A stretch of 64,000 nucleotides of DNA. It comes from Hyphomicrobiales bacterium (GTDB lineage: Bacteria > Pseudomonadota > Alphaproteobacteria > Rhizobiales > OSC116). The notes under the pieces were generated by a model that did no database searches, was not told the DNA's origin, and worked only from the letters and a program-made list of their open reading frames with translations. Below, one piece after another: positions 1 to 64,000 of the stretch (position 1 is the first letter of the stretch; every line of letters starts with the position of its first letter). The position numbers were made by a program, and so were the translations under genes. The stretch covers positions 837,443 to 901,442 of the forward strand of contig JABSRZ010000003.1 in assembly GCA_013214705.1 (NCBI GenBank), given 5' to 3'.

Positions 1-212
1 TAAAGTCTTTGTCAGAAATGGCGTTACAGTTACAAATAATCATAGGCCTATATAGGTTTAGTTAATAATGATTGTCAATTGCTAGTTGGCATCGTGATTA
101 ACTTATCCATAGTAATTTACTTGGGATTAAACATGCCGATTGTGACAGGCAGTTTTAGCGAGCCGAAATTAAAAATTTTAACTGGTAATTATCAATGATT
201 TGAAAAAGAAAA

Positions 213-289
213 TGGTACAGTTAGCGGGGCTCGAACCTGCGACCTCCTGGTCCACAACCAGGCGCTCTAACCAACTGAGCTATAACTGC
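213..289 (-). tRNA. tRNA-His (anticodon GTG)
   Basis: The minus strand folds into a complete 77-nt cloverleaf. It has a 7-bp acceptor stem, a D arm, a 5-bp anticodon stem around loop TTGTGGA (anticodon GTG, histidine), a 5-nt variable region, a T arm with loop TTCGAGC and a genome-encoded CCA (complement of 213-215). Position 1 is G, paired as G:U with U72, and the discriminator is A73. The base before position 1 is T, so no G-1 is encoded. The canonical bacterial G-1:C73 pair is therefore absent, as described for the Rhizobiales/Rhodobacterales/Caulobacterales group with its divergent HisRS. The third pair of the T stem is an A-C mismatch. Confidence 0.96.
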
Positions 290-482
290 ACAAAACTGGT
301 GATAGGCTCACCAAGGTTGGGATTGTTTAGACCCTTAATAATCAATTTGCAAGTAAGATTGTAATTTCTCCCATAAAGATTGTGCAAATATGTATATTTT
401 GTTTATTAATTGGCGCTGGCTTTTCTTTTGAGCCAAAATATGGTTTGATACAGATCAGATTAATTCAGAAATTGAGAGCATT

Positions 483-698
483 ATGGGCATTAATTCTTCG
501 CATAACCTAGTGGCAGATTTACAATTAGGCTCGACCTCCGATGGTTTGGTGCGCATTTATGTCATTGGCGAAGACATCGACCTGCCAATGGATTTCGAAC
601 CCGATGAAGCCCGTGAAATTGCTGCCGAATTGCTGAGCGCTGCAGATGAGGCTGAACAAATAACCAAACAGAACCGTAAAAAGGGCAAAAAAAAGTAG
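483..698 (+). CDS. Small conserved protein, DUF6324-like
   Basis: A 71-aa acidic protein with a strongly basic tail (KKGKKK). It has no signal peptide or membrane segment. The pattern VADLQLG...VRIYV...LPMDFEPDEA looks like a short alphaproteobacterial family of unknown function that I associate with the name DUF6324; that assignment is from memory. The ATG is preceded by a GAGAG-like ribosome site. It stands alone, about 170 bases before the sensor kinase on the same strand. No function can be assigned. Confidence 0.72.
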   Translation: MGINSSHNLVADLQLGSTSDGLVRIYVIGEDIDLPMDFEPDEAREIAAELLSAADEAEQITKQNRKKGKKK

Positions 699-873
699 TA
701 TTAATGACTTAAGTAATTGATTTTTATATTATGTATTGATCTTAACTATGTTTATAAACCTTTCTTTACGCCGGTGGTTATATCTGATTAATTAAAACTT
801 TACCTAGTTTGTAAAATAATTTTTGTTTAGAATGAAATGAGTAGCTTAAGCGTTCTGAAAGATGAGTTGAGTG

Positions 874-3800
874 ATGAGTATTGGCCAGCCGAGCAATTTA
901 AATAATTTGATAGATATTGAAAGCAATCTCTACAAATTAACCATACCCGCTTGGGTGTGGGATGCTGACCGAAATCGGATTATTTCGGCCAATGGACATG
1001 CGGTTAAATTTTGGAATGAACTCAGCGTTTTAGACCTTATCGACACTGTTTTTGGCATGTCGCACCCGGTTAGCTTCCAATTTTCCAACGCGATAAATTA
1101 TTTAAAAGCTGCCCCACACTGCATCAGCGTCGCGGTGGATTTTAGCGCCATAAATGTGCCTGGGGGTGTGCCCGGACATGTGAATGGGCCGACCGATTGC
1201 CAATTTTCGCGGCTGCCCGCTGCCGATGGCCGCAATATAATATTGATGAAAATAGCCGATGAGGCGGACATTGCACCACAAGCCACCACCGAGCCAGAAA
1301 TTCTTTCGGCAACTTTAGAAGCCGATGATATGGTGGCTAAAATGCTCGACAATTCGCCGGTTGCGTTGGCACTGTTTGACAGCCAAGGGCGGTTTAATTA
1401 TGCCAACAAACAATGCCAACAAATTTTTGCAAATTCGGCAGATCAATTTGTAGAACCCAATTCACTGGCAGATTGGTTTGTCGATGATGAGAATAAATTG
1501 GACTCGCCCGGTTCAACCGCTCAAAACTTAATCGAAAAATGCATAAAATATAACATCGCCAACATAAGTGTAAAAATAGACACAGCTTTTGGTGCGCGCA
1601 TGCATAGCATCATCGCCAAATCTTTTGCCATCAAACCATTTGATGATGGCAGCCAATATATATTGGTATATATGCGCGATGTGGCAGATGAGCGACATTA
1701 TGAACAAATTTTAATCGACCGGATTTCGAAACTTGAACAGCTCACCCAATTGGGCAGTGATTTTTTCTTTATTTTGGATAAAAATTTGAATTTTGTGCAA
1801 GTTAGCGGTAATTTTGAACAATTAACTGGCTATGCCACCGCCGATTTGCTTGGCCGAACATGGCAAGATGTTGCCACAAGTTTTAATTTAGACCCAAGGG
1901 GTGTGGCATCAGCGCATTTTGCCGACCAAACTTCATTTGACTATTTAAACGTCGAATGGCCGCTTAAAAATTCAAGTGGCAAATTATCGCTATCATGGCG
2001 CGGTCGGTCTATTTTTGAGCAACAACAAGATGAAAAATTATTTGTAGGTAGTTTTGTGGCGGCATTTGAACGCAAAGCCGACACCGCGCAACCTTTGCCA
2101 GCCGATGGCGCGGCCGAGTTAGACGCGGCTATAGACGATAAATTTGCCACCACCCACCAGACCAGCAAACCTTATGAGTTAGAGGCACTGGTCGGGGCAT
2201 TGTCGGCAGTCGGTGCAGCGTCAGGGGGCGGCGCTATAACTCATGTGAATGAGCAAACCATTAGCCACAAAACGGCCGCACCGGAAAATGTGGCTAAAAC
2301 CGCTGAACCTGTGGTTAAACCGGTAGAGACAATTGTTGAGCCGCCTAAGAACATTGTTGAACCGCCAAAGACAATTGTTAAAACCATTGTTCCCAGCTAT
2401 CAGCCAGAGCCCGAAATAATTACGCCAACGCCGCCCAAAGTGGAAGTGGTGAAACCGGCACCAACACCGCCACAACCGGATTTGGTCGAAAAAGTTGAAC
2501 GCGTTATATTGCCGCCCATAAAAACATTGGTTGAGCCAACAGCAGAACCGGAAAAAAGAGCAGCCAAACCGCTTGCGGTTACCGAACAGGTGATGGTCGA
2601 AAAAATTGCGGTTGAAGAAGTTGTCGTTGAAGAGTTTGTGGCTGAGAAACCAGTTGTAGAGCAGCCAATTGTTGAAGCTACAATTGTTGAAGATGAAATT
2701 ATCAAAGCCGTGATGGCTGAACTGCCGACAACGACAACACTTGTTGTCGAGCAAGTTGCTGAACCGACCCCTGCTGAACCTACTGAGGCTAAAACCGAAA
2801 TAACCACACATGATGTCGAACAGAAAACAGATGACATTGCGTTTGCCGCTCAACAAACAAATTTAAGCGACAATGAAGCGGTGAATTTTGCAAACTTAGC
2901 CGAAGCTTTGGCAGATTCTGAACAGGCCGAACCCGTAACTACCAAGAATATTGTTATAGATGACATGGTTGCTGAAGATGATGTTGTTCCTGAAGATGGC
3001 GTTGTTCCTGAAGATGACATTGTTGTCGAAGATGATGATGCGGTTACATTGGCAGATAATATTGTGCCAGCATTTGGGGCGACCAAAGAAAATATTGCCA
3101 AATTTGGCCGTAGTGAAATTGATATATTTAGAATGGTGTTAGACCAAACGCCGATAATGGCCGCCATAACCAGCTTGCCCACGCAAGATATTATTTATAC
3201 CTTATTCGCCAATAAACAATTTCTGCTATATCTCGGCATCATAGACCATAAACATCAAGATATTTCGGCGTTAGAATATACAAATCTATTGTCAGTTGAA
3301 TCTATGGAACTGCTGCACGGGCTCAAAGATGAATTTGGCGACACCCCTGTAGATAGAGAAATTAGCTTTTTGGTTGATGGCAATAAAACTTATTATAACG
3401 CCAAAATAAATAAAATAAAATGGCAAGATGACTGGGCTTTGCAGTTTATTTTGAGCCCGGTTGTCGAGCTTAAGCTACCCAAACTAGCTGAAAATGATGC
3501 CACTATAAATGACATTGTTAACGACAATATAAAAACCGATGCTGAGCCGGTGGCTGCGCCAAACCGGATGCAAACCGCAGATATTTTACAATTCTCATTA
3601 GATGGACAGGCGTTTATAGACGAAAACCAAGTGATATTGTCTTGCAACCAAAAATTGGCCGAATTGGTAGATGTTGACACTATATCACACATTATTGGCA
3701 AACCAATAGATGCCATAATTGCACCTGAGCAGGTGAGCGCATTTAACGACTATCTATTTTCAGTACTGCAAGATGAAGCCAAAAACTTAACTCTGGATGG

Positions 3801-4692
3801 CTTAGAGGTTGAGTTATTAAACAAAAATAGTGGCTCACGTGCTGCCTATTTGCACATTCAACGGCTAAAATCTGAGGATGCAAAATATTTGCCATCACGC
3901 ATTTTGGTTAGCTTGCGCGATGTGAGTGAGTTTAAAAACAAAGAAGCCAAACTACGCGATGCCAAAGAGCAGGCCGAGTTAGAGAACCAACAAAAATCTG
4001 GTTTCTTGGCCCGCATCAGCCACGAATTGCGCACGCCTTTGAATGCCATCATTGGTTTTTCGGATGTGATGAGCAATGAAAAATTCGGCCCACTAGAAAA
4101 CAATCGTTACAAAGGTTACGCTCATGATATCAACGAAAGTGGCGCACATTTATTGAGCTTAATTAACGATTTACTAGATTTATCAAAAGTTGAAGCTGGC
4201 AAAGTTGAGCTTAATTTTAAGGCGTTAGATTTAGAGCCATTAATCATTCAAGCCGTGGCGCTCATGCAGCCAATGGCCGATAAAAAACGCATCATCATCC
4301 GCACCTCTATTTCATCCACTTTGCCGCAAATTGTGGCAGATACCCGCTCTATCCGCCAAATATTGCTTAACCTATTGTCAAATTCTATTAAATATTCTAA
4401 CTCCGGCAGCCAAGTTATCTTGAGCGCTTTGTTAAATGAAGATGGCGAAGTGATTATTAGGGTGCGAGATACCGGTATCGGCATGAATGAAAACCAATTA
4501 AAAACCGCGATGGAACCGTTTAAAACTTTGGATATGGCGAATATGGCCGAAAACCAAAGCACTGGGTTGGGCCTGCCGTTGGCCAAAGCTTTGGCCGAGG
4601 CAAACCGTGCCGAATTTACCATCGAGAGCGCAGTTAGCGCCGGCACTTTGGTGCAAATTAGCTTCCCGACCACGCGGGTATTAGATACCTAA
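874..4692 (+). CDS. Large cytoplasmic PAS sensor histidine kinase, DivJ/PleC/PdhS-like
   Basis: About 1272 aa with no convincing membrane segment, so probably cytoplasmic. PAS-like segments start near residues 159, 291, 751 and 905. Residues ~413-740 are a low-complexity linker rich in Val, Pro and Glu. The C-terminus is a complete transmitter: HisKA with SHELRTPLNAIIGF (phosphoacceptor His near 1051), an N box (NLLSNSIKYS, ~1168), G1 (DTGIGM, ~1200) and G2 (STGLGLPLAKA, ~1230). The stretch FGPLENNRYKGYAHDI after the H box is typical of DivJ/PleC/PdhS kinases that act on DivK in alphaproteobacterial cell-cycle control, so a cell-cycle or polarity role is inferred. No receiver domain is attached and no partner regulator is adjacent. 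A GTG at 871 directly precedes the ATG chosen here. Confidence 0.9.
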   Translation: MSIGQPSNLNNLIDIESNLYKLTIPAWVWDADRNRIISANGHAVKFWNELSVLDLIDTVFGMSHPVSFQFSNAINYLKAAPHCISVAVDFSAINVPGGVPGHVNGPTDCQFSRLPAADGRNIILMKIADEADIAPQATTEPEILSATLEADDMVAKMLDNSPVALALFDSQGRFNYANKQCQQIFANSADQFVEPNSLADWFVDDENKLDSPGSTAQNLIEKCIKYNIANISVKIDTAFGARMHSIIAKSFAIKPFDDGSQYILVYMRDVADERHYEQILIDRISKLEQLTQLGSDFFFILDKNLNFVQVSGNFEQLTGYATADLLGRTWQDVATSFNLDPRGVASAHFADQTSFDYLNVEWPLKNSSGKLSLSWRGRSIFEQQQDEKLFVGSFVAAFERKADTAQPLPADGAAELDAAIDDKFATTHQTSKPYELEALVGALSAVGAASGGGAITHVNEQTISHKTAAPENVAKTAEPVVKPVETIVEPPKNIVEPPKTIVKTIVPSYQPEPEIITPTPPKVEVVKPAPTPPQPDLVEKVERVILPPIKTLVEPTAEPEKRAAKPLAVTEQVMVEKIAVEEVVVEEFVAEKPVVEQPIVEATIVEDEIIKAVMAELPTTTTLVVEQVAEPTPAEPTEAKTEITTHDVEQKTDDIAFAAQQTNLSDNEAVNFANLAEALADSEQAEPVTTKNIVIDDMVAEDDVVPEDGVVPEDDIVVEDDDAVTLADNIVPAFGATKENIAKFGRSEIDIFRMVLDQTPIMAAITSLPTQDIIYTLFANKQFLLYLGIIDHKHQDISALEYTNLLSVESMELLHGLKDEFGDTPVDREISFLVDGNKTYYNAKINKIKWQDDWALQFILSPVVELKLPKLAENDATINDIVNDNIKTDAEPVAAPNRMQTADILQFSLDGQAFIDENQVILSCNQKLAELVDVDTISHIIGKPIDAIIAPEQVSAFNDYLFSVLQDEAKNLTLDGLEVELLNKNSGSRAAYLHIQRLKSEDAKYLPSRILVSLRDVSEFKNKEAKLRDAKEQAELENQQKSGFLARISHELRTPLNAIIGFSDVMSNEKFGPLENNRYKGYAHDINESGAHLLSLINDLLDLSKVEAGKVELNFKALDLEPLIIQAVALMQPMADKKRIIIRTSISSTLPQIVADTRSIRQILLNLLSNSIKYSNSGSQVILSALLNEDGEVIIRVRDTGIGMNENQLKTAMEPFKTLDMANMAENQSTGLGLPLAKALAEANRAEFTIESAVSAGTLVQISFPTTRVLDT
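2332..2394 (+). repeat. 21-bp in-frame tandem repeat in the kinase linker
   Basis: Two near-identical 21-bp units and a third degenerate one encode IVEPPKN, IVEPPKT and IVKTIVP. The period is a multiple of three, so copy-number change would keep the reading frame. Confidence 0.75.
2983..3036 (+). repeat. 18-bp in-frame tandem repeat in the kinase linker
   Basis: Two nearly identical 18-bp units (GTTGTTCCTGAAGATG followed by GC or AC) and a third related unit encode VVPEDG, VVPEDD and IVVEDD. A partial unit lies just upstream. It is a second, independent in-frame repeat in the same acidic linker. Confidence 0.75.
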
Positions 4693-4927
4693 AGCCTGCA
4701 CGATTTTGGCATTATTATGGTTTTTATAATGGTTTGGAAAATAATGTGTAGACCAAGACGACTCTGCTAAAATTCAACATATTTTAAGGCATATTAAAGC
4801 TTAGAGAAACCGTCTTGGAATATATTACACTGCTCTTTGGCATTTCCCCCAAAAGGCCAAGAACACGCACAAAATGCGCTTATTTTATTAACAATTGGTT
4901 AAAAAAAGGCGGTTTCAGCTGCTTTAT

Positions 4928-4945
4928 GTTATACTTATGTATAAC
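4928..4945. other. Perfect 7-bp inverted repeat in a 295-bp gap
   Basis: GTTATAC-TTAT-GTATAAC is a perfect dyad in the gap between the sensor kinase and the convergent mobA-side gene. No T-run follows, so it is not a classical terminator; an operator or a chance palindrome are both possible. The rest of 4693-4987 is AT-rich and shows no gene that I would call. Confidence 0.3.
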
Positions 4946-4987
4946 TCTAACTTAGATTTAGGTGAGTACATCATGCGGTTTACGGCG

Positions 4988-5299
4988 CTATTTATGGCTT
5001 GGTTTGCGCAAATCTATTTCAAATATATAACAAGCGCCGGCTTGCAAAAATAAAATGCCATTTTTAGTCGGTTTGTTGATTAGATATTCTATGGCTAGTC
5101 GGGTCATTTTTAGCGTCAATATACCATCGATTAGATGGGCGCTATTTTGGTCTGTTTCTGTCACTTCAATTCTATAGACAAATGAGCTGCCGTCGGGCAA
5201 GGATACGCTATCGGCCATCAGGCCTTTGGCCAACAAAATAGTCGCTTCTGGTTGCGAAATACGAAATCGTATTTTATTTTTTTCAAATTTTAAATACAT
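4988..5299 (-). CDS. Small conserved protein, DUF7009-like, coupled to mobA
   Basis: A 103-aa protein with alternating short beta-like stretches (KIRFRISQPEAT, SSFVYRIEV, GILTLKMT) and no signal peptide or membrane segment. The start KFEKNKIRFRISQ resembles a small family I know as DUF7009; function unknown. Its ATG lies inside the 3' end of mobA (17-bp overlap), so the two are probably translationally coupled and in one transcript. The coupling suggests a link to molybdenum cofactor use, but that is inference only. Confidence 0.68.
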   Translation of the reverse strand: MYLKFEKNKIRFRISQPEATILLAKGLMADSVSLPDGSSFVYRIEVTETDQNSAHLIDGILTLKMTRLAIEYLINKPTKNGILFLQAGACYIFEIDLRKPSHK

Positions 5300-5855
5300 T
5301 TATCTCAACATTAGGCAAAGCATCAAATTCCTGTTGGGTATTTATATTGGCAAAAGCCGGTCTGTGTCTATCGGGTATTGGTAGTATGTTGGTTGTGTAA
5401 GCATCAATAAACGCCCGCATAGAATAAGTACGGGTCTTATCTTGCGCCAATTTGGCCAGCCCAGCATGCATGTCATCAGATGTTTTTAACAATAGTGGGA
5501 AAATCTCACCTTCAAACCGCGCCACATTGGCGGCTTTTAAACCGGCTAACAAAATTTCAAACACATCGCTGGTCAGCAAAGGCATATCTACCGGGATGAT
5601 GAACCAATATTTAGTTTGAGGGTAGGTCTGCAAGGCTGTATATATGCCGCCAAGCGGTCCTAGATTGGGTGTTATATCGGTTAAGTTTTGGCGGTTATTG
5701 ATATGAATATCGGTTAGGCCAAGCGCGCTAAACTGCCCAACGCTGATATCCAACAAGCTGTTGCCATCATAAATCAGCCCGGCTTTATCGCGCCCCATGC
5801 GGCGCGACGTGCCCGATGCCAAAACCAAACCAGAAATATTTTTCATCTCAACCAT
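5283..5855 (-). CDS. mobA: Molybdenum cofactor guanylyltransferase MobA
   Basis: A 190-aa cytoplasmic nucleotidyltransferase that transfers GMP from GTP to molybdopterin-Mo to make the MGD cofactor used by DMSO-reductase-family enzymes. The N-terminal signature LASGTSRRMGRDKA matches the GTP-binding loop of MobA (LAGGxSxRMGxDKA), with Ser for the second Gly. LGPLGGIYTAL and PVDMPLLTSDV are the further conserved blocks, including the metal-binding Asp. Length is usual for the family. It is first of a two-gene unit with the overlapping small gene; no moa, moe or molybdoenzyme gene is in the window. Two ATGs three codons apart (MVEM) leave the exact start open. Confidence 0.93.
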   Translation of the reverse strand: MVEMKNISGLVLASGTSRRMGRDKAGLIYDGNSLLDISVGQFSALGLTDIHINNRQNLTDITPNLGPLGGIYTALQTYPQTKYWFIIPVDMPLLTSDVFEILLAGLKAANVARFEGEIFPLLLKTSDDMHAGLAKLAQDKTRTYSMRAFIDAYTTNILPIPDRHRPAFANINTQQEFDALPNVEINVFKI

Positions 5856-6007
5856 AAGCCAATATAGCTTGCAAAGGGTTGATTCGTAACAACTGGTTAG
5901 GCTAAAGCCATAACTTGTTGAAAAAAGGCAAAACTGGTATTTAATAACCTCACATATTGTGCCAACATAAACCTATACAGCCAAGCGAAAAGCCTAAGGA
6001 TTTAATT

Positions 6008-6649
6008 ATGAACCACATCTCACTGCAACCTAACCAACAGGCCATCACGCCCAACAAAATAATTTGCGTGGGGCGCAATTATGTGGCGCATATTGAAGAA
6101 TTGGGCAATGAAATTACCCAAGCCATAGCCGAAAATATGGTGTTATTTGGCAAGCCAAATTCAGCCATCGGCCTTGACTTAAATGCTAAGCATGGCGGCT
6201 TGGATGGCGAAGATTTACATTATGAAGCCGAATTGTGCTTTTTAGTGAAAAACCATAAATTTGTCGCCATCGCCATCGGTTTAGATTTAACCAAACGCAA
6301 CCTACAGACCAAATTACGCAACAAAGGCCTGCCGTGGGAGCGCAGCAAAGCCTTTGATGGCTCGGCGTTGTTCAGTGACTTTGTGCCCCTTTCTAACATA
6401 AGCGATGAGCTGAATTTCAGCCTAGAAATTGATGGCAAAACCCGGCAACAAGGCGATGTTGGTTTGATGATTTATAAACCGCAACAGATTTTGGCCGAAA
6501 TCACTAAATTTTGCAGCTTACAAGATGGTGACATTGTTATGACTGGCACACCATCTGGCGTTGGCTTGGTAAATTCGGGCAAAAAATTCGAAGCTAAATT
6601 ATATGATGGCGATCAGCTATTGGTGTCTCAACGATGGTCGGTCAAATAG
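6008..6649 (+). CDS. Fumarylacetoacetate hydrolase (FAH) family protein
   Basis: The ATG at 6008 (213 aa) is chosen over an upstream in-frame start because AAGGA at 5996-6000 sits 7 bases before it and homology begins at KIICVGRNYVAHI. FAH-family enzymes cleave or isomerise beta-diketo acids with a divalent metal. The expected pieces are visible: VGRNY near the start, the metal-binding EAELCFLV (E-x-E), AFDGSALFSDFVP, and GDIVMTGTPSGVG near the end. The size matches single-domain YcgM-type acylpyruvase/fumarylpyruvate hydrolases, but the substrate cannot be read from sequence. Its last 22 bases overlap the convergent gene. Confidence 0.88.
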   Translation: MNHISLQPNQQAITPNKIICVGRNYVAHIEELGNEITQAIAENMVLFGKPNSAIGLDLNAKHGGLDGEDLHYEAELCFLVKNHKFVAIAIGLDLTKRNLQTKLRNKGLPWERSKAFDGSALFSDFVPLSNISDELNFSLEIDGKTRQQGDVGLMIYKPQQILAEITKFCSLQDGDIVMTGTPSGVGLVNSGKKFEAKLYDGDQLLVSQRWSVK

Positions 6650-7311
6650 ATTTCTGTGGTGTCCACAATGACATCCCAATAATCATAAATCTTCTCGCCG
6701 TCTTTAAATTTGGTGATTTTCACCTCATAGGTCAGCAAATTACGGTCAACATCTAGGGCATCGGTGGTCAGGCTGTCATAATAGCCGTCAGTATAGCCAA
6801 TGGCACGCCATTTTCTATCTTCATAACGTATGCGAATTATATGGTACCAGCGCTCGCGAGAGCCGCCAAAAGCTTTGAGTAATATAGAGCCGCGGTTAAT
6901 CTCAAGGCCATCAAAACTGTCGCCAAATGTGCCGCCAAAATCGGCTCTTTCGGCCCAATCATCATTGCTGAATACATGCACAAATGTGCCGTCATTTAGG
7001 CCACCAAATACCAATAATTTGCGCGGCGCGGCATCACTTTCCCACTCGTCGGCAACATTTTGCTCAATATATGGCGCTTTATAGCTGACGGTAAAACGTT
7101 TTACCGTGTGATTTTCGGGCTGATTTTTTTCAATCAGCACCGCGTAATCTGGGGTTTTATCCTCATTTATGCTGCCTTTTGCGGCGGCAAACACATGCCA
7201 ATCATCGGGTATTTGGTCGGTCACGCCTTGCGGCAGATCAATCATTTCGGCGCGGGCGATAGAGGCCGAAAAAAACAAGATTATGATTGTGATTTTAAAA
7301 AATTTGAACAT
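6628..7311 (-). CDS. Exported protein of unknown function
   Basis: 227 aa with an N-terminal signal peptide (FFKITIIILFFSASIARA, probable cleavage after ARA). The mature part is acidic and aromatic, with beta-rich segments such as TPDYAVLIE, KLLVFGGLND and RWYHIIRIRYEDRKWRAIGY. No family was recognised. The patterns loosely recall periplasmic beta-sandwich or propeller proteins that report a measured quantity, but this is weak. The 3' end overlaps the convergent FAH gene, and another small exported gene lies just upstream on the same strand. Confidence 0.75.
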   Translation of the reverse strand: MFKFFKITIIILFFSASIARAEMIDLPQGVTDQIPDDWHVFAAAKGSINEDKTPDYAVLIEKNQPENHTVKRFTVSYKAPYIEQNVADEWESDAAPRKLLVFGGLNDGTFVHVFSNDDWAERADFGGTFGDSFDGLEINRGSILLKAFGGSRERWYHIIRIRYEDRKWRAIGYTDGYYDSLTTDALDVDRNLLTYEVKITKFKDGEKIYDYWDVIVDTTEIYLTDHR

Positions 7312-7353
7312 GCTATTATTTTAAAGGCTAAAAAACCCAATGTCAAAATTTGG

Positions 7354-7740
7354 CTAGAATTTTGTATAAGCGCATCTGAATTTAAAATCTATTTGGCGCA
7401 CCAATTCGTTGGGGCTTATAAATTTCAATTTGTCTTGTTCTACATAGCGTAATTCTTTGTCAAACTCCCAATCGGGGTAAGTTTCAAACATTTTTTTGGT
7501 TAGCCGGTCTAAATAGACGTAATTTTTTTTAAACCGACAATAACAAGTGGCATTATTAGAACCGTTTTTCAAACAGGCAGTTACTTTTTCTTGGGTGTTC
7601 AGTAAAATATTCCGAATGTTGCTTATCACACTGATTTCTTCTTGGCGCTCTAGTTTTCTATAAATGCCGGTTTTGGCAATGGCCTGCTCAACAAATAGGC
7701 AAGCCACCAATATCAACGCTAAAAATTTTAACTTGTTCAT
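7354..7740 (-). CDS. Small exported cysteine-containing protein
   Basis: 128 aa with a signal peptide (KFLALILVACLFVEQAIA). The mature domain contains a cysteine cluster (ACLKNG...ATCYCRF) and a fourth Cys near the C-terminus (FRCAY), suggesting two disulfides in the periplasm; the rest is highly charged and probably helical. Not recognised. It reads in the same direction as the next exported gene, separated by about 40 bases, so the two may be cotranscribed. Confidence 0.7.
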   Translation of the reverse strand: MNKLKFLALILVACLFVEQAIAKTGIYRKLERQEEISVISNIRNILLNTQEKVTACLKNGSNNATCYCRFKKNYVYLDRLTKKMFETYPDWEFDKELRYVEQDKLKFISPNELVRQIDFKFRCAYTKF

Positions 7741-7887
7741 AGACTGCCTTGAGAGGGTAATTGTGCAATATCATCGGGTTAAATCCAAATTTATCCGCAT
7801 TGAATTCAATTTACAATCAGTCAAAAATTTTCAACATTTTGCAGTTAATTTAGGGTTAATGAGCTGCGTCAAATTAGATGAATTGAC

Positions 7888-7916
7888 TTGACAGTTGCAA
7901 TCTGAATGAGCATAAC
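7888..7916 (+). promoter_or_regulatory. Candidate sigma-70 promoter for nadV
   Basis: A perfect -35 hexamer TTGACA (7888-7893) is followed, after exactly 17 bases, by CATAAC (7911-7916, four of six matches to the -10 consensus). It lies 35 bases upstream of the nadV start codon in the only gap available for that gene. Confidence 0.45.
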
Positions 7917-7951
7917 ACGAGTTCCTGATGCAGATTTAAAAGCGATTATTT

Positions 7952-9331
7952 ATGGATTTCAACTTCATCTTAGCGGCAGATAGTTATAAAACCTCTCATT
8001 ATCAGCAATATCCACCGCATACAAATATAGTTTCAAGCTATATTGAATCGCGTGGCGGCGAGCACCCAAAAGTGTTGTTTTTTGGCCTACAAATGTTTGT
8101 CGAGCAATATTTAACCAAGCCGATAAGCCAAGCCGATATCGATGAAGCTGAAGATATAATCACCGCCCATGGCCTGCCGTTTAACCGCGAAGGTTGGGAA
8201 TATATTTTACATCAACATGGCGGGTATATGCCGCTCGAAATACAGGCGCTTAAAGAAGGTTCTTTTTTCCCGTTTCGCAACGTCATTGTGCAAGTGCGCA
8301 ATACCGACCCTAAATGTTTTTGGCTCACTAGCTATATCGAAACTTCGCTGTTGCGCGCGATTTGGTACCCCACCACCGTGGCCACGCGCAGCCATTATAT
8401 TTACCAAACCATCAAAAAATATTTAGAATTAACCGCCGATAATTTAGATGGATTGCCATTTAAATTGCACGATTTTGGCGCCCGGGGCGCTAGCTCGCTC
8501 GAATCCGCCGCCATTGGCGGCTTGGCGCATTTGGTCAATTTTATGGGCAGCGACACCATGGCCAGTCTTATATATGGCCGTAAATTTTACGATATTGATA
8601 TGGCTGGATTTTCCATTCCGGCGGCCGAGCATAGCACCATCACCACCTGGGGGCGCGGGGCCGAAAAAGCCGCTTATGAAAATATGATCGATCAATTTGC
8701 CACAGAAGGTAAAATGGTTGCAGTGGTCAGCGATAGCTATAATTTATGGCATGCGATAGACCAAATTTGGGGCGATGAATTAAAGCAAAAAGTCATTGAC
8801 AGTGGCGGCACAATTATCATCCGACCCGATAGCGGCGAGCCGGTCGAGATTGTCACCGAAACGGTTATCAAACTAATGGATAAATTTGGCTTTAGCTATA
8901 ATGAAAAAGGCTTTAAAATTCTGCCAGATTATATCCGTGTCATTCAAGGCGATGGCGTTTCTGCGCCAATAATTGAACAAATATTAGAGCGGCTATACCA
9001 GCTTAAAATTAGCGCCGATAATTTGGCGTTTGGCATGGGGGCAGAATTGCTGCAAAAGCTAGACCGCGATAGCCAACAATTTGCCATGAAAGTTTCAGCC
9101 GCGGATATCGATGGGGTCTGGTATGATATATATAAAGACCCGATTACCGACCATCATAAACAGTCCAAACGCGGGCGGTTTGCGGTTATAAAGTCAGGCA
9201 AAGATAGTTGCCTGACCATTTCTGAGCGCAGCTTAGGCAGTAATGAAAACCTGCTCGAAACTGTATATTTGGATGGCAAATTAATGCGCCGCCAAAGTTT
9301 TGCCGAAATTCGCAAATTGGCCTTGGGGTGA
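7952..9331 (+). CDS. nadV: Nicotinamide phosphoribosyltransferase (NadV/NAMPT)
   Basis: 459 aa, matching the NAMPT family in length. It makes NMN from nicotinamide and PRPP, the first step of the deamidase-independent NAD salvage route. Hallmarks are visible along the protein: AADSYKTSHY at the N-terminus, HDFGARGASS, NFMGSDTMA, AAEHST with the catalytic His, VVSDSYN, RPDSGEPVEI (phosphate binding) and GDGV. It has its own candidate promoter and is followed after 23 bases by an amidohydrolase on the same strand. No nadM, prs or nadR-like partner is adjacent. The family is scattered in bacteria and common in phages, so transfer is possible, but base composition here looks like the neighbours. 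Confidence 0.95.
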   Translation: MDFNFILAADSYKTSHYQQYPPHTNIVSSYIESRGGEHPKVLFFGLQMFVEQYLTKPISQADIDEAEDIITAHGLPFNREGWEYILHQHGGYMPLEIQALKEGSFFPFRNVIVQVRNTDPKCFWLTSYIETSLLRAIWYPTTVATRSHYIYQTIKKYLELTADNLDGLPFKLHDFGARGASSLESAAIGGLAHLVNFMGSDTMASLIYGRKFYDIDMAGFSIPAAEHSTITTWGRGAEKAAYENMIDQFATEGKMVAVVSDSYNLWHAIDQIWGDELKQKVIDSGGTIIIRPDSGEPVEIVTETVIKLMDKFGFSYNEKGFKILPDYIRVIQGDGVSAPIIEQILERLYQLKISADNLAFGMGAELLQKLDRDSQQFAMKVSAADIDGVWYDIYKDPITDHHKQSKRGRFAVIKSGKDSCLTISERSLGSNENLLETVYLDGKLMRRQSFAEIRKLALG

Positions 9332-9354
9332 TGAATATTTAAACGGAGCGAGAT

Positions 9355-11025
9355 ATGCGTGGCTTATTTATACTGGTTTTAACCACCATATTTGTAGGCC
9401 TTGCAGCGCCGTTTATTGCCGCAACCAAACCTCAAACCATCATCATAAACGCGCATATTTATCAGCATGCTGATGCCGATATGATTGTCATTAAAAATGG
9501 CAAAATTAATGCCATCGATAACCAAACCAATATCGATAATTATGACCCCGATAACGCCCAGATCATAGATGCCGAAGGCGGCTATATTTTGCCGGGGTTT
9601 ATCGACAATCATAACCATGTTTTTGAAGCCATGTCCGAAGTTGGCGGCACGTGCAGCCTACCGGCCGAGGTGGGCTTAAACCGCATCATTGCCGCGCTAA
9701 AATTATGCAAGGCCAATGCGCCGCCAAATAGCTGGGTTATGGGCTATGGCTTTGCGTTAGAAGACATTATCGAACTGCCCGGCCTACAAGCCGCGCAAAT
9801 TATCAACCAAATATTCCCTAACCAACCGGTGGTGATTGTCGAGCAAACTTCACATAGCGTTTGGGCCAATGATGTCGCGCTAAAACGGGCTAACATAGCG
9901 ATGCAATTTTATGACGATCAGGCCATATCATTTATGTTGCTGGATTGGGAAACCCTCAAACCCACGGGTATTTTGTTCGACCAAGCTGCCGATGCGCTGA
10001 TGGATTATGCGTGGAATGCCGCCGAGAATACCCAGCAATTAAGCTATGTTGGCTTGTTAGATGGGCTGGCCGAAGTAGCGGCCAATGGCATAACCACCAT
10101 CGGCGATGGCCGTTTATATTGGCAACGCGGCTGGTGGGATGTGTGGCAAAAGGTGGCCGCTGAAGGGGCGTTAACTGCACGGGTTTCGGTGCGCCCATGG
10201 GTGTACCCAGATGTCGATATGGCCACACAGTTAGATTTTTTCAAACAGATATATAATGCCGACACCAGCAAGTTACTCATCGTTGATCAAGCCAAATTCT
10301 ATGCCGATGGCATTGTCATTAACGGCACGGCCAAAACCAAAGCCGCTTATTTTGATACCTATATTCCCGATTATCCATATGGGTTAGATTTTTTCAGCCC
10401 AGCCGCGCTGCGAAACTGGCTGAGTGAGCTGAGCAAAATTGGTTATGGCGCGCATATCCATGCCATTGGCGATGCCGGGGTGGCCAACGCCCTAGATGCC
10501 ATTAGCCAACAGACACCCAAAACCGGCATAAATTACACCATTTCGCATGTCGAATTGGTCGATAAAGCCGATATTGCCAGGTTCGAACAACTGAATATCA
10601 CGGCAGATTTTCAAATCGGGCATGATGACATTGCCAATAATGACCATGCATGGGCAGTGCCATTTTTGGGCGAAACCCGGGCGCAAAACTTTCTAGACAT
10701 TGGCGCAATTTATAACACCGGCGCTAACATCAGTTTAAGTAGCGATTGGGATGTCTACCCGCTCAACCCTTTAGTGGGCATAAAAAACAGCCTGAAAATG
10801 GGCGCAAAAGGCCTGCCAAATATAGACGCGGCGATAGCAGCCTACACAATTAATGCCGCCAAAAGCTTGGGGCTAGATGACATTACCGGCAGCATCACCA
10901 TCGGCAAATCTGCCGATTTTGTGCTATTAGATGCCGACATTACCCAGCTAAAAATAGCTGACATCGACAAAGCCCAAATCCTAATGAGCATCCTGCAAGG
11001 CAATGTGGTGTTTGTGGCCGAGTGA
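9355..11025 (+). CDS. Exported YtcJ-like amidohydrolase
   Basis: 556 aa. An N-terminal hydrophobic stretch (LFILVLTTIFVGLAAPFIAA) indicates export or anchoring, so hydrolysis would occur in the periplasm. The body is an Amidohydro_3/YtcJ-type TIM barrel: beta-sandwich start (IIINAHIY...DADMIVIKNGKI), PGFIDNHNHVFE with the metal-binding HxH, GAHIHAIGDAGV, a late SDWDVYPLNPL carrying the catalytic Asp, and the closing sandwich (GSITIGKSADFVLLD). YtcJ-type enzymes act on varied amide or ester substrates; the substrate is not evident. A GGAG ribosome site precedes the ATG, and 23 bases separate it from nadV, so co-transcription is likely. Confidence 0.88.
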   Translation: MRGLFILVLTTIFVGLAAPFIAATKPQTIIINAHIYQHADADMIVIKNGKINAIDNQTNIDNYDPDNAQIIDAEGGYILPGFIDNHNHVFEAMSEVGGTCSLPAEVGLNRIIAALKLCKANAPPNSWVMGYGFALEDIIELPGLQAAQIINQIFPNQPVVIVEQTSHSVWANDVALKRANIAMQFYDDQAISFMLLDWETLKPTGILFDQAADALMDYAWNAAENTQQLSYVGLLDGLAEVAANGITTIGDGRLYWQRGWWDVWQKVAAEGALTARVSVRPWVYPDVDMATQLDFFKQIYNADTSKLLIVDQAKFYADGIVINGTAKTKAAYFDTYIPDYPYGLDFFSPAALRNWLSELSKIGYGAHIHAIGDAGVANALDAISQQTPKTGINYTISHVELVDKADIARFEQLNITADFQIGHDDIANNDHAWAVPFLGETRAQNFLDIGAIYNTGANISLSSDWDVYPLNPLVGIKNSLKMGAKGLPNIDAAIAAYTINAAKSLGLDDITGSITIGKSADFVLLDADITQLKIADIDKAQILMSILQGNVVFVAE

Positions 11026-11037
11026 TTTTCACTCAGA

Positions 11038-11715
11038 CTACCACAGCCAAACCTCATCAATTTCCAACATCAGCCGGTGAGTTTCTGCCATAGATAAAAT
11101 CATTTTTTGATAATGCCGAATGTCATCCACCGACAATTCACGCCCCTTACGGTCCTTAAGCCATTTCTGCGCCGGTTGGTAGCCACCAATATAAAATTCC
11201 CAAGCCAATTTAGGCACATTGCCAAAATATTGATCCTCATTAATCCAAACATCACCTAATTCACCATCTTTATGCGGCTTAAATACAGGTTTTTCGACCA
11301 TGCAGTCACCACCGATTGGAAACGTGGTAATCGGCCTGTTTAACATATCTGACTCAAGCAAATGCAATTGCCTAATCTGCCCACCCAAACCCACCATTTG
11401 CCAAAACAATCGTTTGCCAGTCGGCATTGGAATACGCGGAAAATCAATTTTTAAAAATTCCTTATAAGTATCGCGATATTTCGGGCTGTGCAGCACCGCA
11501 TAAATATAATCCAGCAAATCTAACGGCGAAAACTGGCTCTGGTCAGCAACATCTTTATCTTCATGGTCAGCAATGAACGGGATTTTGAGTTTTTTAACAA
11601 TCTTGGCCACAATCGCCCTATCAAGATTAGGTTTCCGCTTCTCCGCATCTTTTTCCCGCAATTTATCAACCTGTTTGTCATCAATATCAGGGTTAGATAG
11701 AGTGGGACTAAACAC
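11038..11715 (-). pseudogene. C-terminal remnant of a Type ISP restriction-modification enzyme
   Basis: 225 aa, opening from a GTG directly preceded by an in-frame TAG. The sequence matches the C-terminal specificity-domain region of Type ISP enzymes (LlaGI/LlaBIII type): FSPLDLLDYIYAVLHSPKYR, EFLKIDFPRIP, a LHLLES element, and an intact end (ETHRLMLEID). Full-length family members have nuclease, helicase and methyltransferase domains ahead of this part and exceed 1000 aa; none of that is present, and only 58 bases separate the fragment from the next gene. I read it as a decayed remnant whose 5' three-quarters was lost, possibly when the adjacent gene arrived. A stand-alone protein cannot be excluded. 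Confidence 0.75.
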
Positions 11716-11773
11716 CTAATAACTCGATTATCTAAAATATAGAACTAGCTTTTTTTAAATAAAACGGTTTACT

Positions 11774-13099
11774 TTATTTAGAAGGCCATCTTGTACCGTA
11801 GCTTGCTATTGCTAATTGTTGGCAAAATGTTTCGTGATTAATTTGAAGGCTGCATTTTTTTAAAATTACATAAATGAGGGTTTCCGCTATAATTTGAACT
11901 TGATCTACATCATGGGCTAATGTGCTTCTTTTTCCTTTGTGAATAGTCGATGATCTTAGGTCGTAAAGATTTTTAAATTGTTTAGCGATTAAAGGACGGT
12001 ATTTTATTTTTTTTGCAAGAATTACCGATCCATGGCGCGCAATAGTATCTTTCACTGGGCTATCTTTCCCTCGAGATAAAATAGCTTCAATTGCCGTGAA
12101 AAAATATAACATTTTTATCGAGCGATCACTTTCTCCTCGGCCTTTACTTAACCAGCCAAGCGCATTGAAGACCTGTTCACTAAGCATTTTTGGTTTAAAA
12201 TTAAAAACAGAGTTAAAGAGTTTCTGATTTTTGCCACTATGTAAATCTCTGCTAATTTTTTTATCAATCAAGTAAATGCTTTGAACTGTTCTACCTCCAG
12301 CACTTAGATTATTGCCGTTTCGCACTAAAGGGTTAGTATAAAGTAATTCACTTTTCTCGGTTGGGCTTGGTTCTAGTGTTCCAATTCTGGGATAATGAAT
12401 GCCCCACTTATCACTTGAAAGTCTAATTAAACTAGTTGCTACTCCTATTTTCCAATTGGCTTCTTCTTTAGCATTGGTTTTATTTGTGTATGTCTTTACT
12501 GCCCACATCATTTTTGAAGAAGGGATGCTGGACTCAGAATTTCCTGAAACTAAGAAGAGCTTGGATGCATCATGCTTATAGTTAAATGATATATTTTCAT
12601 CGGGGTTGTTCATTTTTTTTATAATATTGGTTGTTTCTTTTTCTAAAGAAATCAACGATAAAATTCGAACTGACCCGACCTTCAAAGTAGTTATTTTAGA
12701 GTCCAAAATAACTAAATTATTGGGTAAGTATACCTCAATATCTTGGTTAAATATTTTGATAATGTTTTCTTTGAATTTTTTCAAATATTTATCGAAATCG
12801 TGATTAGCTTTTTTTGATGCGTGTGCTTGTTCTAAGATGAGATCGGATATTTCACTTTCATCACCAAAACGAGCGCCTAACGATTTTGCTATCAACTTAG
12901 AAAATTCGGAAGAAGAAACTCTAAGTTCTTTTGTGTATAATAAATTATATTCTTTTCCCAATGAGAAACCATATTCACTTGAAAATATCTCGTCAGAACT
13001 ATATGTAATTGATTTATTAAATTCATCATAATAGGTTTTTAGAGTAGGCTCTAATTCCTTATTATTTTTGAATATTTGATTAATTTTGTCGAGTGTCAT
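11774..13099 (-). CDS. HEPN-domain protein in an AT-rich accessory pocket
   Basis: 441 aa, no signal peptide. The N-terminal two-thirds is not recognised. The C-terminal ~130 residues are helical and resemble HEPN/ApeA-like domains: LGWLSKGRGESDRSIKMLYF, FTAIEAILS, then LRSSTIHKG with an RxxxxH motif (Arg ~382, His ~387), the arrangement seen in HEPN ribonucleases of toxin and antiphage systems. An AGGA site lies 9 bases before the ATG. Codon use is unlike its neighbours: I count 16 G+C in 12601-12660. It sits next to a restriction-enzyme remnant, which supports a defence context. RNase activity is inference. Confidence 0.78.
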   Translation of the reverse strand: MTLDKINQIFKNNKELEPTLKTYYDEFNKSITYSSDEIFSSEYGFSLGKEYNLLYTKELRVSSSEFSKLIAKSLGARFGDESEISDLILEQAHASKKANHDFDKYLKKFKENIIKIFNQDIEVYLPNNLVILDSKITTLKVGSVRILSLISLEKETTNIIKKMNNPDENISFNYKHDASKLFLVSGNSESSIPSSKMMWAVKTYTNKTNAKEEANWKIGVATSLIRLSSDKWGIHYPRIGTLEPSPTEKSELLYTNPLVRNGNNLSAGGRTVQSIYLIDKKISRDLHSGKNQKLFNSVFNFKPKMLSEQVFNALGWLSKGRGESDRSIKMLYFFTAIEAILSRGKDSPVKDTIARHGSVILAKKIKYRPLIAKQFKNLYDLRSSTIHKGKRSTLAHDVDQVQIIAETLIYVILKKCSLQINHETFCQQLAIASYGTRWPSK

Positions 13100-13283
13100 T
13101 TGAAAGAATCCTAATATATTCTTGTTTTGTTTCTAAATGGTTTCTTAGTAAATTTGTATATTAAAATATAAATTAGCATAAGGTTTCATTAAAAACACCC
13201 ACATTTAGACTTTTAAGATAGACCCCATATTTGAAGTGTTCGACTGATAATTCGCAGCCATTGCTATTTGGAGCCCATTGTTA

Positions 13284-14525
13284 TCAAGAGCCCAGTGCCA
13301 AACCATCCACCACTGCGGTGAATACCGATGAGAGCTTAAATTTTGCTTGCGGAAACAATTGCCGCATTTGGTTTTGCACCAGACGCATTTGGCTAGAGCC
13401 ACCCACATAAATAACCTCATCTACTTGATTTGGTTGGCAGCCAGCTTGGCTTAATGTGGCCAAGACGCTGGTTTTAAGTGTGGTGCAAGCGTCGGCCATA
13501 ATGCGCTGTAAATCATCGCCGGTTACGCCTACATATAGGCCGGTTTCAATAAGCCCTAAATCTATTTTGGCAACCTCTTCGCCTAATTCATTGGCGCTTA
13601 TTTTGGTTTTTTCGGCTAAAAAAGCCAACTCATGGCCATTTCGATGTTCAATTAAGTTAGCCAGACGTTTAAATAATAAAGGTTCAAACGCCTGCCGTTC
13701 AAGTTCTCTCACAGTGTTTTTTAATTCTGGGGTATAACAAAAAGAGATTTTTTCCCAAGTCGCCAAATCATGAAATATAGATTGCGGCGCGGCAACAATT
13801 CCTTCGCTCATTATTTTTTGCAATTGCCCATGCATGCCCAAAAATGGCATGAAATATTCTAAATTTAATATTTTGTCAAAATTTGTACCGCCGAGCCGCA
13901 CACCGTGCGATGCCAGAATATTAATTTTACCAGTGTCATTATTGCCGCTTTCAAACAAGCAGTAATCCGATGTGCCGCCGCCAATGTCGACAATCAGGCC
14001 AAGGCTTTTGCGGTCGGTGTTTTTGGCGCAGGCAAAAGCCGCGGCTTCTGGCTCAAACATAAAATTGATGGTTTTAAAACCCGCACGCAAATAGCATTCA
14101 CGCAAATCTTGTTCGGCTCTTTGGTTTTTAGCCTCATCATCGGAATGAAAATTAACCGGCCTGCCCGACATTACACTGTCAAAAATCACCCCTTGGCTTT
14201 GCTCCGCTCTGTGTTTAAGCTGGGTTAAAAAACTCGATATAATGTCATAGAAATCATATTTCTTGCCAATTATCATGCGTTTTTCGGCCATCAGGCTGGT
14301 GCCCAATACGCTTTTTAAGGAACGCATATAACGGCCATGCGCGCCGTTTAACAGGCTTTGGTTGGCCATCGTGCCAAACAGCATAATATTGTCATCGAAA
14401 TCAAAAAATACCGATGTTGGTAGAGTTTCTGAATTGGCTTCGATGTGAATGCGCCTAACCTCGCCATCCACTAAAGTGGCGACGCTGGAATTTGATGTGC
14501 CGAAATCTATCGCCAAAACTGCCAT
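13284..14525 (-). CDS. Hsp70-family protein, YegD-like
   Basis: The start is placed at 14525 (413 aa) rather than the longest frame, because AAGGTGG lies just upstream and homology begins at MAVLAIDFGTSNSS, the phosphate-1 loop of the actin/Hsp70 ATPase fold. Other conserved parts are EPEAAAFAC, VDIGGGTSDYCLF (phosphate 2) and VIYVGGSSQMRLV (adenosine motif). The protein ends after the ATPase domain and lacks the DnaK peptide-binding domain, as in E. coli YegD. No DnaJ or GrpE gene is nearby. The role is unknown beyond probable ATP-dependent chaperone-like activity. It is divergent from the next gene. Confidence 0.9.
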   Translation of the reverse strand: MAVLAIDFGTSNSSVATLVDGEVRRIHIEANSETLPTSVFFDFDDNIMLFGTMANQSLLNGAHGRYMRSLKSVLGTSLMAEKRMIIGKKYDFYDIISSFLTQLKHRAEQSQGVIFDSVMSGRPVNFHSDDEAKNQRAEQDLRECYLRAGFKTINFMFEPEAAAFACAKNTDRKSLGLIVDIGGGTSDYCLFESGNNDTGKINILASHGVRLGGTNFDKILNLEYFMPFLGMHGQLQKIMSEGIVAAPQSIFHDLATWEKISFCYTPELKNTVRELERQAFEPLLFKRLANLIEHRNGHELAFLAEKTKISANELGEEVAKIDLGLIETGLYVGVTGDDLQRIMADACTTLKTSVLATLSQAGCQPNQVDEVIYVGGSSQMRLVQNQMRQLFPQAKFKLSSVFTAVVDGLALGS

Positions 14526-14642
14526 TTTATCCACCTTCACAATGTGCGGAGGGTATTTGTATAATTTGGTGGTGCAGATGGCAAGTGGTTTAACAATATT
14601 TTGATTATTTTTGCCCATATTGAGCTGAGAAAAGAGATTTTG

Positions 14643-15236
14643 ATGAGCGACGAATTAAACATCATACAAAAACGCTATAGATTGCGGGAATTTTATGATC
14701 TGCATGCCGATGATATTGAGCGGTTGGGGCGCAATTGCTTGTGGCAAAACCCTTATTATATGCCGCAAAAAGCGCTGGAGCTGTTAAATGGGGCTTGCAA
14801 AAGTGATGGCATAAATATCGACGTTTTGGCGATATTCAAATTACATGATGATGCCGAACAGCTTATCGGCTTTTTTCCCTATAACGTGCAGCCCAAACGT
14901 TGGGGCATAAATTTGCCGGCATATATCATGTGGTGGGATGAGCTGATTAAAAATAATATGCCGTTAATTGACAAAAATCATATTGATGAATGTATTTATT
15001 ATTGGGCATATTTTATTCAAGACACCGGTGGGGTGTCGCTCATCCATCTATGTGATGATGACCAATTCGCCGCCGCCTGTGACAATGTTTCTGTGCATAT
15101 TTATGCAGATTATAACGGTTCTAAAACAGCCTATACAACTTACTTAACTTATTGTAATAAAACAAGTTATATCAGGTTGCGCTATGCGAAAACTGCCGAA
15201 TTTTTGCGGCTAAAAATTAGAGACATTCTAAGGTGA
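14643..15236 (+). CDS. Short FemAB/CelD (BioF2-like) acyltransferase-type protein, possibly truncated
   Basis: 197 aa from the ATG at 14643; an in-frame start at 14601 is less likely because the family pattern begins at the later one. The N-terminal half fits the CelD/BioF2-like GNAT family: NCLWQNPYYMPQKALELL, then LIGFFPY and KRWGINLPAY. Family members are usually 350-400 aa with a second GNAT-like half; that half is missing or unrecognisable, and the protein ends with SYIRLRYAKTAEFLRL. It may be a decayed or specialised form. It is divergent from the Hsp70 gene and about 90 bases before the iron transporter. Confidence 0.6.
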   Translation: MSDELNIIQKRYRLREFYDLHADDIERLGRNCLWQNPYYMPQKALELLNGACKSDGINIDVLAIFKLHDDAEQLIGFFPYNVQPKRWGINLPAYIMWWDELIKNNMPLIDKNHIDECIYYWAYFIQDTGGVSLIHLCDDDQFAAACDNVSVHIYADYNGSKTAYTTYLTYCNKTSYIRLRYAKTAEFLRLKIRDILR

Positions 15237-15257
15237 AAAATTTGTCGAAAACAGCGC

Positions 15258-15305
15258 TTGACATTTATATTTATCGGCCTCATTAGTGTTGCGAATGCTT
15301 ATCAA
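15258..15305 (+). promoter_or_regulatory. Candidate promoter and operator-like dyad ahead of fbpA
   Basis: TTGACA (15258-15263), a 17-base spacer and CATTAG (15281-15286) form a plausible sigma-70 promoter. An imperfect dyad, TTGCGAATGCTTATCAA (15289-15305), overlaps the expected transcription start and has arms matching at five of seven positions. Its place before an iron-uptake gene suggests a Fur/Mur-type operator, but the match is weak. Confidence 0.35.
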
Positions 15306-15326
15306 AAACAATTAGGTTCTGTGTAA

Positions 15327-16385
15327 ATGTCTATAATTTCAAAAAATAAATTTTCAAAATCTGCGCTTGGTTTAACCGCTTTAATCGCCTCACTTGGTTC
15401 AGATGCCGCCATGGCAGCAGAACAAATTAATATCTATTCTTACCGCCAGCCATTTTTAATGCAACCGATTATCGACCAATTCGAGGCCGATACCGGCATT
15501 ATAGTCAACAGCATTTACGCCAATAAAGGCCTAGTCGAAAAAGTCAAAGCCGCCAAAGGCAAAGACATTGCTGACCTCATTTTAACGGTAGATATTGGCC
15601 GCTTAATTGGCGCGGTAGATGCTGGCCTCGCGGCAGAAATTAACAGCGACATTCTTACCGCGAACATTCCGGCCGAATTTAGAGACCCAGATGGCAAATG
15701 GTTTGGCATCACCAGCCGCTCTCGCGTGGTATATGCCTCTAAAGAACGGGTGGCACAAAATAACATAACTTATGAAGAATTGGCCGACCCAAAATGGCGT
15801 GGCAAAATTTGCATCCGTTCTGGCCAACATGCTTATAATCTAGCTTTATTCGCCTCAATGATTGCCCATCATGGTGAAGCTGAAGCGCAAAAATGGCTAG
15901 AAGGTTTAAAAGCCAACTTGGCCCACAGCCCCAAAGGCAATGACCGCGCACAGGCAAAAAGCATTTACAATGGCGAATGTGACCTGGCCATTGCCAACAC
16001 ATATTATATGGGCAAAATGCAAACCAACGAGAAAAACCCCGAGCAAAAAGACTGGGCACAAGCCATTAAAGTTATTTTCCCCAATGCCCAAGGCGAAGGC
16101 CTTGCTGGACGTGGCGCGCATATGAATTTATCTGGCGTTATGGTGGTAAAAGGCGCTAAAAATAAAGCCAATGCGGTTAAATTTATCGAATATTTATCTA
16201 ACGATAAAGCCCAAGCCCTCTATGCCGAAGCTAATTTCGAATATCCGGTCAAAGTCGATGTGGAAGTTTCTGAATTGGTGCAAAGTTGGGGCGCGCTTAA
16301 GGCCGATAAACTACCTTTGGCAACCATTGCCGCACATCGCAAACGGGCAAGTGAATTGGTGGATATTGTAAAATTTGATGACTAA
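15327..16385 (+). CDS. fbpA: Ferric iron ABC transporter, periplasmic binding protein (FbpA/FutA-like)
   Basis: 352 aa with an N-terminal signal peptide ending SLGSDAAMAAE. The mature protein is a type-II periplasmic binding protein of the iron(III) group: INIYSYRQPFLMQPI at the start, ADTGIIVNSIYANKG, ADLILTVDIGRL, WFGITSRSRVVYA, YNGECDLAIANTYYMG with the paired Tyr residues typical of Fe(III) coordination, and NLSGVMVVKGAKN. It delivers ferric iron to the inner-membrane permease encoded next, whose start overlaps its last 8 bases. Confidence 0.92.
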   Translation: MSIISKNKFSKSALGLTALIASLGSDAAMAAEQINIYSYRQPFLMQPIIDQFEADTGIIVNSIYANKGLVEKVKAAKGKDIADLILTVDIGRLIGAVDAGLAAEINSDILTANIPAEFRDPDGKWFGITSRSRVVYASKERVAQNNITYEELADPKWRGKICIRSGQHAYNLALFASMIAHHGEAEAQKWLEGLKANLAHSPKGNDRAQAKSIYNGECDLAIANTYYMGKMQTNEKNPEQKDWAQAIKVIFPNAQGEGLAGRGAHMNLSGVMVVKGAKNKANAVKFIEYLSNDKAQALYAEANFEYPVKVDVEVSELVQSWGALKADKLPLATIAAHRKRASELVDIVKFDD

Positions 16386-18054
16386 ACGTGGCATTTTAAA
16401 TTTGCCACGGGACATTAATCCGATGTGGTTGTTGCCTGCTGTTTTTATGGCATTCTTCCTCATCGCGCCTATTTTAACAATTTTCAACCTTGCCTTCTAC
16501 CCCGAAGAAAATATATGGCCGCACCTCTACAACACTGTATTGGGCGGCTATATTTATGATACGCTTATCCTCATCATCGGGGTGGGCAGCACAACTTTGC
16601 TCATCGGCGTGTCGACCGCCTGGCTGGTCACCATGTATGAATTTCCGGGGCGCAAAATAGCCAGCCGCTTGCTACTATTGCCATTGGCCATGCCGTCCTA
16701 CATCATCGCCTATTGTTATGTCGAAATATTCGATTATTCCAGCATCATTCAAACCACAGTTCGGGACATTGGCGGGTTTGAGTTGGCACGCGATTACTGG
16801 TTTTTCGAAATTCGTTCGATGGGCGGGGCGATATTTGTATTGTCCATCGTGCTCTACCCGTATGTTTATTTAACCTCACGGGCGGCGTTTTTACAACAAA
16901 ATACCAGCATGTTAGAGGCCGCACGCATGTTAGGCCATTCAGCACATTCGACGTTTTTTAAAATCGCCCTACCCATGGCGCGGCCCGCCATTTTTGTCGG
17001 CCTAACTTTGGCATTGATGGAAAGTTTAAACGATGTTGGCGCAGTCGAGTTTTTTGGCGTTAATACGCTCACGGTTGGCATATATTCAACGTGGTTGGGG
17101 CGCGGTAATATGGGCGGCGGCGCGCAAATTGCGCTGATATTATTGGGCTTTATATTCCTACTTATCGTGGCCGAAAAATGGGCACGGCGCGGCGCAAGCT
17201 ATAGCCACACTACCCGCCGCATTCGCCCCATAACGCCCGAAAAATTGCAAAATTGGCCGGCTTTTTGGGCAGTGATTATTTGTTATTTGCCCATTATATT
17301 GGGTTTTGTGCTGCCGGTCATTCAACTGGTTTCAGACAGTATAGAATTTGTCGATGATACCGATTATGTGGCGTTTATCGGCTATGCCCAAAATTCATTA
17401 ATGCTGTCTGGCGCGGCGGCAGGTTTGGCGGTCGGCATCGGTTTGTTTTTAAGCTATAGCGAACGTATTTTTAACGTCAAATTAGTCGGCTGGATTGCTA
17501 AATTAGCCAGCGTTGGTTATGCCATACCGGGGGTTATTTTGGGTTTGGGCATATTTATCAGCCTGATCGCGTTCGATGATGTATTTGGCACAATGTTGGA
17601 ATTTTTTGGTGTCGCCAATGCGTCTAGCGAAATGTGGCTTTCTGGCTCGATATTTGCCATTATTTTTGCTTATTTGGTACGCTTTTTGGCCGTATCCTAT
17701 GGCGCGATAGAAACCGGGTTTGGCAAAATTCCCACCAGTTACGACCATGCCGCCCAAAGTTTGGGCCACAATAAAACCAGCATATTGGGCAAAATTCATT
17801 TGCCACTCATACGCCCAGCTTTGGCCACAGCGCTCATTTTAACATTTATAGACTCGATGAAAGAACTGCCCGCCACGCTTATATTGCGGCCGTTTAATTT
17901 TGACACTCTGGCCACGCATGTGTATGAAATTGCCAGCCTAGAAATTTTCGAGGAAGCCGCTATTTCGGCGCTACTCATCGTGGTGATTGGGCTTATACCT
18001 GTACACATTCTCAACCATATGATGAAAGTGCCAACTTGGCGAGATGGCCGCTAA
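16378..18054 (+). CDS. fbpB: Ferric iron ABC transporter permease, fused two-domain (FbpB-like)
   Basis: The start is set at the ATG at 16378 inside the binding-protein stop region (GATGACTAA); a TTG one codon earlier opens the same frame. 558 aa, about 12 membrane segments, with two tandem binding-protein-dependent permease domains. Each has an EAA loop for the ATPase: LEAARMLGHSAHSTFFKIALP in the first half and YDHAAQSLGHNKTSILGKIHLP in the second. This is the usual FbpB architecture. No FbpC-type ATPase follows: the next gene is an Lrp regulator, so the ATPase must be encoded elsewhere. Confidence 0.93.
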   Translation: MTKRGILNLPRDINPMWLLPAVFMAFFLIAPILTIFNLAFYPEENIWPHLYNTVLGGYIYDTLILIIGVGSTTLLIGVSTAWLVTMYEFPGRKIASRLLLLPLAMPSYIIAYCYVEIFDYSSIIQTTVRDIGGFELARDYWFFEIRSMGGAIFVLSIVLYPYVYLTSRAAFLQQNTSMLEAARMLGHSAHSTFFKIALPMARPAIFVGLTLALMESLNDVGAVEFFGVNTLTVGIYSTWLGRGNMGGGAQIALILLGFIFLLIVAEKWARRGASYSHTTRRIRPITPEKLQNWPAFWAVIICYLPIILGFVLPVIQLVSDSIEFVDDTDYVAFIGYAQNSLMLSGAAAGLAVGIGLFLSYSERIFNVKLVGWIAKLASVGYAIPGVILGLGIFISLIAFDDVFGTMLEFFGVANASSEMWLSGSIFAIIFAYLVRFLAVSYGAIETGFGKIPTSYDHAAQSLGHNKTSILGKIHLPLIRPALATALILTFIDSMKELPATLILRPFNFDTLATHVYEIASLEIFEEAAISALLIVVIGLIPVHILNHMMKVPTWRDGR

Positions 18055-18159
18055 GGCAATTTTTTTGCAAAAAACTTGGCTTTAGGTGAATATACATTGC
18101 GCGCAAGATTCTTTCGTTTATTATGCCAAATATGCAAGAATTAATTGCCAGAATTGTGA

Positions 18160-18633
18160 ATGTATATGCGTGATCTTGACAGCCTCGAAATTAAAATCTT
18201 AACCGAATTGCAAAAAAATGGCCGGTTGACCAATCAGGAATTGGCAAATTTGGTGCAGCTTTCGGCTTCGGCCTGTTGGCGCCGTGTTAGATCGCTCGAA
18301 GAAGATGGGGTGATTAAAAATTATCAAGCTCGGGTCGATGGCAGCAAGGTCGGTTTCCCAGAAACTATATTCGCCCGGGTCAGCTTAGAAAAACATAGCG
18401 ATGATCTGGTTAAAAATTTCGAAGCTGCGATGATTAACCGCCCCGAAGTTATGGAATGCTTTGCCACCACTGGCGATAGCGATTATTTGCTTCGCGTTGT
18501 GGCGCTACAAATTGGCGATTATGACAATTTCATTCAGAGTTTTTTACTCAAAATTGAAGGCGTCTCGCAGGTGCGCTCTAACTTCCAATTGCGCGAAGTC
18601 AAAGCGCTTGCGCCCTACCCGCTTAAATTTTAA
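18160..18633 (+). CDS. Lrp/AsnC-family transcriptional regulator
   Basis: 157 aa, the usual family length. Residues ~5-60 form the winged helix-turn-helix (LDSLEIKILTELQKNGR, LANLVQLSASACWRRVRSLEEDGVI). Residues ~70-145 form the RAM ligand-binding domain (VMECFATTGDSDYLLRVV, then the LREVKALAPYPL tail). Such proteins bind amino acids and regulate their metabolism. The target is unknown; it follows the iron transporter by about 105 bases and converges on the sugar kinase. ATGs at 18160 and 18166 are both possible starts. Confidence 0.92.
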   Translation: MYMRDLDSLEIKILTELQKNGRLTNQELANLVQLSASACWRRVRSLEEDGVIKNYQARVDGSKVGFPETIFARVSLEKHSDDLVKNFEAAMINRPEVMECFATTGDSDYLLRVVALQIGDYDNFIQSFLLKIEGVSQVRSNFQLREVKALAPYPLKF

Positions 18634-18658
18634 CATTTGCCTATATTTTGAGCTTTGC

Positions 18659-19591
18659 CTATATATCGGTTGGCGATGGAAATTTCGCGCCTTTTTGAGC
18701 AATGGTATAAGTGGCGGCATCTATGGCGCGGCTGGCCGCTTGCTCAATTGTCGCCATATCAAGCCGGTCAAATTTATCTATGTTTAAATAGCCCGCGCTT
18801 TCAAGCCCGCTTAAGAAATTGGCGATAAAGCAATCACCTGCGCCAACCGTATCGATAATGTTGGCGGATTTGCCTTTAAGGTGTAGCCGCTCACCTTGCC
18901 ACAAAATATAAGCGCCTTTTTCAGCATCGGTAATCACCGATAATTTTGCGCCGCTAGCTTGCCATTTCTGCATATATTCAAAACATATATCTTGGTTTAT
19001 TTCATCTAAATCATGCATCAGCAATACGTCATCGGCACTGGCTTTGGCAATGTGAGTCATCGGCAATAATTTTTCAAATTGCGCATCCCACAAGCTCATA
19101 TCTGGTTCGATGGCGTCGCGAATGTTCAAATCTATCGATATAATGTGGTTTTTATATTCATTGGCAATCAGCGCTGGATAGCTTATCGATGTCTGGCCAA
19201 TCACCAACGAAAATGAGCCAAAATGCAAACAATTCACCTCTGTGCCAAGGGCTAGGTTTTTGGCGTCGTATATGTAATTCTGTTCGGCGGTTTGATGGCC
19301 ATAATAGCTGTAGGAAGCACTTTTATCGGCATTATAAGCCACAAACATCAGCCCAGTTAAATGCTCAGACCGGGTGATAAATTCATCACTCACGCCGTTT
19401 TCGGCCAAATATTTGGCAAAGGCATCGCCAAATTGGTCGGTCGATAAATTGGTCATCAAGGCCGATTTCGCGCCCGATTTGGCCACCGCGACCGAAACAT
19501 TGAGCAATGAGCCGCCAATGAGCGGCATAAATTGACCAGTTTCGTCAGATTTAAAAAAATCTATCAGCGCTTCACCACATGAAATTATCAT
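18659..19591 (-). CDS. PfkB-family carbohydrate kinase, probable fructokinase
   Basis: 310 aa. It has both PfkB signatures: the N-terminal GGSLLNVSVAVAKSG and the C-terminal DTVGAGDCFIANFLSGL with the catalytic Asp and anion hole. MIISCGEALIDF at the start is typical of fructokinase-type members that phosphorylate sugars with ATP, so fructose is the best guess; related 2-keto-3-deoxysugar kinases cannot be excluded. An AAGGG ribosome site precedes the ATG. No sugar transporter or other catabolic gene is adjacent. Confidence 0.88.
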   Translation of the reverse strand: MIISCGEALIDFFKSDETGQFMPLIGGSLLNVSVAVAKSGAKSALMTNLSTDQFGDAFAKYLAENGVSDEFITRSEHLTGLMFVAYNADKSASYSYYGHQTAEQNYIYDAKNLALGTEVNCLHFGSFSLVIGQTSISYPALIANEYKNHIISIDLNIRDAIEPDMSLWDAQFEKLLPMTHIAKASADDVLLMHDLDEINQDICFEYMQKWQASGAKLSVITDAEKGAYILWQGERLHLKGKSANIIDTVGAGDCFIANFLSGLESAGYLNIDKFDRLDMATIEQAASRAIDAATYTIAQKGAKFPSPTDI

Positions 19592-19740
19592 CGCTAACCC
19601 TTTTAATTTTCAGTATTTGCAATCTTTTCTACCGATTAACAGTATATTTTCGGGCTGTAAACCATTAATCGCGGCGCTGACAAATTCCCCGCGTTTACGT
19701 GCACATGTTTCAAGTGTTTACCCGCATAAACTCAGTGCGT

Positions 19741-20094
19741 TTAGGCAACCAAAATGTCATAAACCATAATGGCATCCGCGCCGCCCTCGGCCATTTTTAC
19801 CAATTGAGTGCCAATTTTTTTATGTGCGGGGTGGTCGGCATAATTTAGCAGAGCTGTTTCGCTGGCAAAATCTATTATAAACCCGGCATTGCAGCTAGTT
19901 TTGTTTTCGAAATCTAGATTATCGCCAAATTCTATCGATAAAAACCCGTCGATAATCGGTTGCAAATCTGCCAATTTCTGAAAAATCGCCAGCCTGTCAA
20001 AATGGTTATAAATCGGCTTAAATTCTAAATAGACGCAATGTTTTATTTTGGCCTGCGCTGTCAATGCGGCTCGGTCGGTTAAATTATCAGTCAT
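19741..20094 (-). CDS. Dabb-domain (stress-responsive A/B barrel) protein
   Basis: 117 aa with the single-domain Dabb pattern: IKHCVYLEFKP at the first strand, a helix with LADLQPIIDGFLSIEFGDNLDFE, then GFIIDFASETALLNYADHPAHKKI with the characteristic HPAH. These small ferredoxin-like dimers have varied, often unknown roles. It reads in the same direction as the GGDEF-EAL gene, about 45 bases downstream of it. Confidence 0.85.
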   Translation of the reverse strand: MTDNLTDRAALTAQAKIKHCVYLEFKPIYNHFDRLAIFQKLADLQPIIDGFLSIEFGDNLDFENKTSCNAGFIIDFASETALLNYADHPAHKKIGTQLVKMAEGGADAIMVYDILVA

Positions 20095-20139
20095 AGCTAA
20101 GCCTAAAAATTAATCTCACGCCTAAACTAACCTAATAAA

Positions 20140-22143
20140 TTAGTTTTTCCAACCGGCATGCATGGCTTCTGGTGGAATAGTTATTTCTTGAGCTAAATAT
20201 TCCAAGGCTTTAGATGGTGTAAGCGGTTTGCTGAAATAAAAGCCTTGAATGTGACGGCAACCGACTTTTTCCAATGCCACCAACTGCGCCTTGGTTTCCA
20301 CCCCTTCGACCACACATCGCAAGTGCAGATTCTTGCATAAGGTGACAATGGTTTGAACAATTTTTTTGGTGTTCTCATCATTGGCGATTTCGTTGATGAA
20401 TGAGCGATCTATTTTTAAGCCTTCTAACGGCAGACGCTGCACATAACTTAGCGATGAATAGCCAGTGCCAAAATCATCCAAGGCTATTTTGGCGCCCTGT
20501 AGTTTCAGCAAATTTAGCGCCTCATTGGCCTTTTCAAAATCGTCCATAACCGCTGTTTCAGTAACTTCAAACACAATATTGCGGCTGGGAAAATCTGATT
20601 TCTCGATGATGTTTATAATGTTCAATATGGTTTGGGATGAAGCCAGGTCATAAGTCGATAAGTTAAACGACATGTAGAGACCTTCCGGCCATTCACTCGC
20701 CGCGTCTAAAGCTTTTTTAAGCAATATAGTGGTTAGTTTGCCGATGGTGCCCATTTGCTCTGCACTGCGAATAAATATGTCAGGCCGCACTTGGCCCAAA
20801 ACCGAGTTATTCCACCGCGCTAAAGCTTCAAAACCCGAGGTTCTTTGCTCATATATATCCACAACCGGTTGGAACATAATTGACAATTCTTGATCTAAAT
20901 CGGCTTCGTTCAATTGTTGTTCAATTCTGGCAATTTCGCGGATAATTTGCTCATGCTCGATGGAAAATAACACCGGTTCACCCTTGCTATTCTGTTTAGA
21001 ATAGCAGAGCGCATAATCGGCGCGTTCAAACAATAATTTTGAATTGTCGGCCATGGTTGGATATTCGACAAAACCGACTGTCGCGGCAATTTGCACCGTG
21101 CCATCACGCAGATGAAATGGCGTACGCATGGCATCACATATTTTTTCGCCAATTTCTAAAACATTATTTATGTCATCTTGTTGGGTCATCACCAAGCCAA
21201 ATTCATCACCACCCAAGCGCGATAACGAAATGCCTGGGCCCAATATATCTTGCAACCGCTGGCTGGTTCTGATGAGTAAATCATCACCTGTTGGGTGGCC
21301 AAATATATCATTCACCCGTTTAAAGCCATCAAGGTCTATCAGGCCAACAATAATTTTGTTATTTTTATGTTGTTCAGCTCGTAAGATTAATTCATCTAAT
21401 TGGGTAAAAAACCGCCGCCTATTTGGCAACGAAGTCAAAGTGTCGATGTTGGCCAAATGTTTGTTTTCATCATTTAATTGCCGCAATCTCTCACCTTGGC
21501 GCAGCAGCACAGCTTTTTGTTTAACTAGGCCTTTGAACCTTTTATATTGGGTGAACACTAGTGATATAATCACGATTGAGACCAGCAAGCCGTTTATGGC
21601 CAGCGCGCTAAAAATAGTATCTTCTAAAAATACCAGAAATATGAACGACGGCACCATAATGATGAAAGTGATGAGAACCGCGCTCTGCAATATATACATA
21701 GAGAAAAAGATGCAGCCAATCAGGGTCATATAGAGAAAATAGACCACCTGAATTTGCATGTCGGGCTTGGCGTAATATAGCAAGGCATATGACAACAAGA
21801 TAACGATAATTCCCAACATCGAAAACATATAGCGGGTGCCGCGCAAGGCTTTAATCACCTCGGCATCACTGATGTTGCGGCTTAAGTCCCTATAAATTCT
21901 GTAGCTTCGAAATGACACCAAAGCTATTAGAATTGCTGGCAACACAATTATGACCAATGCCGGCGCTTGTTGCCAATGGGGGTAGACCATGCAAACCAAG
22001 TTAATGATTAGCATTGCACACATGAGCGGAATTTGTTTGGCATGCTCGTTAAACCGCTCGCGGTTCAATTCTGCTTGGTTTTCATCTATGCCCACAAATG
22101 ATATTAATCTAGATATATATGACACTGAGCCTCCCCCACGCAT
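20140..22143 (-). CDS. Membrane GGDEF-EAL cyclic-di-GMP protein
   Basis: 667 aa. The N-terminal ~215 residues hold six or so membrane segments (IPLMCAMLIINLVCMVYP, VVYFLYMTLIGCIFFSMYIL) without a recognised sensor domain. A GGDEF domain follows with an intact active-site motif (RLGGDEFGLVM, ~309) preceded by DLDGFKRVND. Then comes an EAL domain beginning GFEALARW (~436) with later DDFGTGYSSL, LKIDRSF and the GVETKAQL block. Both the diguanylate cyclase and phosphodiesterase motifs look intact, so either or both activities are possible. Being membrane-bound, it probably couples a membrane signal to c-di-GMP levels. Confidence 0.93.
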   Translation of the reverse strand: MRGGGSVSYISRLISFVGIDENQAELNRERFNEHAKQIPLMCAMLIINLVCMVYPHWQQAPALVIIVLPAILIALVSFRSYRIYRDLSRNISDAEVIKALRGTRYMFSMLGIIVILLSYALLYYAKPDMQIQVVYFLYMTLIGCIFFSMYILQSAVLITFIIMVPSFIFLVFLEDTIFSALAINGLLVSIVIISLVFTQYKRFKGLVKQKAVLLRQGERLRQLNDENKHLANIDTLTSLPNRRRFFTQLDELILRAEQHKNNKIIVGLIDLDGFKRVNDIFGHPTGDDLLIRTSQRLQDILGPGISLSRLGGDEFGLVMTQQDDINNVLEIGEKICDAMRTPFHLRDGTVQIAATVGFVEYPTMADNSKLLFERADYALCYSKQNSKGEPVLFSIEHEQIIREIARIEQQLNEADLDQELSIMFQPVVDIYEQRTSGFEALARWNNSVLGQVRPDIFIRSAEQMGTIGKLTTILLKKALDAASEWPEGLYMSFNLSTYDLASSQTILNIINIIEKSDFPSRNIVFEVTETAVMDDFEKANEALNLLKLQGAKIALDDFGTGYSSLSYVQRLPLEGLKIDRSFINEIANDENTKKIVQTIVTLCKNLHLRCVVEGVETKAQLVALEKVGCRHIQGFYFSKPLTPSKALEYLAQEITIPPEAMHAGWKN

Positions 22144-22248
22144 ATGGCAACTAAAGATTAATATAAGTAATTACGCTTAATCATTGGTTAAATAGTTTAA
22201 GTAAAATTATATATATTAGATGGGAAAACTATTTCAACTAATAACAAC

Positions 22249-23217
22249 CTAGAGTTGATAGATTAAACCTAGTGGTAACATTAGAAATACCACCAATATA
22301 AGCGACATTACATATAATTTTAGCGCTTGTTTTATGTCGGCTCGGTGCAATATTTTTCGGCCTTGCTCATTCATCCAAACGCCATCGACTTGGTTTTCGC
22401 CATAAACTCTCGGGCCACCCAAGGCAATTTCCATCATTAAAGCCATAGCTGCTTCGGGCCAACCCGCATTGGGCGAGGCATGTTTAACGGCGTCGTTCCA
22501 CAAACAAGTCCACAGGCGGCCGGCTTTGTTTATACCGCCGCCCAATAAAGCCATCAACCAAAACAAAGCGGCGGTTATGCGCGCCGGGATGTAATTTAAA
22601 ATGTCGTCGCTTAACGCCGATGCGCGGCCAAAATGTAAATATTTGAAGTTTTTGTGACCAATCATGCTATCGGCAGTGTTGACCATTTTATAGGCGATTA
22701 AAGCTGGCAACCCGCCAACCAAATACCAAAATATTGGCGCGATAACCCCGTCTGACAGGTTTTCGGCTAGGCTTTCGATGGCGGCACGGGTTACGGTAAT
22801 TTCGGTCATTTTGGTAACGTTGCGGCCAACTATTTTTGCCACTGCGGCTTTGCCATCATTTAAGCCAATATTCAAGGCATCATATACATCTCGCACATGC
22901 TTATAAAGCGAGCGAATGGCCAAAAATAGAGAGATTGCAAATATTTTTATTGGCAGCAAAAAGAGCGAAAAACTAAATATAAATTCAAGCCCATAACCAA
23001 GGGTTAAACCAATTAGAAATAGCAAAATTAACACGCCATAGCCGCGCATGATTAATGTGGTTTTACCCAGTTGCCAATCATTTAAATATTTGTCAAAAAA
23101 ACTAATTATTTTTCCAAAATAAACCACCGGATGAGACATTATTCTATATAACCAAGCCGGGTCGCCCAACGCGATGTCCACTATCATTGCGGCTATCATT
23201 ACCCAGATAAAGTTCAT
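22249..23217 (-). CDS. cobD: Adenosylcobinamide-phosphate synthase CobD/CbiB
   Basis: 322 aa integral membrane protein that attaches (R)-1-amino-2-propanol phosphate to adenosylcobyric acid. Family markers are IALGDPAWLYRIMSHPVVYFGK at the start, AAIESLAENLSDGVIAP, YKMVNTADSMIGHK, DDILNYIPARITA and the HASPNAGWPEAAMA block, with several hydrophobic segments. It is last in the minus-strand run cobA-cobB-cobC-cobD and overlaps the cobC stop by 4 bases. Confidence 0.96.
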   Translation of the reverse strand: MNFIWVMIAAMIVDIALGDPAWLYRIMSHPVVYFGKIISFFDKYLNDWQLGKTTLIMRGYGVLILLFLIGLTLGYGLEFIFSFSLFLLPIKIFAISLFLAIRSLYKHVRDVYDALNIGLNDGKAAVAKIVGRNVTKMTEITVTRAAIESLAENLSDGVIAPIFWYLVGGLPALIAYKMVNTADSMIGHKNFKYLHFGRASALSDDILNYIPARITAALFWLMALLGGGINKAGRLWTCLWNDAVKHASPNAGWPEAAMALMMEIALGGPRVYGENQVDGVWMNEQGRKILHRADIKQALKLYVMSLILVVFLMLPLGLIYQL

Positions 23218-24263
23218 AGTTTAAGCTCCGCAGCGGTTTGTTGAATTGACCTAACAAAATTAGCTATATCGCGTTTGGCTGGCAATCCGAACCTTAAAAT
23301 TCTATCATTATTTGTAAATTTTCGCACCAGAATATGTTGTTTTGCCAAATTTTCAAAATAATCAATGGCTCGGTAGGCGCTGTTGGGTATTTTGGCCAAG
23401 CAAAATAAATTGGTCGAGCCGATGATTTCAAAACCATTATGGCGCAATATGTCATGCAGGATTTTCATTTCAGCGGCCAGTGTTTGGCGCATTTTATGTT
23501 GCCATGCCAAGTCGGTCAGCGCTTGGGTGGCAACTTGCAATGCCATGCCCGAAACCGACCATAAACCCAATTTTTTGGCCATTTTATTAAGTGTCACTTT
23601 ATCGGCCAAAACAAACCCAACCCGTAGCCCTGCGAGGCCAAAAAATTTGCCGAATGAGCGCAATATTATCAACCCATCCTGGCCTGCAAAACGGCTTAAA
23701 CTATGCTCAGGTTGTACATCTATAAAAGCCTCATCGATGATGAGATTGCCGTTTTTGGCGGCAAAATATGTTTGCAAATGTTGCAATTCGTCGATGCTAT
23801 ATAATTTGCCGGTGGGGTTATTGGGGTTTACAATGAGCAGGTTATCGGCTTGTTTGGCTTCATCCAAGCTGGTTACCAAAACAACCTTATGGCCATATTG
23901 GCGCCAACATTTAGCATGTTCTTCATAGGTGGGGGACATGATGGCAATTGTAGAGGGAACGTTGGTCGAGCGAGCAATTATTTGCGGCAAGAGCTCAATT
24001 AGCGCCTGCGTGCCATTGGCTGCCAACATAAATTCTGGCGCGCAATCATAGGCCACACTCGCGGCCAAAAGCAATTCATCCAGTGCCGATTTTTGTGGCA
24101 ATTGCGTCCACGCTTCGGGGCTTGGCATATCAAATGGGTAACTATGCGGGTTGATGCCGGTCGATAAATCTAGCCATTCGGTTTTCGCGCCGCCATATTT
24201 ATCCATGGCCACATCTAGCGCGCCGCCATGGTAAATTTCGGTTTTAGTAATCTGTTCAGTCAT
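23214..24263 (-). CDS. cobC: Threonine-phosphate decarboxylase CobC (CobD of Salmonella)
   Basis: The start is set at the ATG at 24263, which overlaps the cobB stop in ATGACTGA; an upstream in-frame ATG (24281) would lie deeper inside cobB. 349 aa, PLP fold-type I aminotransferase family. It decarboxylates L-threonine phosphate to the aminopropanol phosphate used by CobD. HGGALDVAMDKYGG and WLDLSTGINPHSYP are the characteristic opening; NPNNPTGKLY and LRSFGKFFGLAGLRVGF (PLP Lys in SFGK) follow. It is tightly coupled in the cobABCD run. Confidence 0.94.
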   Translation of the reverse strand: MTEQITKTEIYHGGALDVAMDKYGGAKTEWLDLSTGINPHSYPFDMPSPEAWTQLPQKSALDELLLAASVAYDCAPEFMLAANGTQALIELLPQIIARSTNVPSTIAIMSPTYEEHAKCWRQYGHKVVLVTSLDEAKQADNLLIVNPNNPTGKLYSIDELQHLQTYFAAKNGNLIIDEAFIDVQPEHSLSRFAGQDGLIILRSFGKFFGLAGLRVGFVLADKVTLNKMAKKLGLWSVSGMALQVATQALTDLAWQHKMRQTLAAEMKILHDILRHNGFEIIGSTNLFCLAKIPNSAYRAIDYFENLAKQHILVRKFTNNDRILRFGLPAKRDIANFVRSIQQTAAELKL

Positions 24264-25575
24264 TATCAGATGCCACATCAATCACATGCGCATAGCTGCC
24301 CATAATTCTGCCGTTTTTTAACCCCATATCTGGTTGGCCAACCGCTTCAGCATCTGTTGCGCTAAACAAGGCCTCGCCCACAGCCTTGAGCGCGTGGGTA
24401 TAATGAAATTCGTGGCCATTTAATTCACTTGCCCATGGCAATGCCGAATTATGGCTTAATTGCCGATAGCCCAAATGTCTTTTTGGCTTTTCAAAACTTG
24501 TCACCAGATCTAACAATCCAAACATTTTATGCGCTACACCTTTTTTATCCACCAAGGCTTCGCCCATACACATATAGCCGCCACATTCACCATAAATTAA
24601 TTTATCGGCCTTGGCCATCTGTCGCAATCTCGCGCCAAGTTCAAATTTGCTTGCTAGCTGAGGCGCAAATAATTCGGGATATCCGCCCGGCAAATAAACC
24701 GCATCGGCAGCTAAATTTGGCATTTCATTGTCCAAAGGCGAAAAAAAGCTCAATTCTGCACCCATATCGCGCCATTTTTGCAAAATATGTGGGTAGCAGA
24801 AAGCAAAAGCCGCATCTTTGGCGATGGCAATTTTTTGGCCCAAAGGCTGTAATGCCGATTTTTTGTTAAGCTTATTAACGGTAGCTTTACTTTTTGTTAA
24901 GCATGGCTTGGCCTTGCTTGCTAGCGAATCTAGGTCTATATGCTGTTTAATATAGTTTGCAGCCCGGTCAATAAAGCCATCAAAATTAACCATTTCATCG
25001 GCTTGTTTCAAACCCAAATGCCGCGCTGGCAACAGCATGTCATTATGCCGCGCCAAGCAGCCAAACACTTCTAAATTTAGTGGTTTGACGGCAGCTCTTA
25101 ACATTTTTTCATGCCGCGCGCTGCCAATATTGTTAAATATAATGCCCGCCACCTCAATGTCTGACCTAAAATTTACAAAGCCTTGGATGAGAGCTGCCAC
25201 ACTTTGGCCCATCGCACCCGCATCGACCACCAATATAACTGGTAAATTTAGCCGTTTGGCCACATCGGCGGTGCTGCCAATGCCTTTAACCGGGCCATCA
25301 AACAAGCCCAACACACCTTCTATAATGGCCATATCGGCGCGGGCTAAATGTTGCTCAACCATGTTGAGGCTGTCATCATTCATCGCCCATAAATCAAAAT
25401 TATAACACACGCTATTTATGGCTTTGGCATGAAATGCTGGGTCGATATAATCCGGCCCGGTTTTGGCAACCGCCATGTTAAGCCCGCGTTGTTTAAAAGC
25501 CCGCAATAATGCCATAGTGATGAGTGATTTTCCTGCGCCAGAATGTGTGGCGGCAATTACCAAAGCTGTGCCCAT
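24256..25575 (-). CDS. cobB: Cobyrinate a,c-diamide synthase CobB/CbiA
   Basis: 439 aa, ATP- and glutamine-dependent amidation of the a and c carboxylates of (cobalt-)cobyrinate. The N-terminal ATPase domain has the P-loop THSGAGKS and TGPDYIDPAFH; IEGVLGLFDG follows. The C-terminal glutamine amidotransferase domain has LPGGYPELFA and the nucleophile region YGECGGYMCMG. Length is normal. It lies between cobA (11 bases) and cobC (8-base overlap) in one unit. Confidence 0.95.
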   Translation of the reverse strand: MGTALVIAATHSGAGKSLITMALLRAFKQRGLNMAVAKTGPDYIDPAFHAKAINSVCYNFDLWAMNDDSLNMVEQHLARADMAIIEGVLGLFDGPVKGIGSTADVAKRLNLPVILVVDAGAMGQSVAALIQGFVNFRSDIEVAGIIFNNIGSARHEKMLRAAVKPLNLEVFGCLARHNDMLLPARHLGLKQADEMVNFDGFIDRAANYIKQHIDLDSLASKAKPCLTKSKATVNKLNKKSALQPLGQKIAIAKDAAFAFCYPHILQKWRDMGAELSFFSPLDNEMPNLAADAVYLPGGYPELFAPQLASKFELGARLRQMAKADKLIYGECGGYMCMGEALVDKKGVAHKMFGLLDLVTSFEKPKRHLGYRQLSHNSALPWASELNGHEFHYTHALKAVGEALFSATDAEAVGQPDMGLKNGRIMGSYAHVIDVASDND

Positions 25576-25586
25576 TCATCGCCCTT

Positions 25587-26423
25587 TTATTGTGGTTGTT
25601 GCGTATCGGCTGGGTGCGGGTAAAATGGCAATGCATAATCTAACACCCGGTCGCGCAGCTCGACATTTGCCCCCATCACCACAATGGCCGGCGGAGTTAT
25701 GTCATTTGCCAGCACAAAATCGGCGGCTTCAAACAAAGTGGTTTGCCACACTTGTTGGTCTGGCAAAGTGGCATTGCGCACAAAGGCCACCGGCTCGTTG
25801 GCTTGCCGGCCACCAGCCATAAGCCGGTCGCAAATGGCGTGTATATGTTTTAACGACATATACATAACTATGGTTTGCGCGCCCTTGGCCAATGCATCCC
25901 AATCTATGGCGCTGGGTATCACGCCTTTAGCGTCATGGCCGGTTAAAAAAGTGATAGATTGGTTGGTTTCGCGGGTGGTGGCGGGTATATGCGCAAACGC
26001 CAACCCACCAATGCCAGCGGTGATGCCGGGGATGGCCAAAAACTTTATATTGGCTTTGGCCAAAGCATCTACTTCTTCGCCACCACGGCCAAATATAAAC
26101 GGGTCGCCGCCCTTTAGGCGCAATACTTTTTTGCCGCGTTTGGCGTGTTTAATAATGGTGTCGATGATGTTGTCTTGGCTTGCAGATGGTTTGCCTCCAC
26201 GTTTGCCGGCATATATGGCCTCTGCGTCGGCGCGGATGAATTGCAAAAACTGCTTATTGACCAAGGCGTCATAAATGATCACATCGGCTTGCTTTAACGC
26301 AAACAGCCCCATAACGCTTATCAGGCCAATATGGCCGGGGCCAGCGCCCACCAACCACACCGATGAAGGCGGGAATTGCGGCATATATTTGGCAAAAATT
26401 TTAACATCAGAATCATTTAACAT
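25587..26423 (-). CDS. cobA: Uroporphyrinogen-III C-methyltransferase CobA
   Basis: 278 aa SUMT that methylates uroporphyrinogen III at C2 and C7 to give precorrin-2, the committed step to B12 and siroheme. Motifs are VWLVGAGPG (SAM site), VIYDALV, GKRGGKPSASQDNI, LKGGDPFIFGRGGEE, and VPAT-like HIPATTRETN with FLTGHDAKG. It stands alone, not fused to CysG domains. It heads the minus-strand run and is divergent from cbiD with 69 bases between start codons, too short for a cobalamin riboswitch. Confidence 0.95.
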   Translation of the reverse strand: MLNDSDVKIFAKYMPQFPPSSVWLVGAGPGHIGLISVMGLFALKQADVIIYDALVNKQFLQFIRADAEAIYAGKRGGKPSASQDNIIDTIIKHAKRGKKVLRLKGGDPFIFGRGGEEVDALAKANIKFLAIPGITAGIGGLAFAHIPATTRETNQSITFLTGHDAKGVIPSAIDWDALAKGAQTIVMYMSLKHIHAICDRLMAGGRQANEPVAFVRNATLPDQQVWQTTLFEAADFVLANDITPPAIVVMGANVELRDRVLDYALPFYPHPADTQQPQ

Positions 26424-26492
26424 GATTTGATTTTAAGCCCAAATTTCAGAATTTGCTATACTCATAGATGTTTTTACACTAGAGAAAATATT

Positions 26493-27608
26493 ATGAACCA
26501 GAAGCATAGGCAAAACCAAAAGCAAAAAGCCGGTATGCTTAAGCGCGGGTGGACAACGGGCGCGTGCGCCACTGCGGCCACAAAATCGGCCTTTACGGCC
26601 TTAATAACTGGTGAGTTTTTAGACCCTGTTAGCATCATTCTGCCCAAGGGCGATGCCCCAAGTTTTGCTTTGGCCTATGAGGGGTTGGGCGACAATTTTG
26701 CCACCGCAGCCATCATTAAAGACGCTGGCGATGACCCGGATGTGACCCATGGTGCGCTGATCATCGCGGAAATAAAACGCTTAAAGCCCGGTTTGGGCAT
26801 TATTTTTAAAGCTGGCGATGGGGTGGGCACCGTCACCCGCGCGGGCTTGCCGATAGAGGTTGGCCAAGCCGCCATTAACCCGGTGCCGCGGCAATTGATG
26901 AGTGACGTCATCACACAATTGGCAAAAAAATACGCTGTCCCGGCCGATGTAGAAATTTGCATTCGCATTCCTGATGGTGAGAATATTGCCAAAAAAACCT
27001 GGAACCCGCGGCTTGGCATTCTCGGCGGCTTGTCAATTTTGGGCACAACCGGCATAGTGCATCCGTTTTCTTGCAGCGCGTGGATTGCGTCTATTCATCG
27101 TGGCGTCGATGTGGCGCGGGCAGCTGGCATATTTCACATTGCCGGCAGCACCGGCAGCACCAGCGAAGCAGCGGTGGCTAAATTTCATAATCTGCCCGAA
27201 ATTGCGCTTATGGATATGGGCGATTTTGTCGGTGGGTTGCTAAAATATGTTCGCCACCAGCCCGTTGAACGGGTAACTATTGCCGGCGGGTTTGCCAAAA
27301 TAACCAAATTGGCCATGGGTTTGCGCGATTTGCATTCAGCACGCGGGCAGGTGGATTTTAACTGGATGGCCGCACAATTTATAGTTTTGGGCGCGGCTGA
27401 AAATCTATTGCCCAAAATTAAAAATGCCAACACAGCGTTGGAAGTTTTAACTTTGGCGGATGCGCATAATGTCGACATCGCCCCACATATTGCGGCGCTG
27501 GCGTTAGCGCATGCCATCATAATTACCAATAATAAAACCGTAAAAATAGACATTGTCATCACCAACCGGCAGGGTGATGTTATCGCCCATAAAGAGGCGA
27601 CGACATGA
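26493..27608 (+). CDS. cbiD: Cobalt-precorrin-5B C1-methyltransferase CbiD
   Basis: The start at 26493 (371 aa) is preferred: a GAGAAAA site precedes it and the family pattern starts just after, at LKRGWTTGACATAATKSA. CbiD methylates C1 after ring contraction in the anaerobic (cobalt-early) pathway. Other conserved blocks are GDGVGTVTRAGL, NPRLGILGGLSILGTTGIV, HIAGSTGST and the GGFAKITKLAMG region. Its presence in place of CobF is one reason to read the route as cobalt-early. It overlaps cobK by 4 bases (ATGA). Confidence 0.95.
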   Translation: MNQKHRQNQKQKAGMLKRGWTTGACATAATKSAFTALITGEFLDPVSIILPKGDAPSFALAYEGLGDNFATAAIIKDAGDDPDVTHGALIIAEIKRLKPGLGIIFKAGDGVGTVTRAGLPIEVGQAAINPVPRQLMSDVITQLAKKYAVPADVEICIRIPDGENIAKKTWNPRLGILGGLSILGTTGIVHPFSCSAWIASIHRGVDVARAAGIFHIAGSTGSTSEAAVAKFHNLPEIALMDMGDFVGGLLKYVRHQPVERVTIAGGFAKITKLAMGLRDLHSARGQVDFNWMAAQFIVLGAAENLLPKIKNANTALEVLTLADAHNVDIAPHIAALALAHAIIITNNKTVKIDIVITNRQGDVIAHKEATT

Positions 27609-28336
27609 GCAAAATTCTGCTATTAGGCGGCACAAAAATGGCCAGATTGTTGGCCGCGCATTTGGCCAAAAACCATAACGTCACCTATTCTATCGCCGGC
27701 GGCACAAGTCAGGCCTTATTGCCAGATAATTGCCAACACCAGATTGGTGGGTTTGGTGGCCGCGCTGGCCTTGCGGCCTATATCAGCGCCAATGGCATAG
27801 ACATTTGCATAGATGCCACCCACCCATTTGCCCAAAATATTAGCCAAAATGCGCTGGCGGCGTGCGCAGAAAGTGCCATTCCGATTGTCCATTATGCCCG
27901 CAGAAACTGGCCCATAGATTCGAAATTAATTTATAAAAATGCCGCCCAATTAATTGCAGCATTGCCACAAACCGCCAAAATATTCCTGACCATTGGCGGG
28001 CAAAATATCGAACCATTTTTAAGCCTAAAACAAAATGTCATCGCTAGGATGATCGAGCCGCCAAATTTAAGCGGCGCAAGCTTGCCTGAAAATTTTGAAA
28101 TTCTACTGTCTCGCCCGCCTTACAAGCTAAAGCAAGAGTTAGAGCTTATGCAACGGCACAAAATCACCCATTTAATTTGCAAAAATAGTGGCGGCAATAA
28201 ACTGGCCGACAAGCTTTTAGCCGCGCAAAAATTGGGTGTGCACATTTTGCTATTGGCACGGCCAAAATCGCCACACACAGATAATTATTACGAGACTAGC
28301 CAGATAGAAGCTTATTTAAATAATTTGCCTATTTGA
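27605..28336 (+). CDS. cobK: Precorrin-6A reductase CobK/CbiJ
   Basis: 243 aa NADPH-dependent reductase of the corrin macrocycle. It has the CobK/CbiJ pattern: KILLLGGTKMARLLAAHL, GGFGGRAGLAAYI, DICIDATHPFAQNIS, IPIVHYARRNW and the late ITHLICKNSGGN with ARP near the end. Translationally coupled to cbiD by ATGA. With CbiD upstream it probably acts on cobalt-precorrin-6A. Length is normal. Confidence 0.94.
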   Translation: MSKILLLGGTKMARLLAAHLAKNHNVTYSIAGGTSQALLPDNCQHQIGGFGGRAGLAAYISANGIDICIDATHPFAQNISQNALAACAESAIPIVHYARRNWPIDSKLIYKNAAQLIAALPQTAKIFLTIGGQNIEPFLSLKQNVIARMIEPPNLSGASLPENFEILLSRPPYKLKQELELMQRHKITHLICKNSGGNKLADKLLAAQKLGVHILLLARPKSPHTDNYYETSQIEAYLNNLPI

Positions 28337-28345
28337 ACATCTTGC

Positions 28346-28834
28346 CTATTTGAACAGGCGAGCATTGGTTTCGCCATCATAATATTTTGCATCTTGGTCA
28401 ATATGGTATAAATGCCGAAAACGGTTACCCGCCTCACCCACATAGATACCAACCTTGCCTGAGTCCGGATATTCACAAACTTCATCGTTAATGGCAGTGG
28501 CTAAAGATAAATATTTTAAATCCACCTTACCAGTATTGATAATTTCATGGGCCACACTTGCATCTCCCGGTGGGCAAGCAATAATGTCGCCTTGGCGCAA
28601 GGCATATTCTTTGTCGCCAAACCGCAACAGTCCAGTGCCCTCCAAAATCATAAACATTTCTTCATTTATACGATGGTTATGAAACGGACAAGTCGATTTA
28701 CCGGGTGGGCAAATGGATATATTATAGCCCAATTTTTTGGCGCCAATTTTAGATGCCACTGGCGAATGTCGGCCGGGTGTATTCTCACCGTCTTCAACAA
28801 ATTCTAATTCATCAATATTTATTACTGGCTTCAT
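28346..28834 (-). CDS. Cupin-domain protein
   Basis: The ATG at 28834 (162 aa) is chosen because AGGGG lies just before it; the longer frame would use TTG. One double-stranded beta-helix cupin is visible: motif 1 PFHNHRINEEMFMILEG (His-x-His...Glu metal ligands) and motif 2 GDIIACPPGDASVAHEI (His). The C-terminal YPDSGKVGIYVG...FRHLYHIDQDAKYYDGE is shared with a group of bacterial cupins of unknown substrate. It sits between cobK and cbiX on the opposite strand; a role in B12 synthesis is not evident. Confidence 0.87.
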   Translation of the reverse strand: MKPVINIDELEFVEDGENTPGRHSPVASKIGAKKLGYNISICPPGKSTCPFHNHRINEEMFMILEGTGLLRFGDKEYALRQGDIIACPPGDASVAHEIINTGKVDLKYLSLATAINDEVCEYPDSGKVGIYVGEAGNRFRHLYHIDQDAKYYDGETNARLFK

Positions 28835-29075
28835 TTTCACCCCTATCAAATATATTTAATTTAACCAATATTTTCACTGAGTCAATAAATATGTTCATGT
28901 TTTGTTTTCTTGACATTTGGAAGTTTAGGCGGCATGTTGGGCTAAATTCACGGCGTCGTCATGATACGACTGAAAATAATGTTGCTGCCATCGACCCAAT
29001 TCGGGGATTTAAGCAATAGCTGTTTTAAAGCTGGCTCTTTGAGCGGTTTGTGCGCGCCTTATAAAGAAAAACCGC

Positions 29076-30164
29076 ATGCAGAATTTAGAAATTAACCACC
29101 AAATACCCGCTTCATTTATTGAGGCTTTGCAAAAACGTATTTTAGCCGAGCCGCAAAAAACCGGCATTATGATTTGCGGCCATGGCAGCCGTGATTTGGG
29201 CGCAGTGGCCGAATTTTCCAAACTTGCTAAAGCCATTGCCAGCCATTTGCCAAATGTGCCGGTCGATTATGGCTATTTAGAATTTGCCACACCGATTATA
29301 AAAACCGGGCTTAAAAATCTGCAAGACCAAGGCGTTAAGCGGGTATTGGCGATACCCGGCATGTTGTTTGCCGCTGGCCATGCCAAAAATGACATCCCCT
29401 CGGTATTAAACACTTATGCGGCGCAGAGTGGTTTACAAATAGATTATGGCCGCGATCTGTCGATCGACACCAAAATGATCAGGGCCGCATCAGACCGGGT
29501 TAAACAAGCCATCATGAGCGCAGGCGACGGTATTTCTAACGATGAAACCTTACTAATGGTCATCGGCCGCGGCGCATCCGACCCGGATGCTAACTCCAAT
29601 GTGCAAAAAGTCATGCGCCTATTGTGGGAAGGTTTGGGGCTGGGCTGGGGCGAAGTTGGCTATAGTGGGGTTACGTTTCCGCTGGTTCAACCGGCGCTAG
29701 AACACGCAGTTAAGCTGGGCTATAAACGCATCATCACTTTTCCTTATTTTTTATTCACCGGCATTTTGGTCAATAGAATTTATGCCTATCACGACAAAGT
29801 TGCAGCCCAACATCCCGGTGTTGAATTTATCAAAGCCGGATATTTGAACGACCACCCGTTGGTGATTGAAACTTTTTTAAACCGCCTGCTCGAAATTTTA
29901 GATGGCGAAAATTCAATGAATTGTGGCCTGTGCAAATATCGCGAGCAAGTGTTGGGGTTTGAAGACCAGATCGGCTTGCCGCAAGAAAGCCATCACCACC
30001 ATGTCGAAGGCATTAATGATGCGCCCAACCATACCCACGACCATACACATTCTCATGCACATAGCCATAGCCACGATGATGACCATCACGACCACGCACA
30101 CCACCCCTACCCGCATGCCGACCACCCGCATGGGCCAAATACGCTCGATAAGGAAATCCCTTAA
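29076..30164 (+). CDS. cbiX: Sirohydrochlorin cobaltochelatase CbiX, two-domain with His-rich tail
   Basis: 362 aa long-form CbiX that inserts Co2+ into (siro)hydrochlorin. Two chelatase-like halves are seen: MICGHGSRDLGAVAEFSKL with the catalytic His (~36) and a second starting VIGRGASDPDANSN (~164). A MNCGLCKYREQVLGF motif (~280) matches the C-terminal Cys pair implicated in an Fe-S centre in long CbiX proteins. Residues ~295-355 are extremely His/Asp-rich, a likely metal-binding tail. It heads a tight plus-strand operon through cobM, with 1-base stop/start overlaps beginning here (TAATG). Confidence 0.94.
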   Translation: MQNLEINHQIPASFIEALQKRILAEPQKTGIMICGHGSRDLGAVAEFSKLAKAIASHLPNVPVDYGYLEFATPIIKTGLKNLQDQGVKRVLAIPGMLFAAGHAKNDIPSVLNTYAAQSGLQIDYGRDLSIDTKMIRAASDRVKQAIMSAGDGISNDETLLMVIGRGASDPDANSNVQKVMRLLWEGLGLGWGEVGYSGVTFPLVQPALEHAVKLGYKRIITFPYFLFTGILVNRIYAYHDKVAAQHPGVEFIKAGYLNDHPLVIETFLNRLLEILDGENSMNCGLCKYREQVLGFEDQIGLPQESHHHHVEGINDAPNHTHDHTHSHAHSHSHDDDHHDHAHHPYPHADHPHGPNTLDKEIP

Positions 30165-30793
30165 TGCAGTATGATTATATCAAAGACCCCAAAGCTATTT
30201 ATGCCAAAAGTTTTGAGACTTTGCGTGCAGAAGTAGATTTTTCGACTTTTCCAAACAATATGCATATGGTCATCACTCGGCTCATTCATAGTTGTGGCAT
30301 GGTCGAAATTGCTCAAGAAATTGCTTATTCTAAAGGTTTTATAGACTCTGCCCAGCAAGCGCTTAACCAAGGCGCGCCGATATTGTGCGATTGCGAGATG
30401 GTTAAATCGGGCATCATCAAACGGCTGTTACCCGGCAATAACCAGCTTATTTGCACTTTAAATGATGCCGCCACGCCGTCACTGGCACAGGAGCAGCAGA
30501 CCACGCGTAGCGCCGCCGCGGTCAATTTGTGGCAGCCAGAATTAGCTGGCGCTGTGGTGGTGATCGGCAATGCACCGACCGTGCTATTTCGCCTGCTCGA
30601 AACCATTGCCGAAACCGACTTAAAACCGGCGGCCATTATCGGTTTTCCGGTCGGGTTTGTGGGTGCGGCCGAAAGCAAACAAGCGTTGATAGATGCAAAT
30701 TTAGATCTTGAATATATAACCATACGTGGCCGCAAAGGTGGCAGCGCTATGGCCAGCGCGGTGTTAAATGCTGTGGCCGGAGGGTTGGGTTAA
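30164..30793 (+). CDS. cobH: Precorrin-8X methylmutase CobH/CbiC
   Basis: 209 aa enzyme that moves the C11 methyl group to C12 to make (hydrogeno/cobalt-)cobyrinate. Marker blocks: TRLIHSCGMVEIAQEI with the catalytic His, APILCDCEMVKSGI, VIGNAPTVLFRLLE and PVGFVGAAESKQAL, ending TIRGRKGGSAMASA. All expected residues look intact and length is normal. Coupled to cbiX and cobL by single-base overlaps. Confidence 0.95.
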   Translation: MQYDYIKDPKAIYAKSFETLRAEVDFSTFPNNMHMVITRLIHSCGMVEIAQEIAYSKGFIDSAQQALNQGAPILCDCEMVKSGIIKRLLPGNNQLICTLNDAATPSLAQEQQTTRSAAAVNLWQPELAGAVVVIGNAPTVLFRLLETIAETDLKPAAIIGFPVGFVGAAESKQALIDANLDLEYITIRGRKGGSAMASAVLNAVAGGLG

Positions 30794-32073
30794 TGGCGGT
30801 AGAAGTTGCAACAAAATGGCTGACAATAATTGGCATTGGCGATGATGGCTATAACGGCCTTGCGCCCGCTAGCCAACAAATATGCCAACAAGCCGATATT
30901 TTATTGGCCGCCGAACGGCATTTACAAGACATGCCAAAACTTAACGCCCAAACCCATATTTGGGGCAGCCCATTACATGCAGGCATTCAAAAAATATTAT
31001 CGTGGCGCGAACGCGGTTTGGCGGGCGAAAATATAGTCATTCTGGCCACTGGCGACCCGATGCATTTTGGCATTGGCGCAACTATGGCCAAGCGGATAGA
31101 CATTGGCGAAATGCACATCATACCCAGCCCATCGGCGTTTTCTTTGGCCGCGGCAAGGCTTGGTTGGGGTTTGCGCAAAATCGAATGTGTGAGCGTCCAT
31201 GGCCGCAGTTTGAGTTTGTTGCACAAATATATCCAGCATAATGCCCGCGTCATCGCCCTCACTTCTAGCGGCCAAACCATAGATGAAATTGCCGATTTAT
31301 TGGTCGACCGCGGTTTTGGCGATAGCCAACTCACCATATTGGAACATATGGGCGGCAAAAATGAACGCATTTTAACCAGCACCGCCAATGAGTGGAAAAT
31401 TGGCACGGCGGCCGATTTTAATAGTCTGGCCATAGAATGCATCGCCGACGAATTCGCGCCGATAATTCCGAACATTGCCGGGCTTGCCGACACGCTTTAT
31501 GTGCATGATGGCCAGCTAACCAAAGCCGACATCCGCGCCGCCACGCTCAACAAATTATTGCCCACCCCCAATGGCGTGATGTGGGATTTGGGTGCAGGCG
31601 CAGGCTCTGTTGGCATCGAATATATGCGGCTGGCCAAAAATTCTGTTTGTCATGCGGTTGAGCGCGATGCGGCGCGGATTGCAAATATGGAAATTAATGC
31701 CGAAAATTTGGGTGTGCCAAACGTCAAAATTCATCATGGCAATATAAGTGATTTTATCGACAGATTGCCGACACCCCAAGCCATATTTATCGGCGGCGGA
31801 TTGACATTTGAAACTTTCATAATTGCCTATCAACATCTGGCGGTTGGCGGGCGCTTGGTTATCAATGTCATCAGTTTGCAAGGGCTAGCGGTGCTGCAAC
31901 AAATTACCGACAATTTTGCCGATAATAAAGCCCAATCGCGGCACTTGTCGATGCAGCAAATATCGACATCTAAGGCGGTTAAAATCGGTGCACTGACCAC
32001 ATTTAAACCTAATATAATGGTCACCCAATTGTCGCTAATTAAGCGTGAAAAAATTGCAGAGGGTGGTTTATAA
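30793..32073 (+). CDS. cobL: Precorrin-6Y C5,15-methyltransferase CobL (CbiE-CbiT fusion)
   Basis: 426 aa fused enzyme. Residues ~8-205 are a tetrapyrrole methylase domain like CbiE (IGIGDDGYNGLAP, ILATGDPMHFGIGA, IPSPSAFSLAAARLGW). Residues ~235-420 are a CbiT-like SAM methyltransferase (MWDLGAGAGSVGIEYMR, CHAVERDAARI, AIFIGGGLTF). The fusion methylates C5 and C15 and decarboxylates the C12 acetate. Coupled on both sides by single-base TAATG overlaps. Confidence 0.95.
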   Translation: MAVEVATKWLTIIGIGDDGYNGLAPASQQICQQADILLAAERHLQDMPKLNAQTHIWGSPLHAGIQKILSWRERGLAGENIVILATGDPMHFGIGATMAKRIDIGEMHIIPSPSAFSLAAARLGWGLRKIECVSVHGRSLSLLHKYIQHNARVIALTSSGQTIDEIADLLVDRGFGDSQLTILEHMGGKNERILTSTANEWKIGTAADFNSLAIECIADEFAPIIPNIAGLADTLYVHDGQLTKADIRAATLNKLLPTPNGVMWDLGAGAGSVGIEYMRLAKNSVCHAVERDAARIANMEINAENLGVPNVKIHHGNISDFIDRLPTPQAIFIGGGLTFETFIIAYQHLAVGGRLVINVISLQGLAVLQQITDNFADNKAQSRHLSMQQISTSKAVKIGALTTFKPNIMVTQLSLIKREKIAEGGL

Positions 32074-32762
32074 TGGCAGGTATATTATATGGCATTGGCG
32101 TTGGCCCGGGCGACCCAGAACTTATGACCATTAAGGCGGTTAAGCTCATCAAACAGGCCGATATCATCGCCTATCCGTGCAATAAGGATGGCATTAGCAT
32201 TGCGCTACAGATTGCGCAGGATTACCTGCCGAAAACCGCCAAAACTTTTGGTTTTTATGTGCCGATGAACGTCGATAGGCAGGCCGCAAACCAAGCCTAT
32301 GATGCAGCCGCTGAAACCATTGCCGAACATTTAGACGCGGGCAGGAATGTCGCCTGCCTGTGCGAGGGCGATGCGTTTTTTTATGGCAGTTTCGCCTATA
32401 TATTCGAACGTCTTGACGATGAATATTCAACCAAAATAATCCCGTCTATGCCGGCCTTTGTGGCGGCCAGTGCGGCGCTAAAAATACCCATGCTTATACA
32501 AAATGAAGATTTGCAAATTATCCCCGCGACTTTAGATGAAGCCATTTTAATCGATAAAATTCGCACCGGCAGCAATGTTGCCATTTATAAAGTCGGGCGG
32601 CATTTCAGCAAAATACGCAAAATCATCGACCATTTAAATCTGTTGCCCAAGGCCAATTTGGTCGAATATGTTAGCCAATCGCAACAAAAAGTAACCTGTA
32701 TGGTCAATACCAATGAAGAAACCCGCCCCTATTTTTCGATGATCATCATCAATAAGAGATAA
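32073..32762 (+). CDS. cobI: Precorrin-2 C20-methyltransferase CobI/CbiL
   Basis: 229 aa SAM-dependent enzyme methylating C20 of (cobalt-)precorrin-2. Motifs: LYGIGVGPGDPELMTIKAV, ADIIAYPCNKDG, VACLCEGDAFFYGSFAYI, PSMPAFVAASAAL and NVAIYKVGRHFSKI. Length is usual. With CbiX and CbiD in the cluster, cobalt-precorrin-2 is the likely substrate. Fourth gene of the cbiX operon. Confidence 0.95.
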   Translation: MAGILYGIGVGPGDPELMTIKAVKLIKQADIIAYPCNKDGISIALQIAQDYLPKTAKTFGFYVPMNVDRQAANQAYDAAAETIAEHLDAGRNVACLCEGDAFFYGSFAYIFERLDDEYSTKIIPSMPAFVAASAALKIPMLIQNEDLQIIPATLDEAILIDKIRTGSNVAIYKVGRHFSKIRKIIDHLNLLPKANLVEYVSQSQQKVTCMVNTNEETRPYFSMIIINKR

Positions 32763-32765
32763 ATT

Positions 32766-34580
32766 ATGCCCGCCATCGCCTATATCGCCCTCAGCCCCAA
32801 CGGCCTGAACATTGCCGCAAAATTGCAAAAACATTTCGGCGGCGAGATTATGACCAAATCCGATGGCAATATCAAACAGATTATCGGCAGATTATTTGCC
32901 CAAAAAACCGCTATCATTGGTATTTGTAGCGCGGGAATTCTGATCCGCTCTGTTGCCGGCGAGCTTGGCGATAAAACCGACGAACCACCGGTCATTGCGA
33001 TCGATGAATTGGGGCAAAATATCGTAGCTTTATTGGGTGGGCATAGCCAGATATCGGCTTTGGGCAGTGCGGTTGAAATCACTCAAAAATGCGCGCAAAT
33101 ATTAGGTGCAAATGCCATCATCACCACTGCGGGTGATGTGAGCTTTGGCATTGCGCTCGATAATCCACCAGCGGGTTATATATTGGTCAATAAGTCAGAT
33201 TATAAAAAATTTATGAGCAATTTATTACAGCAGCAAACGGTTAGTTATTCGCCCGATTTCGACTGGCTTGCCAAAAGTAAGTTGCCGCATGCAGCCGCAG
33301 CACAATTACAAATAACCGTTTCAAATCAAATGATTGAAGGCTCTGAACAACAGCTCATCTATTGCCCACAAAATATTGTGGTCGGCATTGGCTGCGCGCG
33401 TGGCGCAAAAGCATCCGAAATCATTGAGCTTATCGACAAACAACTTGGCGCGCATAAATTAAACCCCCAAGCGATTGCCTATATCGCCTCTATCGATGTG
33501 AAATCTGATGAAGCCGGCATCCATGAGGCGGCCAAACATTATAACGTAAAAGCCGTATTTTACAGCGCTGAAGATCTAGAAGCCCAAGCCGCACGGTTGG
33601 TTAACCCGTCAGATTATGTGTTTAATGAAGTTGGTTGCCATGGCGTTGCCGAAGGCGCTGCTTTGGCCGCAACCGGGGCAGATAGTCAGCTGATATGCCC
33701 CAAAGTAAAAAGCGCAAATGCCACTTGCGCCCTTGCACAAACCACCAAACCCATCACCACATCTAAAGGCAAACCACAAGGCCAGTTATACATTGTCGGC
33801 ATGGGTCCGGGGCAAGATAGCTGGCGTGTGCCAGAAGCTACCGCCATGTTAGAGGCGGCGCAAGATTGGGTCGGCTATGGCCTATATATCGATTTGCTGG
33901 GCGACATGGGCGTGGGCAAAACCCAGCATGAATTCGCCTTGGGAGAAGAAGAAAAGCGCGTTCGCCATGCACTAGAACTTGCCGGGCAAGGCAAGCAAGT
34001 GGCGCTTATATGCTCGGGCGATGCCGGCATTTATGCGATGGCAGCCTTGGTTTATGAATTACTCGATCTAGCGTCGAATAAAGGCGGCGTAACGGATGCC
34101 GCCAAGCGGGTTGAGGTGCAAATGGCGCCGGGCATATCTGCTTTGCAAGGCGCTGCGGCGCGGGTTGGCGCACCCTTGGGGCACGATTTTTGCACCATTA
34201 GCTTGTCAGATCTGCTGACCCCGTGGGAGGCGATAAAAACCCGCATTCACGCCGCGGCAGAGGCCGATTTTGTCATTAGTTTTTATAACCCGGTGTCCAA
34301 AAAACGCCGCACGCAATTGGCTTACGCTAAGCAGGTTTTGCTCAACCACCGGCCAGCTGATTGCCCGGTTATTTTGGCCAGCAATATTGGCCGCGCCCAC
34401 GAGAATATCCGCTATGTGAACTTGGCCGATTTAAATATTGACGATGTCGATATGCTTACGCTGGTAATGGTTGGCTCGTCAAATAGCCGAAAATTTATGC
34501 GTGGCAATGGCCATGAATATGTCTACACACCCCGCGGATATGCAAAAAAACGCCGCCTAAACATTATTGAGAAAGACTAA
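32766..34580 (+). CDS. cobJ: CbiG-CobJ/CbiH fusion: ring-contraction and C17-methyltransferase
   Basis: 604 aa fusion. Residues ~1-330 are CbiG (cobalt-precorrin-5A hydrolase), with KTAIIGICSAGILIRSVA, LLGGHSQISALGSAVEIT, NAIITTAGD and a C-terminal CbiG portion beginning VVGIGCARGAKASEI and containing FNEVGCHGVAEGAALAA. Residues ~341-604 are CobJ/CbiH precorrin-3B C17-methyltransferase (LYIVGMGPGQDSW, VALICSGDAGIYAMA, ISALQGAAARVGAPLGHDF, FYNPVSKKR). The two are sequential in cobalt-early ring contraction, so fusion makes metabolic sense. No CobG or CobZ monooxygenase is in the window. Confidence 0.95.
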   Translation: MPAIAYIALSPNGLNIAAKLQKHFGGEIMTKSDGNIKQIIGRLFAQKTAIIGICSAGILIRSVAGELGDKTDEPPVIAIDELGQNIVALLGGHSQISALGSAVEITQKCAQILGANAIITTAGDVSFGIALDNPPAGYILVNKSDYKKFMSNLLQQQTVSYSPDFDWLAKSKLPHAAAAQLQITVSNQMIEGSEQQLIYCPQNIVVGIGCARGAKASEIIELIDKQLGAHKLNPQAIAYIASIDVKSDEAGIHEAAKHYNVKAVFYSAEDLEAQAARLVNPSDYVFNEVGCHGVAEGAALAATGADSQLICPKVKSANATCALAQTTKPITTSKGKPQGQLYIVGMGPGQDSWRVPEATAMLEAAQDWVGYGLYIDLLGDMGVGKTQHEFALGEEEKRVRHALELAGQGKQVALICSGDAGIYAMAALVYELLDLASNKGGVTDAAKRVEVQMAPGISALQGAAARVGAPLGHDFCTISLSDLLTPWEAIKTRIHAAAEADFVISFYNPVSKKRRTQLAYAKQVLLNHRPADCPVILASNIGRAHENIRYVNLADLNIDDVDMLTLVMVGSSNSRKFMRGNGHEYVYTPRGYAKKRRLNIIEKD

Positions 34581-34581
34581 G

Positions 34582-35337
34582 ATGACTGTTTATTTTATTG
34601 GCGCAGGCCCCGGAGCAGCTGACCTTATCACCATTCGGGGGTTAAAACTCATTCAGAAATGCCAAGTGTGTTTATATGCAGGCTCGCTGGTGCCCACAGA
34701 AATTGTGGCTGAAGCGCCAACAGATGCCTTGGTGATGGACACCGCGCCAATGCATTTGGATGAGATTATTGAGCAAATTAAATTGGCCGATGATGCTGGG
34801 TTAGATGTCGCCCGCGTGCATAGCGGCGACCCGTCTATTTATGGCGCAACGGCCGAGCAAATGCGGCGGTTGGATGATTTGGGCATAGATTATAACATCA
34901 CCCCGGGTGTGCCAGCTTTTGCGGCAGCGGCGGCGGCCATTGGCTGCGAGCTTACCATACCTGAGGTTGCGCAAAGCATCATTCTGACCCGCACGGCCAT
35001 GCAATCATCGAGCATGCCCAAAGGTGAAGAATTGGCCAATTTGGGCCGCGCGGGCACCAGTATGGCCATTCACCTATCGGTGCGTAATTTGCGCCATGTC
35101 GAGCGCGAGTTAACCCCACATTATGGCGCAGACTGCCCAGTTGTTGTGGCCTATAGAGCCTCTTGGCCAGATGAAAAATATATATTCGCGACGCTTAAAA
35201 CCATGCATAAACAAGTTAGGTTGGCCAAACTCACCCGCACCGCGTTGATTCTCGTCGGCCCGGCGTTAAAGGCCAAAAACTATAGAGACAGCGCGCTATA
35301 TGATAAAAATTTCAGCCATGTTTTACGCGAAACCTAG
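34582..35337 (+). CDS. cobM: Precorrin-4 C11-methyltransferase CobM/CbiF
   Basis: The start at 34582 follows the cobJ stop by one base and has GAGAAAG upstream; homology starts at once with TVYFIGAGPGAADLITIRG. 251 aa SAM-dependent methyltransferase acting on C11 of (cobalt-)precorrin-4. Further blocks: VCLYAGSLVP, VARVHSGDPSIYGA, NITPGVPAFAAAAAAIG, TRTAMQSSSMP and VVVAYRASWPDE. It is last in the cbiX operon; a 247-bp AT-rich gap follows with no clear terminator. Confidence 0.95.
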   Translation: MTVYFIGAGPGAADLITIRGLKLIQKCQVCLYAGSLVPTEIVAEAPTDALVMDTAPMHLDEIIEQIKLADDAGLDVARVHSGDPSIYGATAEQMRRLDDLGIDYNITPGVPAFAAAAAAIGCELTIPEVAQSIILTRTAMQSSSMPKGEELANLGRAGTSMAIHLSVRNLRHVERELTPHYGADCPVVVAYRASWPDEKYIFATLKTMHKQVRLAKLTRTALILVGPALKAKNYRDSALYDKNFSHVLRET

Positions 35338-35584
35338 TTTTAGCCGATTTTATGTAGAAGAAACCTTTGAATTTGGTATAATTTATGAATTAAATCAATG
35401 GCTCGACTTTTCTTGACGTAGTTAGCTATATTTGTCTGGCTTATTTCGCAGTTACCCTGTTATATTTAAGTTGTAGAATTATTGTGTTAATAATTATTTG
35501 AATAGTTTTAAAAGACAAATCAACAATTTGCCAACCATTTGTTGAGCTTAAAACCGTAAATACGCATAAACAATAGGCGAGTAA

Positions 35585-36235
35585 ATGGACTATAATATAG
35601 TAATCGCAGACGACCACCCGCTTTGCCGCGGCGCGCTAAATCAAACAGTTAGAAAACTTTACCCGGATGCAAATATTTCCGAGGCCGAAAATCTAGAAGA
35701 TTTAGTGGCGCAAATTGGCAAAAACTCCAATATTGATCTTATCTTACTCGATCTGGCCATGCCAGGTGTACGCGGATTTTCAGGTTTGCTCTACCTTCGT
35801 TCGCAGCATCCTAATATTCCCATTTCTATCTGTTCTGCATCAGAAGATTCAACCACAATTCGCCGCGCGTTGGACTTTGGTGCCAGTGGATTTATTCCAA
35901 AATCTGCCAGTATGGACATTATGACTTCGGCTATCCACGCAATTATGATGGGCGAAGTGTGGATTCCTGAAGATATTGACCTTAATATAGTCGATAAAGA
36001 AGAGCTGATGATTAAGCGCATGTCGACCTTAACGCCGCAACAAATGCGGGTATTGATGATGGTTTCAGAAGGCCTGCTTAACAAACAAATCGCCTTTGCC
36101 TTAAACGTATCAGAAGCCACCATTAAAGCCCATGTCAGTGCTATATTGCAAAAACTGAATGTCGAAAGCCGCACGCAGGCGGTCATTGTTGCCAACCGGT
36201 TGGGCGTCGTGCAAAATTCAGACATCGCATCTTAA
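35585..36235 (+). CDS. LuxR-type response regulator, CrbR-like
   Basis: 216 aa. The N-terminal receiver domain has the acidic pair ADDHP, phosphoacceptor Asp ~56 in ILLDLAMPG, Ser/Thr in SICSASEDS and Lys in GFIPKSA. The C-terminal LuxR helix-turn-helix spans ~147-205 (LTPQQMRVLMMVSEGLLNKQ, NVSEATIKAHVSAILQKL). It converges on the adjacent SSS-type hybrid sensor kinase, and the pair matches CrbS/CrbR, which activates acetyl-CoA synthetase and acetate use in Vibrio and Pseudomonas. The pairing is inferred from adjacency and type. Confidence 0.9.
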   Translation: MDYNIVIADDHPLCRGALNQTVRKLYPDANISEAENLEDLVAQIGKNSNIDLILLDLAMPGVRGFSGLLYLRSQHPNIPISICSASEDSTTIRRALDFGASGFIPKSASMDIMTSAIHAIMMGEVWIPEDIDLNIVDKEELMIKRMSTLTPQQMRVLMMVSEGLLNKQIAFALNVSEATIKAHVSAILQKLNVESRTQAVIVANRLGVVQNSDIAS

Positions 36236-36295
36236 ATCATGCCCGGCTTATGTCATCTTTCAACCTAAAGCCTTGTAAGGCAAACCCGCAAGCCA

Positions 36296-36324
36296 CGCCC
36301 AACAAAACCGTTTAACATTGGGCG
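36296..36324. terminator. Possible hairpin between convergent regulator and kinase genes
   Basis: CGCCCAA (36296-36302) and TTGGGCG (36318-36324) form a perfect 7-bp stem with a 15-base loop in the 91-bp gap between two convergent genes. There is no good T-run on either side, so it may be a weak bidirectional terminator. Confidence 0.3.
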
Positions 36325-36326
36325 GG

Positions 36327-39300
36327 TTATAAGTTGCCGACATCTATTCTGCCTAATATGGCACGCAGAATGGCGGGTTTAAGTGGCTTATACATTAATA
36401 TTATATCTTTATTTTTGCAAACTTTGGACACTTGTTCGGTACGGTCTGCCGTTGCCAAAATTGCGGTTATCGGTTTGTCAATTTGCCATCTAATTTTCTC
36501 AATGGCAAATACCCCATTTTCAAAATTCAAATGGTAATCGGCGATGATGGCATCTGGCACAATGCCTCGTTCTTTAATAAGCGCCAACGCGTCTTTTGAT
36601 GTTTCGCTGTAAATGCCATTAATGCCCCAACCGCTCAATAATGTCTCTAACGCATCTAAAATTTCGACTTCATTGTCTATGCAGACCACATTTAAATTGG
36701 CCAATTTGTTACGCGCTGCCATTACGGTGCTATCGGCGCTGTCGATGGCCTTAATTTTGGTGCCAATTTTCACAAAGCAGGAAAAGCGCGAGCCTTTATT
36801 CACCTCTGAGGCAATGTCTATTTTCGAACCCAGCATTTTACTAATTCTGTCGACAATAGACAGGCCGAGCCCCACCCCTTGTGCGACGCGCATGCCACTT
36901 TCCAATCGTTTAAATTCTTTAAAAATAGTTTTGATTTGGAATGGTGCTATCCCATGCCCAGTATCATAAATATCTATGCGCAATTCATCGCCTTTTAAGC
37001 GAGCACCAAACAATACACGGCCGCTCGCCGTATATTTAATGGCGTTGGAAATAAAATTCTGCAATATACGGCGCAAATGTTTGCGGTCAGAATAGACGAA
37101 TTTTTGGGTTGGCACGAAACCAAGTTTCAGGCCTTTTTTCTCGGCCAATGGTTTAAATTCAATAAATAGTTGTTCGAATATATCGTTGACCGAAAAATGG
37201 CTAAATTCGGCGGTAAATACGCCTGAATCTAGCCGCGATATATCTAACAATGCCACCAAAATTTCTTCTACTGAGGTGAGTGACAAGTCTAAATTATGCG
37301 CTATCTTAGCTATATCACCCTGTAAATCTTGTTCTAACAAAGCCGTGGAATATAAACGGGCGGCATTCATCGGTTGCGATATATCATGGCTGGCTGCGGC
37401 TAAAAACCGGGTCTTGTCTATATTGGCTTCCTCGGCACTGGCTTTGGCTTGGCTTAACTCATCATTTAAACTGGTTAATTCACCCATGCGTTCTTCGACA
37501 CGATGCTCCAAATAGACATTGGCACTAGCCAGTTCATTTGCAGCGGTCACCCGGTCAGTAACATTATCAAAGGTAATCACAGAGCCGCCTTCGGGCATCG
37601 AGGATGAAGTCACCTCGACAATTTTTTGGCTATTTTGCAAAGTCTCTTGCACCGTTTTTTTCAGCACCACATAGTTTAATATGCGTTCTGAAACCGCATC
37701 AGAAATATTTCCATCGCCAAAATCACCGCGCTGTGCGCAAAATTCTAATATATTTTCCAACCTCGTGTTTAATTTCAACAAATCGGCAGGTAGGTCTAAA
37801 ATGGTCAAAAAAGCCTTATTCCAAAAGGTGATTTTTAAATTCTCATCTAAAACACAAATGCCTTGGTTTATATTGTCAATCGCGCTTTGTAATATTTCTC
37901 GGTTATGCTGGATGAATTCCGAAGCTTCATCTAATAATTTTTCGGTGCGGTCAATGCCGGTTTTCTTGCGCTCCATAATCAGCGCCATCACAAACCGAGC
38001 CGATGAAGCGCCAATGGTGGCAGTGAGTTGTTGTTTGGCAAATTCAACAAATTCTGTATTGGCAAATTCATCTAAATTAAACGCAAGTTTTTTTCGCTGG
38101 GCAAAGTCTCTGAACCGTCTTTGCGCGACATCACGACCCAGATATTGGCCGACCAATTCCTGCAAATCAAACAAGCTGGTATTTTTTTGCCACCTTTGCA
38201 ATACAGGGTTTTCAAAACTATTTTTAATGTCGATAAAGGCTCTATTATGGGCTAATTCTTCGGGGCTGGTTTCCCCGTATAATGACACGCCGATTAACGC
38301 CAGAATATTGGCTAAAATCGACCATATTGCGCCATGGGCGATGGGGTTAATATCCAGACCAAATAATGCCGTTGGGCGCAGCCAACTCAGCCCAAATAAG
38401 CCCAGCTCTGCAATGTCGCTTTGCAATGTGCCGTTGGCAATTAGATTTGGCAATAATAGGGTAAATAACCCCATCGAAATGCCAGCGGCAAAACCCGCCA
38501 ACAGGCCCTTGAATGAAGCTTTATTCCAATAAACCCCAGCAACAAACGCCGGAGTCAATTGCAGGAATATTGTATTTGCGTAAAGCGCTAAATTGGGGTT
38601 ATAACTGCCACCGGTTCGGTAAATGAAAATCACAAAGGCCAATATCAGGGTCGAGATAATAACCGCTCGATTAATCCATTCAATTTTAATATCAGCCTGA
38701 CGACTGGCTATCTTCTCGCGGCCCAAATTTTTTATCAATAGTGGTAAAATTAGGTCTTTGGTCACCATTGTGGACACGGCCAATAATGTGATTATCATTA
38801 ACAATATAGTGGCGACTAGGTTTGCAAAATAGAATGATATAGCCAAAAAGCTGGCATCCAGTTTAAACGCGCTGACAAATAAGCCAGACGGTAAATATTC
38901 ACCTTCTAAAATAACGATGATGGCGAGGCTCGACAATAATGCTAAAATAAAAAATACGCTTAAAAATGGGATGAATATTTTTTGCAATAGCCCCAATTCG
39001 GCATCGCTATTTTTATTGACAAAAATAATTTGAAATTGCCAAGGCGCGACTAAATAGCTAAACGAAAGACCAATAGTCATAATGATCAAATTAACCAGTG
39101 AAAATTCTTGCCTAATTATATTGGATTGAGATACCAACTCACCAAATTGGCCGATTACCGCGGCGACGCCATCAAGACGATAATAAGTAAAATAGACAAA
39201 ATAGATAAACATCAGCACAAAATAAACCGCAGCGGTTAGGCTAACGGCAAAAAATAAAGCGTCCGCATTAAATGGCCTGTGCACATTTCTAAACGATATG

Positions 39301-39863
39301 ATGGCCACAAAAACCAATATTGCCAATAAAATCGGGCTGAATTTGTTACCCGCCTGCTGGTGGGCGGCTGCAACCACCATATCACCACCATGAGAGTGCA
39401 CGAAATTCGCATCGACATAACTTACAATTATATCGCTGTTATCACTGATAAACTGAATTTGGACGCTAAAAAAGACCACAGCAAATAGCAAAAAGAACAG
39501 CACCGCCACCACTGAAACAGAATATTTATTTCCATATCGGGCGCTCAAAAAACCCGGGAAACTCTGGATATGTTGGATACGGACTATTTTTGCCACCCGC
39601 CGGATGAATGGCAAACCAAACCCGACCATAAGCACCGGACCCAATATATATGCCAAAACGCCCCAGCCATCTCGCAAGATCATGCCATATAGTCGTTGGC
39701 CAAAAGCTGTGGTCAAAAACAGTGCGGATGTGATGGCAAACATTACCGGCCGCAAAATGGCAAAGGCCGGGCTATTGCCATTGCGACTGGCATATCCCAA
39801 TACCCCTGCAAGTATAAGCAATACCAGTAAGATCGTCGAAAAGATGATCCATTCAGCAACCAT
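36327..39863 (-). CDS. Sodium/solute-symporter hybrid sensor histidine kinase, CrbS-like
   Basis: 1178 aa. Residues ~1-530 form about 13 membrane segments of an SSS/SLC5-type transporter (GFGLPFIRRVAKI, LVAPWQFQIIFVNK, LTPAFVAGVYWNKASFKG). A linker and PAS domain follow (~655-760, INQGICVLDENLKITFWNKAF), then a coiled coil, HisKA with AASHDISQPMNAARLYS (His ~826), HATPase (NFISNAIKYTASG, DTGHGIA, GVGLGLSIVDRI) and a C-terminal receiver (Asp ~1109 in IADYHLN). This matches CrbS-type kinases, in which substrate passage or binding gates signalling. It is codirectional with cobPWNO and starts 61 bases after cobO, so read-through is possible. Confidence 0.92.
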   Translation of the reverse strand: MVAEWIIFSTILLVLLILAGVLGYASRNGNSPAFAILRPVMFAITSALFLTTAFGQRLYGMILRDGWGVLAYILGPVLMVGFGLPFIRRVAKIVRIQHIQSFPGFLSARYGNKYSVSVVAVLFFLLFAVVFFSVQIQFISDNSDIIVSYVDANFVHSHGGDMVVAAAHQQAGNKFSPILLAILVFVAIISFRNVHRPFNADALFFAVSLTAAVYFVLMFIYFVYFTYYRLDGVAAVIGQFGELVSQSNIIRQEFSLVNLIIMTIGLSFSYLVAPWQFQIIFVNKNSDAELGLLQKIFIPFLSVFFILALLSSLAIIVILEGEYLPSGLFVSAFKLDASFLAISFYFANLVATILLMIITLLAVSTMVTKDLILPLLIKNLGREKIASRQADIKIEWINRAVIISTLILAFVIFIYRTGGSYNPNLALYANTIFLQLTPAFVAGVYWNKASFKGLLAGFAAGISMGLFTLLLPNLIANGTLQSDIAELGLFGLSWLRPTALFGLDINPIAHGAIWSILANILALIGVSLYGETSPEELAHNRAFIDIKNSFENPVLQRWQKNTSLFDLQELVGQYLGRDVAQRRFRDFAQRKKLAFNLDEFANTEFVEFAKQQLTATIGASSARFVMALIMERKKTGIDRTEKLLDEASEFIQHNREILQSAIDNINQGICVLDENLKITFWNKAFLTILDLPADLLKLNTRLENILEFCAQRGDFGDGNISDAVSERILNYVVLKKTVQETLQNSQKIVEVTSSSMPEGGSVITFDNVTDRVTAANELASANVYLEHRVEERMGELTSLNDELSQAKASAEEANIDKTRFLAAASHDISQPMNAARLYSTALLEQDLQGDIAKIAHNLDLSLTSVEEILVALLDISRLDSGVFTAEFSHFSVNDIFEQLFIEFKPLAEKKGLKLGFVPTQKFVYSDRKHLRRILQNFISNAIKYTASGRVLFGARLKGDELRIDIYDTGHGIAPFQIKTIFKEFKRLESGMRVAQGVGLGLSIVDRISKMLGSKIDIASEVNKGSRFSCFVKIGTKIKAIDSADSTVMAARNKLANLNVVCIDNEVEILDALETLLSGWGINGIYSETSKDALALIKERGIVPDAIIADYHLNFENGVFAIEKIRWQIDKPITAILATADRTEQVSKVCKNKDIILMYKPLKPAILRAILGRIDVGNL

Positions 39864-39924
39864 ATTTTAATCCCATTCAACTAAAGCTAACTTGAAATAT
39901 ACTTGTTTTTAAAATAAACTCAAC

Positions 39925-40560
39925 TTAAAATTCTATGCAAGCTTGGGCTTTTACACCAGATCTAAATGGGTGTTTTATCTGGGTCATTTCAGTTACCAAA
40001 TCTGCCATTTCAACCAGTTCATCTTTGGCGTTGCGGCCAGTGATGATGACATGCACATAAGCGGGTTTTTGACTCAAAACTTCCAAAACATCTGCAATAT
40101 CAATATAGTCATATCGCAGCGCAATGTTTAATTCATCCAACAACACCATTTTATAGGTCCCACCCAATATGGCGGCTTTGGCGCGTTGCCAGCCCTTTTG
40201 TGCCGCCGCAATGTCGCGCTCACGGTCTTGAGTTTCCCAAGTAAAGCCTTCGCCTTCTACATATACATCGACATATTGTTTAAAATTTTCAAGTATATCC
40301 CGCTCGCCGGTGGCCCATGCACCTTTGATAAACTGCACCACAGCCACTTTTTGTTTATGTCCAATGGCTCTAAATACCATGCCAAATGCCGCGGTCGATT
40401 TGCCCTTACCTTTACCGGTATGCACAATGATCAGGCCTTTTTCTTGGGTTTTTGTCGCCAACATTTTGTCTCTAACGGCTTTTTTCTTGGCCATTTTCAG
40501 GTTGTGGCGGGCAGTTTTTTCGGCTTCGGTTAGTATTTTTTTGGGTCTTTTATCTGGCAT
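39925..40560 (-). CDS. cobO: Cob(I)yrinate a,c-diamide adenosyltransferase CobO
   Basis: The start at 40560 is set by GGAGG 9 bases upstream and lies 2 bases after the last base of cobN; a longer frame reaches into cobN. 211 aa CobO/BtuR-type ATP:corrinoid adenosyltransferase. IVHTGKGKGKSTAAFGM is the P-loop, followed by VAVVQFIKGAWATGE, FTWETQDRERD, MVLLDELNIAL and HVIITGRNAKDEL, ending in the usual TEMTQIKHPF...GVKAQACIEF. It adenosylates the corrinoid before nucleotide-loop assembly. Last clear member of cobP-cobW-cobN-cobO. Confidence 0.95.
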   Translation of the reverse strand: MPDKRPKKILTEAEKTARHNLKMAKKKAVRDKMLATKTQEKGLIIVHTGKGKGKSTAAFGMVFRAIGHKQKVAVVQFIKGAWATGERDILENFKQYVDVYVEGEGFTWETQDRERDIAAAQKGWQRAKAAILGGTYKMVLLDELNIALRYDYIDIADVLEVLSQKPAYVHVIITGRNAKDELVEMADLVTEMTQIKHPFRSGVKAQACIEF

Positions 40561-40561
40561 G

Positions 40562-43500
40562 TTATGTGGCCTCCAACAGCATTTTTTGCAACTCAAAATA
40601 AGTGGCGTTGCGCCTAGGTTTCCAGAATTGCTTTTTTTGTGCATCAAGTAAACGGTTAATAATGTCGGTTAAGGCATCGGGGTTATTTTGTTGCAAAAAC
40701 TCAAATATTTTATCATCTTCGATATAGGCCTCGTAAATGGCTTCAAAATGGTGGCTTTTCACCGCATTTGTGGTGGCAGCAAAGGCGTATAAATAATCCA
40801 TGGTAGCAGCCATTTCAAATGCACCTTTATAGCCGTGGCGCATCACCCCTTCGAGCCATTTGGGGTTGGTGGCGCGGCCGCGTAAGGTGCGGGCTATTTC
40901 TTGTTCTAAAGTTCGGGTTACTGGTCTTTCCGGCCTTGTATGGTCATTATGATAAATAACCGGCTCTTTGCCCGATATATGTTCAATGCTGGCCGCCATG
41001 CCGCCTTCAAACTGGTAATAATCGTCACTGTCTAAAATATCGTGTTCGCGGTTGTCTTGGTTTTGCACCACCACTTGGGTTTTGCGCAAACGCGCCTTAA
41101 ATCTAGCTTCTTGGCGCTCGCCTTGTTGCTTTTCGCCATAGGCATAACTGCCCCAAGCCAAATACGCTTTGGCAAAATCGGCTTTTTCGTTCCAAATATT
41201 TTCATCAATTAAGGCTTGTAGGCCAGCGCCATATGCACCGGGTTTGGAGCCAAAAATTCGCATCCCGGCCTGCTGCTCTGCTTCTATTTCATCCAAACCA
41301 TTTTGGCAAAGTTGGTTTATTTCTTGGTTATAATTGGCCGCAATCGGGTTAAAATTCAGGTCTTCATCTAGCTTGGCCACCGCCCGTATGGCTTTGTCAA
41401 ACAAAGTAATTTGCTGCGGAAATGCGTCTCTAAAAAAGCCCGATATACGCATGGTCACATCCACCCGTGGGCGGTTTAGTTTCGCCAGAGGAATGATTTC
41501 AAATCCGGTCACTCGCCAGCTCATTTTATCCCATATTGGCTTCACACCTATTAGCGCCATCGCTTGGGCAATGTCATCGCCGCCAGTGCGCATATTGGCC
41601 GTGCCCCATAATGATATGCCAATGTTTTTTAAATAATTACCATGAGTTTGGGCGTAGATAGCCAACATGTTTTCGGCCGATTTTTGGCCCAAATTCCAGG
41701 CGCTCGGGGTGGGCAAAGAGCGGCTGTCGATGGAATAGAAATTTTTACCTGTCGGCAATACGTCTAACCGGCCGCGGGTTGGTGCGCCAGATGGCCCGGG
41801 TTGGATAAATTCACCATTTAACGCCGCCACTAAATTGCCCATTTCGGCCGCACCACAAGAGGCCAATTTTGGCCGCACATGTTGGTTAATATAGGCTAAT
41901 AATGGCACGGTTAACGGCCAATTTGGCGGCACTGTTATAACGCCCTTCACCAATTTTTGGGCTAAAATCTCAATCCGCTCTATGGTGTCGGCTTGGCTGC
42001 GCCAATCTGCTGGCAAAAGCTTGGCTAATATCTGCGGTTTAGGCTCTCGCCATTCAGCCGCCATGTCGCAATCTAGCGGGTCAAATTCAAAGCCTAAATC
42101 GTTAGATATCGCCCGAATAAGGCTGATGTCGTTGGCTTTGCCCAAACCGCGCGGCACCCGCATTAAGGCCACCAATAGGTTGGTTTCTAACCAATGGGCT
42201 CCATCGCTCAAGTCTTTGGGGCTGCTGCCAAAAATATGCAAACCATCACGTATTTGCAACTCTTTTAGGTCACATAAATGGTTGTCCAATTTTGCCAAAG
42301 CTTGAGTTTCATCGTCATCTTCATCCATGCCGCAATCTTGGTCTAAACCGCTGTTACGGGTGAGGTCAAATATCTGCTCGCGTATATGCGTTAAGCGGCG
42401 GGTGTCCATGCCAGCAGCGGCGTAATATTCATCAACCAGCGCCTCCAAATCCTTCATCACCCCATAGCTTTCGGCGCGGGTGAGCGGCGGGGTCAAATGG
42501 TCTAATATAACTGCACTGGTACGGCGTTTGGCTTGCGTGCCCTCGCCGGGGTCGTTGACAATAAATGGGTATATATTTGGCACACTGCCCAAGGCAATTT
42601 CGGGGTAGCAGCTGTTCGACAATGCCAAGGCCTTGCCGGGCAGCCATTCTAAATTGCCATGTTTGCCATTATGTATAAAGGCATGGGCGGCAAAGGCATC
42701 GCGCAACCATAAATAAAATGCAAAATAGCCATGCGGCGGCACCAGGTCAGGGTCGTGATAGCTAGATTTTGGGTCTATATTATAGCCGCGCGCTGGCTGA
42801 ATGGCCACACACACATTGCCAAAAATTGTGATCGGCAGGTGGAATGTATCACCGTGGCAAAATGGGTCATTTTGTGGCGCGCCCCATCGGTCACTAATTT
42901 CACGCTGCACTTTAGGCGGCAGTTGGGCAAAATAATCTTGATAGGCCGATAGTTTCAAGGTCTCACCACCTTTATTGGCTTTACCAGTCTCATCATCGCT
43001 TAACGCATTGGTCGTGCCTAATTTTAGCCGCTCAATCAACTCATTACCAGTTGCGGGTATTTGGCTGGTTTCATAGCCCTGCGCCGCCAAAGCCTGCATC
43101 ATATCAATTGTCGATTGCGGCGCATCCAACCCCACGCCATTGCCAATGCGGGCGTTTTTATTGGGGTAATTGGCCAAAATTATCGCCACTTTGCGTATCG
43201 CCGCGGTCGCTTGTTTTAGCCGCACCCAATTGCTGGCCAAATCCGCCACAAAATCCACTCTATCAGGCAACGGTTTATGGCATATATTGTAAGATTGAGT
43301 GGCTTTATTATACTCACCAGATGATTTATGCGAAATGGCACGGGTTAAAATGCGGCCATCAACCTCTGTTAATGCCACATTCATCGCCAAATCACGCGCG
43401 GTTAGGCCTTGGATATTATCCTGCCAAGCCTCTAGACTCTGGCCAGACAATACCACTTGCAATATCGGGCAATTGGGCCGCTCTAAAATATTATGCGCCC

Positions 43501-44344
43501 GTAAATTCTCATCAATTTCATTCTGCTCAAAACCCGACACCGCAAAAGCCGTAGCGTTTAATATCAATTGCGGCTTATATTGGTTAAATATTGTGGCACA
43601 AATTTCCTTAGATATCGGGTCTTTTAATGACGCGACAAATATCGGCAATGGTTTTAGGCCCCGCCGTTTTAACGCGTCAATTAACGCGTCGATTGGGCCA
43701 ATGTTATCGGCCTCGAGCAATGCCCGGTAAAAGCAAATGGCAATTATCGGTTGCTCTGCTGTTGGCCATAACTCGCTCATGTCGTTAAGCGCAATATGTG
43801 GTGTTTTAGGCCAATAAATTCCGGCATTCATCAATAATTTTGCGGCGCTTGGCTTGGGGTTTTGGCCCAATAAATAACCACAATATAGCAACAAGTTTTG
43901 AGCATTCTCTAGGCCGCCATGGGTAAAATATTGCCATATTTCGGCCATTTCTGGCAGGTCTATATTGGTGTTTACCCGCAGCTCTTCATCAGGTTTGGCA
44001 TCACCCGGCAATACGCATAATTTAATGTTGTTTAGCCGGCATATATTGGCGATTTGTTCCAACCCATATGGCCAATATGGTTTGCCGCCCAACAGGCGTA
44101 AAATAACTATTTTTGCGTGTTGTAAGGTATTTTCGATGTAATTATCGACCGACATCGGGTGCTTTAATTGCAAAAAATTGGCCAGCCGCAGGCTGGGGTG
44201 AGCCGCGTCATCCAAAGCGTTGCCAATGTTAGCAAGCTCAGTGTCAGCGGCAGATATAATCACCACATCTGCAGGCGTTTGGCCTAAATCAACCGCCTCA
44301 CCTTCATCATCCAAGGTGCCAGATTGTATATTGAGCAAATGCAT
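40562..44344 (-). CDS. cobN: Cobaltochelatase large subunit CobN
   Basis: 1260 aa, normal for CobN, the H-subunit-like component of the ATP-dependent class I cobalt chelatase acting on hydrogenobyrinate a,c-diamide. Family blocks are visible: NGVGLDAPQSTIDMMQALAAQGYE, RWGAPQNDPFCHGD, FIHNGKHGNLEWLPGKALALS, PFIVNDPGEGTQAKRRTSAV, GPSGAPTRGRLDVLPTGKNF, DSRSLPTPSAWNLG and the C-terminal LRGRATNPKWLEGVMRHGYKG. The partners CobS and CobT (chelatase subunits) are not in the window; a BchI/BchD-type pair elsewhere may replace them. It is flanked by cobW (8 bases upstream) and cobO. Confidence 0.96.
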   Translation of the reverse strand: MHLLNIQSGTLDDEGEAVDLGQTPADVVIISAADTELANIGNALDDAAHPSLRLANFLQLKHPMSVDNYIENTLQHAKIVILRLLGGKPYWPYGLEQIANICRLNNIKLCVLPGDAKPDEELRVNTNIDLPEMAEIWQYFTHGGLENAQNLLLYCGYLLGQNPKPSAAKLLMNAGIYWPKTPHIALNDMSELWPTAEQPIIAICFYRALLEADNIGPIDALIDALKRRGLKPLPIFVASLKDPISKEICATIFNQYKPQLILNATAFAVSGFEQNEIDENLRAHNILERPNCPILQVVLSGQSLEAWQDNIQGLTARDLAMNVALTEVDGRILTRAISHKSSGEYNKATQSYNICHKPLPDRVDFVADLASNWVRLKQATAAIRKVAIILANYPNKNARIGNGVGLDAPQSTIDMMQALAAQGYETSQIPATGNELIERLKLGTTNALSDDETGKANKGGETLKLSAYQDYFAQLPPKVQREISDRWGAPQNDPFCHGDTFHLPITIFGNVCVAIQPARGYNIDPKSSYHDPDLVPPHGYFAFYLWLRDAFAAHAFIHNGKHGNLEWLPGKALALSNSCYPEIALGSVPNIYPFIVNDPGEGTQAKRRTSAVILDHLTPPLTRAESYGVMKDLEALVDEYYAAAGMDTRRLTHIREQIFDLTRNSGLDQDCGMDEDDDETQALAKLDNHLCDLKELQIRDGLHIFGSSPKDLSDGAHWLETNLLVALMRVPRGLGKANDISLIRAISNDLGFEFDPLDCDMAAEWREPKPQILAKLLPADWRSQADTIERIEILAQKLVKGVITVPPNWPLTVPLLAYINQHVRPKLASCGAAEMGNLVAALNGEFIQPGPSGAPTRGRLDVLPTGKNFYSIDSRSLPTPSAWNLGQKSAENMLAIYAQTHGNYLKNIGISLWGTANMRTGGDDIAQAMALIGVKPIWDKMSWRVTGFEIIPLAKLNRPRVDVTMRISGFFRDAFPQQITLFDKAIRAVAKLDEDLNFNPIAANYNQEINQLCQNGLDEIEAEQQAGMRIFGSKPGAYGAGLQALIDENIWNEKADFAKAYLAWGSYAYGEKQQGERQEARFKARLRKTQVVVQNQDNREHDILDSDDYYQFEGGMAASIEHISGKEPVIYHNDHTRPERPVTRTLEQEIARTLRGRATNPKWLEGVMRHGYKGAFEMAATMDYLYAFAATTNAVKSHHFEAIYEAYIEDDKIFEFLQQNNPDALTDIINRLLDAQKKQFWKPRRNATYFELQKMLLEAT

Positions 44345-44352
44345 AGCATGCC

Positions 44353-45441
44353 TTAATGTGCCGCCAATTGGCGTAATTGTTCGGTTACTTCAACCTCATT
44401 AAATTTCGCATCCGAAATGACCACAAGGCGGCTCTGTTGTTGTTCGTCAAAGCCCCACATACGGTCAAAATAACCTTCTATCCGGGGGCCAACAGCTTGG
44501 ATAATATACCGCATATCCTTGCCCTTGACGGCCATGAAACCCTTAAGCCGCAATATTTTATTTTGGCTTATAAGCCCGGCTAACCCAGCTTCAAACTGAG
44601 CCACATCGCTGATGGTTGGCAGGTCGATGGAAATAGATTTAAAGTCATCATGATCATGCTCATGGTGGTGCGGGGCGCCGCTTTCATGCTGGGCTTCATG
44701 TTCTAATTCATGGTGGCTTTTGCGGCTTGCAAGGTCATTTTCTGCGTTCATGTCTAACCCCAAAATAATGTTGGGGTCTATAATCCCGCGCGAGATTGCC
44801 ACCACAGGTACGCCTTCGCGGGCTTCGCGGGTGATTTCAGCGGTTAAATCTTTTAGTTTTTCGGCATTCACCAGCTCGGCTTTATTCAACAATATCATGT
44901 CAGCACATATGAGTTGATCTTCAAATAATTCATGTAGTGAAGATATATGGTCGAGGCTTTCATCGGCCTGTCTTTGCGCCTCAACTTCGGCTTCATCATG
45001 GGCAAAGCGACCCTCTGCTAAGGCTTCGGCATCGGCAAGGGTAATCACCCCGCTAATGGTGACTTTGGCTTTAATTTCAGGCCAATTAAATGCCGCTACT
45101 AGTGGTTGTGGCAATGCCAAACCGGAGGTCTCGATGATAATATGTTCAGGTGGCACATCGCGGGCCAATATTTTTTCGATGGCTGGTATAAAATCATCTG
45201 CCACGGTGCAGCATATGCAGCCATTGGTCAGCTCTATAATGTCATCTTCGGTGCAATTTGGGTTGCCGCAAGCCGCCAATAGGTTGCCATCAATGCCCAA
45301 ATCGCCAAATTCATTGATTATAAGTGCAATTTTTTTATCGCCTATATTTGCCAATAAATGCTGAATTAACGTGGTTTTGCCCGCGCCTAAAAACCCGGTA
45401 ATCACCGTTGCGGGAATTTTTTTAAGTGAGTTAGCCTGCAT
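44353..45441 (-). CDS. cobW: CobW-family GTP-dependent metallochaperone
   Basis: 362 aa COG0523/G3E GTPase. The Walker A motif GFLGAGKTTL lies near residue 17, IINEFGDLGIDG follows, and the metal-binding CICCTV is near 76. A His/Glu-rich insert (~235-255, ending HHHEHDHDD) is likely to bind metal. The C-terminal CobW_C domain has ILRLKGFMAVKGK. CobW of the B12 pathway is held to deliver cobalt to CobN, and the gene order cobP-cobW-cobN supports that role here rather than zinc or nitrile hydratase functions of relatives. Confidence 0.93.
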   Translation of the reverse strand: MQANSLKKIPATVITGFLGAGKTTLIQHLLANIGDKKIALIINEFGDLGIDGNLLAACGNPNCTEDDIIELTNGCICCTVADDFIPAIEKILARDVPPEHIIIETSGLALPQPLVAAFNWPEIKAKVTISGVITLADAEALAEGRFAHDEAEVEAQRQADESLDHISSLHELFEDQLICADMILLNKAELVNAEKLKDLTAEITREAREGVPVVAISRGIIDPNIILGLDMNAENDLASRKSHHELEHEAQHESGAPHHHEHDHDDFKSISIDLPTISDVAQFEAGLAGLISQNKILRLKGFMAVKGKDMRYIIQAVGPRIEGYFDRMWGFDEQQQSRLVVISDAKFNEVEVTEQLRQLAAH

Positions 45442-45481
45442 GATTCGACCCCAATATGTATATAAGGATTTCTTTATATAC

Positions 45482-46006
45482 TCATTTTAACCAAAGCGGA
45501 AGACCTGCCACAATTAATGCCACCTTATCCACTTTTTGTGCTAATTGTTGGTTGAGCAAACCTTGGAAATCTCTAAACTCGCGGCCAAGCTTGGTCTCTG
45601 GCACCAGCCCCATGCCCAATTCGTTAGACACAAATATAATGTCGGTTTCAGAGGTTTCCAACACCTTATATAAACGCTCAAAGGCTGGTTCAACATCGTA
45701 TTTGTGGTAAATTAAATTGTTAATCCACAAGGTTAAACAATCGACCAATATCACCGCATTGCTGGCGTTAGATTGTAAAAATGTAGCAATATCCAGCGGT
45801 TGTTCGACATTTATCCAGCCATCATCGCGGCGTTGTTTATGCTTTAAAACCCGCGCGCGCATTTCAGAATCTGCGGCTTCACAGGTGGCCAGATAATATA
45901 ATTGGCTATTTTTTGCCGCTTGATTGTAGATTTGTAACGCCAAATTTTCGGCAAACAAGCTTTTGCCCGACCGTGCGCCGCCTAATATTAAATGTTTTGC
46001 CATCAC
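45482..46006 (-). CDS. cobP: Adenosylcobinamide kinase / adenosylcobinamide-phosphate guanylyltransferase CobP (CobU)
   Basis: 174 aa bifunctional enzyme that phosphorylates adenosylcobinamide and converts it to the GDP form. HLILGGARSGKSLFAE is the P-loop; QRRDDGWINVEQPLD contains the region of the guanylylated His seen in CobU; VILVDCLTLWINN, FVSNELGMGLVPET and the terminal VAGLPLWLK complete the pattern. First gene of the minus-strand cobP-cobW-cobN-cobO set, divergent from cobT with 80 bases between start codons. Confidence 0.95.
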   Translation of the reverse strand: MMAKHLILGGARSGKSLFAENLALQIYNQAAKNSQLYYLATCEAADSEMRARVLKHKQRRDDGWINVEQPLDIATFLQSNASNAVILVDCLTLWINNLIYHKYDVEPAFERLYKVLETSETDIIFVSNELGMGLVPETKLGREFRDFQGLLNQQLAQKVDKVALIVAGLPLWLK

Positions 46007-46086
46007 GCGCCCAAAATACTGTTTAACTTATCATCAAGTTATGGCATAAATTCGGTTATGATTGCAAAATATTAGATCGGAATTTT

Positions 46087-47097
46087 ATGTTTGCCACCCT
46101 TAAAGATGTCGAAATTGCTGCCAAAGCCGATATTATACCTAGCCAAACTCATATTAATTTTGCCACCGAGCGCCAAGGACAGCTTACCAAGCCGCAAGCA
46201 AGCCTTGGCAAATTAGAAACTATTGCCATTTGGCTAGCGGGCTGGCAAAAAACCCAGACGCCTAGGCTTAACAAAGTCGATACGCTTATTTTTGCAGGCA
46301 ATCATGGCGTCACCAAACATGGGGTGTCGCTGTTTCCGGCCGAAGTGACGGCGCAAATGGTTGGCAATTTTGAAACTGGCGGCGCGGCGATAAACCAATT
46401 GTGCAAGCTTAACGGCGCAAACCTCAAAGTCATGGCGTTAGATTTAGACCGACCAACCGCCGATTTTACCCGAGCCGCGGCAATGAATGAGCTCGAGTTT
46501 TTAACCGCCATAAACGTTGGTGCAAATGCAATAGCGGCAGATGCTGACATGATAACTTTGGGCGAAATGGGCATTGGCAATACCACGAGTGCATCGGCCA
46601 TTACCTTGGCATTATTTGGCGGCAGCGCCACAGATTGGACAGGCAGCGGCACTGGTTTGGCCGATGAAGCCATTGGCAAAAAAGCAGAAATTATCCAACA
46701 ATCGGTGGCTTTTCATGCCGATTATAAACACCAACCACTGGAAGTTTTGCGCCGTTTGGGCGGGCGCGAATTGGCGGCTATATTTGGCGCGACCTTGGCC
46801 GCCAGAGCGAAAAATATACCGGTTTTGCTAGATGGTTTTATTTGCTGTGCGGCCGTTGCGCCACTGTTTAAACTTAATGAAAATGCTTTGTCTATAGCTT
46901 TAGCCGGGCATCAATCGCAAGAGCAAGCCCACGTAAAATTGCTCAGCGCGTTGAATTTGGAACCGTTGCTAAATTTAAACATGCGGCTTGGCGAGGGCAG
47001 CGGCGCCGCAGTAGCGCTGGGCATCGTGCAAGCGGCCATCCACACCCATAACGGCATGGCGACTTTTGCCGAAGCCAGCGTGGCGAATAAGAATTAA
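46087..47097 (+). CDS. cobT: Nicotinate-nucleotide:dimethylbenzimidazole phosphoribosyltransferase (CobT/CobU)
   Basis: 336 aa. It makes alpha-ribazole phosphate from nicotinate mononucleotide and 5,6-dimethylbenzimidazole for the lower ligand. Markers: FAGNHGVTKHGVSLFPAEVT, NFETGGAAINQL, LGEMGIGNTTSASAI, GGRELAAIFGA, LDGFICCAAVAPL and LNMRLGEGSGAAVA with the catalytic Glu. CGGAA precedes the ATG. The frame and length are intact. No bluB or bzaA-type gene for dimethylbenzimidazole synthesis is in the window. Confidence 0.95.
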   Translation: MFATLKDVEIAAKADIIPSQTHINFATERQGQLTKPQASLGKLETIAIWLAGWQKTQTPRLNKVDTLIFAGNHGVTKHGVSLFPAEVTAQMVGNFETGGAAINQLCKLNGANLKVMALDLDRPTADFTRAAAMNELEFLTAINVGANAIAADADMITLGEMGIGNTTSASAITLALFGGSATDWTGSGTGLADEAIGKKAEIIQQSVAFHADYKHQPLEVLRRLGGRELAAIFGATLAARAKNIPVLLDGFICCAAVAPLFKLNENALSIALAGHQSQEQAHVKLLSALNLEPLLNLNMRLGEGSGAAVALGIVQAAIHTHNGMATFAEASVANKN

Positions 47098-47133
47098 TCA
47101 GTTAATCTTAGCGCCAAAATGGAGGGGAAATTA

Positions 47134-47889
47134 ATGTTACAAACTGCTAACCAGCTCATAAACCAAACCAAAACCGCCTTTATGGTTTTAACGCGGCTTC
47201 CCTTCATCAAAATTAAAAACGATGATTTTGATTTGCGCAACAGCCTGTGGGTTTTCCCGCTGGTTGGCGTGGTTTTGGGCTTGTTGCTATTCGCCGCCAT
47301 TAGCTTGATTGCCGAATTTCATCTGCCCGCCGCCATTTCGGCAATTTTGTGCTTGTTTATATTGGTTTTACTGACCGGCGCTTTGCATGAGGATGGTTTG
47401 GCAGACTGCGCTGACGCGCTTGGTGGTTCTGACCCTGCGCGACGTTTGGAGGTAATGCGAGACAGCCAAATTGGCACTTATGGCAGCATTGCTCTGGTTT
47501 TCAGTTTGGGTTTGCGTGCCACAATTATGTATTATTTGTGGGATGGTTCATATTTGGTTGAGGCGCTTATTGTGTGTTTGGTGGCCAGCCGCAGCGCCAT
47601 GATATATGTGCCATTTTTTACCCAGCCAGCGCGGCCAGATGGTTTGGCGGCGACGTTCAAAAATGTTGAGAAAAAACAACTGGTTATTGGCCAAATTATA
47701 TTATTTGTTGTCGGTTTATTTACTGTTGGTGAATTGATTTTCTTCATTATGATTGCGACGGTGGCATTCACCTATTTGGCGGCAAAATTCGCTGAGAAAA
47801 AATTTGGTGGTTTTACTGGTGATGTATTGGGCGCAGTTGAGCAGATGGTGCAGATTATTTGTTTGCTGATATGTTCAGCATATCTTTGA
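47134..47889 (+). CDS. cobV: Adenosylcobinamide-GDP ribazoletransferase CobV (CobS)
   Basis: The start at 47134 is chosen because GGAGGGG lies 6 bases upstream; the in-frame ATG at 47119 would use part of that site as coding sequence. 251 aa integral membrane enzyme that joins alpha-ribazole phosphate to adenosylcobinamide-GDP. LTRLPF, SLWVFPLVGVVLG, ALHEDGLADCADALGG (metal-binding acidic cluster) and RSAMIYVPFF are typical. It has six or so hydrophobic segments. The last 35 bases overlap the convergent cobQ gene, and cobT lies 37 bases upstream. Confidence 0.94.
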   Translation: MLQTANQLINQTKTAFMVLTRLPFIKIKNDDFDLRNSLWVFPLVGVVLGLLLFAAISLIAEFHLPAAISAILCLFILVLLTGALHEDGLADCADALGGSDPARRLEVMRDSQIGTYGSIALVFSLGLRATIMYYLWDGSYLVEALIVCLVASRSAMIYVPFFTQPARPDGLAATFKNVEKKQLVIGQIILFVVGLFTVGELIFFIMIATVAFTYLAAKFAEKKFGGFTGDVLGAVEQMVQIICLLICSAYL

Positions 47890-49432
47890 TATTTAAGTGT
47901 TTTTCAATATGAATTGCCAATTTATTTAAGGTTTTATCGATAATTTTATTATAATTATCTTGAGTTTTATCCGCGCCTAAATCTTGCAAAAAACCTTCCC
48001 GATAAGCATCACTGGCAAAAATACCGTGCAAATAGCTGCCTCTTATGGTGGCGTTTTTTGACATTGCGCCTAAGCCAATATTTTGTTTTATAAACATGGG
48101 GTTAGATATGTCTTTGCCGGTAGTTTTTCCCATATGAATTTCATATGCCACCACTTTTTGACCGGTTAAATCTTCGACTTCGATCAATCGGGTCGATTTT
48201 TCGGCAGAAATTTCGGTTTCAATGTCTAACAAGCCCAAAGCTTTGATAAATTTTTGGTTGCCTTCGTGTAAATGCGGGTCAGAAATGGAGTTTCCGAGCA
48301 TTTGGAAACCACCGCATATGCCCAATAGCTGACCACCTTGGCGGATGTGAGATTTAATATCTATGTCCCAACCTTGGGCATACAAATATTGCAAGTCGGC
48401 AATGGTAGATTTGCTACCGGGCAATATTATCAAATCTGCATTCGGTGGTAAAACGCCAGATTTTATCAGTTTCAACTCGACATTTTCATGCTGAAAAAGC
48501 GGATCAAGATCATCAAAATTGGCAATATGCGGCATTTTTAGTGCCAAAATAAGCAATTTTTTGGCGTTTTTAGGCTGTTTTTTATCGTTTTTTGGTGTTT
48601 TTTGGCTGCTTTTGAGCGGCTTTTCGAGCGGCTTTTCTAACGCCATGGAGTCTTCAGCCGGCAACAAGTGTGCATCTTCAAAATGCGGTAATATGCCCAA
48701 ACATTTCCAACCGGTCATTTTTTCTATCTGTTTTATACCGTCATCAAATAGGCTTATGTCGCCCCTAAATTTATTAATGATAAAGGCTTTGATTTGGCGT
48801 CTGTCGGCATCCGACATCACCTGATAGGTACCAACTATTGAAGCGATTACACCACCACGGTGAATATCGCCAATCAAAACAACCGGAATGTCGACTTTTT
48901 CGGCAAAACCCATATTGGCAATGTCATTTTGGCGTAAATTTGTTTCGGCCGGGCTGCCTGCACCTTCGACCAAAATCATATTATGGTTTTGTTGTAAAGA
49001 TTTATAGGCCTGCAAAATATGGCTTAAAAATTCGGGTTTATGCTGGTAATAATCTTTAGCTTTTAGGCTTTTGTATTTTTTGCCATTTAGCACAACTTGG
49101 CTGCCGGTTTCACTTTCTGGCTTTAGCAATATCGGGTTCATATTTGTTGTGGGTGCTAATTTTGCGGCTTTGGCTTGCAACCATTGCGCCCGGCCAATCT
49201 CGCCCATATCTTGGCTGATTTTTTGTTGATCAAAGTCATAAATATAGGCGATGGCGGCGTTGTTAGACATATTTTGTGGTTTAAAAGGCGCTATATTATG
49301 GCCTTTATTGGCAAATAAGCGGCACAGCCCGGCAACAATTAGCGATTTGCCAACGTCTGAACCGGTGCCCATTAACATTAAATGTAAAAATTCGGCGTTT
49401 TGAAGTTTGGTGGATTGCGGATTGTTGGTCAT
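47855..49432 (-). CDS. cobQ: Cobyric acid synthase CobQ/CbiP
   Basis: 525 aa glutamine-dependent enzyme amidating the b, d, e and g carboxylates. The N-terminal ATPase domain has LMGTGSDVGKSLIVAGLCR and PFKPQNMSNNA; VEGAGSPAETNLR and GDIHRGGVIASIVGTY follow. The C-terminal triad amidotransferase domain has LPGSKSTIADL and LLGICGGFQMLG (nucleophile Cys), ending with SYLHGIF. The linker between the domains (~262-290) carries an unusual Lys/Pro-rich insert of repeated EKPLEKPLK and KN/KK units. It is divergent from the RND gene with 65 bases between start codons. Confidence 0.94.
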   Translation of the reverse strand: MTNNPQSTKLQNAEFLHLMLMGTGSDVGKSLIVAGLCRLFANKGHNIAPFKPQNMSNNAAIAYIYDFDQQKISQDMGEIGRAQWLQAKAAKLAPTTNMNPILLKPESETGSQVVLNGKKYKSLKAKDYYQHKPEFLSHILQAYKSLQQNHNMILVEGAGSPAETNLRQNDIANMGFAEKVDIPVVLIGDIHRGGVIASIVGTYQVMSDADRRQIKAFIINKFRGDISLFDDGIKQIEKMTGWKCLGILPHFEDAHLLPAEDSMALEKPLEKPLKSSQKTPKNDKKQPKNAKKLLILALKMPHIANFDDLDPLFQHENVELKLIKSGVLPPNADLIILPGSKSTIADLQYLYAQGWDIDIKSHIRQGGQLLGICGGFQMLGNSISDPHLHEGNQKFIKALGLLDIETEISAEKSTRLIEVEDLTGQKVVAYEIHMGKTTGKDISNPMFIKQNIGLGAMSKNATIRGSYLHGIFASDAYREGFLQDLGADKTQDNYNKIIDKTLNKLAIHIEKHLNIKDMLNISANK

Positions 49433-49497
49433 GTGCTAGGGTCTGATAAGTTTGGTCAATATGTTAGATATTTAGCCGAAAATTGGAATGCTGTAAA

Positions 49498-51783
49498 ATG
49501 AATCCTGCAAGTCGGTTTTTAAACCAGTTCGGCCTAAAACTAGTAAACTACCCCAAAACCATCGGTTTATTGACGCTTAGCTTGGTGCTTTTGCTAGCGG
49601 CTGGCATTTTGCAGATTCAAGTTGTGGGTTCGGTGGGCAATATATTTAACCCACAAAGTAAATATGTCATCGAATTTGAGCAATTTATCGACCAGTTTGG
49701 GGCGTTAGAACGCGAAATTATCATTGTGATTGAAGCCGATGACATATTGTCGGAAACCATGCGCAATGAAATTAGCAATTTGCATTTGGAACTTGAGTTT
49801 TTAGATGAGGTTAGCTCGGTTATCTCAATCGCCTCATTAAGAGACTCGCCCAATGCCACACCCAATATGGGGCAAATAATTGCCGATGATAATTTTGCCA
49901 AATATGGAGCCGATACCATACAGCAAAAATTGTATGAACACCCGCTTGCGCAACATAGGTTGATATCTGAAGACGGCAAAAAAACCGTTATGTTGCTAGG
50001 CTTAAAGCCGCATGATGATTTAGACTCCACCTTGGGCGAGATTAACCAAAAAGCCCGCCAGCTTGCCGCCCAAGAAATTAAAAGCGGTAAATATTATTTT
50101 TCGGGGTTTTTGGCGGTTTCGGCCGAAATTGTGACCGCCATTTTGCAAGATCAGATATTTTTTGTGGTCGCTGGGGCGATATTGGGTCTGATATTTGGTT
50201 ATATATTTTTTAGGCATTTCACTTTAATTATGGCCACGGCCATTCCGTCTATGTTGTCCATTTTTTTGGTTTTGGGCGCTATGGGCTGGTTGGGCATTGG
50301 GGTGAATGTGATGACCAATGTGGTGCCGACCATTATTATGGTGATTGCTTTTGCCGATGCCATGCATATGGTCGACGCGATGAGATACCGATTGGAGCGC
50401 GGCGAAACCGCGCAGCAGGCGGTACTTTATGCGCTTAAAGTGGTTGGCCCGGCTTGTGTTTTCACTTCGGCCACCACATCTGTAGCATTTTTAAGTCTAA
50501 CTTTCGCCAATACGCCAATTGTGGCCGAATTTGGCCAAGCCGCATCGGTTGGTACGTTTTTGGCGTTAATCGCCTCGGTCGGGTTGAGCTGCTTAATTGT
50601 GCTCGGTCTCAACCGCATAGTGCCGGTTAAACCCAAACCGAGCGCCAAATACAGAAATGGCATTGTGCATCATAAAATGAGTGTATTTTCTGGTTTTATG
50701 GCCAGACTGGCCATTGGCCATGCCAAAAAAATAGTGTCTATTGGGTTTATCATCCTGATTGGCGCGACTTATTTACATTTGCAAAACGCTCCAGAATATC
50801 GATATTCTGAAAATCTACCCGATGACAACCCCGCCAGCTATGCGATAGATGTGATTGATAAGGATTTGGGCGGAATTGACAGTTTTTACTTTGTTTTGTC
50901 GCGTAAAGACGGGGCAGCGATTGATTTTGACAATGAAATTGTCGACACAATATTAGCTCGATTTGACCAGATGATAGCCGATGAACCGATGTTTACCAGC
51001 GTTGCGTCTATATCGCAATTGCGCCACTGGTTGGCCAAGGATGAACAAAACCTGCCAAGCATAAATTCTATATTGGACACGCTGCCAGCTGCTTATACAT
51101 CGCGTTTTGTGGCCAAAGGCCGCGATAAGATGATTATATCGGCTTTCACCCCAGATTTGGGCGCGGCAACCTTAAAGCCGTTTTTACGCGATGTGCGCCA
51201 GCGCGGCGAAAATATCATTAAAAACCACACCGAATACAGGTTTTTACTCACCGGTTTGGCGGCCATGAGCGCCGAGGAAAGCCACGCCATGATTGGCGAA
51301 TTGAACAATGGCTTGTTGATCGCGATGGTGATTATCATTTTATTTATGGGCATTGTCTTTAGGTCTAGTTTTTACGCATTTGCCAGCATTTTGCCCAATT
51401 TAATGCCAATTGTGGCTGGTGGTGCCTTGCTATATTTTATGGCTGATGGTTTGCAATTCACCACCATTATTGCCCTGACCATTGCCTTTGGCATTGCGGT
51501 TGACGACAGCGTGCATTTTTTATATCAATACCGGCAGAACCGCAAACAACATAATGCAGCTATATCGATTGAAAAAACCCTGACCCGCATTGGCCCGGTA
51601 TTGATGGCCACCACATTTATGCTCAGCGCGGGGCTAGGTTTGATGTTCTTTTCTAACCTGCCGCAAATGAGTTTATTTGGGATGACGGTGATTTTTATAT
51701 TAAATGTTGCGTTATTGGCGGATATTGCCATATTACCGTCAATATTTTATATGAAAGATAAACATAAATCAAAGACCAGTTAG
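49498..51783 (+). CDS. RND superfamily exporter, MMPL type
   Basis: The start at 49498 has GGAA 9 bases before it; a TTG at 49483 is the longer alternative. About 761 aa with the two-fold RND layout: one membrane helix, a large periplasmic domain (~45-225), five helices including the sterol-sensing-like block (VTNVVPTIIMVIAFADAMHMVD), then a repeat in the second half (ALTIAFGIAVDDSVHFLYQY). The paired Asp residues in the DAMHMVD and DDSVHF segments fit proton relay. This MMPL/HpnN-like branch exports lipids or hydrophobic molecules in other bacteria; no hopanoid genes are adjacent, so the substrate is open. Confidence 0.88.
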   Translation: MNPASRFLNQFGLKLVNYPKTIGLLTLSLVLLLAAGILQIQVVGSVGNIFNPQSKYVIEFEQFIDQFGALEREIIIVIEADDILSETMRNEISNLHLELEFLDEVSSVISIASLRDSPNATPNMGQIIADDNFAKYGADTIQQKLYEHPLAQHRLISEDGKKTVMLLGLKPHDDLDSTLGEINQKARQLAAQEIKSGKYYFSGFLAVSAEIVTAILQDQIFFVVAGAILGLIFGYIFFRHFTLIMATAIPSMLSIFLVLGAMGWLGIGVNVMTNVVPTIIMVIAFADAMHMVDAMRYRLERGETAQQAVLYALKVVGPACVFTSATTSVAFLSLTFANTPIVAEFGQAASVGTFLALIASVGLSCLIVLGLNRIVPVKPKPSAKYRNGIVHHKMSVFSGFMARLAIGHAKKIVSIGFIILIGATYLHLQNAPEYRYSENLPDDNPASYAIDVIDKDLGGIDSFYFVLSRKDGAAIDFDNEIVDTILARFDQMIADEPMFTSVASISQLRHWLAKDEQNLPSINSILDTLPAAYTSRFVAKGRDKMIISAFTPDLGAATLKPFLRDVRQRGENIIKNHTEYRFLLTGLAAMSAEESHAMIGELNNGLLIAMVIIILFMGIVFRSSFYAFASILPNLMPIVAGGALLYFMADGLQFTTIIALTIAFGIAVDDSVHFLYQYRQNRKQHNAAISIEKTLTRIGPVLMATTFMLSAGLGLMFFSNLPQMSLFGMTVIFILNVALLADIAILPSIFYMKDKHKSKTS

Positions 51784-51790
51784 GGACGAT

Positions 51791-52369
51791 ATGCGCCGGA
51801 TCATGCTAAAAACCATTTTATTCACCTGCCTGTTGACGGCGGTTGCAAGCCCGGCCGTGGCGGCAGAAAAAGCCATGAGCGCTGAAGTTGAAAAATTGTT
51901 AAATTACGCCCGGGTGACAAAACACCATGAGGTGCTGGCAAAACTAAAAGGCGACTGGCGCGGCCGCGGCAGTTTGGTGAATACCGAAGGTGGGGCAGCC
52001 GAAAAAATATTATGCAAAGCCAGTTATAAACTGATTTTGGGCGGGCGTTTTGTCGAACAACAGACAGTTTGCAAAGGCGCTGGGTTTAGTTTTGATGGCG
52101 TCGGCCATTTTGGTTATGACGCGCTCAGCCGCACATATGTTGGCACCAGCATGACCACGGCAGACAGTGGTATATCCACATTAAATGGTGTGATGTCTGG
52201 CAAAGTGATTACTTTTAACATTAGCCACAATAATATTAATTTGAAAAAACGGGTGATTAGCCGCGCCACTTTGACTATTGAAGATAACGGCGCGCATAAA
52301 TATGAAATTTCGGCGGCCGATAAATCGGGCGTGATGAAACCAATTTTTAGCGTTACCTATACCAAATAA
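51791..52369 (+). CDS. Exported DUF1579-like protein
   Basis: 192 aa with a signal peptide (LKTILFTCLLTAVASPAVAA). The mature part follows the DUF1579 pattern: HHEVLAKLKGDWRGRGSL, then GGRFVEQQTV, GVGHFGYDALSRTYVGTSM and a C-terminal beta-rich region; a lipocalin-like barrel is plausible. Only 7 bases separate it from the RND exporter, so they are probably cotranscribed, and a periplasmic carrier or accessory role for the exporter is an attractive inference. AGGGA precedes the ATG. Confidence 0.8.
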   Translation: MRRIMLKTILFTCLLTAVASPAVAAEKAMSAEVEKLLNYARVTKHHEVLAKLKGDWRGRGSLVNTEGGAAEKILCKASYKLILGGRFVEQQTVCKGAGFSFDGVGHFGYDALSRTYVGTSMTTADSGISTLNGVMSGKVITFNISHNNINLKKRVISRATLTIEDNGAHKYEISAADKSGVMKPIFSVTYTK

Positions 52370-52389
52370 GCTGTTTGAGGTAATTTATA

Positions 52390-53124
52390 ATGCTGACAAA
52401 ATTTATCGCCGCTGCCGAGCTAAAACAACAATTTGCGGTGTTTGGTAATTTTTACGACCGCCAGATTACGCCAAAAATGAGCTTTTCGGGCCGCAATTTG
52501 TTAGAAATTATCGCCCATGATATCTGCCCGTTAATGCCCAAAGACATTACCGCCATGCTGCCCTGTGCCATTATGGTGATGATGAACCCCGGCTCTTCGC
52601 GGCCATTAGAGGCGGGCAGCACATCTGCAAGCTTAAGCCATCAGGCGGATATTGATGGTGATTTGGTGGCCGCTAAGCCCGACACCACGCAATATCAGGT
52701 GATGCGGGTGATGCATTATATGGGCTGGCAACATGTAAGGGTGATAAATTTATCGGACATTAGAGAAGCCAAAAGCCCGTTATTTATTAAAAAATTTCAC
52801 CAGCTTGAGGCCGATTATAATTATGATTTACACTCTATTTTTGCGCCAAAACGCACCAAAGAGCTTGAACTTGCCTTAAGGCGGAAACCCAATGCGCCGA
52901 TTTTAAAAGGCTGGGGCATTAGTGATAAATTGGACCTACTGATAGAACGGGCTGAAACTGCGTTGCAACTGGCGGCGCAAAATAGTGGCCAAATTGACAG
53001 GGTTTTTGGCGTGCAAAAACTAGATTTAACTCCAATAAAATATTTTCACCCTCTGCCGACTTTGCAAAAACGCAAGAATCAATGGGTTGAAAATATGGTG
53101 AAACAACTTAAATTAGCTGAATAA
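52390..53124 (+). CDS. DUF1643-like protein
   Basis: 244 aa, soluble. The central part IMVMMNPGSSRPLE...QVMRVMHYMGWQHVRVINLSDIREAKSP resembles DUF1643 proteins, which carry a MNPS...R...NLFxxR pattern and are of unknown function, some linked to phage or DNA-handling loci. The ~60 N-terminal residues and the C-terminal PLPTLQKRKNQW part are not recognised. It lies 20 bases after the DUF1579 gene and 7 bases before yihY, so it is within the same run of plus-strand genes. Confidence 0.68.
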   Translation: MLTKFIAAAELKQQFAVFGNFYDRQITPKMSFSGRNLLEIIAHDICPLMPKDITAMLPCAIMVMMNPGSSRPLEAGSTSASLSHQADIDGDLVAAKPDTTQYQVMRVMHYMGWQHVRVINLSDIREAKSPLFIKKFHQLEADYNYDLHSIFAPKRTKELELALRRKPNAPILKGWGISDKLDLLIERAETALQLAAQNSGQIDRVFGVQKLDLTPIKYFHPLPTLQKRKNQWVENMVKQLKLAE

Positions 53125-53131
53125 CCAGTTA

Positions 53132-53962
53132 ATGAGGAGTTGCGCCATATATTTGCTAAAATTATTGACATCGCTCGGTGCAGCCGTCCGCACATTTATT
53201 GACCATGATGGGTTTTTAATCTGTGGCAACATTGCTTATTGTTTACTATTGGCTATATTTCCGTTTTTGTTATTTTTAGCGGGTTTAACCACCTTGATCA
53301 CCGGCGATGTTAACGCCCAAACCATTATTGAATATTTATTTTCCATCGCGCCAGAGACCATTGTGAAGCCCATTGCCAATGAAATTAACAATTTATTGGC
53401 CACCGACAATAGCAGCCTGATGACCATTTCTTTATTGCTAACTTTTTGGACTGGTTTGGCCGCGGTCGAAAGCATAAGGGGCGGCTTAAACAAAGCTTAT
53501 AACGTGGTCGAAAGCCGAGCTTACTGGCTGCGCTTGCTGCAAGATATTATGTTTATTTTTGTCGGCATTATTGGCATTATATTGCTCGGTATATTGCTGT
53601 TGTTTGCGCCGCTATTGGTGGCAATGTTGCAGGTTTATTTTCCAACTTTTGCAGATTTAATAACCCAATTTAACATTTGGAGCTACCCTTTGGGTGTGCT
53701 GCTATTGACCACTATATTATTCACCACCCATGCTTTGCTACCCAACCAGCGCCCCAAGCTAAAAAAATTGCTACCAGGTGTGGTATTTTCTGTGGTCATT
53801 TGGCTGGCAATGGCCGAAATATTCACCCTTTATTTGGAAAGTTTCTCAAGATATGCCGCTATATATGGCAGTTTGGGCGGCATCATCGCCACTATGGTGT
53901 TTATTTATATTTCGGCGGTAATATTTATGCTCGGCAGCGAATTTAACCAAAGCCTGAAATAG
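53132..53962 (+). CDS. YihY/BrkB-family inner-membrane protein
   Basis: 276 aa with six hydrophobic segments. NIAYCLLLAIFPFLLFLAGL, FWTGLAAVESIRGGLNKAYNV, VLLTTILFTTHALLPN, LKKLLPGVVFSVVIWLAM and YAAIYGSLGGIIATMVFIYISA are the family's conserved blocks. Function is not settled; the family was once mislabelled RNase BN. It closes the plus-strand run and is followed by an AT-rich gap of about 150 bases. Confidence 0.92.
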   Translation: MRSCAIYLLKLLTSLGAAVRTFIDHDGFLICGNIAYCLLLAIFPFLLFLAGLTTLITGDVNAQTIIEYLFSIAPETIVKPIANEINNLLATDNSSLMTISLLLTFWTGLAAVESIRGGLNKAYNVVESRAYWLRLLQDIMFIFVGIIGIILLGILLLFAPLLVAMLQVYFPTFADLITQFNIWSYPLGVLLLTTILFTTHALLPNQRPKLKKLLPGVVFSVVIWLAMAEIFTLYLESFSRYAAIYGSLGGIIATMVFIYISAVIFMLGSEFNQSLK

Positions 53963-54110
53963 AATATTAGCCTGAAAAACATTAGATTAATTTAGTAAAA
54001 ATAAATATATTAATTTAAATTTGATGCATATAATTTATTTGTTAACCAATTGTTTATAAAAATTAGCTAAAATTTGATACAACTTTGGGGATTATATATA
54101 GTGAGCCCTT

Positions 54111-55193
54111 ATGCTTAACGATCTGCTTACAATGACTGATGAAAATACCAGCGAAAAACGATTTGAACTGATGAACGCCATTGCGGACATGCTTGTCACC
54201 GATGGTAAACGAAAATCTACATCTGAATTAGAATTGTTTAGCGAAGTGTTTATCACCTTGCTTGGCAAACTGGATGAAACCAGCAAAGCGCAAATTTCCC
54301 ATAGATTTGCCACCATAACCAACATTCCCAAGCAATTTGCCACCGCATTGGCCACAGAGTCGGCCGAAATAGCCGCCCCAATGCTAAAAATATCGACAGT
54401 GTTTGACGATGACGATTTAATTAACATTACCAATATCACCACCACAGAGCATCGCATTTGCATTGCCACGCGGGAAAATATAACTACGCCCATTACCGAT
54501 GCTTTGATAGAACATTGTGAGCCGCCGGTGTTTAAAAGCCTAGTGCATAATGACACTGCCCATATTTCGCTCAAAGGTTTCAGTAATATGATTGAGCACA
54601 GCCCAGATGACTGTGCGTTGCTCGATTTATTGCTAAAACGCAAAGACCTGCCAGACGAAATTAAGACATTGCTGCCCCATTTGCCGGATGACATTTACCA
54701 ACAAGTGGCGCGCGTGGCGGATAATCATCAACCAGAAGAGCTTTCGCAATTGATGGATAAAACCCATGACATTGTCGAAGATGAGCAAAAAGCTGAGGCT
54801 CAAATTACCCGCTCTGAGCTTAATGAAGTGAATGAAATTAATAACGGCACATTGAGTTTGGACCAAGCGGTTATACAATTTGCACGAGCCGATGAGCCAC
54901 GCAAATTGGCGCAGGTCATTGCCGAAATAGAGCAATTAAATCAGATGCATTTGGATTATGCTATGCTGCTACAAAATGGCGAACCAATCACCACTTTGTG
55001 CAGATCTATCGACTTATCTGAGGACGCATTTTTGGAAATATGTTATATGCGCGCAACCATGTTGGATTTATCGCCAACGGCGCGCAACCGGATGATTGCA
55101 AATTTCAATAATTTGGATGTGAATACCGCCAAGCGCTCTATTAGACATATGAATTTAAAAAGAATTATTAAATCCGAAACCAACTATGTTTAG
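54111..55193 (+). CDS. DUF2336-domain protein
   Basis: 360 aa, soluble, mostly helical, rich in Leu, Asp and Glu. The pattern of short helical repeats (LLTMTDENTSEKRFELMNAI, LLKRKDLPDEIKTLLPH, LCRSIDLSEDAFLEICYMRA) with a C-terminal MLDLSPTARNRMIANF matches DUF2336, a family confined mainly to alphaproteobacteria and of unknown role. The preceding gap has TATAAT (inside GCATATAATTT), a candidate -10 box. A good terminator follows the stop codon. Confidence 0.82.
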   Translation: MLNDLLTMTDENTSEKRFELMNAIADMLVTDGKRKSTSELELFSEVFITLLGKLDETSKAQISHRFATITNIPKQFATALATESAEIAAPMLKISTVFDDDDLINITNITTTEHRICIATRENITTPITDALIEHCEPPVFKSLVHNDTAHISLKGFSNMIEHSPDDCALLDLLLKRKDLPDEIKTLLPHLPDDIYQQVARVADNHQPEELSQLMDKTHDIVEDEQKAEAQITRSELNEVNEINNGTLSLDQAVIQFARADEPRKLAQVIAEIEQLNQMHLDYAMLLQNGEPITTLCRSIDLSEDAFLEICYMRATMLDLSPTARNRMIANFNNLDVNTAKRSIRHMNLKRIIKSETNYV

Positions 55194-55197
55194 ACCT

Positions 55198-55236
55198 AAA
55201 AGCCCCCCAACCATTTATGTGTTGGAGGGCTTTTTT
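55198..55236 (+). terminator. Rho-independent terminator after the DUF2336 gene
   Basis: GCCCCCCAAC (55202-55211), a 9-base loop, then GTTGGAGGGC (55221-55230) with one C-A mismatch, followed by six T. Four bases with three A before the stem would give a shorter T-run on the other strand, so it could also act on amtB transcripts. Confidence 0.9.
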
Positions 55237-55254
55237 GTCTAGCTAATTTAGAAT

Positions 55255-56595
55255 TTAGATTTTTGAATCATGGGTGAATTCTGGATAAGCATGTAGGCCT
55301 AATTCGGTAATGTCTAGACCGATTTTTTCTTCTTCTTCGCTCACTCTAATGCCGATTGTTTTGTCGAGGATAGTCCAAGCAATAGCAGAAGCGATACAAA
55401 CAAATGCACCCACAGCAACAACACCTAGCGCTTGCACACCGTAAGTGATGCCATCTTCGGCAGCGTGGCTGAACGGTACGATTAATGTGCCCCAAATACC
55501 CGCAATTAGATGGACAGAAATGGCACCAACAACATCGTCGATTTTTAATTTGTCTAGCAATGGAACTGCAAATACAACCAAGACAGAACCGACGGCACCA
55601 ATGATAACAGCCTCGCCGATTGAAGGGGTTAGAGGTTCGGCAGTGATGGCAACAAGGCCAGCTAACGCACCGTTAAGTACCATAGTAAGGTCGACTTTTT
55701 TGTAAAGCAATTGAGTTAGCAATAGCGCAGTCACCGTGCCAGCGGCAGCAGCCATATTGGTATTGGTGAAGATTTTGGCAATCGCAATGGCATCAGCACC
55801 TGAACCAAGCGCCAATTGAGACGCGCCGTTAAAGCCGAACCAACCGAACCAAAGGATGAATGTACCTAATGTCGCTAATGGTAAGTTAGAGCCTTGGAAG
55901 GGCGTTACAACGTTTTTGCCATTAACTGTGCGGTATTTGCCCAACCGAGGGCCAAGAATAAGCGCGCCAACTAAAGCCGCCCAACCGCCAACACTATGCA
56001 CAAGGGTTGAACCGGCAAAATCTGCGAAACCAAGCTGGTCTAACCAACCACCGCCCCATTCCCAAGAACCTACAACTGGGTAGATTACTGCGGTAAGTAC
56101 AGCTGAAAAAATTAGGAATGGGAATAATTTAATGCGCTCGGCCAATGTGCCTGAAACGATTGAAGATGCGGTTGCACAGAAAACCATTTGAAAGAACCAA
56201 TCGGCATAAGCGCCGTAGCCGGCCGAATAATCGCCGGCGGCAATGGCACTTTCATCGGGTGCGAAAATTGCCATTTGGCCAAAAAAGCCTGAGCCAAAGC
56301 CCTCGTTAACGCCGCTATACATCAGGTTATAGCCAACCAGCCAAAACATAATGCCTGAAATGGCATAGAGAGAAATATTTTTGGTACAGATGGTGGCAAC
56401 ATTTTTACTGCGCACCATGCCGGCTTCTAACATTGAGAAACCCGCGGCCATAAACATGACCAAGAAACCGCCGATAAGGAACAATAATGTATTGAACACA
56501 AATGCCGACTCGGCATCTACAGCGGCATGAGCGACTGAGGTTAATGCCAGTGTGCCCACACCCACCATGAGGGGAAATTTAATATATTTTTTCAT
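55255..56595 (-). CDS. amtB: Ammonium transporter AmtB
   Basis: 446 aa with a signal peptide (VGVGTLALTSVAHAAVDAE) and 11 membrane segments. Both twin-His pore residues are visible, in TLVHSVGGWAALVGA and ISVHLIAGIWGTLI, as are FVFNTLLFLIGGFLVMFMAAGF, LAERIKLFPFL and FILWFGWFGFN. It conducts NH3/NH4+ across the inner membrane, and the PII protein encoded 24 bases upstream blocks it under nitrogen sufficiency. The C-terminal tail has the conserved GLDITELGLHAYPEF that contacts GlnK. Confidence 0.97.
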   Translation of the reverse strand: MKKYIKFPLMVGVGTLALTSVAHAAVDAESAFVFNTLLFLIGGFLVMFMAAGFSMLEAGMVRSKNVATICTKNISLYAISGIMFWLVGYNLMYSGVNEGFGSGFFGQMAIFAPDESAIAAGDYSAGYGAYADWFFQMVFCATASSIVSGTLAERIKLFPFLIFSAVLTAVIYPVVGSWEWGGGWLDQLGFADFAGSTLVHSVGGWAALVGALILGPRLGKYRTVNGKNVVTPFQGSNLPLATLGTFILWFGWFGFNGASQLALGSGADAIAIAKIFTNTNMAAAAGTVTALLLTQLLYKKVDLTMVLNGALAGLVAITAEPLTPSIGEAVIIGAVGSVLVVFAVPLLDKLKIDDVVGAISVHLIAGIWGTLIVPFSHAAEDGITYGVQALGVVAVGAFVCIASAIAWTILDKTIGIRVSEEEEKIGLDITELGLHAYPEFTHDSKI

Positions 56596-56619
56596 CTGTT
56601 TACTCCGTTAGATGAGCGC

Positions 56620-56958
56620 TTAAAGAGCCGCTTGGCCTTTTTCGCTGGTACGAATTCTGATTGTTTGGTTTAAATCTTGGACAAAAATTTTGCCGTCACC
56701 AATTTTTCCAGTGCCTGCAGCGGCAATGATGGTATCGACAATTTTATCGGTAAGTTCAGCCGAAGCGGCAATTTCGATTTTGATTTTTGGAACAAAGACC
56801 ACTTGATATTCTGCGCCACGGTAAATTTCACTATGGCCTTTTTGACGCCCATAACCTTTAACTTCGGTTACGGTCATGCCTTCGACACCAATTTCGACCA
56901 AAGCTTCATGCACTTGAACGAGCTTGTTGGGTTTAACGATTGCAGTAATAAATTGCAC
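56620..56958 (-). CDS. glnK: Nitrogen regulatory protein P-II, GlnK type
   Basis: 112 aa trimeric signal protein. The start is GTG, with GGAG 7 bases upstream; KPNKLVQVHEALVEIGVEGMT and GYGRQKGHSEIYRGAEY are the expected N-terminal blocks and the uridylylation residue is Tyr51 in the T-loop. TGKIGDGKIFV and RIRTSEKGQAAL follow. It senses 2-oxoglutarate, ATP and ADP, and its place directly ahead of amtB is the classic glnK-amtB operon. A sigma-54-like element lies about 105 bases upstream. Confidence 0.97.
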   Translation of the reverse strand: MQFITAIVKPNKLVQVHEALVEIGVEGMTVTEVKGYGRQKGHSEIYRGAEYQVVFVPKIKIEIAASAELTDKIVDTIIAAAGTGKIGDGKIFVQDLNQTIRIRTSEKGQAAL

Positions 56959-57063
56959 TTTTTCACTCCGTTATTGTTTCAGAAATGGTGTAATCGTTAT
57001 GAGAAGTGACAGGGTTGTTGCCTCATAATTCCACCGGCTTACATAGATAAGCATTCCTCACCT

Positions 57064-57079
57064 TTCAAGATTGATGCCA
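57064..57079 (-). promoter_or_regulatory. Imperfect sigma-54-like promoter before glnK
   Basis: On the minus strand TGGCAT-CAATC-TTGAA has the GG of the -24 element and the right spacing to a -12 element, but the invariant C of the -12 GC is A. glnK-amtB operons are usually NtrC/sigma-54 controlled, so the position is sensible. The mismatch keeps the call weak. The rest of 56959-57245 shows nothing definite. Confidence 0.28.
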
Positions 57080-57245
57080 ATTGTTTATATTGGCCGCAAC
57101 TCATTGAAATGTTGGAGATTTACAACTTTTTGGCTGGAATCAGTTTGGAACATATGCCTAAATTATAGGCGTTTATTTTTCGATGGGTAAAAAATAGGCG
57201 TTTTAACGCCGGCGAGCCAATTTAAATTTGGGCTAGTGGTTTAAA

Positions 57246-58319
57246 CTAGAAATTTTTAAATTTGTAATAAGCGGTTTTTAGCTTGGGTCTTAAATATTTG
57301 AGATAAGCCGAGCCATATATTTTGCCTTTAAGCGAAAGCGGTAAAATATAGTCGTAACTGGTGGCAAAGGTGTCATTTGTCCATCTCAATTTATAGGCAT
57401 CCTCTGGAGCCAGAAAATCAAACACTTCATATCCCTGGCCAAAGACATATTCTAAATTTAACAACATGATGGCATTGCCGGGGCTGGCTTTTACAAATTC
57501 ATCATTCATCGCCAATAAATAATAGTATATTTTTTTACCGAGGCTGAAAAACACAGTGGATGAAGCCAATTTGCCATCAAATTTTATCATCGAGATGTGG
57601 CACTTAAAATCAGCTGGGTTGCTGGCCAAAAGACGGTTTAGCTTATCTATGTTTTCATCATCGGCAAATAAACGACTGGTCAAACCGCGGCTTTTCAACT
57701 GAGCTGCCTTTAAACCAACCGCCTGTTGCGCCACGTCATAAGTGATGCCAACACCCGTATAATGTTCGTATTCGCATTCATATTCGCGGTAAATTTTACG
57801 CAACCAATAGCGAGTTTTTTTGCTGGTTGTGGCTAAATATTCTTGAAAATCGGTATAATTTGTTAATTCCAGATACGGGGCTTTTTTCTGTTCAATTAAG
57901 GTGCCAAATTTTTGACAATAATCAAATAAATGCGAATCTTGGCGAACGTTATGCAAATGCAGAGCGTCGACATTTTGAGCTTTTAAATTATCCAACGATT
58001 CAGCGACAAAATGCGCAATGGCGGCTTGATCCGCTCCGCCTTTACAGATTATGTCATTATATTGAATATAGGGTTCGCCGGCCATTTCGGCAATGTTAAA
58101 ACCCAAGCTTCTACTGGTCTTAACATGTAGGCATAAAGTGGTTTGGCGGCCATCATCCAATGTTGCTGTCTCTACAAAACAAGTTTGATCTGCTAAAGCC
58201 CGCCCCTGCCCCCAATGGAGTGAAGAAAAAATATTATTTGCTGGGTCAATCTGCAGTTCAGAAGCTAATTTTGACAGCTCTGCCTCGGTTGTCAGTTTGC
58301 GAAATATAGCATCCGCCAT
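57246..58319 (-). CDS. FemAB/CelD-like (BioF2-like) GNAT acyltransferase
   Basis: 357 aa, the full length expected of the family. The central block SKKTRYWLRKIYREYE and the later LFADDENIDKLNRLL, IKFDGKLASSTVFFSLGKKIYYYLLAMND and SPGNAIMLLNLEYVFGQGYEVFDFLAPEDAYKLRWT match the BioF2-like acetyltransferase domain found in CelD/FemAB relatives involved in cell-surface or polysaccharide modification. Substrate unknown; no polysaccharide genes are near. A shorter relative is encoded at 14.6 kb. Confidence 0.82.
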   Translation of the reverse strand: MADAIFRKLTTEAELSKLASELQIDPANNIFSSLHWGQGRALADQTCFVETATLDDGRQTTLCLHVKTSRSLGFNIAEMAGEPYIQYNDIICKGGADQAAIAHFVAESLDNLKAQNVDALHLHNVRQDSHLFDYCQKFGTLIEQKKAPYLELTNYTDFQEYLATTSKKTRYWLRKIYREYECEYEHYTGVGITYDVAQQAVGLKAAQLKSRGLTSRLFADDENIDKLNRLLASNPADFKCHISMIKFDGKLASSTVFFSLGKKIYYYLLAMNDEFVKASPGNAIMLLNLEYVFGQGYEVFDFLAPEDAYKLRWTNDTFATSYDYILPLSLKGKIYGSAYLKYLRPKLKTAYYKFKNF

Positions 58320-58472
58320 TATACGTCCTTTAACTTCTCACCATGATAACTGCTATGAAGTTTGTTGTCGGTTATGCTGCCACGCATTGAGTTCTGCAGC
58401 TAGCCGTAAAGCAAACGCAATAATATTGGGTTAAATTGGCCGAAGGTTGCACATATAATTGTGCTGATTTGG

Positions 58473-58874
58473 TTAAAAAATGCCTTTTTGTCGTTGCAAT
58501 TTGCGGATATAGGCAACAATTTTTTCGACATCTTGTTTAGACACTTGTGTTTGAGCCGGCATATCGCCATATGGCCAATGATGCGCTCTAACGCCATTTA
58601 GGGCGGCCGAATAAAACGCCAGATCGGCATGATGATTTGGTTCATAGACAATGTGTATAAACGGTGGCCCAGCGCCTTCTACGCCCACACCCGCCTCGCC
58701 ATGGCAACCTGCACAATTGGCGCGAAACAATTTTCGACCGTCATTTAACATCGACACATTTGCCTCTGCCGTGTTAACTTGAGCTTTGCTAGCCGGTTGA
58801 TTATCGACATAATAGAACCCGAATGCGAACAGAGCCACAACTGCCAAAGCGCCCAAAAACAATTTCATAACCAT
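58473..58874 (-). CDS. Small class I c-type cytochrome
   Basis: 133 aa with an N-terminal signal or anchor segment (LFLGALAVVALFAFGFYYV). FRANCAGCHGEAGVG holds the CxxCH haem-binding motif and YGDMPAQTQ supplies the probable axial Met; VEKIVAYIRKLQRQKG is the usual C-terminal helix. It acts in periplasmic electron transfer. An AAGGAGA-type site is just upstream of the ATG. No oxidase or dehydrogenase gene is adjacent, so the redox partner is unknown. Confidence 0.92.
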   Translation of the reverse strand: MVMKLFLGALAVVALFAFGFYYVDNQPASKAQVNTAEANVSMLNDGRKLFRANCAGCHGEAGVGVEGAGPPFIHIVYEPNHHADLAFYSAALNGVRAHHWPYGDMPAQTQVSKQDVEKIVAYIRKLQRQKGIF

Positions 58875-58975
58875 CTCCTTATAATTGCCTACAAAGTAAA
58901 GCTTCTTGTGGGAGCAAGGTCAAGCATTGTATGGTGTAACCAACTCGGTTATTCACTATCAATTAGGCCAAAGCC

Positions 58976-59272
58976 ATGAAAATTTCTGAAATGCGTAATT
59001 TGGGTATAGCTTCGGCCGAAAATCTCGCCGATGCCGGCATAGACACACCGGCCCAATTGCAAGAAATGGGGGCGGCCCAAGCTTATTTGGCGCTTAAATT
59101 TTTTGTTGGCAGCCAGGTGACGCTTAACTTTTTATGGGGCATTGAAGGCGCGTTGACCCATAAAGACTGGCGCGACATAACGCCTGAACGCAAGCAAGAG
59201 TTAAAAATTGCCGTTGGCCATTATAAAGGCGGTTACAAAGGCCATGATAAAAAATCTCATAATAAATCTTGA
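58976..59272 (+). CDS. TfoX C-terminal-domain protein
   Basis: 98 aa. MRNLGIASAENLADAGIDTPAQLQEMGAAQAYLAL is the TfoX/Sxy C-terminal helix-hairpin-helix-like domain; the N-terminal TfoX domain is absent, as in many small alphaproteobacterial members. In gammaproteobacteria full TfoX helps CRP drive competence genes; a stand-alone C-terminal domain has no known role. The basic Gly/His/Lys tail (GGYKGHDKKSHNK) is unusual. Confidence 0.83.
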   Translation: MKISEMRNLGIASAENLADAGIDTPAQLQEMGAAQAYLALKFFVGSQVTLNFLWGIEGALTHKDWRDITPERKQELKIAVGHYKGGYKGHDKKSHNKS

Positions 59273-59333
59273 AAAAATCTTGAAAAAACTGTTCGCGCGC
59301 CCATCTTACTAAGGTAACAGCGAAGGAAACCCG

Positions 59334-59786
59334 ATGAATTATGAGACTCAACAAAGTGACAGAAAAAAAACTGACAAAAGCAATTGGCAGCGCACTAACA
59401 TTGGCATGATGGTGATCGCATTTTTGATATTTATGCCATTTGGTTTGGTGCTGCTTGCCATGTTAACTTTGGGCAGAAATATAAACTTGCTTGGCATGTT
59501 TAAAGATTTTTGGCGGCGTATGACCAAGGGTGCAAGTTTTAAACAACCCGATCTATGGGCCAGCGCCACAGATAATTATAAAGCCCAAAATTATAACCAT
59601 GATAACGCGGCGTTTAACCAATATCGCCAGCAACGCGATGCAAATTTTGATGAAACTGACAAAGCGGCTTTTGCCAAAATGGCCGAAGAAGAAAAAGCTT
59701 TTAATGAATATCAGGGGTTTAAACAAGCCGCTGAAGAAAAAGCCAAATTCGCCCAGTTTAAGGCATGGGAAGAAAACAAAGACTGA
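59334..59786 (+). CDS. Single-TM protein with charged helical tail, DUF2852-like
   Basis: 150 aa. One membrane segment (GMMVIAFLIFMPFGLVLLAML) follows a short basic N-terminus. The C-terminal half is charged and helical, ending EYQGFKQAAEEKAKFAQFKAW. The combination resembles the alphaproteobacterial DUF2852 family (TM near the start, then a FxxFxxxLxxAKxxxEFxxF-like helix), but I am only moderately sure. Function unknown. Confidence 0.68.
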   Translation: MNYETQQSDRKKTDKSNWQRTNIGMMVIAFLIFMPFGLVLLAMLTLGRNINLLGMFKDFWRRMTKGASFKQPDLWASATDNYKAQNYNHDNAAFNQYRQQRDANFDETDKAAFAKMAEEEKAFNEYQGFKQAAEEKAKFAQFKAWEENKD

Positions 59787-60383
59787 GCTAGCTGTTACCT
59801 CTCCTATCCACACAACGTGCCGCCCAGTGAGCGCGAAAGCGGCCGTTCGAAGCCGCTGCCAACTAACGCGCGGAGGCTAGCGAGCGCAGCGAACGCACGC
59901 AAGTGTCAACAGCCCGCCGAAAGGTGGGCGTAAAAATGCAGACTTCCAGAGCACCGGCAGGAGCGCCGCCCATGAGGTTGCTGAAAAGTTGTGAGGTTGA
60001 AAATTTGCGCAGGAGTTTCGGCCGCTGAGCCAGCGGTTGATGTTGTTAAGACATAGAAAGTTAGCGCTCCTGCCGACGCTCTGGAAGTCTGCATTTATAC
60101 GTTCGGGCGGCCTATCGGCCTTCTCACTGTTGGCACTTGCGTGCGTGCTCATATTTTCAATATTCGCACTAGCCTCCGCGCGTTGGCCACATAGTTTGCC
60201 TTGCGGCTTCTGGGCGCACTCGCCGAATCGCAGGGATTCTTGGTGGCATACGGAAACTCAGCACAAACTTTCCGGAAGTCTCCCCGAACCAACTTGTTGG
60301 CGAACTTGGCCATTGAGGCCCGCCCGTTAGGGCGTAGCAAGCTTTCGGAGAAAGCGCACGCAGTGCAAGCATAAAGCTTTTAC
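59787..60383. other. GC-rich non-coding structured block
   Basis: About 600 bases between the one-TM protein and nrdB with no credible gene; short open frames on both strands have no protein-like character. G+C is far above the neighbourhood: I count 36 of 60 in 59881-59940 and again in 60061-60120. It contains the large palindrome listed separately plus perfect small hairpins at 60321-60334 (CGCCC-GTTA-GGGCG), 60341-60355 (GCTTTC-GGA-GAAAGC) and 59839-59856 (GCGGC/GCCGC). The block is bracketed by AGCTGTTACCT (59790-59800) and AGCTTTTACCT (60375-60385), ten of eleven identical, a possible target duplication. Confidence 0.7.
59858..60187. repeat. ~330-bp imperfect palindrome with nested hairpins
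   Basis: Three blocks of the left arm pair with the right arm in register: 59858-59880 with 60169-60187 (19 bp plus a 3-base insert), 59894-59911 with 60128-60145 (one mismatch in 18), and 59936-59966 with 60064-60094 (two adjacent mismatches in 31). Between the second and third blocks each arm carries its own hairpin: GCCCGCC-GAAA-GGTGGGC on the left, with a GNRA-type loop, and GGCC-TATC-GGCC on the right. The centre (59967-60063) contains CCGCTG-AGC-CAGCGG. It could be a non-autonomous mobile element, a repetitive palindrome or a structured RNA. Confidence 0.85.
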
Positions 60384-61373
60384 CTAAAAATCTTCGTCAA
60401 AAGCTATGCTTCTATCGGATGGGCGTTTATATTCTGTTACGCGTTTCTCGAAGAAATTTGACACATTTTCGACGTCTAGGGCGCGCATGAAGTCAAATGG
60501 GTTTTCGGTGTTAAATACGCGGTCAAAGCCAAATAAATCAGCTATTCTATCGGCCACGGCTTCAATATATTTCGACATTAAGCCTTTATTCATGCCAATT
60601 AAGTCGACAGGTAGCGCGTCATCGACAAATTCTTGTTCAAATTCAACGGCTTCTCTGACCATTTCTTCAAACTGAGCTTGGGTGACACTGCTGTCAATGA
60701 GGTCGAGGCTAGACACATCGCTATCGGTTAGGGTGCCAGCTTTAAATTTGTCGTTCAAAGTGTGATACATGAGGGCAGAAAAACTGAAATGCATGCCTTC
60801 ATCACGGGCAATCCAATCATTTGACAACGCCAAACCGGGCATTAAGCCGCGTTTGCGGAAATAATAAATGGCACAGAAGCTACCGGCAAAAAACAGGCCT
60901 TCGACCAAGCCAAAACCAATAAGCCGCACTAGCAAATTATGGTCGCCATTAAGCCATTTGGTAACCCATTGGGCTTTTTTATTGATGCAGGGAATGTTCT
61001 CGATGGCTTCGAAAAGCTTGTCTTTTTCATCTGGATCGGAAACATAGGTTTCTATTTGCAGGGCATAAACTTCGGCATGAATGCTTTCATTTAACATTTG
61101 CATGGTGATGAAGCAGCGCGCCTCGGCAATGAGGATTTCTTTGTAAAAACGTGAGGCTAGATTTTCGTTTATCATGGCTTCGCTATTGGCGAAAAATGCC
61201 AAAACATGATTGATAAAGCGTTTTTCGCCATCATTCAGTTTTTCTAAATCGCGCAAATCTTCGGCGAATGACACTTCTTCGGGCGTCCAAAAAGATTGCA
61301 CGTGAGTTTTATACCGCGCCCAAATTTCTGGATATTGAATGGGAAAGATGGATGAGACGCCTTTGGAGATCAT
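60384..61373 (-). CDS. nrdB: Class I ribonucleotide reductase, beta subunit NrdB
   Basis: 329 aa, metal-radical subunit for deoxyribonucleotide synthesis. QMLNESIHAEVYALQIETY holds Glu, His and the radical Tyr in class Ia spacing; GLVEGLFFAGSFCAIYYF and NDWIARDEGMHFSFSALMYH carry further metal ligands. The C-terminus ends RSIAFDEDF, the tail that docks on NrdA. It lies 68 bases downstream of nrdA on the same strand. The short, NrdF-unlike form resembles the group that includes eukaryotic small subunits. Confidence 0.96.
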   Translation of the reverse strand: MISKGVSSIFPIQYPEIWARYKTHVQSFWTPEEVSFAEDLRDLEKLNDGEKRFINHVLAFFANSEAMINENLASRFYKEILIAEARCFITMQMLNESIHAEVYALQIETYVSDPDEKDKLFEAIENIPCINKKAQWVTKWLNGDHNLLVRLIGFGLVEGLFFAGSFCAIYYFRKRGLMPGLALSNDWIARDEGMHFSFSALMYHTLNDKFKAGTLTDSDVSSLDLIDSSVTQAQFEEMVREAVEFEQEFVDDALPVDLIGMNKGLMSKYIEAVADRIADLFGFDRVFNTENPFDFMRALDVENVSNFFEKRVTEYKRPSDRSIAFDEDF

Positions 61374-61441
61374 TGGCTTGGCCTTCGATTTGATTTAATG
61401 GTTATAGCCGGAGGCAAAGCTCCGGCTTAAGGGATGTCTGC

Positions 61442-64000
61442 TTAAGCCGAACAAACCACGCAGATTTCATCTGTGCAATCGACTATGGGGGCTGTAGATG
61501 TCGCTGCCACCTGTTCGGTTTTTCTATCAGCCGAAACAGTAACTTTTACATTGTTAGCCGCTGGTTTTGAACGCAGATAATACATGCCGGTTTTCAGGCC
61601 AGCTTTCCAAGCGTAAAAATGCATGCTGTTGACTTGGCCAAAGCTGGCATCTTCTAGCCATAAATTCATCGATTGTGATTGATCAATAAATGGCGCGCGG
61701 TCGGCCGACATATTAATGATGGTTTTTTGGCTAATTTCCCAAACCGTTTTGTAGATTTCTTTCAATTTGGTCGAAACTTCGGGGATATTTTGCACGCTGC
61801 CATTTTCTAGCACAATTTTGTCGCGCATTTCATTATTCCATAGGTCTTGTTTGACCAGATCTGCTACCAAAAACTTATTGATCAGCATAAATTCGCCAGA
61901 TAATGTTTGGCGTTTATATAGGTTGGAGGTTTGGGCTTGGAATGTTTCGGTATTGCCCAAAATTATGCCGGTAGAGGCGGTTGGCATACATGCCGTTAGC
62001 AGGCTGTTGCGCACACCATATTTTTTCACCTGTTTGCGCAACTTTGCCCAATCCCACATCAGCTCATGGCCGGCGGCTTTCGGGCCTTGGTCTTGTGCGT
62101 CCCACATATCAAATTGAAACTCGCCCAAGCTCATCGGTGAGCCTTCATAGCTTTCATAAACACCCGATTGTTGAGCCGCGTCTTTAGAGGCGGTGACAGA
62201 GGCAAAATAGATGGTTTCAAACACTTTGCGGTTTATGTCGGCGGCCTCGGAGCTATCATAAGCCAAGCTGAGTTTAAAATAAACATCGGCCAAGCCCTGC
62301 ATGCCAAGGCCAATGGGGCGATGGCGGTTGTTTGAAAGCTCGGTTTTTGCGGTTGGGTAATAATTTACATCAATCACATTATTGAGGTTGATGGTGGCGT
62401 TATAGGCCACATCATACAGACCCTGATAATCAAATGTGCCATTATCTTGCACAAATTTTGGCAAGGCAATTGAAGCCAAGTTACAAACCGCAGTTTCTTC
62501 TTTAGATGAATATTCGGCTATCTCGGCACATAGGTTGGACGATTTAATGGTGCCCAAATTCTTTTGGTTGGATTTTGAATTCATCGCGTCTTTGTAGCAC
62601 ATATACGGTTGGCCAGTCTCGATTTGGCTTTCGATGATGCGGCTCATAATGTCGCGGGCTTTAACGGTTTTTAGGCCACGGCCTTCGGCTTCATATTGGG
62701 TATATAGCTTTTCGAATTCAGCGCCTGATGTGTCTGAGAGTAATGGGCAGGTATCTTGTGACATTAATGTCCAGTCTTGATCGGCCTCGACACGTTGCAT
62801 GAATAGGTCGGGAATCCACATGGCGAGGAATAAATCGCGGGTGCGGAATTCTTCGGCGCCAGTGTTTTTGCGCAATTCTAAAAACGCTTCGATGTCGCCA
62901 TGCCAAGGCTCCAAATATACTGCGGCAACGCCCTTGCGTTTGCCACCACCTTGGTCGACAGCGCGCACGGTTTCATTAAGCACTTTTAGGAACGGTACCA
63001 AGCCGTTGGAGCGGCCGCCGGTGGATTTAATCCGCGCGCCATTGGCACGGATATTATGCGCGTGTAAGCCAATGCCGCCAGCGGTTTTGGAGATTAAAGC
63101 GCAATCCTTCATGGTGTTGAAGATGCCTTCAATGCTGTCATCTTCCATCGCCAATAAAAAGCATGAAGACAATTGTTGCAAATTGGTGCCAGAATTAAAC
63201 AATGTCGGGGTGGCGTGGGTATAATAGCCTTGTGACAATTGATCATAGGTGGTTTTTACTTTGTCCGCATCGAATTTATCGCCAGTGACGGTTAGGGCGC
63301 AACGCATCCATAAATCTTGTGGGCGCTCGACCGGTTTGTCATCTACTTTTAAGAAATAAGCCCGCATTAAGGTGGTTAGTGCGAAATAATCAAACGTATA
63401 ATCTAAGTCATAATTGATCATTTGTTCAATGACATCAATGTTATCCATGACTTTTTTATAATGATGGTCATTGACCATACCGGCCTTGTGCAAAACTTCG
63501 GTCGCGTGGCGGAAACCGCCAGTATCTTTGTGCAAACCATCGACTTTTATGCGCCCAGCAATGATGGCATAATCTGGATGATCGGTGGTGAGTGCAGCCG
63601 CGGTTTCTGATAAGAAATTATCGATCTCTTCGGTGGTGATGCCGTCATGTAGACCAGCCACCGCGCTTTGCGATACCAATATAGGGTCGACATTTAAATC
63701 GGCAGCCAAAACAGACACCCGGTTGGTAATTTTGTTTAAAGAAACAGCTTGCTGTTCGCCATCTCGTTTAACCACTTTCATTTGCGACAAGCGGCCAGCA
63801 TGGGTGGTGGTGATTTGATCTACTTGGTCGCGTTGGTCGGCGCGCGCTTGGCGATAAATAATGTAATTTTTAGCCACTTCATAATGGCCAGCCCGCATTA
63901 AGGTTAGCTCGACTTGGTCTTGCACATCTTCTTGATGAATGACGCCATAACTTTCGACCCGCTTCATAATGGAGGCGATGGCTTGCTCGGTTAAGGTGAT
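61442..64000 (-). CDS. nrdA: Class I ribonucleotide reductase, alpha subunit NrdA (5' end cut by window)
   Basis: Partial: the frame stays open to base 64000, with eleven residues ahead of the first Met in the window, so at least 852 aa. The N-terminal part is the end of one ATP-cone (LTLMRAGHYEVAKNYIIYR), followed by a second ATP-cone (MKVVKRDGEQQAVSLNKITN to ~120). The catalytic barrel has SNLCAEIAEYSSKEETAVCNLA with active-site residues, RPIGLGMQGLADV and LLTACMPTASTGIILGNTE. The C-terminal Cys pair (EICVVCSA) relays reducing equivalents. It supplies dNDPs with NrdB encoded downstream. Confidence 0.97.
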   Translation of the reverse strand: MTLTEQAIASIMKRVESYGVIHQEDVQDQVELTLMRAGHYEVAKNYIIYRQARADQRDQVDQITTTHAGRLSQMKVVKRDGEQQAVSLNKITNRVSVLAADLNVDPILVSQSAVAGLHDGITTEEIDNFLSETAAALTTDHPDYAIIAGRIKVDGLHKDTGGFRHATEVLHKAGMVNDHHYKKVMDNIDVIEQMINYDLDYTFDYFALTTLMRAYFLKVDDKPVERPQDLWMRCALTVTGDKFDADKVKTTYDQLSQGYYTHATPTLFNSGTNLQQLSSCFLLAMEDDSIEGIFNTMKDCALISKTAGGIGLHAHNIRANGARIKSTGGRSNGLVPFLKVLNETVRAVDQGGGKRKGVAAVYLEPWHGDIEAFLELRKNTGAEEFRTRDLFLAMWIPDLFMQRVEADQDWTLMSQDTCPLLSDTSGAEFEKLYTQYEAEGRGLKTVKARDIMSRIIESQIETGQPYMCYKDAMNSKSNQKNLGTIKSSNLCAEIAEYSSKEETAVCNLASIALPKFVQDNGTFDYQGLYDVAYNATINLNNVIDVNYYPTAKTELSNNRHRPIGLGMQGLADVYFKLSLAYDSSEAADINRKVFETIYFASVTASKDAAQQSGVYESYEGSPMSLGEFQFDMWDAQDQGPKAAGHELMWDWAKLRKQVKKYGVRNSLLTACMPTASTGIILGNTETFQAQTSNLYKRQTLSGEFMLINKFLVADLVKQDLWNNEMRDKIVLENGSVQNIPEVSTKLKEIYKTVWEISQKTIINMSADRAPFIDQSQSMNLWLEDASFGQVNSMHFYAWKAGLKTGMYYLRSKPAANNVKVTVSADRKTEQVAATSTAPIVDCTDEICVVCSA

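Follow-up and report, generated by a model that had tools for sequence, protein, structure and literature searches.

Known repeat systems and the window family

REP-type repeats have been known for decades, and what they do and how they spread is a matter of continuing debate. REPs, including the alphaproteobacterial CGTC REPs, are extragenic and multi-copy, occur as inverted pairs, contain G-T pairs in their stems and lie within ~20 bp of gene 3' ends, at convergent genes and at upstream genes; CGTC REPs have no dedicated transposase (PMC3733652). Mobile insertion cassettes (MICs) and MITEs combine passenger genes and inverted ends with the lack of a transposase (PMC3913671). RIMEs (Osteras et al. 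1995) are cited in PMC3233446.

We analyzed a 64,000-nt stretch of DNA (the window), in which the intergenic block at 59787-60383 is one copy of a repeat family. The family resembles REPs and BIMEs in that its palindromic units are extragenic, multi-copy and near gene 3' ends, and it resembles CGTC REPs in that no dedicated transposase was found. However, REPs are single hairpins of 20-40 bp, whereas an arm of the window family spans ~190-200 bp and holds several exchangeable hairpins. Unlike REPs, the family also has a conserved ~97-nt loop and gene-bearing versions. It lacks the 20-40 bp unit with a single stem-loop and a GTAG/CGTC tag (CGTC does occur near the outer end of the arm, with no REP-type stem after it), and the Y1 transposase associated with GTAG REPs was not found in the source genome. 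Because the family departs from the REP definition in size and structure, we do not class it as REP.

RIMEs, Rhizobium-specific intergenic mosaic elements of ~100 bp, are by description likewise palindromes of mosaic make-up in intergenic DNA, and they come from a related order. As in MICs and MITEs, passenger genes lie between facing ends, but MIC ends copy a known insertion sequence whereas the arms are long, multi-hairpin and without a known parent, and the target-site duplication of MICs and MITEs was not detected. Integron gene cassettes, in which toxin-antitoxin genes are common cargo, resemble the window family in that sites folding on one strand lie between small genes. In contrast to integrons, no integron integrase exceeded the curated cut-off in six genomes with the family, the arms are mostly inverted and the sites are scattered over the chromosome; attC sites are direct repeats, whereas the arms were 16 facing, 10 in the same direction and 1 outward. 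The window family is thus REP/BIME-like in placement and fold, MIC-like in cargo and integron-like in single-strand folding, and it lacks a defining trait of each type.

A palindromic block between convergent genes

The block (59787-60383) fills the gap between the stop codons of a DUF2852 gene (59334-59786, + strand) and nrdB, encoding the ribonucleotide reductase small chain (60384-61373, - strand). The two genes converge on the block, with their stop codons (at 59786 and 60384) ~11 bp and ~6 bp from the repeat proper, a palindrome of ~580 bases at ~59798-60377. The block has a GC content of 51-57% versus 38-49% in its neighbors, so an earlier note was right that the composition differs, if somewhat strong in calling it far from that of the surroundings. 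The same note had described three arm segments pairing in register. An inverted-repeat search recovered them at 59929-59966/60064-60101 (38 nt, 92%), 59893-59912/60127-60146 (20 nt, 95%) and 59865-59880/60169-60184 (16 nt, 100%), and the predicted folding energy of the block is -285.8 kcal/mol compared with -219.4 +/- 5.6 for shuffled sequences (z = -11.9). The hairpin closed by a GAAA tetraloop that had been reported is CCCGCC-GAAA-GGTGGG at 59913-59928. Rfam 15 gave no match in the block at the gathering score; the only match in the window was a tRNA (216-289).

Arms built from constant blocks and exchangeable hairpins

The unit of the family is the arm, ~190-200 bp long, in which constant blocks alternate with small exchangeable hairpins. 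Alignment of 22 full copies revealed a ladder in each arm, with constant blocks S1-S4 separated by slots C, D and E, and an asymmetric loop of ~97 nt between the arms. Alignment of the outer ends showed further layers outside S1.

In the window copy, the left arm (+ strand) begins with an outer part at 59798-59865 (CATCCACACAACGTGCC...GTGAGCGCG, with the hairpin GCGGCCGTTCGAAGCCGC next). This is followed by S1 (59866-59880; ACGCGCGGAGGCTAG), slot C (59881-59893; exchangeable hairpin cassette CGAGCGCAGCGAA of the GA...GA class), S2 (59894-59912; CGCACGCAAGTGTCAACAG), slot D with the GAAA hairpin (59913-59928), S3 (59929-59938; CGTAAAAATG), slot E (59939-59955; CAGACTTCCAGAGCACC) and S4 (59956-59966; GGCAGGAGCGC), which forms the inner end of the arm. 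The apex loop (59967-60063, + strand) is replaced by genes in other copies. The right arm (- strand) runs outward from S4 at its inner end (60064-60074) through slot E (60075-60091), S3 (60092-60101), slot D (60102-60126; TGAGAAGGCCGATAGGCCGCCCGAA in outer-to-inner reading), S2 (60127-60145; CTGTTGGCACTTGCGTGCG on +), slot C (60146-60168; TGCGAATATTGAAAATATGAGCA in outer-to-inner reading) and S1 (60169-60184; CTAGCCTCCGCGCGTT on +) to an outer part at 60185-60268 that ends at about ...GGCATACGGAAACTCAGCACAAAC. An extra outer module with more hairpins (CCCGTTAGGG, CTTTCGGAGAAAG), present in a subset of copies, occupies 60269-60377 and includes an S2-like block (CGCACGCAGTGC). The slots were delimited by cassette comparison, both S3 blocks and the left S4 by copy alignment, the left S1, left S2 and right S4 by inverted repeats together with copy alignment, the right S2 by inverted repeat and motif scan, the right S1 by inverted repeat, and the outer parts by outer-end alignment.

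The source genome has 8, 6 and 4 cassette classes in slots C, D and E, respectively, and left and right slots draw on a common cassette pool in mirror orientation. The hairpin slots reassort: classes are unlinked between D and E and between C and E, and partly linked between C and D. Cassettes of slots C and D are hairpins with compensatory stems (GGC/GCC, GCC/GGC, GAC/GTC, AGC/GCT, CCCGCC/GGTGGG and CATGCC/GGCATG). Read from the outer to the inner end, the stems of distinct cassettes contain 26 G.T versus 2 A.C pairs, and 56 cassettes contain tandem GA...GA pairs, compared with none that contain the complementary motif (TC); both counts overstate the number of events, as related cassettes are not independent. 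Hairpin centers for this strand comparison were placed by maximal pairing with G.T and A.C scored alike, so that the choice of center favors neither strand. The compensatory changes, together with the strand bias of the G·U and tandem G·A pairs, indicate that the small hairpins are kept and that one strand folds alone, as single-stranded RNA or DNA.

We also considered selection for pairing along the long palindrome and rejected it. Mirror slots within a copy were no more alike than slots across copies, and S blocks paired across the arms of one copy no better than after arms had been shuffled among copies. The two arms of a copy therefore do not covary, and conservation does not lie in the long palindrome, which consists of two inverted arm copies that vary independently. 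Of the large structured RNA that had been suggested, the local hairpins conserved on one strand remain, while the arm-to-arm palindrome goes without covariation. Slot C avoids equal cassettes (0 seen versus 3.7 expected, uncorrected P = 0.015), in one of several such tests within an analysis that tried many statistics.

Distribution of the repeat family

Many partial to full matches to the block were found in the source genome. A scan with the constant-block motif ACTGTTDRCACTTGCGTGCG, allowing up to 3 mismatches, detected 77 arm sites genome-wide versus 1 with a reversed-pattern control, and we delimited 60 sharply bounded blocks, mostly 150-650 bp, in the fetched regions. This bears out the proposal that the block is a repetitive palindrome. 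Arm sites are strongly clustered: ~20 lie on the 192-kb contig C45, and C34 and C41 also contrast with site-free contigs. The first 730 kb of C23, with a nuo operon inside, has no arm site, and neither do most small contigs.

The repeat is present in all six genomes of the genus examined (OCS116/Hyphomicrobiales marine MAGs), with few arm sites in two of them (G003 and G004). These genomes are draft MAGs, each read in part, and the loci were picked for holding repeats. In the same order, 55 genomes of other families yielded one marginal 47-base match and nothing else. When 84,980 species genomes were scanned for exact matches, 42 stretches were found, every one from MAGs, with names of the OCS116 cluster, Hyphomicrobiales, Rhizobiaceae or Alphaproteobacteria (isolates NORP83, 94, 194, 335 and DT_98); these MAGs appear to belong to the same genus. 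No match to the repeat was found in the plasmid, phage and viral collections, and a search of the available literature found no paper that combines OCS116 with the term palindromic. The family is previously unreported, and we detected it nowhere outside this genus of marine bacteria.

Placement behind genes

Convergent gene pairs are enriched at the blocks. Blocks of the source genome lie in 26 convergent, 30 tandem and 2 divergent gaps, versus 20, 151 and 33 block-free gaps, respectively, in the same regions. The median distance of a block is ~10 bp to gene 3' ends and ~92 bp to 5' ends, the latter being approximate because gene calling relied on a simple procedure based on open frames and codon usage. 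Block gaps in other species were similar in distances, with 25 convergent, 33 tandem and 4 divergent. Lone arms have their outer side towards gene 3' ends (41 versus 11 for 5' ends), and their inner side is neutral (29 versus 26). Given this orientation, the strand that folds corresponds in most cases to the sense strand of the gene next to it.

Many genes that flank the repeat in other genomes match repeat-flanking genes of the source genome, at the same end. Such site matches across species were seen at nrdB and at C41:7300, C44:69000, C45:116400, C45:106600 and C34:424200, although the sample consists of loci fetched around repeats, so that sharing was seen in a biased set. From their sequences, we take the repeat-flanking genes to include recF, eno, truB-rbfA, uvrC, leuD and trmD. 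The association with nrdAB that had been suggested for the window copy is incidental. For most copies, the closest relative is not the counterpart at the same site (which ranks 1 to 52 of ~59), a pattern that points to homogenization within species or repeated turnover; strict vertical inheritance is unsupported by these ranks. Two of the sites are unoccupied in G004: the nrdB-DUF2852 gap measures ~60-70 bp there, and at recF the two stop codons abut.

Genes between arms

The spacing of facing arms is bimodal, mostly 76-110 nt (the loop) or 0.3-2.1 kb. Neighboring lone arms 250-3000 bp apart were facing in 16 cases, in the same direction in 10 and outward in 1 (facing excess over 25%, P = 1.6e-4). 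Genes in the longer gaps often look foreign. In the source genome, facing-gap genes have a GC content of 0.367 versus 0.454 and deviant codon usage (P ~1e-6 each); in the other genomes their codon usage differs (P = 0.001) and their GC content does not differ significantly (P = 0.19).

Functional annotation identified defense genes (Thoeris) in several of these gaps, and toxin-antitoxin genes between neighboring arms. Facing arms enclose a ThsB-like TIR protein and a membrane protein at L057 and the Thoeris pair ThsB and ThsA_Macro at L078, and arms in the same direction enclose a FitAB-type PIN pair and a Phd antitoxin at L084 and a Gp49/HI1420-type pair at L090. Other facing-gap genes encode DUF6119, a Tle1-like hydrolase, DUF1203 and several proteins without a family, and some facing gaps hold ordinary genes, for example LysE and a methyltransferase (L082) and a transporter (L109). 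The leuD-trmD arrays of L071 and L084 have a common order; a swapped gene and an additional arm-plus-gene unit, one of each, set them apart. Next to arms at different sites and in different species (the C34:55500 region, L071, L078 and L084), a small membrane protein of 88-103 aa was seen repeatedly.

Loop, gene-bearing and absent states were all seen at one site, the 3' end of a 288-aa gene. This position holds TIR genes between arms in the source genome, a loop palindrome in G005, nothing in G003 and G004, and a mini-palindrome of ~120-140 bp with the outer layers only in G001. The G001 mini-palindrome (L136:1345-1412) has an 18-nt center and lies at the position that holds the full repeat or TIR genes in other species. 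Inner boundaries are mixed between copies. Some arms with genes rank with the copies of highest similarity (90-95%), which could reflect recent transposition.

Search for a mobilizer

No Y1 transposase was found in the source genome (98.9% completeness), no integron integrase (TIGR02249) exceeded the curated cut-off in any of the six genomes, and no transposase was seen among the genes between arms in the sampled loci. Two reverse transcriptase matches in the source genome lie on contigs C19 and C20, without listed arm sites. Y1 transposases were present only in G004 (C334, C46 and C208), which, like G003, has very few arm sites. A serine resolvase gene lies at L125:17301-18878, in a repeat-free region.

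Left and right flanks of 45 blocks matched over a mean of 4.8 nt versus 4.9 nt when shuffled, so there was no sign of target duplication; duplications that arose long ago may have decayed. The near-identical 11-mers that had been reported to bracket the block are both present, but the family does not have them as terminal repeats: the pair is found at 1 of 60 copies, the window copy, and one of the two at one other copy. We therefore rejected them as a target duplication. The idea of a non-autonomous mobile element is possible, with foreign-looking genes between facing arms and empty sites in relatives on its side, but neither a transposase nor target duplications nor copies of recent, identical sequence turned up.

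Origin and role of the repeat

We interpret the block as one member of an interspersed repeat family confined to the genus, comparable in its working to an oversized REP/BIME, which is reshuffled by recombination and docks foreign genes; to this reading we give roughly even odds (about 0.5). The outer end of an arm lies just behind the stop codon of a gene, and the outer-to-inner strand of the arm, sense for the adjoining gene in most copies, carries the small hairpins. This strand would fold as RNA within the 3' UTR, where it would mark or protect the ends of mRNAs and restrict read-through. At a convergent gene pair, one arm per gene would yield the palindrome. Copies may spread, homogenize and swap hairpins via RecA-type recombination or gene conversion and need no transposase of their own; we infer recombination as the engine from the mosaicism and from the lack of a transposase. 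As the arms are alike at dozens of sites, arm-gene-arm DNA could recombine into any arm site and foreign genes would dock in this way. We tentatively extend this to a candidate, undescribed gene-cassette system, in which single-strand-folding arms of ~200 bp would serve as interchangeable docking ends at dozens of neutral sites behind core genes, where foreign genes, notably those for defense and toxin-antitoxin functions, enter, nest and swap without a dedicated integrase or transposase. The family is large enough to read selection, with sense-strand hairpins kept at gene ends and the long palindrome not, and it connects REP-type repeats with where foreign genes, including some anti-phage genes, are placed. 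This suggests a possible route by which accessory genes are parked behind core genes without harm.

The main rival is a transposase of another family that recognizes the arms in trans. In that case the palindromes would be miniature elements, the forms with genes would be mobile insertion cassettes, and insertions would persist mainly at gene 3' ends, those elsewhere being harmful. AT-rich, oddly coded genes enclosed by facing arms, the coexistence of occupied and unoccupied sites (as at recF), the gene-flanking half-elements among the most alike copies and the one small membrane protein family at several sites are all consistent with it. We nevertheless regard it as rather unlikely, given that neither target duplication nor a source-genome Y1 transposase nor a transposase between sampled arms was found and that simple transposition does not predict slot reassortment. 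The strand-specific hairpins, the small-gene arrays separated by arms in one direction and the extra unit and swapped gene that distinguish L071 from L084 would also fit attC-like single-stranded recombination sites, at which a tyrosine recombinase inserts arm-plus-gene cassettes via the folded strand. However, no integron integrase passed the curated cut-off in the six genomes, lone arms mostly face each other instead of lying as direct repeats and the arms are much longer than attC sites, which makes this improbable.

Equally improbable is that the repeat is only a large structured RNA or a bidirectional terminator, with the genes between arms being chance neighbors of dense repeats. The 3'-end location and the conservation of sense-strand hairpins agree with such a role, but it leaves unexplained why arm orientations are biased (16:10:1) and why the enclosed genes deviate in composition, and the block ends have no hairpin followed by a clean T run. 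A protein-coding element or gene remnant is barely credible. Open frames of 60-140 aa exist in many copies (91 and 97 aa in the block), and a period-3 pattern was visible by eye in part of the loop over 22 copies; this was lost over 62 copies, where the signal is not significant (P = 0.37), and one-base gaps in the loop break the frame. The insignificant periodicity agrees with the earlier note that the block contains no gene. In contrast to these rivals, the recombining REP/BIME-like repeat remains our preferred reading.

Between facing arms behind leuD, a 569-aa frame (L116:1442-3151, - strand) gave no Pfam match in a scan from codon 37 on. It contains the motif RSDIIHSNREIK, by which it might be a candidate HEPN-like protein.
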